Below are positions 1-43,767 of a stretch of DNA of 43,767 bases, in pieces. The notes under the pieces were generated by a model. That model made no database searches, was not told where the DNA came from, and was given only the letters and a program-made list of their open reading frames with translations. The first letter of the stretch is position 1. Every line of letters starts with the position of its first letter. The DNA is from Clostridia bacterium. GTDB taxonomy: Bacteria; Bacillota; Clostridia; Acetivibrionales; JAFADI01. The stretch lies in NCBI GenBank assembly GCA_026417615.1, contig JAOACY010000078.1, positions 1 through 43,767 of the forward strand, read 5' to 3'. The position numbers and the translations under genes are program-made.

Positions 1-1
1 A

Positions 2-172
2 ATTCCGATGCCAAAATGCCACGGATGGCATTTTGAGTATCACGTGACAGGATGTCACATTGATGCGAGCGAGGAATTGCAAGACAAGGTGTTAGTGATT
101 TCAACGAAGTTTCCGAAAATGGGTTTTTGCAGCAGAATCAACTTTAAATTAGAGGAATTTGAATTTTCATAA
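2..172 (+). CDS. C-terminal fragment of an unidentified protein
   Basis: An open frame enters from the left edge of the window and ends at TAA 170-172, giving 56 residues. The visible part is rich in Cys, His and aromatic residues (PKCHGWHFEYHVTGCHID) and ends in an acidic, Phe-rich tail (KLEEFEFS). I do not recognise the family, and the Cys/His spacing fits no standard zinc motif I can name. Two perfect inverted repeats lie inside it (13-21/26-34 and 44-49/53-58). The frame could be chance, but it is open for 171 bases in an otherwise stop-rich AT-rich stretch and runs into the edge. Confidence 0.4.
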   Translation: MPMPKCHGWHFEYHVTGCHIDASEELQDKVLVISTKFPKMGFCSRINFKLEEFEFS

Positions 173-238
173 CGAAATATATAATTACTTCAAATCCTTT
201 TACAAAAAATCATTAATGTTTTAGCCTGGAGTGAAAGT

Positions 239-766
239 ATGCTTCCTTTAAATATAGCCGGTGAGCACGTTTTTTTTGAAGATATAAAGATTGAGCATCT
301 TCCGATAATACTTAAATGGTATAACAGTGTGGACTGCTTCAAATTTGCGACCGGTGTGGATAGTCCAATCACCCTTGAGAAGCTGACTCAAAAATATGCT
401 GAGGTAGCAATATGCTCAAACGAATTCTTTGTCGGAATATTTTTAATAAGAGAAAGAAAAATGATAGGCATTCTGAAGGGGAGGCTGGAAAACAAAGGGG
501 CACAAACAGTTTGGATAAGCTCAATTGTTATTGATCCTTTTTATCAAAAAAGAGGATTTGGAAGCTCATCAGTCAACCTTTTGCTAGATTACCTGAGAAG
601 CAATTATTATGTCAAATTTGCATGCCTGGCCGTAATAGAGGAGAATATACCGGGCAGGGCCTTCTGGTCAAAGCTGGGGTTTACTGAGACAAGGAGGATT
701 GAAAATCATTTGAAGCTTAAGGATAAGCAGCAGAATGTAATAATAATGAACAAGGAAATTGGCTAG
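239..766 (+). CDS. GNAT-family N-acetyltransferase
   Basis: A 175-residue protein of normal length for a single GNAT domain. These enzymes transfer an acetyl group from acetyl-CoA to an amine on a small molecule or protein. The acetyl-CoA pyrophosphate-binding motif A is visible near residues 97-110 (VIDPFYQKRGFGSS, the Q/R-x-x-G-x-G/A pattern), and motif B is near residues 140-150 (ARAFWSKLGF-like: GRAFWSKLGF). The N-terminal HVFFEDIKIEHLPIILKWYN resembles the start of RimJ/RimL-like members. The start ATG 239 follows a GGAG at 228-231. The substrate cannot be told from sequence. It appears to be a single gene: about 100 bases separate its stop from the next promoter, and no clear terminator was found. 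Confidence 0.85.
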   Translation: MLPLNIAGEHVFFEDIKIEHLPIILKWYNSVDCFKFATGVDSPITLEKLTQKYAEVAICSNEFFVGIFLIRERKMIGILKGRLENKGAQTVWISSIVIDPFYQKRGFGSSSVNLLLDYLRSNYYVKFACLAVIEENIPGRAFWSKLGFTETRRIENHLKLKDKQQNVIIMNKEIG

Positions 767-869
767 CCGGGCAATAATGAAATGAGTAAGGAAATATACA
801 TAAAGTTGAATAAATCTAAGTTATTCCATTGTATATCCAGGTATTGCGGTGAAATTCGCTCTTAATTAT

Positions 870-898
870 TTGACAAACATTTACTTCAAAGGTATAAT
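870..898 (+). promoter_or_regulatory. Consensus sigma-A promoter for the riboswitch and SH3-NlpC/P60 gene
   Basis: TTGACA at 870-875 and TATAAT at 893-898 are separated by exactly 17 bases, a perfect match to the vegetative consensus. Transcription would start near 905, about 14 bases before the first paired base of the riboswitch aptamer. Confidence 0.85.
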
Positions 899-918
899 AT
901 CTTTTAATGTGACAAAAT

Positions 919-1106
919 TTCTAAAGCTGAATCCTCTTCAAAAAGAGGTACGGAGGAACCAAAACATGGGGTTAATCCGATCTGGAGGCGAGATTCAGGA
1001 ATTGGGGCAGAAAGCCATTCTAACCTCAAACTCCCAACTTCAAGCCTTCAGAAAGGTAGGGGTGATCCTATTACCCGAACCCGGCAGCTAACTTCGGAAG
1101 CTAGAA
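919..1106 (+). promoter_or_regulatory. ydaO/yuaA-type cyclic di-AMP riboswitch
   Basis: The leader carries the conserved ydaO/yuaA blocks: GAGGAACCAAAACATGGGG then TTAATCC (953-978), and near the 3' end CCCGAACCCGG then CAGCTAAC (1073-1092). A closing stem can be drawn from 919-922 and 925-928 with 1099-1106, leaving a two-base bulge. This class binds the second messenger c-di-AMP and typically lowers expression of cell-wall hydrolases and K+/osmolyte transporters when c-di-AMP is high. The next gene is an SH3-NlpC/P60 hydrolase, the classical target. The AGGAGG ribosome-binding site (1109-1114) lies two bases past the closing stem, and I see no terminator hairpin with a U-run before the ATG. 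Confidence 0.92.
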
Positions 1107-1120
1107 ATAGGAGGTAGAAA

Positions 1121-2065
1121 ATGTCAAAATCAGGAAAGTTGCTGCTAAGCTTTTCAACCGTTGTTTTACTTCTATTTGTATCTACGTCATTTGCTTTTGC
1201 AAATGCTACAAAGAACGGAGTAGTCACGGGGGATGCAGTCAACTTGCGTGCGCAGGCAAACACCTCAGCCGGTATTATAGCTAAGGTTGCCAAAGGTACT
1301 CAAGTTACCATCCTCGAGGAATCAAACGGTTGGTACAATGTAAGCTTGGGCAGTACAAAAGGCTGGATGTCGGGACAGTTTGTCTCTCTGACATCAGGTC
1401 AGGCTGCAACAGGTGAATCTGCCGTCCAGGGCAGAATAATTGCTGAAAGCGTCAATTTCAGAAGCAGCCCCAGCTTATCATCAAAGGTTATAGCCAGGCT
1501 GAATGAAGGAGATCCAGTAAGCGTTCTGGAAAATGCGGACAAGTGGAGCAGGATAAAGACCTCAGCGGGAGTTGAAGGCTGGGTTTATTCGCAGTTTGTT
1601 TCAACAGCTGCAGCAAATGTTTCAAGGTCTGACACAGAGGTGGTAACAAAGCAGGAAGCGTCAAAAGAAGCTGAGTCTGCTGATATAGGCCAGCAGATGG
1701 TGGAGTATGCCAGGAAGTTTCTTGGGGTTCAATATGTTTACGGCGGTGCTTCTCCAAAAGGCTTTGACTGCTCAGGATTTACAACTTATGTGTACAAGCA
1801 CTTTGGCATTTCCTTGAGCCGTGTGGCTGCAGACCAGGCAAAGCAGGGAAAATATGTGGAAAAGGAAAACCTGCTGGCTGGTGATCTGGTATTCTTTGAT
1901 ACCGACGGAGGAAAGGATTATATATGTCATGTGGGCATATATATAGGTGATGGAAACTTCATTCACGCATCCTCCGGAAGAAATTCAAAGAGAGTGGTAA
2001 TAAGCGATTTGTCAAGCGGATTTTATGCAAACGCATATATAACTGCAAGAAGACTTATTGATTAA
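1121..2065 (+). CDS. Secreted SH3-domain NlpC/P60 cell-wall endopeptidase
   Basis: A 314-residue predicted peptidoglycan hydrolase. The N-terminus is a signal peptide (residues 1 to about 29: basic MSKSGK, hydrophobic core, then AFANA), so it acts outside the membrane. Two bacterial SH3 repeats follow (about 32-90 and 104-162; each has VNLR/VNFR, GWYNV-like and GW(M/V) signatures), which probably bind the wall. After a linker of about 25 residues, the NlpC/P60 domain spans about 190-314, with catalytic Cys217 in DCSGF, His270 in HVGIYIGDG and a third polar residue at His282. The family usually cuts the D-gamma-Glu to diamino acid bond of stem peptides. ATG 1121 follows AGGAGG at 1109-1114. 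Expression is expected to respond to c-di-AMP through the upstream riboswitch, and a terminator follows the gene. Confidence 0.93.
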   Translation: MSKSGKLLLSFSTVVLLLFVSTSFAFANATKNGVVTGDAVNLRAQANTSAGIIAKVAKGTQVTILEESNGWYNVSLGSTKGWMSGQFVSLTSGQAATGESAVQGRIIAESVNFRSSPSLSSKVIARLNEGDPVSVLENADKWSRIKTSAGVEGWVYSQFVSTAAANVSRSDTEVVTKQEASKEAESADIGQQMVEYARKFLGVQYVYGGASPKGFDCSGFTTYVYKHFGISLSRVAADQAKQGKYVEKENLLAGDLVFFDTDGGKDYICHVGIYIGDGNFIHASSGRNSKRVVISDLSSGFYANAYITARRLID

Positions 2066-2087
2066 AATTAAAGGGATTAATTCCAGG

Positions 2088-2115
2088 CGCTCCTTCATGT
2101 GACGGAGCGTTTTTT
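2088..2115 (+). terminator. Intrinsic terminator after the NlpC/P60 gene
   Basis: CGCTCC (2088-2093) pairs with GGAGCG (2104-2109) and is followed by TTTTTT (2110-2115). It separates the riboswitch-controlled gene from comEC, although the comEC start is only 17 bases downstream. Confidence 0.85.
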
Positions 2116-2131
2116 GTTGTCGGGGAGTATT

Positions 2132-4462
2132 ATGAAACGGCCTCTTGTCTTATTTTCCGCAGCTCAGATATTGGGCATAATAACAGGACATTTATTCAGA
2201 ACATTTATATTTGCTGCCATATCGGTTTTCCTGCTTTGTGTATTTGCCGCTGCCATGGACATCAAGAAGAAAGGCATGAGGCTGATTTTTGCATGTACGA
2301 TAATATTTTTCACAATAGGGATTTTTGAATTTTTGCTCTTTGATCTGGTAAATGCCGGCAAATTCAAAGCTTTTGATGGAAAGGAAGCCTTAATAACTGG
2401 TTATTTTGACTCTGAAGCAGACATAAGAGATAACAGGATTCAGTATGTAGTAAGAACAGAGAGTGTGGTCAGCGAAGGAAGAAGCTGTTCAATCAAAGGC
2501 AAGGTGCTGTTCACGACACTGAGAAAGGAAGGAGCTCCAATATACGGTTACGGCAGAAGGGTTGCAATTAATGGACAGCTGAATTTGCCCAAGGGAGTAA
2601 GAAATCCTGGAGGCTTTGACTACAGAAGGTATCTTGCCCAATCAGGTATTTCGGCCCTTGTTTTTGCAAAAGACTATGGGGTGAAGCAGGAGAATTATGC
2701 AAAAAAAGGATTCTTGAATAGCATTGGGATGTCTGTCAGGGACAGAGTTGTAAAGGTTATAGAAAGAAGCCTCCCAAGGCAGCAGGCCGGATTGCTTAAC
2801 GGAATGCTTATCGGATACAGGGAAGGCATGGGGGAGGAAGTTGAAAAAAGCTTCAGTGATGCCGGACTTTCTCATTTAGTGGCGGTTTCAGGAATGAACG
2901 TGGCTTTTATCATAGCCCCTCTTCTTTTTGTTTTTAAAAGATTGAAAATCAGTGATAATATTTCCAATGGCATTACAATAGGGGCACTTGTTTTGTTCCT
3001 TTTTGTCACGGGCTTCTCACCTTCTGTTGCAAGAGCTGTAATTATGGGCATTTCAATCCTGACGGGCAAAATTATCATGCGGGAAACGGATGTTATAAAC
3101 AGCCTGGGGCTGGCGGCAATTATTTTATTGGCATATAACCCGTATACCCTTTTTGATATAGGCTTTCAATTGTCATTTGCGGCGACCTTGTCTATAATTC
3201 TCTTTTATAAAACTATCAGAGAATTTGTTAATTTCAAGTTTATTCCGGCATTTGCCGCAGATGTGCTTAGCGTCACGCTGGCTGCACAAATTGGAGTATT
3301 GCCGGTTACAGCATATTACTTCAATAAGGTTTCAATAATTTCTCTATTTTCAAATATTATAGCGGTTCCCTTGGTTGAAGCCGTTACTGTTCTGGGTTTT
3401 ATTATGGCCGTTATAGGACAGTTCAGCATCGTTTTGTCGCAAATCATCGGCTATATCAATTGTGTTCTTCTGTCTTTCATTTTGCTGGTTTCAGATATTT
3501 CTTCACGGTTGCCCTTTGCTGTTCTTAGAATAGCCACACCTCCGGCACCGGCCGTGCTGCTTTATTATGCCTTGGCTCTTGGCCTGCTGTGGAATGCAAA
3601 GCTTTCAAAAATAAAGCATGTCCGCATTTTTTACTGGTCGTCAGGGGCAGTTATACTTGCTGCTTTATTTGTTGGAAATCTGCTTCCAAAAGGCCTGCAG
3701 GTGACTTATATAGATGTGGGGCAGGGCGATTCCTCACTGGTGAGGACAAACACAGGCAGAGCTGTTTTGATTGACGGAGGGGGAGAATGGGCGGGTGAAT
3801 CGGTTGTAATACCGCTTCTTTTGGACTATGGCTTGACAAAGCTGGACATGGTAATTGCCACACACGGCCATGACGACCATATTCTCGGGTTAAAGCCGGT
3901 TTTGAGTCAATTTGCCGCAGGGTGCCTGGTTTTACCTGATAATCCTGACGATAAGGGCCTTGAGGATTTAATCAGAATTGCAGAAGCAAGGAAAATTCCG
4001 GTAATCCGCTGCAATAAAGGCGACGATATCAGAATCGATAAGGAGACTGCTTTCAAGGTCCTGCACCCTGACGGGGGAAACAGCTTCGAAAAATCTCCTT
4101 TAAACAATAATTCATTAGTGTTAAGATTAAGCTATAAAGATATAAGCCTTTTATTCACCGGGGATGTGGAAAAGGAAGCTGAACAAGCCCTCTCAGGGCA
4201 GTCAAGGGGACTTGAAGCGGATGTCCTGAAGGTGGCGCACCATGGGGCTGATACATCAACCACAGATGAGTTTGTTTCTGCTGTAAGGCCAAAAGCTGCT
4301 GTTATAAGTGTTGGAAGAAACAGCTTCGGTCATCCGGCCTCGTCAACCTTAAAAAGGCTGGAGGAAAGCCGGGTTATATTGCTCCGAACAGATTTGCATG
4401 GAGGCATTTTGCTGCAGTCTGACGGTAAAGGCATTAAGATTAAAAAAACGATTAAAGATTAA
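2132..4462 (+). CDS. comEC: ComEC/Rec2-family DNA uptake channel
   Basis: A 776-residue membrane protein with the full ComEC layout: an N-terminal part with two or more membrane segments and a DUF4131-like soluble loop, a central multi-spanning Competence domain (about residues 210-500, containing HLVAVSGMN), and a C-terminal metallo-beta-lactamase-like domain from about residue 530. That last domain holds IDVGQGDS, LIDGGG, the metal motif THGHDDH near residues 576-582, and HHGAD. In competent bacteria ComEC carries single-stranded DNA across the membrane; the C-terminal domain may degrade the other strand. ATG 2132 is chosen because GGGGAG lies at 2122-2127; the in-frame ATG 2099 falls inside the preceding terminator. 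No comEA or comEB is adjacent, so whether the strain is competent cannot be said. Confidence 0.93.
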   Translation: MKRPLVLFSAAQILGIITGHLFRTFIFAAISVFLLCVFAAAMDIKKKGMRLIFACTIIFFTIGIFEFLLFDLVNAGKFKAFDGKEALITGYFDSEADIRDNRIQYVVRTESVVSEGRSCSIKGKVLFTTLRKEGAPIYGYGRRVAINGQLNLPKGVRNPGGFDYRRYLAQSGISALVFAKDYGVKQENYAKKGFLNSIGMSVRDRVVKVIERSLPRQQAGLLNGMLIGYREGMGEEVEKSFSDAGLSHLVAVSGMNVAFIIAPLLFVFKRLKISDNISNGITIGALVLFLFVTGFSPSVARAVIMGISILTGKIIMRETDVINSLGLAAIILLAYNPYTLFDIGFQLSFAATLSIILFYKTIREFVNFKFIPAFAADVLSVTLAAQIGVLPVTAYYFNKVSIISLFSNIIAVPLVEAVTVLGFIMAVIGQFSIVLSQIIGYINCVLLSFILLVSDISSRLPFAVLRIATPPAPAVLLYYALALGLLWNAKLSKIKHVRIFYWSSGAVILAALFVGNLLPKGLQVTYIDVGQGDSSLVRTNTGRAVLIDGGGEWAGESVVIPLLLDYGLTKLDMVIATHGHDDHILGLKPVLSQFAAGCLVLPDNPDDKGLEDLIRIAEARKIPVIRCNKGDDIRIDKETAFKVLHPDGGNSFEKSPLNNNSLVLRLSYKDISLLFTGDVEKEAEQALSGQSRGLEADVLKVAHHGADTSTTDEFVSAVRPKAAVISVGRNSFGHPASSTLKRLEESRVILLRTDLHGGILLQSDGKGIKIKKTIKD

Positions 4463-4483
4463 TATATGAAGGACGGATAATAA

Positions 4484-5518
4484 GTGAGCCTGGAAATCTT
4501 AAAAAGTCAGCTCAAGGAAAACAAGCTTGCAAATTTATATCTTTTCTATGGACCTGAGGAGTATTTGAAAAAGTATTACACTGAGAGCATAGAGAAGGCT
4601 GTGCTTAAAAATGATGGGCTGAAAGCCTTGAATAAGACGGTTCTGGAAGGTAAGGTTGAAACAGGCAGGATTATTGACGCTTGTGAGACCATGCCTGTAT
4701 TTTCTGACAAGAAGCTGGTAGTGATTAAAAATTCAGGGCTTTTCAAGGGCAGGTCAAAAGCTGCTTCAGATGAGAAGAAAAGCGGCACAAAAGGCGACGA
4801 GCTCGTCAGCTATCTGCAGAGTGTGCCTGAACATGCCTGTGTGGTTTTTTTAGAAGAAGAAATAGACAAAAGAATGAAGGCGGTTGATATTGTAAAGAAG
4901 AAGGGCGTGATGGTTGAGTTTGCCTTTCAGAAGCCGTCGGAATTGACAAAATGGGTGACCAAGGTTTTTGCTTCCCACGGAAAGCAGATTGATGCACTTA
5001 CGGCCTCTCAGCTGGTGGAGGGCTGCGAGCAGGGCATGACGGAGATACTCGCTGAAATAGAGAAACTGGTGCTTTATGCGGGAGGACGGGAAAGGATTAC
5101 TGCATCAGATGTTGAAAAGGTCTGCACAAAATCTGTAAAATCAAGGATTTTTGACCTTACCGATGCTATCGCAGAAAAAGATGCTATAAAAGCAATGAAG
5201 CTTTTGGAGGACATGATTATTCTTAAGGAGCCGCTGCCCAAAATTCTTTTCATGATAGCACGCCACTTCAGGCATATCCTGGAAATGAAGCTGCTTTGCG
5301 GCGAGGGAATGTCCTTTGAAGCAGCTGCGGCAAGGATTGGCATTACTCCTTATGCGGCATCAAAGGTCTATAAGCATTCAAAAGGGTTTACGGTAGACAG
5401 GCTGAAGGCTGCAATTGAGGAAAGCCTGCAATGCGACATGGCAATAAAATCAGGAAGGATGAAGGACCGCGTTGCGGCAGAATTGCTTATAACAAGCTTG
5501 GCATCGGGGGAGCGTTGA
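4484..5518 (+). CDS. holA: DNA polymerase III subunit delta
   Basis: A 344-residue clamp-loader subunit. Delta opens the sliding beta clamp so that the DnaX complex can load it on DNA. The N-terminal LYLFYGPEEYLKKYY is the diagnostic start of HolA, where the degenerate nucleotide-binding fold lacks a Walker motif. The helical middle (EGCEQGMTEILAEIEKLVLYAG) and C-terminal collar (KILFMIARHFRHILEMKLL) are also typical. The start is GTG 4484, 21 bases after comEC, with AAGGACGG upstream. Its stop lies 8 bases before the recJ start, so comEC-holA-recJ are probably co-transcribed. In many Firmicutes holA sits beside comEC and rpsT; rpsT is not in this window. Confidence 0.93.
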   Translation: MSLEILKSQLKENKLANLYLFYGPEEYLKKYYTESIEKAVLKNDGLKALNKTVLEGKVETGRIIDACETMPVFSDKKLVVIKNSGLFKGRSKAASDEKKSGTKGDELVSYLQSVPEHACVVFLEEEIDKRMKAVDIVKKKGVMVEFAFQKPSELTKWVTKVFASHGKQIDALTASQLVEGCEQGMTEILAEIEKLVLYAGGRERITASDVEKVCTKSVKSRIFDLTDAIAEKDAIKAMKLLEDMIILKEPLPKILFMIARHFRHILEMKLLCGEGMSFEAAAARIGITPYAASKVYKHSKGFTVDRLKAAIEESLQCDMAIKSGRMKDRVAAELLITSLASGER

Positions 5519-5526
5519 TTATTCGC

Positions 5527-7659
5527 ATGATAATGAATAAAAAATGGATTGTTAATAATCCTCCTGCAGACAAGGTAAATGCTTTGGCAAATGCAGCAGG
5601 AATATCCAGTCTTTTGGCTAAAGTTCTGGCAAGCAGGGGAATGGAAGACCCTGAACATATAAAGGCTTTTCTGAACCCGGATCTGGAAAGGCTCCATGAT
5701 CCTTTTTTGATGAATGATATGGACATAGCAGTGGAAAGGATTGTTCCTGCTGTCAGGTCTTGCGAGAAAATCGCCGTTTATGGCGATTTTGATGTGGATG
5801 GAGTGACCGGCACCTCAATTCTTTTCAGCTTTTTAAGAAGTATGGGAGCAGATGCGGAATACTTTATTCCTGACAGATTTACTGAAGGGTATGGTGTTTC
5901 GATGTCAGCGGCTGAAAGAATCAAAGACGGCGGCAATACCTTGGTTGTGACCGTTGATTGCGGCACGACTGCTGTTGAGGAAATAAGCCTTATGAATCAA
6001 ATGGGGCTTGATGTGATAATAACAGACCACCATGAGTGCAGGGAAAAGCTGCCTCAAGCTTTAGCTGTTATAAATCCGTGCAGGCAGGACAGCACTTATC
6101 CATTCAAGGATTTGGCCGGAGTTGGAGTGGTTTTTAAGTTGATTACAGCACTTTGCAAAAAGCTCGGCAAGGAAGGGGATCAGTACAAATATCTGGATTT
6201 GGCAGCTCTAGGTACACTTGCGGACGTTGTGCCACTTGTTGATGAAAACCGGATAATTGCCAAGCATGGCCTCGAGATGATTGGCTGTACAAAAAATAAA
6301 GGCCTTAAGGCTTTGATGGATGTTGCAAATCTAAGCCAAAAGCCTGTCAGCTCCAGGGCGGTGAGCTTTGCTCTGGCTCCGAGAGTGAATTCGGCGGGAC
6401 GAATGGGTTCTGCAGGAAGAGCCGTAGAGCTTTTTACCACTGATGATCAGGCCTTGGCCTTAAGGCTTGCCGAAGAACTAAACACTGAAAATAGCAGGAG
6501 ACAGGAAACAGAGATTGAAATATTAGAGCAGGCAATCAGAAATATTGAAGCCTCCAAGCAGCTTGACGAAGCCGGTGTTATAGTGGCTGCCGGTGAAAAC
6601 TGGCATAAGGGGGTTATTGGCATTGTTGCCGCAAGAATAACAGAAAGGTATAAAAAACCTTGCATAATTATATCTTTGGAAGATGGCACAGGCAAAGGCT
6701 CCGCCAGAAGTGTGGAGGGTTTTGATATCCTGGCTGCCCTGACCAGGTGCAAAGAGCTGATGGATGCCTTCGGAGGGCATGAGCTTGCGGCAGGTCTTGC
6801 GCTAAGAGCGGACAGTATACCTGAATTCATGCGCAGAATAAACGAGCATGCCAGTGAGTGCTTTTCCGCTGATGCATCAGAATTGGGGCTGAAAATTGAC
6901 ACGGAAATAAACTTTAAAGACATAAACATGGACAATGCAAAGCAGCTGGAGCTGCTGGCGCCTTTTGGAGCCGGCAATCCGCCTCCTGTTTTCGCCTGTT
7001 CGGGTCTAAAAATTGATCAAATGCGTACGGTTGGAGAAAACAAGCATCTTAAGCTTAAGTTAAGTGCCGGAAAATCAACCGTTGATGCAATAGGCTTTAA
7101 CATGGGAGGTATGGCAGCTTCTGTTAACTGCGGTGATTTTGTTGACGCTGCTTGCTTATTGGAGATAAACTCCTGGAATTCCAAGGATATTGTTCAGCTT
7201 AATGTTAAGGATTTAAGGCTTTCTAGCAATAAAAGCGAAGAGGACGATTATTTCGCCAGTTTGGATAAAGCTATTGATTTTCGCACATTAAAGGACGATA
7301 ATAGATATGGTGCATTTTTCGAGCATAAAGGTATTAAGCCGGCAGATATAGTTCCTGAACGCAATGAATTTGTTGTTGTTTTTCAGCATATTAGGTCGAT
7401 ATGTGCTGATGGATATAATATTATATTTGATTTATTTGCATTATCACGTAATCTAAAGTATTCTAATAATATAAGCATGAACTTTTTCAAGCTCAAGCGA
7501 ATCATTGAAATATTCGAGGAGCTTGACCTCATTAAGACAAGGCCATATGGAGAATACGGCATAGAAATATGGCTTAACAAAAATATTGGAGAAAAACGCA
7601 GCCTGGAAAGCTCAAGGCTTTTTTTAAGGCTGCAAAACATAAAAAAACAAATAACTTGA
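5527..7659 (+). CDS. recJ: Single-stranded-DNA-specific exonuclease RecJ
   Basis: A 710-residue 5'-3' exonuclease used in recombination and mismatch/base-excision repair. The DHH phosphoesterase core is intact: YGDFDVDGVTGTS, VDCGTT and TDHHE give the metal ligands. DHHA1 follows, with GGHELAAG, then the OB-fold with LLAPFGAGNPPPVF. A further C-terminal region of about 130 residues (roughly 580-710), with RYGAFFEHKG and a winged-helix-like helical end, resembles the accessory C-terminal domain of longer Firmicute RecJ proteins. Start choice: ATG 5527 has GGGGGAG 14 bases upstream, a little far; ATG 5533 and a TTG at 5515 overlapping the holA stop are alternatives. The last 450 bases are noticeably more AT-rich than the body of the gene. 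Confidence 0.94.
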   Translation: MIMNKKWIVNNPPADKVNALANAAGISSLLAKVLASRGMEDPEHIKAFLNPDLERLHDPFLMNDMDIAVERIVPAVRSCEKIAVYGDFDVDGVTGTSILFSFLRSMGADAEYFIPDRFTEGYGVSMSAAERIKDGGNTLVVTVDCGTTAVEEISLMNQMGLDVIITDHHECREKLPQALAVINPCRQDSTYPFKDLAGVGVVFKLITALCKKLGKEGDQYKYLDLAALGTLADVVPLVDENRIIAKHGLEMIGCTKNKGLKALMDVANLSQKPVSSRAVSFALAPRVNSAGRMGSAGRAVELFTTDDQALALRLAEELNTENSRRQETEIEILEQAIRNIEASKQLDEAGVIVAAGENWHKGVIGIVAARITERYKKPCIIISLEDGTGKGSARSVEGFDILAALTRCKELMDAFGGHELAAGLALRADSIPEFMRRINEHASECFSADASELGLKIDTEINFKDINMDNAKQLELLAPFGAGNPPPVFACSGLKIDQMRTVGENKHLKLKLSAGKSTVDAIGFNMGGMAASVNCGDFVDAACLLEINSWNSKDIVQLNVKDLRLSSNKSEEDDYFASLDKAIDFRTLKDDNRYGAFFEHKGIKPADIVPERNEFVVVFQHIRSICADGYNIIFDLFALSRNLKYSNNISMNFFKLKRIIEIFEELDLIKTRPYGEYGIEIWLNKNIGEKRSLESSRLFLRLQNIKKQIT

Positions 7660-7677
7660 AGAAGGGGATGAAATGTA

Positions 7678-8193
7678 ATGGACTTAAAGTCTAAATTAAG
7701 ACATGTTATGAATTTTCCAAAGGAGGGCATTGATTTTATCGACATCACAACTGTGCTTCAGGACAAAGAGGCCTTAAAAGCAGCTTTGGATGCAATGAAA
7801 GAAAAGATCCAGGCATTAGGAGATTTTGACATGATTGTAGGGCCTGAATCCAGAGGGTTCATATTTGGAGCACCTCTGGCCTATATTATGGGAAAGGGCT
7901 TTGTTCCCATAAGAAAAAAAGGCAAGCTCCCTTATAAGACGATAAGGATAGAGTATGAGTTGGAATACGGCACGGATGTTCTTGAAATGCACGAGGATGC
8001 GATAAAGCCCGGTCAGAGGGTTGTAATAGTAGATGACCTGCTAGCAACGGGAGGTACAAGCGAATCAAATATCAAGCTTGTGGAAAAGCTTGGAGGGGAA
8101 GTAGCGGGAATAGTTTACTTTATTGAGCTTTCATTCCTTAACGGAAGAGAAAAACTTGGCAGCTACAAAGTAGATTCCGTAGTAGTATTCTAA
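7678..8193 (+). CDS. apt: Adenine phosphoribosyltransferase
   Basis: A 171-residue enzyme of standard length that converts adenine and PRPP to AMP in purine salvage. The PRPP-binding motif VVIVDDLLATGGTSES lies near residues 113-128, and the N-terminal KLRHVMNFPKEGIDFIDITTVL and GPESRGFIFG segments are typical of Apt. ATG 7678 follows AAGAAGGGG. In Firmicutes apt commonly sits between recJ and rel, as here, so nucleotide salvage and (p)ppGpp metabolism are adjacent. A large palindrome follows the stop codon. Confidence 0.95.
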   Translation: MDLKSKLRHVMNFPKEGIDFIDITTVLQDKEALKAALDAMKEKIQALGDFDMIVGPESRGFIFGAPLAYIMGKGFVPIRKKGKLPYKTIRIEYELEYGTDVLEMHEDAIKPGQRVVIVDDLLATGGTSESNIKLVEKLGGEVAGIVYFIELSFLNGREKLGSYKVDSVVVF

Positions 8194-8205
8194 TATTTTT
8201 TAATA

Positions 8206-8253
8206 TTTTTAATGAAAGAACATGTTTTTTTAAACATGTTCTTTCATTAAAAA
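8206..8253. repeat. 22-bp perfect inverted repeat between apt and rel
   Basis: The arms 8206-8227 and 8232-8253 are exact reverse complements around a 4-base T loop. The core AATGAAAGAACATGTTT is extended on the outside by TTTTT/AAAAA. The hairpin is long but AT-rich. On neither strand is it followed by a clear U-run, because the 3' arm ends in A's, so it is not a textbook terminator. It may act as a partial terminator, an mRNA-stabilising or processing structure, or a DNA-level palindrome. Confidence 0.85.
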
Positions 8254-8272
8254 CGCTTGTGGAGGAGTTTTA

Positions 8273-10456
8273 ATGCCCTATGGCTATGGTCGCCTGGTTG
8301 AACGTATAAAAAAGTACAATCCCGGCTGTGATTTTAAATTGATTGAAAAAGCTTATAATATGTCCAAGTCAGCCCATGACGGTCAGCAAAGGGAATCGGG
8401 TGACCCCTATATTACCCATCCCATAGAAGTTGCGTACATATTGGCGGATCTTGAACTGGACTGTACTTCCATTGTTGCGGCTATTCTGCATGACACAGTT
8501 GAGGACACCACATGCACCAGCGAGGAATTGAGGGAGACCTTCGGAGAAGAGGTTGCGGTTTTAGTGGATGGTGTGACGAAGCTTGGAAAAATCCCATACA
8601 CCACGAAAGAGGAACAGCAGGCTGAGAACCTGAGGAAGATGTTCCTTGCCATGGCAAAGGATATTCGTGTTATACTAATCAAGCTTGCGGACAGGCTCCA
8701 CAATATGCGCACACTCAAATATATGCCCGCTGACAAGCAGCTTGAAAAGGCAAAAGAGACTCTTGAAATATATGCGCCCCTGGCTCATCGCCTTGGTATC
8801 TCAAAGATAAAATGGGAGCTGGAGGATATATGCCTAAGGTATATTGACCCCAAGGGTTATTATGATCTCGTGGATAAAATAGCAAAAAAAAGAAAAGAAA
8901 GAGAAGCATATATAACCCAGATTATTGAGACGCTGAAGGTAAAAACCCAGGAGCTTGGTATAGAGGAGCCCAGCATAGACGGAAGACCCAAGCATTTCTA
9001 CAGCATATATAAGAAGATGATGGAACAAAACAAGACTCTCGAGCAGATTTATGACCTGTTTGCTGTGAGGATTATTGTTAATTCCGTCAAAGACTGTTAC
9101 GCAGTTTTAGGGCTCGTTCACGAGCTGTTCAAGCCCATGCCCGGAAGGATCAAGGATTATATAGCAATGCCAAAGCCAAATATGTATCAGTCTCTTCACA
9201 CTACTTTAATAGGTCATGAAGGCATACCCTTTGAGGTGCAGATAAGAACATGGGATATGCATAGAACTGCCGAGTATGGTATTGCCGCCCACTGGAAATA
9301 CAAGGAGGGACAGACCGGCAGCAGCGAGATGGACAATAAGCTGGCCTGGCTAAGGCAGCTCCTTGAGTGGCAGAAAGAAATGAGGGATGCCAAGGAGTTT
9401 ATGGAAACCCTGAAGATAGATTTGTTTACGGATGAGGTTTTCGTGTTTACTCCGAAGGGAGATGTTATCAGTCTTCCTGCAGGATCAACTCCGATTGACT
9501 TTGCATATGCCATTCACAGCGCCATAGGCAACAAAATGATGGGAGCCAAGGTCAACGGAAGAATCGTTCCTTTGGAATATGCATTAAAGAACGGGGATAT
9601 AGTTGAGGTGCTTACCTCTGCAAGTGTTCACGGGCCAAGCAGGGATTGGCTCAAAATAGCAAAGAGCTCACAGGCAAGGAATAAGATAAACCAGTGGTTC
9701 AAGAAAGAAAAAAGAGATGAGAATATCCTAAGAGGGAAGGAACTCATAGAAAAAGAGCTGAAAAAGCAGGGCATTTCGGCAAACCACATATTCAAGCCTG
9801 AATGGGTTGACCCTATGCTGCGCAAGTTCAACTTTAATTCCCTGGATGATATGTATGCAGGTATTGGCTATGGGGCTATAACCGCCAACAAGATAATTTC
9901 GCGACTTAAGGAAGAATATAGAAAGACTGTAAAGCCGGAGGATGCGGACGAGCATATACTTGAAACCGTCACACAGCAGAGGCCTGAAAGGAAAAAGAAA
10001 TCGGTGCCGGAAAGCGGTATTGTGGTCAAAGGTATTGATAATTGTCTTGTAAGGCTTTCCAGATGCTGCAACCCTGTACCGGGAGATGAGATAATAGGTT
10101 ATATTACCAGGGGCAGAGGGGTGTCGGTGCACCGTGCGGACTGCACCAATGTATCCGGCAACCTGGCCGGTGAAAACAGGTTGATTGAGGTCAGCTGGTA
10201 CTCGGCAGGAAATGTTGCGTATAAAGCAGATGTGACAATTCTGGCAAATGACAGAAATGCATTGCTGATGGATATAACCAATGTGATAGCCGAGAGCAAA
10301 ATACCCTTAAAAGCCATAAATGCGAGAACTACCAAGGATCAGATTGTAATAATGAACATAACTCTTGAGATTACTAACACTGAACAGCTTGAAAAGCTTA
10401 TGAAAAAGCTGAAGAAGGTGGATAGCGTATTTGAAGTAACCAGGAGCAAGCAGTAG
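8273..10456 (+). CDS. relA: Bifunctional (p)ppGpp synthetase/hydrolase (Rel/SpoT family)
   Basis: A 727-residue RelA/SpoT homolog that makes and degrades the stringent-response alarmones (p)ppGpp. The HD hydrolase domain is complete, with H73-D74 and E77-D78 in ILHDTVEDT. The synthetase domain (about 235-350) has GRIKDYIAMPK, whose RxKD motif is typical of bifunctional Rel rather than synthetase-only RelA (ExDD). A TGS domain (about 385-450, DLFTDEVFVFTPKG), a conserved-cysteine segment (RLSRCCNPVPGD) and a C-terminal ACT domain follow. GGAGGAG precedes ATG 8273. In Bacillus-like genomes rel is followed by dtd, as it is here. Confidence 0.96.
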   Translation: MPYGYGRLVERIKKYNPGCDFKLIEKAYNMSKSAHDGQQRESGDPYITHPIEVAYILADLELDCTSIVAAILHDTVEDTTCTSEELRETFGEEVAVLVDGVTKLGKIPYTTKEEQQAENLRKMFLAMAKDIRVILIKLADRLHNMRTLKYMPADKQLEKAKETLEIYAPLAHRLGISKIKWELEDICLRYIDPKGYYDLVDKIAKKRKEREAYITQIIETLKVKTQELGIEEPSIDGRPKHFYSIYKKMMEQNKTLEQIYDLFAVRIIVNSVKDCYAVLGLVHELFKPMPGRIKDYIAMPKPNMYQSLHTTLIGHEGIPFEVQIRTWDMHRTAEYGIAAHWKYKEGQTGSSEMDNKLAWLRQLLEWQKEMRDAKEFMETLKIDLFTDEVFVFTPKGDVISLPAGSTPIDFAYAIHSAIGNKMMGAKVNGRIVPLEYALKNGDIVEVLTSASVHGPSRDWLKIAKSSQARNKINQWFKKEKRDENILRGKELIEKELKKQGISANHIFKPEWVDPMLRKFNFNSLDDMYAGIGYGAITANKIISRLKEEYRKTVKPEDADEHILETVTQQRPERKKKSVPESGIVVKGIDNCLVRLSRCCNPVPGDEIIGYITRGRGVSVHRADCTNVSGNLAGENRLIEVSWYSAGNVAYKADVTILANDRNALLMDITNVIAESKIPLKAINARTTKDQIVIMNITLEITNTEQLEKLMKKLKKVDSVFEVTRSKQ

Positions 10457-10519
10457 AATCAATTTATAAAGTGATAAAAATTTAACAGGGGAACATTGAT
10501 AACTGGAGGATGAAGCGCA

Positions 10520-10969
10520 GTGAGGGCAGTTGTACAAAGGGTGTCCAGGGCGAAGGTCACAGCGGAGGGCGTTGCAACGGGTGAAATCGGCAGAGGGATT
10601 GCTGTTTTGCTCGGAGTAGGTCATGAGGATACTGAAAAGGACATAATGTACCTGGCGGACAAGATAGTTAATTTAAGAATATTTGAAGATGAAAACGGCA
10701 AAATGAATATATCCCTGCTTGATATAAAGGGTGAGCTTCTCATTGTTTCACAATTCACACTTTACGGGGATTGCAGAAAGGGAAAGAGACCAAGCTACGA
10801 TATGGCGGCAAGGCCGGAAATTGCAGAAAAAATTTACAACAGATTTGTCGAGCAATGCAAAGGTTACGGCATTAAGGTTGAAACAGGCAAATTCCAGGCA
10901 ATGATGAGCGTTGAAATCTGCAATGAGGGTCCTGTTACGCTGCTGCTTGACAGCAGGAAAGAATTTTGA
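10520..10969 (+). CDS. dtd: D-aminoacyl-tRNA deacylase
   Basis: A 149-residue protein of the DTD family, which hydrolyses D-aminoacyl-tRNAs (D-Tyr and others) and also Gly-tRNA(Ala), protecting translation from D-amino acids. The two active-site signatures are present: SQFTLYGD (near residues 77-84) and the cis-Pro motif [11 protein letters not shown] near the C-terminus. It starts at GTG 10520, preceded by GGAGG at 10506-10510. The [14 protein letters not shown]-terminus is characteristic. It lies downstream of rel and upstream of the hydrolase gene at 10989, with short gaps that suggest one transcript. Confidence 0.95.
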
Positions 10970-10988
10970 TTAAGGAGATAAAGGAAAA

Positions 10989-11603
10989 ATGGTGATTAAG
11001 TGTATTCCTACCGGTATGTTTGGCTCCAACAGCTATATTGTCGGAGATAATAAAGAAGCTGTTGTGATTGACGCGGGAGTAAGCGCCGAAGAAATAATAA
11101 AGGCGGCTGAAGCTGAAGGCTTGAAGCTTAAATATGTGCTGCTTACGCATGGACATATTGACCACATCGCCTCCATAGACAGGCTAAGGAGTGCTTCAGG
11201 TATTCAGGCGCTAATTCACGAGCAGGATGCGGATGCTGTAACAAATCCCGTTTTAAACGGTTCCGCGCTTTTTGGGACAGCAAAAACCTTCAATCCTGCC
11301 GACAGGCTTTTAAAAGGAGGAGAGCTTGTTGAAGCAGGCGGAATCGGCTTTGAAATAATACATACGCCGGGTCACAGCCCGGGATGCATTTGCATAAAAG
11401 CCGGGAATAATATTTTTACAGGGGATACATTGTTCAAGCTGTCCATAGGAAGAACAGACTTAGGCAAAGGGAATTATGAGGATATTATAGCTTCAATAAC
11501 GCAAAAGCTTAGTGCATTAGATGACAGTACCGTTGTCTACCCTGGCCATGGGTCATCAACAACAATAGGCTATGAAAAGAAAAACAATCCGTTCATCAGA
11601 TAG
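10989..11603 (+). CDS. Metallo-beta-lactamase-fold hydrolase (glyoxalase II-like)
   Basis: A 204-residue metal-dependent hydrolase. The zinc motif THGHIDH gives His54, His56, Asp58 and His59; further ligands lie in HTPGHSPG (near 118-125), FTGDTLF and YPGHG. The short single-domain form, without the C-terminal helical domain of true glyoxalase II, matches the YqgX/YcbL-type proteins often found after dtd in Firmicutes. Hydroxyacylglutathione hydrolase activity is often annotated for such proteins but is not supported here, because clostridia rarely make glutathione; a different thioester or lactoyl substrate is possible. It starts at ATG 10989, after AAGGAGATAAAGG. Confidence 0.88.
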   Translation: MVIKCIPTGMFGSNSYIVGDNKEAVVIDAGVSAEEIIKAAEAEGLKLKYVLLTHGHIDHIASIDRLRSASGIQALIHEQDADAVTNPVLNGSALFGTAKTFNPADRLLKGGELVEAGGIGFEIIHTPGHSPGCICIKAGNNIFTGDTLFKLSIGRTDLGKGNYEDIIASITQKLSALDDSTVVYPGHGSSTTIGYEKKNNPFIR

Positions 11604-11672
11604 AAAGCGGGAGTGAAGATATAGAAAGAAGTATGATAAAGTGTTTTTAATGGTTTTAGGGGAATATACTTG

Positions 11673-11701
11673 TTGACAATATTATATGCCATATTTAAAA
11701 T
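11673..11701 (+). promoter_or_regulatory. Promoter of the hisS-aspS T-box operon
   Basis: TTGACA at 11673-11678 and TAAAAT at 11696-11701 are separated by 17 bases. Transcription would start near 11708, about 75 bases before the T-box Stem I. Confidence 0.75.
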
Positions 11702-11716
11702 ATATATATCAAGAGA

Positions 11717-11767
11717 GGACATTCCTTAACGTAATAGGAATACAGTTTACCGGCAAAAGGTGTGTCC
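11717..11767 (+). other. Extra structured domain at the 5' end of the hisS leader
   Basis: GGACA (11717-11721) can pair with TGTCC (11763-11767). Inside lies a hairpin ATTCCT/AGGAAT (11721-11726 with 11736-11741) and a short ACC/GGT pairing. The outer and inner helices share base 11721, so only one can use it. This lies upstream of the region I assign to Stem I of the T-box. The fold was drawn by eye. Confidence 0.4.
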
Positions 11768-11784
11768 CCATACATTATTAACGA

Positions 11785-12028
11785 CTATGAAGGGGAAAAG
11801 TAGTCAATACTGCCTGACAGGGAAAAAGCATTGCGACTGAGAGTGCTTTAAGGATAAAGACTGACGAAGGAACACCCCGGAGTTGACTGGCTGAAAGCGC
11901 AAATTGTTTTTGCTGCAATTAGGCAGGTCCGTTTATCCGACGTTAAAGGAGCCAAGGTGGGTTAGTGCCTATTAGGGTGGTACCGCGGGAATTAAGCTCT
12001 CGTCCCTTGCCAGGGATGGGGGCTTTTT
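11785..12028 (+). promoter_or_regulatory. T-box leader of hisS-aspS, probable His (CAC) specifier
   Basis: The T-box sequence AGGGTGGTACCGCG (11974-11987) is exact. A terminator follows, with a 12-bp stem of GCTCTCGTCCCT (11996-12007) and AGGGATGGGGGC (12012-12023), then TTTTT (12024-12028). Stem I appears to begin near 11785: GGGG at 11792-11795 can form the basal helix with CCCC at 11875-11878, with AAAAGTAG on the 5' side of the specifier loop. Just before the 3' basal strand is CAC (11873-11875), a histidine codon. T-boxes sense uncharged tRNA: when His-tRNA is uncharged, the antiterminator forms and hisS-aspS are transcribed. Specifier placement is by eye. Confidence 0.93.
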
Positions 12029-12053
12029 AATTTATTCGACAGGAGGTTTTGAT

Positions 12054-13376
12054 TTGAGCAAAAATAAAATATCACCTTCAATATTGCCGGGCTTTATGGA
12101 GCTTTTGCCGGCTGAGCAGCTGCTTTTCAACAAAATGCTTGACACCATTAGAAATACATACGAAAAGTTTGGTTTCATACCGCTTGATACACCGGTTATT
12201 GAAAAATCGGAGATTCTGCTGGCCAAGAGCGGGGGAGAGACAGAGAAGCAGATTTACCGATTTACCAAGGGCGATAATGATTTGTCCCTGAGATTTGACC
12301 TTACGGTGCCGCTCGCCCGTTATGTGGCCCAGCACCAAAACGATTTGACCTTCCCTTTCAGAAGATATCACATAGGTAAGGTTTACAGGGGTGAAAAACC
12401 CCAGAAGGGAAGATTCAGAGAATTCTACCAGTGCGACATTGATATAATCGGAAGCGAAAGCCTGAGCATAATCAACGATGCTGAAATATTAAGCGTGATA
12501 TATTCTACATTTAAAGCTCTCGGCTTTGATGATTTTACAATAAGAATCAACAACAGGAAGGTTTTGAACGGTTTCTTCGAGTGGCTTGAAATAAGCAGTA
12601 AGACCGATGTGTTAAGAATTGTTGACAAGCTGGAAAAGGCAGGGCTTGAGGCTGTTGTAAAAGAACTTTCGGAAATGGGGCTGTGTAAGGATACTATTGA
12701 CAGGCTGATAGCTTTTATTAGCATAAAAGGCAGCTCGGATGAAGTAATTCAAAGCTTAAGACAAATGAACACAGGAAGCGAGCTTTTTAATACAGGCTTG
12801 GACGAGCTTGAAGGGGTTTGCGCATTTATAGGCAACTTCGGAATACCTCAAGCAAATTTTGAAATTGATCTTACTATTGCAAGAGGTTTAGATTACTACA
12901 CAGGGACAATTTATGAGACTGTATTGAACAAGTATCCCGGCATAGGCAGCGTATGCTCGGGGGGCAGGTATGATAACCTGGCTGAGAATTATACGGACAG
13001 AAAGCTTCCCGGAGTTGGAATATCCATTGGGCTTACCAGGCTGTTCTATCAACTGAGGGAAGCAAACATAATACATGCCGGAAAGCAGTCAACTCCAACA
13101 AAAATTCTTATAATTCCAATGCAGGAGACTATGAATTATGCACTGGATATTGCAACAAAAATAAGGAATGAAGGAATTTCCGCAGAAGTATTCCTCAATG
13201 AGGGCAAGCTTGGAAAGAAATTCTCATATGCAGACAAGCTGGGAATACCTTATGTGGTGGCAATTGGAGAGGATGAAGCAAAAAGCGGGCTTTTCAGGCT
13301 GAAGGATATGCATAGCGGTGAGCAGGAAGCAATGGGGCTTTCAGATATAATTAAAACATTAAAAAAACTCACATGA
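12054..13376 (+). CDS. hisS: Histidyl-tRNA synthetase
   Basis: A 440-residue class II aminoacyl-tRNA synthetase that charges tRNA(His). Motif 2 is visible in the FRRYHIGKVYRGEKPQKGRFREFYQCDIDIIG region (about residues 100-130), the His-specific signature ARGLDYYTGTIYE near residues 282-294, and motif 3-type GGRYDNL shortly after. The C-terminal anticodon-binding domain spans about 340-435. It starts at TTG 12054, with AGGAGG at 12041-12046. It lies directly behind the T-box leader and 24 bases before aspS, so uncharged tRNA should control both synthetases. Confidence 0.96.
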   Translation: MSKNKISPSILPGFMELLPAEQLLFNKMLDTIRNTYEKFGFIPLDTPVIEKSEILLAKSGGETEKQIYRFTKGDNDLSLRFDLTVPLARYVAQHQNDLTFPFRRYHIGKVYRGEKPQKGRFREFYQCDIDIIGSESLSIINDAEILSVIYSTFKALGFDDFTIRINNRKVLNGFFEWLEISSKTDVLRIVDKLEKAGLEAVVKELSEMGLCKDTIDRLIAFISIKGSSDEVIQSLRQMNTGSELFNTGLDELEGVCAFIGNFGIPQANFEIDLTIARGLDYYTGTIYETVLNKYPGIGSVCSGGRYDNLAENYTDRKLPGVGISIGLTRLFYQLREANIIHAGKQSTPTKILIIPMQETMNYALDIATKIRNEGISAEVFLNEGKLGKKFSYADKLGIPYVVAIGEDEAKSGLFRLKDMHSGEQEAMGLSDIIKTLKKLT

Positions 13377-13400
13377 AATAATTTTAAGGAGGATAACAGG

Positions 13401-15182
13401 ATGGGAGAATCGATTTACGGCTTAAAAAGAACACACAGATGCGCAGAGATAGGAACGGCAAATATCGGGGAAACAGTTACCGTCATGGGGTGGGCGCATA
13501 AAAGCAGAGACCTTGGAGGGGTAATTTTTATTGACTTGAGAGACAGAAGCGGAATACTCCAGGTGGTGGTAAGCATTCAAAAAGGGCAGGAGCTCTTTGC
13601 AAAAGCAAACAAGGTAAGAAGCGAATATGTTCTGGCCATTGTCGGCGAAGTAGTAAAACGTTCACCTGAAACGGTAAACCCTAAGCTGGCAACAGGGGAA
13701 ATAGAGGTTATTGCAAGCGAATTGAGGATATTAAGCGAGTCTGAGACACCACCGCTGCAGATTGAAGAGGATTCAGATGTTAATGAAGCTACAAGGCTTA
13801 AATACAGGTACATTGATTTAAGAAGGCCTGATATGCAGAAAAATCTGATGTTAAGGCACAGGGTGGCAAAAATTGCAAGGGATTATTATGATTCAAACGG
13901 CTTTTTGGAGATAGAAACCCCCATGCTTATAAAAAGCTCTCCGGAAGGTGCCAGGGACTATCTTGTACCCAGCAGGGTCCATCCCGGAAAATTCTTTGCC
14001 CTGCCCCAATCACCCCAGCTTTTCAAGCAGCTGCTGATGGTAGCCGGCTACGACAGGTATTTTCAGATAGTAAAGTGCTTCAGGGATGAGGATTTAAGAG
14101 CTGACAGACAGCCTGAGTTTACTCAGATTGATATAGAGATGTCTTTTGTCAATGTTGAAGATGTGCTGACTGTAAACGAAGGATTTATAAAGAAGGCCTT
14201 CAAAGAAGCAATGGGCATTGAGCTTGAGACTCCATTCATAAGAATGCCTTATCAGGAGGCAATGGACAGGTTTGGCTCAGATAAGCCGGATATAAGATTC
14301 GGCCTTGAGCTGGTGAATGTTTCCGACCTTGTAGAAAACAGCGGCTTCAAGGTGTTTGCCGATGCTGTGAAAAATGGCGGAAGTGTCCGGGCAATAAATG
14401 CAAAGGGGTGCGGAGCAAAATTTTCAAGGCGTGAGATTGACAGCCTGGTTGAGTATGTAAAAGCATACAAAGCCAAGGGCATGGCATGGATTGTCGTTGA
14501 GGAAAATGAGCTTAAGTCAGCCATTACCAAATTCTTCGGCGAAGATGAGGTAAAAGCTATTCTGGAAAGAGTGCAGGCTGTGCCTGGTGACCTGATATGC
14601 TTTATCGCAGACAGGAACGAAGTGGTTTATGATGCGCTGGGACAGTTGAGGCTTGAGCTTGCCAGAAGACTGAACCTGCTTGATAAAAATGATTTTAAAT
14701 TCCTCTGGGTTACAGAATTCCCTCTTTATGAGTATGACGATGAGGAAAAGCGTTGGGTAGCCAAGCACCACCCCTTTACATCTCCGATGGATGAGGATAT
14801 ACACCTTATGGATACAGACCCCGGAAAGGTTCGCGCAAAGGCTTATGATATAGTGTTAAACGGTGTGGAAATAGGCGGAGGCAGCGTAAGAATACACAGT
14901 CAGGAGCTTCAGTCCAAGATGTTTGACCTGCTGGGGCTTTCCAAAGAACAGGCATGGCAGAAATTCGGATACCTGCTTGAAGCCTTCAGGTACGGAGTTC
15001 CTCCTCACGGAGGCATGGCTTACGGTCTTGACAGGCTCATTATGCTTATGGCCGGAAGAAGCAGCATCAGGGATGTTATTGCCTTCCCGAAGGTGCAGAA
15101 TGCATCATGCCTGATGACCAATGCGCCTGATGTGGTTGAACCCAAGCAGCTTAAGGAGCTGCATATCAAGACAGAGGGGTAA
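13401..15182 (+). CDS. aspS: Aspartyl-tRNA synthetase
   Basis: A 593-residue class IIb synthetase of bacterial type. The N-terminal OB-fold anticodon domain (about 1-105) begins with KRTHRCAEIG and contains GWAHKSRDLGGVIFIDLRDR. The catalytic domain has FLEIETPMLIKSSPEGARDYLVPSR, FRDEDLRADRQPEFTQIDIEMSF (motif 2) and GMAYGLDRLIMLMAG (motif 3). The bacterial GAD insertion lies at about 290-420. The His-Asp synthetase pair is conserved in Firmicutes; whether the enzyme is Asp-specific or also charges tRNA(Asn) cannot be read here, and the window has no gatCAB or asnS. It starts at ATG 13401 after AAGGAGG. A strong terminator follows. Confidence 0.96.
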   Translation: MGESIYGLKRTHRCAEIGTANIGETVTVMGWAHKSRDLGGVIFIDLRDRSGILQVVVSIQKGQELFAKANKVRSEYVLAIVGEVVKRSPETVNPKLATGEIEVIASELRILSESETPPLQIEEDSDVNEATRLKYRYIDLRRPDMQKNLMLRHRVAKIARDYYDSNGFLEIETPMLIKSSPEGARDYLVPSRVHPGKFFALPQSPQLFKQLLMVAGYDRYFQIVKCFRDEDLRADRQPEFTQIDIEMSFVNVEDVLTVNEGFIKKAFKEAMGIELETPFIRMPYQEAMDRFGSDKPDIRFGLELVNVSDLVENSGFKVFADAVKNGGSVRAINAKGCGAKFSRREIDSLVEYVKAYKAKGMAWIVVEENELKSAITKFFGEDEVKAILERVQAVPGDLICFIADRNEVVYDALGQLRLELARRLNLLDKNDFKFLWVTEFPLYEYDDEEKRWVAKHHPFTSPMDEDIHLMDTDPGKVRAKAYDIVLNGVEIGGGSVRIHSQELQSKMFDLLGLSKEQAWQKFGYLLEAFRYGVPPHGGMAYGLDRLIMLMAGRSSIRDVIAFPKVQNASCLMTNAPDVVEPKQLKELHIKTEG

Positions 15183-15194
15183 AATTAATAATGT

Positions 15195-15226
15195 AAAAAG
15201 CCTGTATGAAAGCATACAGGCTTTTT
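15195..15226. terminator. Bidirectional terminator between aspS and the convergent zinc-ribbon gene
   Basis: AAAAAGCCTGTATG (15195-15208) and CATACAGGCTTTTT (15213-15226) form a perfect 14-bp stem with an AAAG loop. The flanking A and T runs let it work in both directions, ending aspS on the + strand and the convergent gene at 15242-15451 on the minus strand. Confidence 0.92.
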
Positions 15227-15241
15227 ATGTAAAGTTTTAGC

Positions 15242-15451
15242 TTAAAATTGATATAATGCGTCGAAGCTGAAGGTATTCAGCAGAGGATCATTGTCGGAGC
15301 CTTTGCTGAATTTTGACCCTGACAGCACATTGGTATGTCCGCAGCATTCGCACTGGAAGCTTAGGCCGTCCAACTTGGAAATCTCAAAATCAGGCAAATT
15401 CAAAATAACCGATTTGCAGTGATAGCAGTGCAGAGATTTAAACTTGTACAT
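15242..15451 (-). CDS. Small zinc-ribbon protein
   Basis: A 69-residue protein with two CxxC knuckles: Cys9-x-x-Cys12 (CYHC) and Cys34-x-x-Cys37 (CECC, followed by GHT). That spacing is typical of a zinc ribbon, and the extra Cys36 is unusual. The N-terminus is basic (MYKFKSL) and the C-terminus is polar with no membrane segment. The start is ATG at 15449-15451 because AAGGAGG lies just upstream on the minus strand; a longer in-frame start at 15481 lacks this. The function is unknown; small zinc ribbons often bind nucleic acid or act as adaptors. It converges on aspS and diverges from spoIIP. Confidence 0.75.
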   Translation of the reverse strand: MYKFKSLHCYHCKSVILNLPDFEISKLDGLSFQCECCGHTNVLSGSKFSKGSDNDPLLNTFSFDALYQF

Positions 15452-15692
15452 AATAAACCTCCTTTTCATACTAAAAATCAAAATTACACCAACCCTACAA
15501 ATTTATTCCAGAATTGTTAAACTTAGAACAAGCCTGAAGTTAATTTTGTGTAAACTTATTGTTTATATACCCTTTGTATGTCCATTTAAACAGTAAAATT
15601 TTGAAAATTTACAGAAAACTTATGTAACTTAAGATTGCGTTCAAAAATCGACATTTATAATATAATTGTACAGCAAAAGTCAAATTAAGTAA
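15452..15692. other. Divergent intergenic region, zinc-ribbon gene / spoIIP
   Basis: This AT-rich non-coding stretch lies between divergent genes. A double TATAAT (15656-15661 and 15661-15666) is the best -10 candidate for spoIIP. The upstream -35 candidates (TTGCGT 15635-15640 and others) are weak or badly spaced. I found no convincing sigma-E motif for spoIIP and no good promoter for the minus-strand gene. Confidence 0.4.
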
Positions 15693-15724
15693 ATAGAATA
15701 TTTCTATGCCTTGTAGAATATCTA
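15693..15724. promoter_or_regulatory. Two tandem palindromes upstream of spoIIP (candidate operators)
   Basis: ATAGAATATTTCTAT (15693-15707) is a palindrome with 6-bp arms around TAT. TAGAATATCTA (15714-15724) is a palindrome with 4-bp arms around ATA. Both share TAGAATAT, whose copies start exactly 20 bases apart (15694 and 15714), about two helical turns. They lie just downstream of the double TATAAT, where a bound repressor could block transcription. Confidence 0.45.
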
Positions 15725-15766
15725 TTAAAAAGGGCTTATTCAATCAAAGTAATTTACGGGGGAAAA

Positions 15767-17029
15767 ATGCTTAAGAGGAATAAACATAAGGATAAAAGGG
15801 ATTACATTTTTACGGTACAAAAGACAGTGCTCTTTCTGTTTCTTGCCGTGATCGCAATCAAGCTGGGTATGCTTGGGGGAGAGTGGCTTGTGAATGCGGA
15901 TATGGATTTTATCAGTAAAATAGATGTTATTAATTTTAAGACAACCCTGAATAATTCCTTTCCGATTATTGATACGGTTTATAACAGCGGCAATGTCAGC
16001 GTTTCCCTTGCCGGTGAAGTAAAAGGCTTAATAAATAAATTATTCGGATTTGACTTGAGTTCTCCGTTAACTATCTTAAGCTCCAATTCAGCAATATTCT
16101 ATAGCTACTATATGAAGGATTACCAGCATAAGCTTGCCAGGCTGGAATATCCATTGGATTATGGTGTTGAGGATATTTCCCCTCCCGAAGGAACTAATAA
16201 AGAAGAAAATGAGCTGCCCCAAAAAGAGCCCATAAGCGCAATAACCTTCGAAGAAGAACCGGATGAGATAGAATTTAGCGAGGAACGCATAATACGGGGA
16301 GACAGCGGCAAGATAGCTTTATATAACGAGACGAAGCATAAAATTGATATAGATGGGTTGTTGAAGGAGCCTCTAAATTTGAAATTTGATAAAAAAGGCC
16401 CCAAGGTTCTTATTGTACATACGCATACAACAGAAGGCTACCTGAAAAATATTAAGGAAATAGGCACAAGCGGTATACAGAATTGGAGCCTTAATCCGCA
16501 GCAAAGTGTTGTAAGGGTGGGAGAGCAATTGAAACAGCATCTTACAAAAAGCTATGGCATTGAGGTAATACATAACGGCACCATTCATGACTATCCGGAT
16601 TACAATGCCTCCTACAGCAAGTCGCTTAATACTGTTAACAAGATACTCAAAAGCTATCCTTCCATAAAAGTTGTGCTGGATATTCACCGCGACGGACTTA
16701 AGGATAAAAAGCTCAGAGTAGTAGAAAGGATAAATGGAACAAACGCGGCTCAGGTCATGTTTGTTGTGGGCTCGGATCAGAGAATAGGACTAAGCCATCC
16801 AAACTGGAAGGAAAACCTAAAGCTTGCTCTTAAGCTGCAAAAGAGGCTTAATGAAATAAGCCCGGGACTGGCAAGACCCGTGAATTTAAGCAATAACAGA
16901 TATAATCAGCATGTAGCAATCGGCGCTTTGATTATAGAAATCGGAGGAGATGGGAATACTCTCGAAGAGAGTTTGGAAAGCACGAAATACATAGCCAAAG
17001 CTATAAACGACGTTATAAACGGCAAATAA
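15767..17029 (+). CDS. spoIIP: Stage II sporulation protein P
   Basis: A 420-residue SpoIIP-family enzyme, similar in length to the B. subtilis protein (about 400). It has a short cytoplasmic basic N-terminus, one membrane segment (about residues 20-38), a variable Glu/Pro-rich linker (about 140-170), and the C-terminal amidase/endopeptidase domain from about residue 205, with the metal-binding VHTHTTEGY and VLDIHRDG, ending in IGALIIEIGGDGNT. SpoIIP works with SpoIID and SpoIIM to remove septal peptidoglycan during engulfment of the forespore. ATG 15767 follows GGGGGAAA. In Bacillus it sits between gpr and lepA; here gpr is missing but lepA lies just downstream. Confidence 0.93.
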   Translation: MLKRNKHKDKRDYIFTVQKTVLFLFLAVIAIKLGMLGGEWLVNADMDFISKIDVINFKTTLNNSFPIIDTVYNSGNVSVSLAGEVKGLINKLFGFDLSSPLTILSSNSAIFYSYYMKDYQHKLARLEYPLDYGVEDISPPEGTNKEENELPQKEPISAITFEEEPDEIEFSEERIIRGDSGKIALYNETKHKIDIDGLLKEPLNLKFDKKGPKVLIVHTHTTEGYLKNIKEIGTSGIQNWSLNPQQSVVRVGEQLKQHLTKSYGIEVIHNGTIHDYPDYNASYSKSLNTVNKILKSYPSIKVVLDIHRDGLKDKKLRVVERINGTNAAQVMFVVGSDQRIGLSHPNWKENLKLALKLQKRLNEISPGLARPVNLSNNRYNQHVAIGALIIEIGGDGNTLEESLESTKYIAKAINDVINGK

Positions 17030-17049
17030 AGAAGAAGGTTGGAGCTTTG

Positions 17050-17340
17050 ATGGGAAGGCTGGAGAAATTTAAACAGGAAAGACGCAATAGGAGGATAGTC
17101 GGCTTATCCCTCCTGCTTTTTTTTATTTTGGTTATCTCAGGCATCTTGGTAGCGGATTATTCCGTTAACACTCTGATGCGTAATGAAAAACACATCAATA
17201 TAGTATCTTTTGAAAGGGTTGGGGAATCCCTCATCCATATCAAGTTCATGGATGCAGGCATATATATAAATACCACGTATATCAGACGTGATTATCAAAG
17301 ACTAAGGGATGCGCTCAAAGGCTTCTTTCGCATAGGTTAA
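17050..17340 (+). CDS. Small single-pass membrane protein of unknown function
   Basis: A 96-residue protein. The N-terminus is strongly basic (residues 1-15, including KQERRNRR), followed by one hydrophobic segment at about 16-36. By the positive-inside rule, the remaining roughly 60 residues, predicted to be beta-rich, lie outside the cytoplasm. I recognise no domain. It starts 20 bases after spoIIP, with GGAG at 17041-17044, so it may be co-transcribed with spoIIP and have a spore-envelope role; this is inference from position only. ATG 17050 is preferred over TTG 17047. Confidence 0.7.
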   Translation: MGRLEKFKQERRNRRIVGLSLLLFFILVISGILVADYSVNTLMRNEKHINIVSFERVGESLIHIKFMDAGIYINTTYIRRDYQRLRDALKGFFRIG

Positions 17341-17350
17341 AAAATGTCTA

Positions 17351-17377
17351 TTCACACATTTCTCTTTATGTTATAAT
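17351..17377 (+). promoter_or_regulatory. Possible lepA promoter
   Basis: TATAAT at 17372-17377 is a perfect -10. The best -35, TTCACA at 17351-17356, gives a short 15-base spacer, so this promoter is tentative. Confidence 0.4.
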
Positions 17378-17426
17378 GAGCGAGATTACAAATTTTTCGT
17401 AATTGTTGTTAGAGAGGGATACTTTA

Positions 17427-19238
17427 ATGGCCAGTGAAAGACAAAAGAAAATAAGGAATTTTTGTATAATAGCTCATATCGATCACGGCAAGTCCACACT
17501 TGCGGACAGGCTTATTGAAAAAACCGGTGCACTTACGGAAAGGGAGATGGAAGACCAGGTTCTCGACAATATGGATATCGAAAGGGAACGCGGGATAACA
17601 ATAAAGCTTCAGGCCGTAAGAATGATATACAAAGCTCGGAACGGGGAGGAATATATATACAACCTTATTGATACTCCCGGCCATGTAGATTTTAATTACG
17701 AGGTTTCAAGAAGCCTGGCTGCCTGTGAAGGTGCCATACTAGTGGTTGACGCGGCCCAGGGTATTGAAGCGCAGACCCTGGCGAATGTTTACCTTGCTCT
17801 TGAAAACAACCTTGAAATTCTGCCTGTAATAAACAAGATCGACTTGCCGAGCGCACAGCCCGATCATGTAAAAAAGGAAATTGAGGATGTAATCGGCCTT
17901 GATGCCAGCGATGCACCACTTATTTCGGCAAAAAACGCTATTAATATTGAAGAAGTTTTAGAGGCAATATCAAAGAAAATTCCTTGTCCTGATTCAGACG
18001 AGGACGGCCCTTTGCGTGCGCTTATATTTGACTCCTACTACGACAGCTATAAGGGTGTTATAGTAGATGTGCGGATTAAGGAAGGCAGGGTAAAGGTTGG
18101 AGACTCCATAAGGATGATGTATACCGGAAAGGAGTTTGTGGTAACTGAAATAGGGTATTTCAGACCGGGTGGGTTTATTCCATGCCAGGAGCTGATTGCG
18201 GGAGACGTTGGCTATATTGCAGCCAGCATTAAAAATGTCAAGGATACACGTGTGGGTGATACCATAACCTCAACAAGCAACCCGGCAAAGGAACCGCTTC
18301 CGGGATACAAAAAGGTGAATTCCATGGTTTTCTGCGGTATTTACCCCGCGGATGGCGCCAAGTACGGAGATTTGAGGGATGCTCTGGAAAAATTGCAGCT
18401 CAATGACGCAGCTCTGACTTTTGAGCCGGAATCTTCGGTAGCCCTGGGGTTTGGTTTCAGATGCGGCTTCCTCGGCCTTCTCCACATGGAGATTGTCCAG
18501 GAAAGGCTGGAAAGGGAGTATAATCTCGATCTTGTAACAACAGCTCCCAGTGTTATTTACAGGATTACTAAAACTGACGGGGAAGTATTGTATATAGACA
18601 ATCCTACGAATATGCCCCCTCAAACTGATATAGATATGATGGAGGAGCCTGTTGTAAAGGCTACCATAATGACCCCTACCGAGTATGTGGGCAACATTAT
18701 GGAGATATCCCAGGAAAGACGGGGTATCTACAAGGATATGTCGTATATTGATGATAAAAGGGTAATATTGACTTATGAGATGCCTTTAAACGAGATAATT
18801 TATGATTTCTTTGATGCCTTGAAGTCAAGGTCAAAAGGCTATGCCTCACTGGATTATGAGCTTTTGGGCTACAGGGAGTCAGATCTGGTGAAGCTGGATA
18901 TCATGCTGAATCAGGAAATAGTTGATGCTCTTTCCTTTATTGTTCACAGGGAGAAAGCTGCCGCAAGAGGAAGAAGGATAGCAGAAAAGCTTAAGGAATC
19001 CATTCCCAGGCAGATGTTTGAAATACCTATACAGGCATGTATAGGGGGAAAGATAATTGCAAGGGAAACTGTAAAAGCTTTCAGAAAAGATGTTCTTGCA
19101 AAATGTTATGGCGGTGATATAACCCGTAAGAAAAAGCTGCTGGAAAAGCAGAAGGAAGGAAAGAAGCGCATGCGCCAGGTTGGTTCCGTAGAGGTCCCCC
19201 AAGAGGCATTCATGAGCGTTTTGAAGCTTGACAGCTAG
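17427..19238 (+). CDS. lepA: Elongation factor 4 (LepA)
   Basis: A 603-residue translational GTPase that binds ribosomes and promotes back-translocation or ribosome biogenesis under stress. The GTPase domain has G1 AHIDHGKST (residues 16-24), the switch region RERGITIK, G3 DTPGHVD and G4 NKID. EF-G-like domains II, III and V follow, then the LepA-specific C-terminal domain from about residue 490 ([26 protein letters not shown]). ATG 17427 follows GAGAGGGA; an upstream in-frame TTG at 17403 lacks a ribosome-binding site and would add non-family residues. It starts the usual lepA-hemW-hrcA order, with a PHP gene inserted. Confidence 0.96.
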
Positions 19239-19265
19239 GTTTGAGTTTGGATTTGGAGATGAAAT

Positions 19266-20066
19266 ATGTACGATATACATGCGCACTCAACCTTCTCGCC
19301 GGATTCCATTTCGCCAGTGGAGGAATATATAGGCGTGCTGGATGAAGGAAGGGTTGAAGGAATAGGTTTTGCGGAGCACTTCGATTTTTTGCCTGAGTGC
19401 GGGGCATATGGCTACCTTGACTACGAATTGCTAAGAAAGACAATAGATGAATTCAGCAGCAAAGGATATCGGGTTTTTGCCGGCGCGGAAATAGATTATT
19501 CTTTCAAAGTTGAAGATGAAATAGTCAGCACTCTGAGAGAGCGGCATTTTGATTTTACGATATGCTCGATTCATATGGTCAGCGGGGTATCTGTTTCCGA
19601 CGGAAAGAATTTGGAGCGGTTCAAGGACAAAAAAATATTCAGGAGCATAATAGAGGAATACTACTATGAGTTAAGCTCCAGCCTCAGAGTAAAAGAGTTT
19701 GATGTTATAGGGCATATTGGCATATATCGAAGACATTTTGACCAAAGCTTTATTAATGAAAGTATTTTTAACAATTGGATAATTGAGCTGGAAAATGAAG
19801 TAGCCAAAGCTTGCGCTTTGTCAGATAAAATAATTGAGGTCAACACCTCGGGATTGTTCTCTAAATGTGCTTTTGCGCTGCCTCATGCAGATTTTTTAAA
19901 GACTTATTATTTAAATGGCGGAAGGCTTTTAAGCCTGGGCAGTGACGCGCATAATGCGGCGCATATAGGCAGAGGCTTTAGGGAAGCGCTGGAAGTATTA
20001 AAAGATATAGGGTTTAAATATATCATGCTGCCCTGGGACAGGGAAAATCCCTTGAAGATTGAATAG
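19266..20066 (+). CDS. PHP-domain phosphoesterase (HisJ/histidinol-phosphatase-like)
   Basis: A 266-residue single-domain PHP protein. The metal-site motifs run in order: DIHAHSTFS (residues 3-11), FAEHFDF near 36-42, GAEIDY near 74-79, CSIHMV near 99-104, GHIGIYRR near 148-155 and SLGSDAHNAAHIG near 218-230. The combination fits the HisJ-type histidinol-phosphatase family. No other histidine biosynthesis gene is near, so the substrate could be another phosphomonoester. It starts at ATG 19266 after GGAG. It sits between lepA and hemW, 27 bases after lepA and 14 before hemW, and is probably co-transcribed with them. Confidence 0.85.
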   Translation: MYDIHAHSTFSPDSISPVEEYIGVLDEGRVEGIGFAEHFDFLPECGAYGYLDYELLRKTIDEFSSKGYRVFAGAEIDYSFKVEDEIVSTLRERHFDFTICSIHMVSGVSVSDGKNLERFKDKKIFRSIIEEYYYELSSSLRVKEFDVIGHIGIYRRHFDQSFINESIFNNWIIELENEVAKACALSDKIIEVNTSGLFSKCAFALPHADFLKTYYLNGGRLLSLGSDAHNAAHIGRGFREALEVLKDIGFKYIMLPWDRENPLKIE

Positions 20067-20080
20067 AGGTGTCTCATGGA

Positions 20081-21223
20081 ATGGAAAGAAAGGATTTAGG
20101 CTTATATATCCATATACCCTTTTGCAGGTCAAAGTGCCATTACTGTGATTTTAATTCCTTCCCGGGAAAAGAAGAACTTATTCCCGGGTATTTTGATGCC
20201 CTTGAGAAGGAAATCCGTCTTTACTCAGACTTACTGAAGGATAGTTTGATAAAAACGGTTTTTATTGGGGGAGGAACTCCTTCCCTCGCAGAGCCAAAAT
20301 ATATATATAAGTTGCTTGGATGCTGCAGGGATAATTTTAATTTGGCTGAGGGCGCTGAAATCTCAGTTGAAGCCAATCCGGGCACCTTGACTTATGAGAA
20401 GCTGATGGCTTACAAGGTATCGGGAGCAAACCGTCTGAGCATAGGTTTGCAGGCAGCTCAGAAATCTATCCTGGAAAGGCTTGGCAGGACCCATAAGTTC
20501 GAGGAATTCCGGCAAGGATATATATTGGCTGAAAAGACGGGCTTTAGAAACATAAATGTTGATCTGATTTTCGGTATTCCCGGACAGGATATAAAGGACT
20601 GGACCGATACTGTAGAGAAGGTATTAAGCTTTAACCCCGCGCATCTCTCCTGCTACAGCCTCAAAATTGAGGAAGGCACTGTATTTGGGAATATGCTTGA
20701 AGCCGGGAAGCTGGAACCTGCGGAGGACGAGCTTGACAGAAAGATGTATCGCTGGGCGATTGAAAAGCTTGGGGAATGCGGCTACAGGCATTATGAGATT
20801 TCGAATTTCGCCAGACCGGGTTTTGAATGCAGACATAACCTTATATACTGGAAAGGCGAGGAGTACCTGGGGATTGGCGCCGGAGCCCATTCATACCTCA
20901 ATGGCAGCAGGTTCAACAACCTGTATGCCGTGGAAGAGTATATCGCCTCCTTAAACAGCGGGAAAATTCCATCAGAAAATGTGCAGACTATTGAACGGGA
21001 TGAGGAGATGTCGGAGTTTATGATTTTGGGTCTCAGACTCATAGCTGGCATAAGCAAAGGCGAATTCAGGTCAAGATTCGGCATTGATATATACAATGTA
21101 TTCGGGCAAACAATCAAAAAGCTAGAGGAAAGCAAAATGCTGAAGGCTGAAGGAGACTTCATCATGCTGACGGATTTGGGTCTGGATCTTGCTAATGAGG
21201 TGTTTGTGGAATTCATCAAATAA
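20081..21223 (+). CDS. hemW: Radical SAM heme chaperone HemW (HemN-like)
   Basis: A 380-residue radical SAM protein. Cys15, Cys19 and Cys22 in IPFCRSKCHYCDF bind the [4Fe-4S] cluster; GGGTPS, the S-adenosylmethionine-binding EANPGT and the later RLSIGLQA are typical. It lacks the extended N-terminus of true coproporphyrinogen dehydrogenase HemN, so by family knowledge it is more likely the heme-transfer protein HemW. The C-terminal HemN_C domain (about 300-375) is present. ATG 20081 is preferred, with AGAGGTG at 20065-20071; GTG 20069 is in frame but has no ribosome-binding site. It precedes hrcA as in other Firmicutes. Confidence 0.93.
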   Translation: MERKDLGLYIHIPFCRSKCHYCDFNSFPGKEELIPGYFDALEKEIRLYSDLLKDSLIKTVFIGGGTPSLAEPKYIYKLLGCCRDNFNLAEGAEISVEANPGTLTYEKLMAYKVSGANRLSIGLQAAQKSILERLGRTHKFEEFRQGYILAEKTGFRNINVDLIFGIPGQDIKDWTDTVEKVLSFNPAHLSCYSLKIEEGTVFGNMLEAGKLEPAEDELDRKMYRWAIEKLGECGYRHYEISNFARPGFECRHNLIYWKGEEYLGIGAGAHSYLNGSRFNNLYAVEEYIASLNSGKIPSENVQTIERDEEMSEFMILGLRLIAGISKGEFRSRFGIDIYNVFGQTIKKLEESKMLKAEGDFIMLTDLGLDLANEVFVEFIK

Positions 21224-21266
21224 GAATAATGAGATAAGTGCATACAAATAATATCCACAAAACTAC

Positions 21267-21295
21267 TTGACAAAAAAAAATGGTGGTGGTATTTT
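21267..21295 (+). promoter_or_regulatory. Promoter of the hrcA heat-shock operon
   Basis: TTGACA at 21267-21272 is followed 17 bases later by TATTTT at 21290-21295. The expected start near 21302 falls just before the CIRCE operator. Confidence 0.8.
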
Positions 21296-21304
21296 TAAAT
21301 TAGA

Positions 21305-21331
21305 TTAGCACTCAATGGTATCGAGTGCTAA
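21305..21331 (+). promoter_or_regulatory. CIRCE operator (HrcA binding site)
   Basis: TTAGCACTC (21305-21313), nine spacer bases, then GAGTGCTAA (21323-21331): an exact match to the CIRCE consensus. HrcA binds here and, with GroEL as co-modulator in known systems, represses the operon until heat shock. It overlaps the predicted transcription start. Confidence 0.98.
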
Positions 21332-21347
21332 CAAAGGGGTGATGAAG

Positions 21348-22406
21348 GTGTTTTTGGATGATATGCTGGACGAGAGAAAGAAACGCATTCTCCGGGCCAT
21401 TATTGACGATTACATCGGCACAGCTGAGCCTGTCGGTTCAAGGACTATAGCAAGAAAGCACGAACTCGGGCTGAGTTCTGCCACAATACGAAATGAGATG
21501 GCAGATCTTGAAGAAATGGGTTTTTTAGCCCAGCCTCACAGCTCTGCCGGCAGGGTGCCTTCGGATAAAGGATACAGGCTTTATGTAGACCACCTTATGG
21601 AACTGAACGAGCTGCCAGTGGAGGACATAGAGGGAATAAAAAGTGCCATGGAAGTCAAAATCAATGAACTGAGCCAGCTGATAAGGCAAGCTTCGATGGT
21701 TATGTCCAGGATTACAAGGTATACCTCTTTGGCAACAACTCCGCAGTTAAAGAAAAGCACTTTCAAGGCTGTCCAGGTAGTTCCCATTGAAACGGGGAAG
21801 GCTCTGGTTATAGTTGTAACCGATGCAGGTGTTGTAAGAAACTGCCTTATAAGAATACCTGATGCGATATTGCCTGATTTTTTGATCAAGGTATCCAATT
21901 TACTGAACGAAAAACTTGTAGGCCTTACCTTAGGTCAGGTAGACAGGAAGGTGGTTGGGGAAATCCAGGATGAGATTATAATTACCAAGGAGCTTCTAAT
22001 GCCGATTCTAAAGGGTATTGCCGAGTGCATAAGCCAGATTGACAGCCATGAAGTTTTCCTTGACGGTACCACCAACATATTTAACTATCCTGAGTTCAGA
22101 GATATCATAAAGGCCAAGGAGTTTTTATCCTTCCTGGATCAAAAGGAAATATTGTGCGGGCTTTTGGAAAGCAACCTGCCAAACGATAGTGTGGTTGTGA
22201 AAATCGGAGCGGAGAATTGCGTTGACGGTATCAAGGAATGCAGCCTTGTTAAAGCTACGTACAGCCTGGGTGATGTCGTAATTGGGTCAATTGGCGTTAT
22301 TGGACCGACCAGGATGGAGTATCCAAGGGTTATATCTTCCATGAATTATATCAAGAAGAAGATAAACCAGGAACTGAAAAAGCTTGTTGAAGGAAATACG
22401 GAATGA
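21348..22406 (+). CDS. hrcA: Heat-inducible transcription repressor HrcA
   Basis: A 352-residue repressor of class I heat-shock genes. The N-terminal winged helix-turn-helix spans about residues 5-75 and is highly conserved (AEPVGSRTIARKHELGLSSATIRNEMADLEEMGFLAQPHSSAGRVPS). The GAF-like domain and dimerisation core follow, ending in IGPTRMEYPRVIS. The start is uncertain: GTG 21348 has AAAGGGG eight bases upstream and is chosen; ATG 21342 is too close to it; ATG 21363 gives the family-like MLDERKKRIL. The ATG at 21315 lies inside the CIRCE element and is rejected. Autoregulation through CIRCE is expected. Confidence 0.95.
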   Translation: MFLDDMLDERKKRILRAIIDDYIGTAEPVGSRTIARKHELGLSSATIRNEMADLEEMGFLAQPHSSAGRVPSDKGYRLYVDHLMELNELPVEDIEGIKSAMEVKINELSQLIRQASMVMSRITRYTSLATTPQLKKSTFKAVQVVPIETGKALVIVVTDAGVVRNCLIRIPDAILPDFLIKVSNLLNEKLVGLTLGQVDRKVVGEIQDEIIITKELLMPILKGIAECISQIDSHEVFLDGTTNIFNYPEFRDIIKAKEFLSFLDQKEILCGLLESNLPNDSVVVKIGAENCVDGIKECSLVKATYSLGDVVIGSIGVIGPTRMEYPRVISSMNYIKKKINQELKKLVEGNTE

Positions 22407-22414
22407 GTCAGCAA

Positions 22415-22433
22415 CCTGTGCTTTCAGCACAGG
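22415..22433 (+). other. Intercistronic hairpin between hrcA and grpE
   Basis: CCTGTGCT (22415-22422), loop TTC, AGCACAGG (22426-22433): a perfect 8-bp GC-rich stem with no U-run. In B. subtilis the dnaK operon mRNA is known to be processed between hrcA and grpE, close to a stem-loop. This hairpin is in the matching place and may serve the same purpose. Confidence 0.75.
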
Positions 22434-22482
22434 GTACATATAACTTTAATATCCTAAGAAATGGAGGCGGGCGTTTTTTATA

Positions 22483-24959
<2,477 letters not shown>

Positions 24960-24985
24960 ACTTAAGGTAATGAAGTCTTTATAAG

Positions 24986-25009
24986 GGGACATACCAAAAT
25001 GTATGTCCC
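24986..25009 (+). other. Intercistronic hairpin between dnaK and dnaJ
   Basis: GGGACATAC (24986-24994) pairs perfectly with GTATGTCCC (25001-25009) around a CAAAAT loop. No U-run follows, so dnaJ can still be reached by read-through. It may lower distal transcription, or protect or process the dnaK message. Confidence 0.75.
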
Positions 25010-25040
25010 TAAGCTATGTTTGGAATGGAGAGTTGAATCA

Positions 25041-26189
25041 ATGGCTAACAAGAGGGACTATTATGAAGTCCTCGGTGTTGGAAGGAATGCTTCCGATGCT
25101 GAAATAAAAAAGGCTTACAGGAAACTGGCAAAGCAGTACCACCCGGATGTCAATCCTGGAGATAAAGCTGCTGAAGCAAGATTCAAGGAAGTCAATGAAG
25201 CTTACGAAGTTCTAAGCGACCAGCAGAAGAGGTCAAAGTATGACCAGTTTGGTCATGCGGGAATCGACCCCAATGGTTTTGGCGGCTTTCAGGGTGGATA
25301 TGGGGATTTTGATTTTGGAGGAATTGGCGATATATTTGAAACCTTCTTTGGTGGTTCAAGCTTTGGCGGACGCTCGGGCGCCAAGGCCAGGAGAGGTCCT
25401 CAAAAGGGTGCGGATCTTAAGTGTTCCATGGAGATCGCCTTTGAAGAAGCAGCCTTTGGCGTGGAGAGAGAAATAAACGTAAGAAGGATGGAAAACTGCA
25501 CAACCTGCGAGGGCACAGGCGCCAAGCCCGGCACTTCACCTTCGGCATGCGCTCACTGTAATGGAACAGGGCAGGTTCAGTACAAGCAGAGCACACCATT
25601 CGGGCAGTTTGTCAATATAAAAACCTGTGATGTATGCCATGGAGAGGGAAGAATAATTACCAGTCCTTGCACAGCTTGCGGCGGAAAAGGAAAAATCTCA
25701 AAAAGTGTTGTAATCAAAATTAATGTGCCTGCCGGAATAGATGACGGCCAGACCATTTCTCTGCGGGGTGAAGGTGAACCGGGCAGCAAGGGCGGGCCGT
25801 CAGGCGATCTCTATATCACAGTAAGGGTCAAGCCCCATCCCATTTTTCAGAGGCAGGGAACGGACGTGCTTTGCGATATACCTATTACATTTGTTCAGGC
25901 TGCACTTGGGGCTGAACTTGAGGTGCCAACCCTTGACGGCAAAGTAAAGTACAATATCCCTGAAGGAACTCAGACAGGCTCTGTGTTCAGACTCAAAGGA
26001 AAAGGCATACCATTTTTGAGAGGCAATGGCAGGGGAGACCAGTATGTCAAGGTTGTTATCGAGGTGCCAAAGCATCTGAGCGAGAAGCAAAAAGCCTTGC
26101 TGAAAGAATTTGCGGAAATAAGCGGAGAAGAAAGCCATGAGCAGAGAAAGGGTTTCTTTGAGAAGATGAAAGATGCCTTTATGGGGTGA
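25041..26189 (+). CDS. dnaJ: Chaperone protein DnaJ (Hsp40)
   Basis: A 382-residue type I J-protein with all domains: a J-domain (3-68) with the HPD tripeptide in YHPDVNPG, a Gly/Phe-rich segment (about 72-125), a zinc-binding domain with four CxxCxGxG-type repeats ([24 protein letters not shown] and CTACGGKG) and the C-terminal substrate-binding domain. It delivers clients to DnaK and stimulates its ATPase. ATG 25041 ([13 protein letters not shown]) follows GGAGAG at 25026-25031; the in-frame ATG at 24999 lies in the hairpin loop and is rejected. Confidence 0.97.
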
Positions 26190-26193
26190 AAAA

Positions 26194-27138
26194 ATGAAAT
26201 GGTATGAGATAAAAATAAAAACTACAGAAGAAGCCAGTGATGCGATAAATGAAATGCTCGCTTCCATTGGGGCAAACGGTGTTGCCATTGAAGATCCGAA
26301 TGATATCAGAAGAGAAATTTCAAGGCCTGATACTGTCGATTATGCAGATGAAGAATTTATAAGCTCACTGGGAGAGGATGTGGTAATAAAGGCATATTTT
26401 CCTGGAAACACTAACATCGTAGAGCTGGAAGCGGATATAAGGGAAAAAATCAGCTTCATATCAGGTTTCCTGCATACGGGAGAGGGCTTTGCAGGGTATA
26501 CAGAGGTTGATGATGAAGACTGGTCAAACTCATGGAAAAAATACTACAAGCCTCTGCATATATCTGACAGGGTTGTAATAAAGCCATCATGGGAACAGTA
26601 TGAAAAGTCAGGTGATGAAATAGTGGTTGAGCTTGATCCTGGAATGGCTTTTGGCACAGGCACACATGAAACAACAAGAATGTGTGCACAGCTTCTGGAA
26701 AGTTACCTGTCTTTCGCTGATAAAGTGCTGGATGTAGGGTGCGGTACCGGTATCCTTGCAATAATTGCAGCTAAGCTGGGCGCCGGGCATGTAACTGCGA
26801 TTGATATTGACGAGGTTGCTGTAAGGGTGACAGAAGAAAACTCCAAGATCAACATGGTACAGGATAAAATCACTGCTTGCAGGTCTGTTTTGGGGGATTT
26901 GCTACCTGAAAAACACGATATAGCCGTTGCAAATATAATTGCAGATGTTATAATTGACATAAGCAAAATAGTGCCTCAATATTTAAAGCATGACGGTTAT
27001 TTCATCACCTCGGGGATTATCAAGCAAAGAAAGCAGGAAGTGCTGGAGGCTTGCGGGAATTCAGGCTTTAAGTATGTTGCGGAAAAAGACATGGGCGAAT
27101 GGGTGGCGGTAGTTTTTAAATGCCAAAATTCTTTGTGA
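26194..27138 (+). CDS. prmA: Ribosomal protein L11 methyltransferase
   Basis: A 314-residue SAM-dependent methyltransferase that trimethylates ribosomal protein L11. The N-terminal L11-binding domain (MKWYEIKIKTTEEASDAI) is followed by the catalytic domain, with DPGMAFGTGTHETTRMC, SAM motif I VLDVGCGTGILAI near residues 181-193, and VANIIADVI in place of the NPPY-type motif. It starts four bases after dnaJ, at ATG 26194 with GGGGTG at 26183-26188, so translation is probably coupled. The placement after dnaJ is conserved in Firmicutes. The gene overlaps rsmE by 19 bases. Confidence 0.96.
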   Translation: MKWYEIKIKTTEEASDAINEMLASIGANGVAIEDPNDIRREISRPDTVDYADEEFISSLGEDVVIKAYFPGNTNIVELEADIREKISFISGFLHTGEGFAGYTEVDDEDWSNSWKKYYKPLHISDRVVIKPSWEQYEKSGDEIVVELDPGMAFGTGTHETTRMCAQLLESYLSFADKVLDVGCGTGILAIIAAKLGAGHVTAIDIDEVAVRVTEENSKINMVQDKITACRSVLGDLLPEKHDIAVANIIADVIIDISKIVPQYLKHDGYFITSGIIKQRKQEVLEACGNSGFKYVAEKDMGEWVAVVFKCQNSL

Positions 27139-27863
27139 AATACAGTGATGTTATTGGGCAAAATATCAAAATTACAGGCGAAGATGCAAGCCACATAAAA
27201 AAAGTACTGAGGCTCAGAAGCGGCGACAGTATTAACATAAGCGACGATCAGGGAAATGACTATCACGCAAGGATAGCAAAGATAGAAGCTGATTATGTTC
27301 TGACACAAATTGAAAGTTCTTCAGCCAACATTTCAGAACCTTCAATTGAAGTGACTCTTTTCCAGGGCTTGCCCAAGTCGGACAAGATGGATTTGATCGT
27401 CCAAAAGAATGTGGAACTAGGAATAGCAAAAATTGTACCGGTAATAACAGAGCACACTGTTGTGAAGCTTGACAGCAAAAAGGATGCCGAGAATAAGATT
27501 AAAAGGTGGCAGAGGATATCGATGGAGGCTGCAAAGCAAAGCAACAGGGGAAGGATACCTGAAGTTTCCTATCCTGTAAGCTTTGAAGAAGCCATAAGTC
27601 TTTCCGCAAACTGCCACTTGCGATTAATTCCATATGAAAAAGAAAAGCAAATGGGGTTAAGAAAATGTCTGCATAATATTTGCGGCGTTAAAAATGCGGC
27701 AGTATTCATAGGACCTGAGGGAGGCTTTTCTGAAAAAGAAATTCAAACGGCTTTAGAGTCAGGAGTAATACCTGTAACTCTTGGACCTAGGATACTAAGA
27801 ACAGAAACGGCAGGATTGATGGTGCAGTCAATATTAATGTTCGCTTTGGGAGAGATTGGATAA
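27120..27863 (+). CDS. rsmE: 16S rRNA m3U1498 methyltransferase RsmE
   Basis: A 247-residue SPOUT-class methyltransferase that modifies U1498 in 16S rRNA. The N-terminal PUA-like domain begins MPKFFVKYSDVIGQNIKITGEDASHIKKVLRL. The C-terminal trefoil-knot domain contains GPEGGFSEKEI and LGPRILRTETA, the SAM-binding knot signature. It overlaps the end of prmA by 19 bases and its TAA shares a base with the next ATG (TAATG), indicating tight translational coupling in one operon. Confidence 0.96.
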   Translation: MPKFFVKYSDVIGQNIKITGEDASHIKKVLRLRSGDSINISDDQGNDYHARIAKIEADYVLTQIESSSANISEPSIEVTLFQGLPKSDKMDLIVQKNVELGIAKIVPVITEHTVVKLDSKKDAENKIKRWQRISMEAAKQSNRGRIPEVSYPVSFEEAISLSANCHLRLIPYEKEKQMGLRKCLHNICGVKNAAVFIGPEGGFSEKEIQTALESGVIPVTLGPRILRTETAGLMVQSILMFALGEIG

Positions 27864-28234
27864 TGAAAAATCTGAGTTTTGTTGTAGTAGATGATGCAGT
27901 ATTTATGCGAACACTGCTGAAGAAAATGATTGAAGAAGTAGAAAACTACACTGTGGTTGGCGAGGGCTCAAACGGATTTGAGGCGATTGAGCAGGCAAGG
28001 CAGAAACAGCCTGATATATTGACTCTTGATATAACAATGCCTGAAATGGATGGAATAAAAGCCGTAAAGGAAATACTCAAGGTAAGTCCGAATACAAAAA
28101 TAATTATGGTGTCAGCCATGGGACAGCAATCAATGGTTATCGAGGCCATAAAACAGGGCGCTAAAGACTTTGTGGTAAAGCCTTTTGAAAAATCTCGGGT
28201 TATGCAGGCCATCCGCAATGTTATATCAACATGA
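27863..28234 (+). CDS. Single-domain CheY-like response regulator
   Basis: A 123-residue receiver domain with no output domain. The acidic pair Asp10-Asp11, phospho-acceptor Asp56 (LTLDITMPEMDG), Ser84 (VSAMG) and Lys106 (VKPF) make a complete phosphorylation site. The sequence is close to chemotaxis CheY proteins, but no histidine kinase or chemotaxis gene is in the window. The ATG overlaps the rsmE stop by one base, so the gene ends the heat-shock/prmA/rsmE transcript; a terminator follows. It could signal to the flagellar motor or to another partner by protein contact. Confidence 0.92.
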   Translation: MKNLSFVVVDDAVFMRTLLKKMIEEVENYTVVGEGSNGFEAIEQARQKQPDILTLDITMPEMDGIKAVKEILKVSPNTKIIMVSAMGQQSMVIEAIKQGAKDFVVKPFEKSRVMQAIRNVIST

Positions 28235-28247
28235 ATGGGAAGACAAT

Positions 28248-28274
28248 AGGTACTTATCAAGAGTACCTTTTTTT
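28248..28274 (+). terminator. Terminator of the hrcA-to-cheY transcript
   Basis: AGGTACT (28248-28254) and AGTACCT (28262-28268) form a 7-bp stem, followed by a run of T to 28274. Confidence 0.88.
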
Positions 28275-28361
28275 GTTGAGCTGTGATAATTGAAGTAAAC
28301 GTGAGAAAATAAGAAAAAAATAAAAAAAATAAAGATTCAGCCTTTTAAATATTATAAATTA

Positions 28362-28370
28362 TGTTATAAT
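28362..28370 (+). promoter_or_regulatory. Extended -10 promoter of the yicC operon
   Basis: TGTTATAAT (28362-28370) carries a perfect TATAAT with the extended TGn. No good -35 is visible 17 bases upstream. A very A-rich stretch (28300-28335) precedes it and could act as an UP-like element. Confidence 0.55.
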
Positions 28371-28436
28371 TGATTGGGATAAAAGCAAAAAATAATTTAT
28401 ATATCATTCTGTAAATAAGAGGTTAAAAATGAATAT

Positions 28437-29315
28437 ATGATAAAAAGCATGACAGGTTTTGGCAGGGGCGGAGCCCAGGACGAAGGCAGGGAGTTTCTGG
28501 TTGAAATCAAGACTGTTAACCACAGGTATCTTGATCTTTTCCTTAAGATGCCGCGCCAGCTGGGATTTTTGGAGGATAAAGTCAGGGAACTGGTGGGAAG
28601 GAATATATCCAGAGGAAAGATTGACGTTTACATATCGTTTGAGGACAATGGAGAAAATGCTAAAGAGGTATTGCTCGATGAAGCGTTGGCTAAAGCTTAT
28701 ATAAGTGCTCTGGAAAACTTGAAGGAGAAATTCAGCCTTAATGATGATATCTCTGTTTCACTGGTTTCCAGATTTCCTGATGTTCTTAGAGTGGAAAAGG
28801 CGGAAGACGATGAGGAAAAAACCTGGAAGCTTTTAAAAACTGCTCTGGAGGCTGCTCTTGATTCATTAATCCAGATGCGGCTTAACGAAGGAAAAGAGCT
28901 TAGGAACAGCTTGCTGGAAAAGGCAGACTGCATTGAATCGGTCTTGAGCGATATCAAGAAGCGTTCGCCTGAAATTGTAAAGGAATACAAAATCAAACTT
29001 GAAAACAGGATAAAAGAGCTGCTTGACCAGCAGACAGTTGATGAAAACCGTTTAGCCATGGAGGTGGCTTTATTTGCTGACAGGTGCAGCATCGATGAAG
29101 AGCTGGTAAGGCTTGGAAGCCATATCGGCCAGCTGAGGGATACGCTTGATTCCAAGCAGCCCGTTGGCAGGAAGCTGGATTTCCTTCTTCAGGAGATGAA
29201 CCGCGAGATAAATACAATAGGGTCAAAGGCAAACGATCTGGAAATAACCAGGCATGTAATAGATGTGAAAAGCGAGCTGGAAAAAATAAGGGAACAGATT
29301 CAAAACATTGAATAA
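28437..29315 (+). CDS. yicC: YicC-family endoribonuclease
   Basis: A 292-residue YicC protein. The N-terminal domain begins with the hallmark MIKSMTGFGRG and contains VEIKTVNHRYLDLFLKMPR. The C-terminal DUF1732 part has the strongly conserved DRCSIDEELVRLGSHI and GRKLDFLLQEMNREINTIGSKA segments. YicC proteins are known as RNases that act on small RNAs in E. coli. In Firmicutes yicC heads a cluster with remA, gmk and rpoZ, exactly as here. The ATG 28437 ribosome-binding site is weak (AGAGG at 28419-28423, 13 bases away). Confidence 0.94.
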   Translation: MIKSMTGFGRGGAQDEGREFLVEIKTVNHRYLDLFLKMPRQLGFLEDKVRELVGRNISRGKIDVYISFEDNGENAKEVLLDEALAKAYISALENLKEKFSLNDDISVSLVSRFPDVLRVEKAEDDEEKTWKLLKTALEAALDSLIQMRLNEGKELRNSLLEKADCIESVLSDIKKRSPEIVKEYKIKLENRIKELLDQQTVDENRLAMEVALFADRCSIDEELVRLGSHIGQLRDTLDSKQPVGRKLDFLLQEMNREINTIGSKANDLEITRHVIDVKSELEKIREQIQNIE

Positions 29316-29330
29316 CAGGAGGAAGCCCAC

Positions 29331-29606
29331 ATGAAGCTTATTAATATCGGATTTGGCAACATTGTATCCGCAAACAGGCTTGTGGCTATAGTAAGTCCTG
29401 AATCAGCCCCAATAAAGAGGATAATACAAGAGGCAAGGGACAGAGGCATGCTGATTGATGCAACCTATGGGCGCAGGACAAGAGCCGTTATTATTACTGA
29501 CAGCGATCATATAATTCTTTCGGCCGTGCAGCCGGAAACAGTGGCGCACAGACTGAATGTAAAGGACGCCGAGGTAATAGAAGAAGAAATAATAGAGGAA
29601 GAATAG
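29331..29606 (+). CDS. remA: Extracellular matrix regulator RemA (DUF370)
   Basis: A 91-residue DUF370/RemA protein. In B. subtilis RemA is a DNA-binding activator of biofilm matrix and osmoprotection genes. The sequence shows the family pattern: [27 protein letters not shown] near the N-terminus and [29 protein letters not shown] in the middle, then a strongly acidic Glu-rich tail. AGGAGG precedes ATG 29331. The role in this organism may differ, because RemA is also conserved in clostridia without the Bacillus matrix genes. Confidence 0.95.
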
Positions 29607-29616
29607 GGAGAATAAG

Positions 29617-30231
29617 ATGTTCCATGAGGGATTGCTGGTAGTGATTTCCGGACCGTCAGGCACCGGCAAGGGAACTGTGCTGGGGCTTCTGAGACAGTCA
29701 ACTCCAAACATAGTGTTTTCCGTATCTGCCACAACAAGAGCACCAAGAGAAGGAGAGATTGATGGAATCAACTACTTTTTTAAAACTGTTGATGAATTCA
29801 AGGCAATGATTGAGGCAGATGAAATGGTGGAATGGGTTAATTATTGCAATAATTATTACGGAACACCTAAAAAATTCGTAGATGAATGCAAGCAGCAGGG
29901 CAATAATGTGCTGCTTGAGGTAGAGGTGGAAGGTGCTCTGAATATTAAAAGAAAATACCCTGACAGTGTATTGATTTTTATTGTTCCACCCTCCTTTGAA
30001 GAACTCCGGAGGAGAATAACAGGCAGGGGTACTGAAAATCCAGAGGTAATATCACAGCGTTTGGAGCAGGCAAAGGTTGAGTTGAAATTTATTGACCGGT
30101 ACGATTATGTAGTGGTCAACAATACTCTCAAACAGGCTGTTGAAGATATTAATTCCATTTTAAAAGCAGAAAAGCTTAAGACGTCAAGGAACTCTAGAAT
30201 AATAGAGCATCTTGATTTTAAAGATGCGTAA
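29617..30231 (+). CDS. gmk: Guanylate kinase
   Basis: A 204-residue kinase that converts GMP and ATP to GDP and ADP. The P-loop is SGPSGTGKGT at about residues 10-19. The GMP-binding region has SATTRAPREGEIDGINYFF and EWVNYCNNYYGTP, and the lid has RRITGRGTENPEVISQRLEQA. It starts 10 bases after remA, with GGGAG upstream. Its stop lies 28 bases before the rpoZ start. Confidence 0.96.
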   Translation: MFHEGLLVVISGPSGTGKGTVLGLLRQSTPNIVFSVSATTRAPREGEIDGINYFFKTVDEFKAMIEADEMVEWVNYCNNYYGTPKKFVDECKQQGNNVLLEVEVEGALNIKRKYPDSVLIFIVPPSFEELRRRITGRGTENPEVISQRLEQAKVELKFIDRYDYVVVNNTLKQAVEDINSILKAEKLKTSRNSRIIEHLDFKDA

Positions 30232-30259
30232 TACATCATTAGGACCTGGGAGGAAAAAG

Positions 30260-30496
30260 ATGAGGGAATCATTCAGGAAGGAACTTTCAATGATTGAGCC
30301 GCCGATAGGCTCTTTGATGGAAAAGGTGGACAGCAGGTATACGCTTGTAGTTGCTGCAGCCAAGAGGGCAAGGCAGATTACTGATGGCGCCAATAAGCTC
30401 ACGAAGTGCAGCTCGGATAAACCAGTTACTATAGCCATAAGTGAAATAAATGAAGGAAAAATCACATACGTAAGGACCAAAAGCGGGATTAAGTAA
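30260..30496 (+). CDS. rpoZ: RNA polymerase subunit omega
   Basis: A 78-residue omega subunit that helps assemble and stabilise RNA polymerase. SMIEPPIGSLMEKVDSRY and TLVVAAAKRARQI give the family signature. ATG 30260 is chosen because GGGAGG lies at 30248-30253; upstream in-frame ATGs at 30212 and 30224 overlap the gmk end and lack a ribosome-binding site. The gmk-rpoZ-coaBC order is widely conserved. Confidence 0.95.
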   Translation: MRESFRKELSMIEPPIGSLMEKVDSRYTLVVAAAKRARQITDGANKLTKCSSDKPVTIAISEINEGKITYVRTKSGIK

Positions 30497-30516
30497 GCTT
30501 TAATTAAAGCAAGGAG

Positions 30517-31731
30517 GTGGACGGACTGCTTGAAGGGAAATGTGTAGTTGTGGGTGTATGCGGAGGTATCGCAGCCTACAAGGCGGTTGATGTTGTCAGC
30601 AGGCTTAAAAAGCATAAAGCCGAGGTGCATGTAATAATGACTGAAAGCGCGGTGAAATTTGTTGCTCCGCTGACTTTTCAATCTATTTCCGGCAATCCGG
30701 TTACCTCTGACATGTTCAGTGAGCCGAAAAAATGGAATGTGGAGCATATATCTCTGGCAAGAAAAGCTGATATAATGGTAATTGCACCTGCAACTGCAAA
30801 TATATTAGGCAAGGTATGCGCCGGAATAGCCGACGATATGCTGTCCACAACTATTATGGCCACAAATGCACCGGTTTTGTTTGTACCGGCTATGAACCAC
30901 GCCATGTATGAAAATGCAATTGTACAGCAGAACATATCAAAGCTTGGGAGTCTTGGTTATCTTTTCATGGAGCCTGACACCGGCCTTATGGCTGCAGAGG
31001 GGGAATATGGAAAAGGCAGGCTTCCGGAACCCCAAGCAATTGTAGAACGTATTTTGCGTGAAGTCGGCAGAGCGAAGGATATGGAAGGCAAGCGTGTGCT
31101 TGTGACGGCTGGGCCAACAAGAGAACCTATTGACCCTGTTCGGTTTATATCAAACCATTCCTCCGGGAAAATGGGCTATGCCATAGCTGAAGCGGCAATT
31201 AAAAGAGGGGCAAGGGTTGACCTGATAACAGGTCCGGTTTCTATTCCCAAGCCTCAACTGGCAAATGTCATAAATGTAAATACGGCGGAAGAAATGCATA
31301 AAGCGGTATTTGAAAGATACCAGCAGCAGGATGTTCTTATTATGGTTGCTGCTGTCGCTGATTACAGATGCAAGAATATTGAAGGCAGGAAGATAAAAAA
31401 GGCTGGAGAAAGCTTAACCTTGGAGCTCGTTAAGAATCCCGACATAGCAGCTGACCTTGGAAAGGTCAAGGGCGACAGGATTCTGGTGGGATTTGGCGCA
31501 GAGACACATGATCTTGAGAAAAATGCTGTTTTAAAGCTTAATTCAAAAAATATGGATATCATTGCAGCGAACGATGTCACACAGGACGGAGCAGGCTTTG
31601 GAACCGATACCAATATTGTCAAGCTGTTTAAGCGTGACGGAAGCGTAGTTGAGCTCCCCAAAATGAGCAAACGGGAAGTGGCCGAAAGCATTCTGAACGA
31701 GATAGTTAAAATACTTTCAGAAAAAAAATAA
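30517..31731 (+). CDS. coaBC: Phosphopantothenoylcysteine decarboxylase / phosphopantothenate-cysteine ligase
   Basis: An approximately 404-residue fused enzyme for two steps of coenzyme A synthesis. The N-terminal CoaC flavoprotein domain has [10 protein letters not shown], the catalytic-His region [13 protein letters not shown] and [10 protein letters not shown]. The C-terminal CoaB domain (from about residue 190) has [27 protein letters not shown] and a late VGFGAETHD. The start is odd: the only strong ribosome-binding site, AAGGAGG (30511-30517), overlaps the GTG at 30517. An in-frame CTG at 30526 would be correctly spaced and would give the family-like N-terminus ([11 protein letters not shown]). 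Confidence 0.95.
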
Positions 31732-31753
31732 GAAAGAAAAGGATGAGTTAGAC

Positions 31754-33142
31754 ATGGCTTCAGAGAAGACGATGGAAAAAATTGTTGCACTGGCAAAAAA
31801 CAGAGGGTTTGTTTATCCCGGTTCGGAAATATACGGAGGTTTGGCAAATGCTTGGGATTACGGTCCCTTGGGCGTTGAGCTTAAAAACAATGTAAAAAAG
31901 GCATGGTGGAAGAAGTTCATACAGGAAAGCCCCTATAATGTTGGAGTGGATTGTGCGATTCTTATGAATCCCCAGGTATGGGTGGCTTCCGGACATGTGG
32001 GAGGATTTTCCGACCCCCTTATTGATTGCAAGGATTGCAAGACCCGTCACAGAGCGGATAAGCTTATAGAGGACTGGAACAAGGAAAACAATGTAAGTAT
32101 TTCGGTTGATGGGTGGAAGAACGAGCAACTGACGGATTACATAAAGGAAAAGGGAGTAAAGTGCCCGGACTGCGGTTCTGTAAATTTTACGGATATCAGA
32201 AAGTTCAATCTTATGTTTAAGACCTTCCAGGGTGTGACCGAGGATTCGAAGGCAGAAATATTTCTAAGGCCTGAAACGGCTCAAGGTATTTTTGTCAATT
32301 TTAAAAATGTCCAGCGCACCACAAGGAAGAAAATCCCCTTTGGCATTGGTCAGATAGGAAAATCCTTCAGAAATGAAATAACTCCAGGGAACTTCACCTT
32401 CAGAACACGCGAATTTGAACAGATGGAGCTTGAATTCTTCTGTGAGCCGGGAAAAGACCTTGAGTGGTTCGACTATTGGAAGAACTTTTGCTACAATTGG
32501 CTCTTAAGCCTTGGTATGAAGCCAGAAAGCCTTAAGATGAGAAATCATGAAAAAGAAGAGCTTTCGCACTACAGCAATGCTACAACCGACATAGAGTTCA
32601 AATTCCCCTTCGGATGGGGCGAATTGTGGGGTATTGCAGACAGGACGGATTTTGACCTCAAGCAGCATATGGAACATTCCAAGGAAGATTTGTCATACTT
32701 TGACCCAACAACGAATGAGAAATATGTTCCTTACTGCATTGAGCCGTCACTTGGCGCTGACCGTGTTGCATTGGCCTTCCTGTGTGACGCTTATGATGAA
32801 GAGGAGGTTTCGGAAGGCGATGTGAGGACCGTGCTGCGCTTCCATCCTGCCATAGCTCCCATAAAAGCAGCTGTATTGCCGCTGTCAAAGAAGCTTGGAG
32901 ATGATGCTTACAAGGTGTACGAGATGCTTGCGAAAAAATATGCATGCGAATATGATGAAGCGGGAAGCATAGGAAAGAGATACAGAAGACAGGATGAAAT
33001 AGGAACACCTTTCTGTATAACCTTTGACTTTGATTCCCTGAATGACCAGAGTGTAACTATAAGAGAGAGGGATTCAATGCAGCAGGTAAGAATTAAAATT
33101 GATGAATTGGATAAGTATTTTGAAAACAAATTTGAGTTTTAA
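31754..33142 (+). CDS. glyS: Glycyl-tRNA synthetase, single-chain dimeric type
   Basis: A 462-residue class II synthetase of the eukaryote/archaea-like alpha-2 type, not the bacterial alpha2-beta2 form. An N-terminal Lys/Glu segment ([34 protein letters not shown]) is followed by zinc-type [12 protein letters not shown] and CPDCGS, motif 2-like [15 protein letters not shown] and [14 protein letters not shown], and motif 3-like [14 protein letters not shown]. The C-terminal anticodon-binding domain follows from about residue 365. It starts 23 bases after coaBC. No T-box is visible immediately upstream. I found no strong terminator in the gap before ppdK. Confidence 0.95.
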
Positions 33143-33207
33143 TATAAATATTAAAGAGTTGTGTTATAACATTATGGCTCTCGGTGGAATGTTTTTTCTA
33201 TGAAATT

Positions 33208-33236
33208 TTTAGAACGGGCTTAACAGGAAGTATAAT
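33208..33236 (+). promoter_or_regulatory. Probable ppdK promoter
   Basis: TATAAT at 33231-33236 is perfect. TTTAGA at 33208-33213 is a weak -35 at 17-base spacing. The start would leave a leader of about 50 bases ending in AGGAGG before the ATG. Confidence 0.5.
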
Positions 33237-33294
33237 TTTAAACTCTATATTTCCTTTAAAATAAAACTATTAAAGTACATAGGAGGTTTATACT

Positions 33295-35937
33295 ATGCCA
33301 AAGTATGTTTATTTATTCAGCGAAGGCAATGCTTCAATGAAAAACCTTCTTGGCGGCAAGGGGGCAAACCTGGCAGAAATGACAGGTCTGGGCCTGCCTG
33401 TGCCAAGAGGATTTACTGTAACAACGGAAGCCTGCACCAAATACTACAACGACGGTAAGGTTATTGCCAAGGAAATCGAAGAAGAAATATATGAAATGAT
33501 GGCAAAGACCGAAGAAATAGTCGGCAAGAAATTTGGTGACCCCAATAACCCCTTCCTTGTATCGGTGCGTTCAGGAGCCAGAGCATCAATGCCCGGCATG
33601 ATGGACACTATTTTGAATCTGGGTCTTAATGACACAGTTGTTGAAGGACTTGCAAAGCTCACAAACAATGAAAGGTTTGCATATGACAGCTACAGAAGGT
33701 TTATCCAGATGTTCTCCGACGTTGTTATGGAAGTGGACAAGCCAAAGTTTGAGAAGATCCTGGAAGCAGTAAAAGAAGAAAAGGGCGCACATTTTGACAC
33801 AGACCTTACAGCAGATGATTTAAAAGAAGTTGTAAGAAGGTACAAGGAGCTCTTCAAAAAAGAAAAGGGCTTCGACTTCCCTCAGGATCCCAAGACTCAG
33901 CTTATGGAAGCGGTAAAAGCAGTATTCCGTTCATGGGACAATCCGCGCGCCATAGTATACAGAAGGCTTAACGACATACCAGGAGACTGGGGCACAGCCG
34001 TAAACGTGCAGGAAATGGTTTACGGAAACATGGGAAATGACTCCGGAACAGGTGTTGCCTTCACAAGGAACCCCTCAACCGGAGAGAAGAAGCTCTATGG
34101 AGAATTCCTGATGAACGCACAGGGCGAAGACGTGGTTGCAGGCATAAGAACTCCGCAGTCAATAGATCACCTGAAAGAAATCAATCCAGAAGCATACAAC
34201 CAGTTCATAGACATAGCCAACAAGCTGGAGCAGCACTACAAGGACATGCAGGACATGGAGTTCACCATAGAAAAAGGAAAGCTCTTCATGCTCCAGACCA
34301 GAAACGGCAAAAGAACTGCAGCAGCAGCCTTGAAAATAGCAGTTGACCTTGTAAACGAAGGAATGGTATCAAAGTCCGAAGCCATAATGAAGGTAGACCC
34401 CAAGCAGCTTGATGCGCTCCTGCACCCCAACTTCGAGCCAAAAGCATTAAAAGCTGCCGTTCCTGTTGCAAAGGGACTGCCGGCATCACCGGGAGCAGCC
34501 ACAGGAAAGATATACTTTGAAGCAGAAGATGCAGTAAACGCATATAAGAACGGAGAAAAGAACGTAATCCTCGTAAGGCTTGAAACCTCGCCTGAAGATA
34601 TCGAAGGCATGCATGTATCCCAGGGTATATTGACAGGTCGCGGAGGCATGACCTCACATGCAGCAGTTGTTGCACGCGGAATGGGAACCTGCTGTGTAGC
34701 CGGTTGCGGTGAAATCAAGATAAACGAAGAAGAAAAATACTTCATAGACAAAAACGGCAAGAGGTACAACGAAGGTGAATGGATATCCTTAGACGGCTCC
34801 ACCGGAAATGTATACGGCGAAAAGCTGCCCACAATAGAGCCTCAGATGACCGGAGACTTCGCAACACTAATGGGCTGGGCGGATGAGCTGCGCGTACTGA
34901 AGGTAAGAGCAAACGCAGACACACCTGCGGACGCAAGGCAGGCAATGGAATTCGGAGCTGAAGGCATAGGTCTTTGCCGTACAGAGCACATGTTCTTTGA
35001 CGCTGACAGAATACCTGCAATGAGGGAAATGATAGTGGCAAGAACAGAAGAGCAAAGAAGAAAAGCGCTGGGCAAGCTTCTTCCGATGCAAAGAGGCGAC
35101 TTTGAAGGCCTCTTCAAGGAAATGAAGGGCTATCCCGTAACCATAAGGTTCCTGGATCCACCTCTCCATGAGTTCCTTCCTCAGGCAGACGAAGACATAG
35201 CTGCCCTTGCAAAGGAAATGGGAATGACCTTTGAAGAGCTGAAGGGAATAGTGGCAGACCTGCACGAGTTCAACCCCATGATGGGTCACAGAGGCTGCCG
35301 TCTTTCCGTAACCTATCCTGAAATAGCGGAAATGCAGACAAGAGCTGTAATAGAAGCTGCAATTAACGTAAACAAGGAAGGCATGAGCGTTATACCGGAA
35401 ATAATGATTCCTCTGGTAGGCGAAGTAAAGGAATTAAAATACGTAAAAGACATAGTAGTAAAAACCGCTGAAGAAGTAATGGCCAAAGCGGGAGTAAAGC
35501 TTGAGTACAAGGTGGGAACAATGATTGAAATCCCAAGAGCAGCTCTGACAGCCGATGAAATAGCAAAAGAAGCAGAATTCTTCTCCTTCGGCACAAACGA
35601 CCTTACCCAGATGACCTTCGGCTTTAGCCGTGACGACGCAGGTAAGTTCCTCGAGGAGTACTACAACAAGAAGATATATGAGTCAGATCCATTTGCTAAA
35701 CTTGACCAGACGGGTGTAGGCAAGCTCATTGAAATGTCAGTCAAGCTCGGCAAGCAAACCAGACCTGACATAAAGCTCGGTATCTGCGGAGAGCACGGCG
35801 GAGATCCTTCCTCTGTCGAATTCTGCCACAGAACAGGCTTAAACTATGTATCCTGCTCACCTTTCCGCGTGCCTATAGCAAGACTTGCTGCAGCACAGGC
35901 CGCTGTAAGGAAAGAGGGAGACCTTGGACAAAAATAG
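33295..35937 (+). CDS. ppdK: Pyruvate, phosphate dikinase
   Basis: An 880-residue enzyme interconverting pyruvate, ATP and Pi with PEP, AMP and PPi. The ATP-grasp domain (about 1-340) starts with YVYLFSEGNASMKNLLGGKG; the phosphohistidine domain has GRGGMTSHAAVV with His455; the C-terminal barrel has LGICGEHGGDP with Cys831. These positions match the catalytic residues of the well-studied Clostridium symbiosum enzyme. In clostridia lacking pyruvate kinase, or using PPi, it acts in glycolysis. Codons favour TTC, AAC, TAC and GAC more than neighbouring genes do, which suggests high expression. AGGAGG precedes ATG 33295. It has its own promoter candidate and terminator. Confidence 0.98.
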   Translation: MPKYVYLFSEGNASMKNLLGGKGANLAEMTGLGLPVPRGFTVTTEACTKYYNDGKVIAKEIEEEIYEMMAKTEEIVGKKFGDPNNPFLVSVRSGARASMPGMMDTILNLGLNDTVVEGLAKLTNNERFAYDSYRRFIQMFSDVVMEVDKPKFEKILEAVKEEKGAHFDTDLTADDLKEVVRRYKELFKKEKGFDFPQDPKTQLMEAVKAVFRSWDNPRAIVYRRLNDIPGDWGTAVNVQEMVYGNMGNDSGTGVAFTRNPSTGEKKLYGEFLMNAQGEDVVAGIRTPQSIDHLKEINPEAYNQFIDIANKLEQHYKDMQDMEFTIEKGKLFMLQTRNGKRTAAAALKIAVDLVNEGMVSKSEAIMKVDPKQLDALLHPNFEPKALKAAVPVAKGLPASPGAATGKIYFEAEDAVNAYKNGEKNVILVRLETSPEDIEGMHVSQGILTGRGGMTSHAAVVARGMGTCCVAGCGEIKINEEEKYFIDKNGKRYNEGEWISLDGSTGNVYGEKLPTIEPQMTGDFATLMGWADELRVLKVRANADTPADARQAMEFGAEGIGLCRTEHMFFDADRIPAMREMIVARTEEQRRKALGKLLPMQRGDFEGLFKEMKGYPVTIRFLDPPLHEFLPQADEDIAALAKEMGMTFEELKGIVADLHEFNPMMGHRGCRLSVTYPEIAEMQTRAVIEAAINVNKEGMSVIPEIMIPLVGEVKELKYVKDIVVKTAEEVMAKAGVKLEYKVGTMIEIPRAALTADEIAKEAEFFSFGTNDLTQMTFGFSRDDAGKFLEEYYNKKIYESDPFAKLDQTGVGKLIEMSVKLGKQTRPDIKLGICGEHGGDPSSVEFCHRTGLNYVSCSPFRVPIARLAAAQAAVRKEGDLGQK

Positions 35938-35951
35938 TATTTACAGACACA

Positions 35952-35984
35952 AAAAGGAGCACTTCAGCTTGAAGTGCTCCTTTT
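35952..35984. terminator. Bidirectional terminator after ppdK
   Basis: AAAAGGAGCACTTCA (35952-35966), loop GCT, TGAAGTGCTCCTTTT (35970-35984): a perfect 15-bp stem with A and T runs on both sides. It ends ppdK and the convergent gene at 36022-36339. Confidence 0.93.
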
Positions 35985-36021
35985 AAACAGTAATATCACA
36001 CTGAGGGAAAAGTTATTGGAA

Positions 36022-36339
36022 TTAAGCCATATCAAGGGAAGCTGCGGCTTTTTCCACCCTTTTTCTCGAAGAGCTTTCATTGTAATTTTCACCTTCTTTA
36101 ATATTTGAGCTGATTGAAGCTTTTTCAATAACTTTTGCCAATATAGAGGATTTTATGTCTTCTATGGAGTCCTCCAATTGAAAGGTTTCCTTTATATTGT
36201 TCAACTTGTCTCCTTCTTCAAGCTCGCTTATATCCAGATTCATAGACTGGCTGTTTCCGCTTAAAATAAAAAGTCCCTTATAGCAATACTCGTCCTCGGT
36301 AATATTTACACTGGATACCAACAATTCATTTACCCTCAT
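36022..36339 (-). CDS. Hypothetical protein, 105 residues
   Basis: I do not recognise this protein. It has no signal peptide or membrane segment and is acidic. The first 45 residues could form a small beta-domain (RVNELLVSSVNITEDEYCYKGLFILSG); the rest is helical and charged, ending in RKRVEKAAASLDMA. AGGAGG lies 8 bases before the chosen ATG at 36337-36339; another in-frame ATG at 36345 is only 2 bases from it and unlikely. A good minus-strand promoter is present upstream. It converges with ppdK and diverges from the Spo0E-like gene. Confidence 0.7.
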   Translation of the reverse strand: MRVNELLVSSVNITEDEYCYKGLFILSGNSQSMNLDISELEEGDKLNNIKETFQLEDSIEDIKSSILAKVIEKASISSNIKEGENYNESSSRKRVEKAAASLDMA

Positions 36340-36391
36340 ATACATATCCTCCTGAAAATTTTATTGAATTAATATTACCCTTTAAAGCTGA

Positions 36392-36420
36392 ATAATAACA
36401 AAAATTTAAGCAAATGACAA
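36392..36420 (-). promoter_or_regulatory. Promoter of the hypothetical gene at 36022-36339
   Basis: On the minus strand, TTGTCA (36415-36420) and TATTAT (36392-36397) are separated by 17 bases, each one mismatch from consensus. The start would be near 36385, leaving a leader of about 45 bases. Confidence 0.65.
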
Positions 36421-36428
36421 TTAAAATT

Positions 36429-36480
36429 TTATACAAAAATCTTGTATTTTTATACAATAAATGTTAAAATTATAATACAA
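36429..36480. repeat. ATACAA/TTGTAT repeat cluster between divergent promoters
   Basis: ATACAA occurs at 36431-36436, 36452-36457 and 36475-36480, and its inverse TTGTAT at 36442-36447. TTATACAA is repeated exactly 21 bases apart (36429 and 36450). The cluster lies between the minus-strand promoter (36392-36420) and the + strand promoter of the Spo0E-like gene (36514-36542), so it could bind a regulator of either. The region is AT-rich, so chance is a real alternative. Confidence 0.45.
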
Positions 36481-36513
36481 ATTTACAATTACTTAATTTT
36501 AATTTGTAGATTA

Positions 36514-36542
36514 TTGTCATTAATTGGTAATTCGTTTATATA
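36514..36542 (+). promoter_or_regulatory. Promoter of the Spo0E-like gene
   Basis: TTGTCA (36514-36519), a 17-base spacer, then TATATA (36537-36542). The start would be near 36549, with a leader of about 80 bases. Confidence 0.6.
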
Positions 36543-36627
36543 TAAAAATAACCAGGCAATGTATTTCCGCAGGTTGTGTAAATAGTACCAAGGCTCTTAA
36601 AATTCAAAGCTTAGGGGTGTTGTGTTC

Positions 36628-36774
36628 ATGCTCAGACTGGAAATGCTTCGAAAAAAGCTCTACAAAGCCATTGAAAGCGGAAACAGCAAGCAGATAATGA
36701 GGATAAGCGAAATCCTTGACAAGGAGATACTCAAGCATGTCTGCAAGTCTTACAAGCCTGCCAGCCACCGTTAG
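36628..36774 (+). CDS. Spo0E-like sporulation regulatory protein (aspartyl-phosphate phosphatase)
   Basis: A 48-residue helical-hairpin protein. The first helix is LEMLRKKLYKAIESG and the second contains QIMRISEILDKEILKHVCKSY, matching the Spo0E-family pattern (I/L-x-x-L-R-x-x-L ... L/I-S-x-x-L-D-x-x-I). In Bacillus, Spo0E-type proteins dephosphorylate Spo0A~P and delay sporulation; the S-x-x-L-D segment is the signature around the catalytic Asp. AGGGGTG (36613-36619) precedes ATG 36628. In clostridia the target may be Spo0A, but this is inferred from the family only. The gene is short enough to be missed by automatic annotation. Confidence 0.8.
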   Translation: MLRLEMLRKKLYKAIESGNSKQIMRISEILDKEILKHVCKSYKPASHR

Positions 36775-36847
36775 CCGCAAAATCAACAATAAGGGTTAAT
36801 TACAGGAAAACCTGACAATAATAATAGCAAATATGAATATTGAATTA

Positions 36848-36876
36848 TTGACAAAAGATGTGTTAGTTAGTATAAT
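36848..36876 (+). promoter_or_regulatory. Consensus promoter of yceD-rpmF
   Basis: TTGACA (36848-36853) and TATAAT (36871-36876) with an exact 17-base spacer: a perfect sigma-A promoter. The start is near 36883, about 24 bases before the yceD ATG. Confidence 0.9.
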
Positions 36877-36906
36877 ATCATTTGTCGGTTTTAAGAGGTG
36901 ACCCTT

Positions 36907-37398
36907 ATGAAGGTTGATATATCGCAGATAGCAAAGGTTGAAGGTGCTTCACTGGATATTTCCTTTTGTGAAGAAATGAATGATTTAAAGCAGGTGGCTG
37001 AGGGTTTTTGCTTTACCACTCCTGTCAGCTTTGAAGGCAGGATTGTAAACACTGGTGGGGTATTAAAGCTTGAGGGGAATTTAGGCTTGGGTTATGTTTC
37101 CAAGTGCGGAAGGTGTCTTAAGGACATACCCGAGCATATGGAGCTGGACATCAGGGAAGATTTTGTTCAATCGGATAAAACTGCCGAGGATGCTTATACT
37201 TATACAGGAAACCATGTTTTCATTGATAAAGCTTTGAAAGACAATGTTATACTCAATCTGCCTGTAAGGCGGATTTGTTCGGATGATTGCAAAGGATTGT
37301 GCAATATCTGCGGAACAGATTTAAATATTGTAAGCTGTGATTGTACGCAGGAAACAATCAACCCGCAGATGGAAGCCTTAAAGAAGTTTTTTAATTGA
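36907..37398 (+). CDS. yceD: YceD/DUF177 family protein
   Basis: A 163-residue member of DUF177 (YceD), linked in bacteria and plants to 23S rRNA accumulation and large-subunit assembly. The central C67-G-R-C70 and the C-terminal cluster (Cys124, 128, 132, 135, 144 and 146, in CSDDCKGLCNICG ... CDC) are the usual cysteine pattern and probably bind metal. The C-terminal NPQMEALKKFF is also typical. ATG 36907 has AGAGGTG at 36893-36899; an in-frame GTG at 36898 lies inside that site. It is followed directly by rpmF, the standard partner. Confidence 0.93.
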   Translation: MKVDISQIAKVEGASLDISFCEEMNDLKQVAEGFCFTTPVSFEGRIVNTGGVLKLEGNLGLGYVSKCGRCLKDIPEHMELDIREDFVQSDKTAEDAYTYTGNHVFIDKALKDNVILNLPVRRICSDDCKGLCNICGTDLNIVSCDCTQETINPQMEALKKFFN

Positions 37399-37414
37399 TG
37401 AGGAGGTGTTATTC

Positions 37415-37588
37415 ATGGCAAATCCAAAACGTAGATGGTCAAAGGCCAGGACAGGCGCAAGACGCTCCCAGTGGAAATTATCACTGCCAAGCCTGGCAAG
37501 CTGCCCGCAGTGTCACGCTTTTAAACTACCTCACAGAGTTTGTAAAGAATGTGGATATTACAATGGTAAAGAGGTTATTAAGGTTTAA
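37415..37588 (+). CDS. rpmF: 50S ribosomal protein L32
   Basis: A 57-residue L32 starting MANPKRRWSKARTGARR. It is the zinc-binding (C+) form: Cys30-x-x-Cys33 and Cys43-x-x-Cys46. AGGAGGTG at 37401-37408 sets the start at ATG 37415. It is co-transcribed with yceD and ends at a terminator. The plsX-fabD fatty-acid genes that often follow rpmF in Firmicutes are absent. Confidence 0.97.
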   Translation: MANPKRRWSKARTGARRSQWKLSLPSLASCPQCHAFKLPHRVCKECGYYNGKEVIKV

Positions 37589-37609
37589 TCCAAATAAAAG
37601 CCGATAATT

Positions 37610-37638
37610 AAAGCAGCAGCTAAAATCTGCTGCTTTTT
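37610..37638 (+). terminator. Terminator after rpmF
   Basis: AAAGCAGCAG (37610-37619) pairs with CTGCTGCTTT (37627-37636) around a 7-base loop; T's run to 37638. Confidence 0.88.
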
Positions 37639-37665
37639 GCGTTATATCTCTGCAGAGAGGAAGTT

Positions 37666-38994
37666 GTGTTGGGTATGGAAAGACCGGCTGCGGTCAGCAA
37701 GGTGTTATCGGGTAGCATTGCGCAAGAGGCAGGTATCGAGACCGGAGACATTGTACTGGCTATTAACGGCAATAAAATTAATGATATTTTTGACTACAGA
37801 TTTCTTACAGCTGATGAAGAACTTGTCATAGAAATTGAAAAAAGCAATGGGGAAGTATGGGAAATAGAAGTTGAAAAGGATGAGTATGAAGACTTGGGCA
37901 TAGAGTTTTCCAACCCTATGCTGGATGAGGCAAAAAGCTGTACGAATAAATGCCTGTTTTGCTTTATTGATCAGCTTCCAAAAGGAATGCGGAAGACTCT
38001 GTACTTTAAAGATGATGATTCAAGGCTGTCTTTTCTGAACGGAAACTATGTGACCCTTACAAATGTTAAGGATTTTGAGCTGGACAGAGTGATAAGATAC
38101 AGAATGTCTCCCATAAACATCTCGATACATACAACTAACCCGGACTTGCGCATATTTATGCTTCATAACCGGTTTGCCGCAGATATATTAAAAAAAGTGA
38201 AGAAGCTTGTTAATGGCGGGATAACTGTGAACTGCCAGATAGTATTGTGCCGTGGCATAAATGATGAAGGGGAGCTGGAAAGGACGTTAAAAGATCTGTG
38301 CTTGCTTCATCCTGGCATACATAGCGTTTCGGTGGTACCCGTAGGGCTAACCAGACACAGGGAAGGTCTTATGGAGCTTAAGCCATATGACGGAGAAGCT
38401 TCTGAGGAAGTAATTCGTCAGGTGGAAAAATGGCAGCATAAAATGCTCGTGAAGCATGGAACCAGAGTTGTCTATCTGGCAGATGAATTCTATATCCTGG
38501 CAGGCCATGAGCTGCCGGAATATGAAGCTTATGAGGATTTCCCGCAGATTGAGAACGGTGTGGGACTTATTGCTGCGTTAAAGAAAGAATTCTATGATTT
38601 CATTGAGACTGCAGATCTTCCTTCTTGTAAGGCCAGGACAGTCAGCATAGCTACCGGAGTTTCCCCTGCCGCCTTCATTAGAGGGCTGTCCCAAGAACTG
38701 GAAAATAGAATACAAGGCCTGAAAATAAATATATTTGAAATAAAGAATTGTTTTTTCGGGGAAAATGTTACAGTAACAGGTCTTTTGACGGGAAGCGATT
38801 TGTTAAGCCAACTTAAAGGCAAAGCCTTGGGACAAGAGCTTTTGATAAGCAGAAGCATGCTGAGAGCCGGTGAGGATGTTCTCTTGGATGATTGCACAGT
38901 AAGGGATCTTGAGAGTGGTCTTGGAGTTAAGGTAACTGCTGTTGACAATTCCGGCAAAGACTTTGTAAAGAAGGTTGCAGGAATAGAAAATTAG
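37666..38994 (+). CDS. DUF512 family protein with PDZ-like and radical SAM domains
   Basis: A 442-residue protein. The N-terminal PDZ-like domain (about 1-70) has VLSGSIAQEAGIETGDIVLAING. The radical SAM-type cysteine motif is Cys92-x3-Cys96-x2-Cys99 (CTNKCLFCF), and the C-terminal DUF512 region follows (about 215-430, VSVVPVGLTRHREGL and later TGVSPAAF). These proteins are widespread in Firmicutes and cyanobacteria and are found beside der; their reaction is not established. The start could be GTG 37666, TTG 37669 or ATG 37675; GAGAGG at 37655-37660 best suits the first two. Confidence 0.9.
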   Translation: MLGMERPAAVSKVLSGSIAQEAGIETGDIVLAINGNKINDIFDYRFLTADEELVIEIEKSNGEVWEIEVEKDEYEDLGIEFSNPMLDEAKSCTNKCLFCFIDQLPKGMRKTLYFKDDDSRLSFLNGNYVTLTNVKDFELDRVIRYRMSPINISIHTTNPDLRIFMLHNRFAADILKKVKKLVNGGITVNCQIVLCRGINDEGELERTLKDLCLLHPGIHSVSVVPVGLTRHREGLMELKPYDGEASEEVIRQVEKWQHKMLVKHGTRVVYLADEFYILAGHELPEYEAYEDFPQIENGVGLIAALKKEFYDFIETADLPSCKARTVSIATGVSPAAFIRGLSQELENRIQGLKINIFEIKNCFFGENVTVTGLLTGSDLLSQLKGKALGQELLISRSMLRAGEDVLLDDCTVRDLESGLGVKVTAVDNSGKDFVKKVAGIEN

Positions 38995-39014
38995 CTTTTG
39001 GAGGTGTTTGTTAA

Positions 39015-40340
39015 TTGGCAAGACCTGTAGTTGCTATAGTTGGAAGGCCTAATGTGGGCAAATCCACTTTATTCAATTATATAGCAGGCAGAAGAATATC
39101 AATTGTAGAAGATACGCCTGGGGTAACCAGGGATCGTATATACGCTACGGCAGAATGGAGAAACAGAAAGTTTACAATTATTGATACAGGAGGTATTGAA
39201 CCCTACTCCGAGGATATAATTCTGCAGCAGATGAGGCGTCAGGCTGAGGTTGCCATACATACCGCAAATGTGATAGTATTTATGGTTGATGCAAAGGATG
39301 GCATGACCGCATCGGACAAAGATGTTGCTGCTATGCTGAGGAAAGCCAGCAAGCCGGTTCTGCTGGTAGTTAACAAGGTTGACAGGGTTGGGGATCCTCC
39401 GCCTGAGATTTATGAATTCTACAACCTTGGATTGGGCGAAATACTTACCGTTTCATCCATCCACGGTCTTGGAATAGGAGACCTTTTGGATAAAGTGTTT
39501 GAGCATTTCCCAAAAGAAGCCGACGAAGAATACGATGAAGATGTAATCAAGGTAGCGGTTATAGGCAAACCAAATGCAGGAAAATCTTCCCTCATAAATC
39601 AGGTTATAGGAGAGGAAAGAGTGATTGTCAGCGATATGCCGGGCACGACAAGAGACGCCATAGACACATATGTAGAATCGGGTGAAGACAAGTTCCTTTT
39701 TATTGATACCGCCGGAATAAGAAGGAAAAGCAAAATCATCGAAAGCATTGAAAAGTACAGTATAATAAGATCGTGGTCGGCTGTTGAAAGAGCCGATGTC
39801 TGTCTGATAATGATTGATGCCGTGGACGGAGTGACGGATCAGGACACAAAGATTGCCGGATATGCGCATGATGAGGGAAAAGCTTCAATTATAGTTGTTA
39901 ATAAATGGGACCTGGTAGAAAAGGAAACAGGCACTTTGGAAGAATACAGGAAGGTTGTGCTGGAAAAGCTGGGCTTCATGACTTATGCACCAGTGATTTT
40001 CATTTCGGCCAAAACAGGACAGAGGGTGAACAGGGTTTTCGAATTGATTAAGTTTGTAGCCAACCAGGCCTCGATCAGGATATCAACCGGTATGCTGAAC
40101 GATTTGGTGAGCGAGGCTGTCGCAATGGTTCAGCCGCCATCGGATAAAGGGAAAAGGCTCAAAATTTATTACATGACCCAGTCCGGGATAAAGCCTCCCA
40201 CCTTTGTGGTTTTTGTAAATGACATGGAACTTATGCACTATTCCTACGAAAGGTATCTTGAAAATCACCTGAGGAAGAGCTTTGGCTTTGAGGGTACACC
40301 CGTCAGGTTTATTGTAAGAGAGAAAGATAAGGGGGATTAG
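39015..40340 (+). CDS. der: GTPase Der (EngA)
   Basis: A 441-residue ribosome-biogenesis GTPase with two tandem G domains. The first has G1 GRPNVGKST (residues 10-18), DTPGVTRDR and DTGG. The second has G1 GKPNAGKSS near residue 184, [16 protein letters not shown] and NKWD. The C-terminal KH-like domain (about 355-438) ends in [11 protein letters not shown]. It helps assemble the 50S subunit. The start is TTG 39015, with GGAGGTG at 39000-39006. It is followed four bases later by plsY in a conserved der-plsY-gpsA-spoIVA order. Confidence 0.97.
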
Positions 40341-40344
40341 GTCG

Positions 40345-40947
40345 GTGGATATACTCAGAATTATTTTGGCTGCCTTTGCGGGCTATTTGCTGGGGAGTGC
40401 TAATGCTTCCCTGATAGTCGGAAAATTTTATGGGGTGGATGTGAGGAAGCATGGAAGCGGAAATGCCGGAGCTACAAACACCTTAAGGACTTTGGGCAAG
40501 AAGGCCGCAATTCTTGTGGGGCTTGGGGACGTATTAAAAGGAGTTGCTGCATGTATCCTGGGGTTGATTATTGCCGGCGATGCAGGGCTTATGGCGGGAG
40601 GCGCAGGAGCGGTCCTGGGACACAATTGGCCGGTATTTTTCGGTTTTAAAGGCGGGAAGGGTATTTTCACCACCTTTGCTGTTATATTAATGATGGACTG
40701 GAGAATCGGACTTATACTGCTTGGCTTATTTATTATTATTGTTGCAATAACCAGGTACATATCACTGGGGTCTGTAATTTGTGCTGTGCTGTTTCCTGTA
40801 GTAGGCGTGCTTCTCGGAAAGAATGCAGAATTTATTATATTTGCCGCACTTCTTGGCCTTCTGGCTGTCGAAAGGCACAAGACCAATATATCAAGACTTC
40901 TTAATGGAACAGAGTCTAAATTCAGTCTGAGTAAAAAGAAAGAATAA
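40345..40947 (+). CDS. plsY: Acyl-phosphate glycerol-3-phosphate acyltransferase
   Basis: A 200-residue integral membrane enzyme with about five transmembrane segments. It makes lysophosphatidic acid from acyl phosphate and glycerol-3-phosphate. The conserved motifs GSGNAGATNTLRTLG (near 37-51), GHNWPVFFGFKGGKG (near 91-105) and ERHKTNISRLLNG (near the C-terminus) are intact. It starts at GTG 40345, four bases after der; GGGGG at 40331-40335 is the likely ribosome-binding site. The neighbouring gpsA makes its substrate glycerol-3-phosphate. plsX is not in the window. Confidence 0.96.
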   Translation: MDILRIILAAFAGYLLGSANASLIVGKFYGVDVRKHGSGNAGATNTLRTLGKKAAILVGLGDVLKGVAACILGLIIAGDAGLMAGGAGAVLGHNWPVFFGFKGGKGIFTTFAVILMMDWRIGLILLGLFIIIVAITRYISLGSVICAVLFPVVGVLLGKNAEFIIFAALLGLLAVERHKTNISRLLNGTESKFSLSKKKE

Positions 40948-40972
40948 ATATTTTAGGGGTTGATACGGGTTT

Positions 40973-41986
40973 ATGGGAAAAAAAGTGTCAATAATAGGAG
41001 CGGGCAGCTGGGGGACAGCTTTAGCCATACTTCTAGCCGGTAACGGGCATAAAGTTGATATGTGGTCATGCTTCAAGGAAGAGGTTGATATGCTGAACAC
41101 TGCAAGAGAGCATACTCAAAAGCTTCCCGGCGTTATACTGCCTGAGGGAGTAGCTTGCACTACGGATTTGGAAAAGGCTTTGCAAGGTACTGAGGCCATA
41201 GTAATGGTTGTTCCTTCACAGACTATGAGGGCTAATTCAAAAGCCATATCAAAATACATAAGCAAGGGGAGCATTATTGTTTCATGCTCGAAAGGTTTGG
41301 AAGAGGGCAGCGGGCTGAGGCTATCAGAGGTTATTTCCCAGGAGGTGCCGCAAGCTGAAGTGGTTGTGCTCTCCGGCCCAAGTCATGCGGAAGAAGTGGC
41401 AAGGGAGATTCCTACAACTGTTGTTTCTGCCTGTGCCAATAAGGAGGCTGCAGAATACGTACAGGATTTGTTCATGTGTCCCAGGTTCAGAGTTTACACC
41501 AATCCGGATGTTATTGGGGTGGAACTCGGTTCAGCGCTGAAAAATGTTATTGCCCTGTGTGCGGGAATATCAGATGGGCTGGGGTTTGGCGACAATACAA
41601 AGGCAGCCCTGATGACAAGAGGCATTGCAGAAATTTCCAGGCTTGGAGTAGCAATGGGTGCAAAAATTCAAACCTTTGCGGGCCTTACAGGTATCGGCGA
41701 TCTTATAGTCACATGCACAAGCATGCACAGCAGAAACCGAAGGGCCGGAATACTTATCGGACAGGGCAAGTCCATGGAAGAGGCGATAAGTGAAGTAAAA
41801 ATGGTGGTTGAAGGTGTAACTACTTCCAAAGCAGCATATGAGCTTTCAAGGGAAAAGGGAATATCCATGCCTATTACTGAAGAAGCATACCGGGTTCTGT
41901 TCGAGGGAAAGAATGCAAGACAGGCGGTGGCTGACCTGATGATGCGGAGCAGGAAACACGAAATAGAGGAAGTGGCTGAAATATAA
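40973..41986 (+). CDS. gpsA: Glycerol-3-phosphate dehydrogenase (NAD(P)+)
   Basis: A 337-residue enzyme reducing dihydroxyacetone phosphate to sn-glycerol-3-phosphate for phospholipids. The N-terminal Rossmann motif is IGAGSWGTALAILLAGNGH (residues 7-25). The catalytic core has SCSKGLE, LSGPSHAEEVA, ALKNVIALCAGISDGLGFGDNTKAALMTRG and GLTGIGDLIVTC. AGGGG lies at 40955-40959, fourteen bases upstream. It ends the der-plsY-gpsA run. No terminator was found before spoIVA. Confidence 0.97.
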   Translation: MGKKVSIIGAGSWGTALAILLAGNGHKVDMWSCFKEEVDMLNTAREHTQKLPGVILPEGVACTTDLEKALQGTEAIVMVVPSQTMRANSKAISKYISKGSIIVSCSKGLEEGSGLRLSEVISQEVPQAEVVVLSGPSHAEEVAREIPTTVVSACANKEAAEYVQDLFMCPRFRVYTNPDVIGVELGSALKNVIALCAGISDGLGFGDNTKAALMTRGIAEISRLGVAMGAKIQTFAGLTGIGDLIVTCTSMHSRNRRAGILIGQGKSMEEAISEVKMVVEGVTTSKAAYELSREKGISMPITEEAYRVLFEGKNARQAVADLMMRSRKHEIEEVAEI

Positions 41987-42035
41987 AATATTTGTTCTAA
42001 CAGCTGAATGCAGGCATATATTTATAATGAGATAT

Positions 42036-42086
42036 GAGGACACACCTCAACAAGAAGAAATTCTCCGGAGAGTGAGGAATGTCCTC
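42036..42086 (+). other. Structured leader upstream of spoIVA
   Basis: GAGGACA (42036-42042) pairs with TGTCCTC (42080-42086); across a 2x2 internal loop, CCTCA (42045-42049) pairs with TGAGG (42073-42077). The apical part holds the palindrome CTCCGGAG (42063-42070). The hairpin ends 71 bases before the spoIVA start and is not followed by a U-run, so it does not look like a terminator. An AT-rich stretch with TATAAT (42023-42028) precedes it, but I see no convincing -35 or sigma-E pair. Confidence 0.55.
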
Positions 42087-42157
42087 TATTAATGCTATGA
42101 AATTCGCAACAAAGCAGCCTGAAAAGACTGCCTGAATAAAGCAAGGGGGGTTTGCGG

Positions 42158-43636
42158 GTGGAAAGGTACGATATATACCAGCAAATAGCTGAAAGAACGC
42201 AAGGTGATATTTACATAGGAGTAGTAGGTCCTGTCAGAACAGGAAAATCCACTTTTATAAAAAGGTTTATGGACCTGCTGGTACTGCCTAATATTGAAAA
42301 TGTTTACCAAAGAGAAAGAGCCAAGGATGAGCTTCCTCAGAGTGCATCGGGGCGCACCATCATGACGACTGAGCCCAAATTTGTACCCAATGAGGCTATT
42401 GAAATAACCGTTGGTGAAAATGCCAACCTGAAGGTTAGGCTCATTGACTGTGTGGGATATATTGTAAAGGGTGCTCTTGGCTATCTTGAGAACAATGCTC
42501 CAAGAATGGTCACCACACCATGGTTTGAACAGCAGATTCCTTTTGAAGAAGCTGCGGAAATAGGCACAAGAAAGGTTATAAACGAACATTCAACTATTGG
42601 CCTTGTGGTTGTAACCGATGGCAGTGTAACTGATATAAGCAGGGAAGAGTACATTGAAGCGGAAGAGAGAGTTATAAATGAGCTTAAAAAAATCAATAAG
42701 CCTTTTGTTATTATCCTTAACTCTTTAAGACCTTTTGATAACGATACCGTAAGGCTTAGGGATGAGCTTGAAGCAAAGCACGGAGTGCCGGTCATAAATG
42801 TGAATTGCGCCCAGATGAGAATCGAGGATATTGATGTTATTTTAGAGAGAGTTCTGCTTGAATTCCCGGTATGTGAGATAGGAATAAACATGCCAAGATG
42901 GATTGACTCCCTGGATGAAGATCACTGGCTGAGAGTTGATATGCTTAATGCCATCAGAAATATTTACAAGGGTGTCAGGAAGATAAAGGAGATAAAAGCT
43001 ACCACCGGCGCTTTTGAGGATTTTGACATTATTAAGAAAGCCTATATAGACAGCATAAATCTTGGCAATGGAAGCGCAAGGGTTGAGCTGAATACTGAAG
43101 ACGGATTGTTTTATAGGGTGTTGAGCGAGACTTCGGGGCTTGAAATTGAAGGCGAGCATAAGCTTATGAGCCTGATGAAAGACCTTGCCCGCATAAAGAA
43201 GGAATACGAGAAGGTGCAGTATGCGCTGCATGAGGTAAAGGTTAAGGGCTACGGCATAGTAACACCTCAAATGGATGAGCTTACGCTTGAAGAGCCCGAG
43301 ATTGTCAAACAGGGCAGCCGCTTTGGTGTTAAGCTGAGAGCGAGCGCGCCAAGCATTCATATGATAAGAGCTGATATCGAGACTGAAATAGCGCCGCTGG
43401 TAGGTTCGGAAAAGCAGTCGGAGGAATTGGTGAACTACCTGCTGAGGGAATTCGAAGGCGACCCGGCAAAACTATGGCAGTCAAACATTTTCGGGAAGTC
43501 GCTCCATGAACTGGTCAGTGAAGGACTGCACAACAAGCTTTACAGGATGCCGGAGGATGCCCAGCTTAAGCTGCAGGAAACCCTGCAGAGGATTATTAAC
43601 GAGGGCAGCGGCGGATTGATTTGCATAATACTGTGA
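42158..43636 (+). CDS. spoIVA: Stage IV sporulation protein A
   Basis: A 492-residue ATPase, the same length as the B. subtilis protein, which polymerises on the outer forespore membrane to form the basement layer of the spore coat. The Walker A motif GPVRTGKST lies at residues 24-32. The protein ends in GGLICIIL, the conserved C-terminus used for membrane-surface localisation. GTG 42158 (VERYDIYQQIAERT) is chosen from family alignment and an AAGGGGGG seven bases upstream; TTG 42152 is in frame but less likely. In Bacillus it is transcribed in the mother cell under sigma-E. Confidence 0.97.
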   Translation: MERYDIYQQIAERTQGDIYIGVVGPVRTGKSTFIKRFMDLLVLPNIENVYQRERAKDELPQSASGRTIMTTEPKFVPNEAIEITVGENANLKVRLIDCVGYIVKGALGYLENNAPRMVTTPWFEQQIPFEEAAEIGTRKVINEHSTIGLVVVTDGSVTDISREEYIEAEERVINELKKINKPFVIILNSLRPFDNDTVRLRDELEAKHGVPVINVNCAQMRIEDIDVILERVLLEFPVCEIGINMPRWIDSLDEDHWLRVDMLNAIRNIYKGVRKIKEIKATTGAFEDFDIIKKAYIDSINLGNGSARVELNTEDGLFYRVLSETSGLEIEGEHKLMSLMKDLARIKKEYEKVQYALHEVKVKGYGIVTPQMDELTLEEPEIVKQGSRFGVKLRASAPSIHMIRADIETEIAPLVGSEKQSEELVNYLLREFEGDPAKLWQSNIFGKSLHELVSEGLHNKLYRMPEDAQLKLQETLQRIINEGSGGLICIIL

Positions 43637-43658
43637 GGGTATCCCCCCTCACTTTTTT
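43633..43658 (+). terminator. Terminator after spoIVA
   Basis: GTGAGGG (43633-43639) pairs with CCCTCAC (43646-43652), followed by TTTTTT (43653-43658). The stop codon lies inside the stem. The convergent minus-strand gene also ends here. Confidence 0.88.
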
Positions 43659-43767
43659 ATTTTTTATACATTTTACGGAATTCAGAGGGAGTTAAGCCTT
43701 CATTATCTCTGAAAACTGCACAAAAATAACTTACATCGTTATATCCCACCTGACGGGACACATCTTT
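43657..43767 (-). CDS. AraC-family transcriptional regulator, C-terminal fragment
   Basis: The last 36 residues of a protein that continues beyond the right edge. The sequence KDVSRQVGYNDVSYFCAVFRDNEGLTPSEFRKMYKK is the second helix-turn-helix of the AraC/XylS family (VGYNDxSYFxxxFRxxxGxTPSEFR). The stop is TAA on the minus strand at 43657-43659, inside the T-run of the spoIVA terminator. The sensor part and target are outside the window. Confidence 0.88.
   Translation of the reverse strand, partial: KDVSRQVGYNDVSYFCAVFRDNEGLTPSEFRKMYKK

Follow-up and report, generated by a model that had tools for sequence, protein, structure and literature searches.

The C. glutamicum nlpC riboswitch has no terminator, and translational OFF control was concluded for it in PMC9960051, the authors of which suggest a CTCC-GGAG pseudoknot with the ribosome-binding site (RBS). 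Work by St-Onge and Elliot on another member of the group, the S. coelicolor rpfA riboswitch, is recounted in PMC9960051 and PMC10117811. The sequence of the crystallised ydaO aptamer is printed in PMC5393176, in which the pseudoknot is given as 5 or 6 pairs and credited to Nelson et al. 2013. In PMC10907184, ydaO is named as one of the docking riboswitches, in which docking is said to occlude the RBS.

In this study, we analysed a window of 43,767 nucleotides, the whole stretch of Clostridia bacterium DNA under consideration (GenBank assembly GCA_026417615.1, contig JAOACY010000078.1), in which a c-di-AMP aptamer lies directly upstream of a gene for an SH3 and NlpC/P60 protein. Table 1 lists the features of this locus.

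The aptamer, its pseudoknot and the Shine-Dalgarno sequence

The initial annotation had called a c-di-AMP riboswitch here, and the RF00379 model run bore this out, with a match that spans the full model (positions 1 to 134) and scores 77 bits, where the gathering score is 38. Because of the position of the promoter, the transcript is expected to start near 905, about ten bases 5' of the aptamer. The source genome has three RF00379 matches in total. The gene next after the NlpC/P60 gene, at 2132-4462, is ComEC-like, with Competence (PF03772) and Lactamase_B matches, and the same window carries a T-box leader (RF00230, 11778-12010, 99.8 bits).

Table 1. Features of the riboswitch locus (window positions)
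Feature	Position	Strand	Evidence
Promoter TTGACA-17-TATAAT	870..898	+	12/12 consensus positions
c-di-AMP riboswitch aptamer, RF00379	915..1118	+	cmscan 77 bits, E 2.6e-16
P1 5' strand AGCU	925..928	+	Pairs with 1099-1102, Rfam alignment
Pseudoknot hairpin-loop strand UCCUAUU	1066..1072	+	7 Watson-Crick pairs with 1106-1112; loop-tail matching in relatives
P1 3' strand AGCU	1099..1102	+	Pairs with 925-928, Rfam alignment
Pseudoknot mRNA strand AAUAGGA, overlapping SD	1106..1112	+	Complementarity to 1066-1072
Shine-Dalgarno (SD) AGGAGG	1109..1114	+	Sequence; ATG 6 bases further on
Gene for 314-aa SH3 + NlpC/P60 protein	1121..2065	+	ORF; PF08239 6.4e-31, PF00877 2e-29

Over all seven positions, the hairpin loop is exactly complementary to the strand that follows P1. 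Since this helix extends through 1112 and the AGGAGG motif begins at 1109, four of the six SD bases lie within the pseudoknot. An anatomy in which the ribosome landing site is one strand of the aptamer's own pseudoknot is well supported by the sequence. The loop-tail pairing in itself is already known from the crystallised ydaO construct, which served as a positive control and has 8 pairs, CUCCUUCG/CGAAGGAG, at the corresponding places; the Rfam RF00379 consensus line has a similar loop (AcucUuu) and purine tail (aaaGaG). Taken by itself, the window locus is only moderate evidence for the pseudoknot, because 213 of 20000 random reorderings of its loop reached the same helix. Among 89 abutting leaders (defined below), an average of 13% of shuffled loops performed as well as the leader's own loop, and such controls are weak evidence, given how readily a pyrimidine loop pairs with a purine tail. 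The isolated pseudoknot duplex has a predicted energy of -6.0 kcal/mol, compared with -6.3 kcal/mol for the loop hairpin closing on itself; of the 25 distinct loop hairpins of the window's subtype (R1), 23 form five or more local pairs, which differ in kind. We speculate that the self-closed hairpin might be the ligand-free form.

The initial annotation placed the closing stem of the aptamer against the RBS. The annotated P1 ends at 1102; a further pairing, UUUCU (918-922) with AGAAA (1103-1107), is possible beyond it and had probably been counted as part of the stem. The extension is lost in the nearest relative (L006, judged by eye). The key feature is the pseudoknot and not the stem: the aptamer continues past P1, and its pseudoknot strand overlaps the SD. 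The same stem would be central if a ligand-stabilised P1 just 5' of the SD excluded the ribosome by steric hindrance and the pseudoknot were incidental. The extended stem would stop one base short of the SD, as this explanation would have it; however, besides its loss in the nearest relative, the extension would compete with the pseudoknot for positions 1106-1107, and we consider a purely steric block very unlikely.

Terminators and related leaders

The claim that neither a terminator nor a U-run is visible was upheld: a strict scan of 767-2200 returned 0 sites, where 1.0 was expected in shuffles, and a laxer, energy-based scan found no terminator in the 170 nt 3' of the window's aptamer. By both scans the riboswitch lacks the intrinsic terminator of the transcription-terminating ydaO class, and it has the features of the C. 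glutamicum nlpC type: no terminator is present, and one strand of the aptamer is complementary to the SD. Transcription might be stopped without a canonical terminator if the ligand-bound aptamer or pseudoknot paused or terminated the polymerase ahead of the coding region, perhaps with the help of a factor; for the S. coelicolor rpfA riboswitch, which lacks a canonical terminator, c-di-AMP-terminated transcripts have nonetheless been reported in vitro, according to the accounts in PMC9960051 and PMC10117811. We regard such a stop as unlikely, given that neither a U-run nor a terminator is present at the window locus and that nlpC transcript levels in C. glutamicum are given as unchanged in PMC9960051.

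RF00379 was present in 56 of the 58 genomes of the window's order, in both genomes of its family and in 49 of 148 genomes sampled from the class. Our comparison used 179 leaders, comprising 66 loci and 113 fetched regions; the order scan supplied its best matches and the class scan loci for 30 of its matches, so that the sample leans to high scores and to one order. Seven further fetched regions (L181-L187) were left out, as was one distant relative that came from one further scan. Leaders were termed abutting when the start codon lay at most 12 bases from the end of the RF00379 match, an arrangement found in 92 of the 179, which fall by their tail letters into subtypes R1 (53 leaders, including the window's), R2 (12) and R3 (27). 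No strict terminator preceded the start in any of the 92, compared with 45 of the 87 non-abutting leaders, in which the lax scan was positive in 76. The lax scan is unspecific, being positive also in 34 of the 92 abutting leaders. In L014, L027 and L030 the positive resembles a real terminator, and these three leaders were therefore taken as misassigned, which reduces the abutting set to 89; the other 31 positives lie, by our own reading, inside or overlapping coding sequence. The three leaders are still included in the permutation, SD-in-helix and domain counts given below, whereas the shuffled-loop and helix-score counts use 89.

The arrangement had been thought unusual, a view that we abandon: it occurs in about half of the sampled riboswitches (92 of 179, or 89 after correction), mostly before cell-wall genes, the Rfam consensus itself has the complementary loop and purine tail, and a translational nlpC case without a terminator has been published (PMC9960051). 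The window switch is thus of a kind common in related bacteria.

The 92 proteins encoded after abutting switches included 53 with SH3_3, 26 with NLPC_P60, 21 with PG_binding_1, 12 with LysM and 12 with Hydrolase_2, in counts that overlap and are drawn from proteins many of which were truncated at about 200 aa. After non-abutting switches, 79 proteins were available (the 87 leaders less 8 with no start found), with DapB_N in 40 and SH3_3 in 2. In this non-random sample, therefore, abutting switches tend to precede genes for cell-wall proteins, and switches of the terminator type mostly precede a DapB-like gene. The DapB_N genes after L001 and other terminator-type loci are of an amino-acid metabolism type.

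Loop-tail matching and inserted hairpins

In a permutation test, the duplex energy of each leader's own loop and tail was compared with that of permuted partners, for the loop window and for 28 other aptamer windows, using only distinct loop-tail pairs (75 of the 92 abutting and 70 of the 87 other leaders). The figures are not probabilities, because shared ancestry contributes to them: own pairs averaged -8.6 kcal/mol against -7.2 kcal/mol for permuted pairs in abutting leaders (z -7.0) and -9.0 against -7.2 kcal/mol in the others (z -8.3), with 0 of 1000 permutations as good in either set and 0 of 5000 in a separate, larger run. The loop window gave the strongest signal of the 29 tested, and an overlapping window at -22 had the same signal; smaller signals appeared at -30 (other leaders, z -3.5), -10 (abutting, z -3.6), 0 (R3, z -2.9) and -38 (abutting, z -2.3). 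By subtype, the advantage of own partners was modest in R1, to which the window belongs (33 of 1000 permutations as good), and absent in R2 (767 of 1000); in R3, 2 of 1000 permutations equalled it. At least three SD bases fell within the best helix in 78 of the 92 abutting leaders (R1, 53 of 53; R2, 9 of 12; R3, 16 of 27), and in the corrected set of 89 the helix score was at least 6 in 64 and at least 5 in 76.

A candidate anti-SD strand in the first hairpin (CCUC, 933-936) was also considered. The corresponding windows pair with the tail at about -6.8 kcal/mol, with z values of +1.0 and +2.5; own partners were no better than permuted ones, and this candidate is therefore without support.

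Three leaders (L154, L138 and L165), picked by looking through the non-abutting set, in which ten were inspected closely, have a hairpin between P1 and the SD. Pairing of the loop with the P1-adjacent tail was predicted at -5.1, -7.4 and -4.0 kcal/mol, respectively, compared with -9.1, -10.7 and -9.9 kcal/mol for pairing with the SD region. The loops prefer the SD region, and we conclude that the partner of the loop travels with the SD. A purely steric block does not fit these leaders, in which the SD is moved away from P1 while the loop match stays, and a stop in transcription leaves the travelling partner unexplained. Among the ten leaders inspected, L007, L010 and L039 have weaker or different arrangements.

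Other platforms were seen in the same survey. In L013, L020 and L021, the pseudoknot tail, GAAAGAGGG, precedes a CCCTCTT-type strand complementary to it, after which comes an SD-like GAAAGGGGA immediately before the gene; as a possible relay platform, the folding aptamer might release the middle strand, which could then cover the SD. In L010 (1855-1939), 85 bases separate a c-di-AMP aptamer from an NlpC gene downstream, and the stretch contains CCTCGTA and, later, TACGAGAGG, which includes the SD. These two elements could form an SD-hiding hairpin, which is absent from the computed L010 fold.

Proposed control of translation and described systems

The suggestion that the locus controls translation, or uses the aptamer itself as the mechanism, is the best reading, with the SD forming the 3' strand of the pseudoknot and loop and SD matching in relatives. 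We think it likely that this is a translational c-di-AMP riboswitch in which the pseudoknot hides the SD, such that hydrolase synthesis is low when c-di-AMP is high. Binding of c-di-AMP would fold the aptamer and stabilise the pseudoknot, and ribosomes would then be unable to start on the NlpC/P60 gene, because the pseudoknot strand holds most of the SD; when c-di-AMP is lacking, the pseudoknot would be weak or absent and the SD accessible. The aptamer, the missing terminator, the complementarity, the matching in relatives and its retention in inserted-hairpin leaders are the sequence basis of this proposal. We presume that the ligand binds, that the pseudoknot depends on it, that the switch is an OFF switch and that translation is affected; for ligand dependence and direction we lean by analogy on the OFF behaviour reported in PMC9960051. 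One diadenylate cyclase domain (PF02457) is encoded in the same genome, which supports the translational OFF reading.

Two predictions tell against a clean picture, the self-closure of the loop hairpin and the fold without the pseudoknot, in which the ligand-free SD is partly paired and so may not be freely open. The partner depends on the 3' end chosen: positions 1092-1095 in a fold of 906-1150, or codons near 1169-1173 in a fold of 906-1180. The former pairing, predicted at a probability of about 0.55, would suit an ON switch, in which the core strand ACUUC (1091-1095), a strand rich in pyrimidines across all subtypes, holds the SD until the ligand-folded core releases it. However, the pseudoknot loop, a match for the SD here and in relatives, could pair at once with a released SD, the predicted partner shifts in the longer fold, and the c-di-AMP riboswitches described so far are OFF switches, as stated in PMC9960051; an ON switch is therefore quite unlikely. 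For the window's order as a whole, it seems somewhat probable that an SD within the c-di-AMP pseudoknot is a standard platform, mainly for cell-wall proteins, with terminators used mainly for metabolic genes. The purine-rich strand would offer a ready-made SD, and the inserted-hairpin variants would reflect selection on loop-SD pairing.

In the literature searched, we did not find it stated that the SD is the strand of the crystal pseudoknot, nor did we find a description of leaders with an inserted hairpin or of a division between gene types; an earlier account of any of these in Nelson 2013, Block 2010 or Jones 2014 is possible. The anatomy proposed here gives terminator-less c-di-AMP riboswitches an explicit and testable form: ribosomes land on the same strand with which the aptamer fold is completed, and a separate expression platform is therefore unnecessary. 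If this is right, translation would be the step at which c-di-AMP restrains cell-wall hydrolases in these bacteria; in addition, loop and SD mutants could be used to test how the nlpC switch of C. glutamicum works.

The proposed mechanism is of an already known kind, as indicated by the published nlpC case (PMC9960051) and the docking description (PMC10907184). Like the C. glutamicum nlpC switch as described in PMC9960051, the window switch has an aptamer of the same family, no canonical terminator and an NlpC-type gene downstream; that bacterium, likened here by its published description, belongs to another phylum, and for the window switch we assign both partner strands to the pseudoknot already known from the aptamer, with support from comparison. 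It shares its aptamer family and presumed ligand with B. subtilis ydaO/kimA (PMC9960051), and its pseudoknot with the related crystallised construct (PMC5393176), but ydaO/kimA acts through a terminator and none is present at the window locus. In the preQ1-III and cobalamin docking riboswitches described in PMC10907184, as proposed here, the ligand favours pairing between a loop of the aptamer and the RBS region; however, their aptamers and ligands are different, and in the window the RBS strand lies beside P1, within the stretch modelled by Rfam, with no clearly separate platform.
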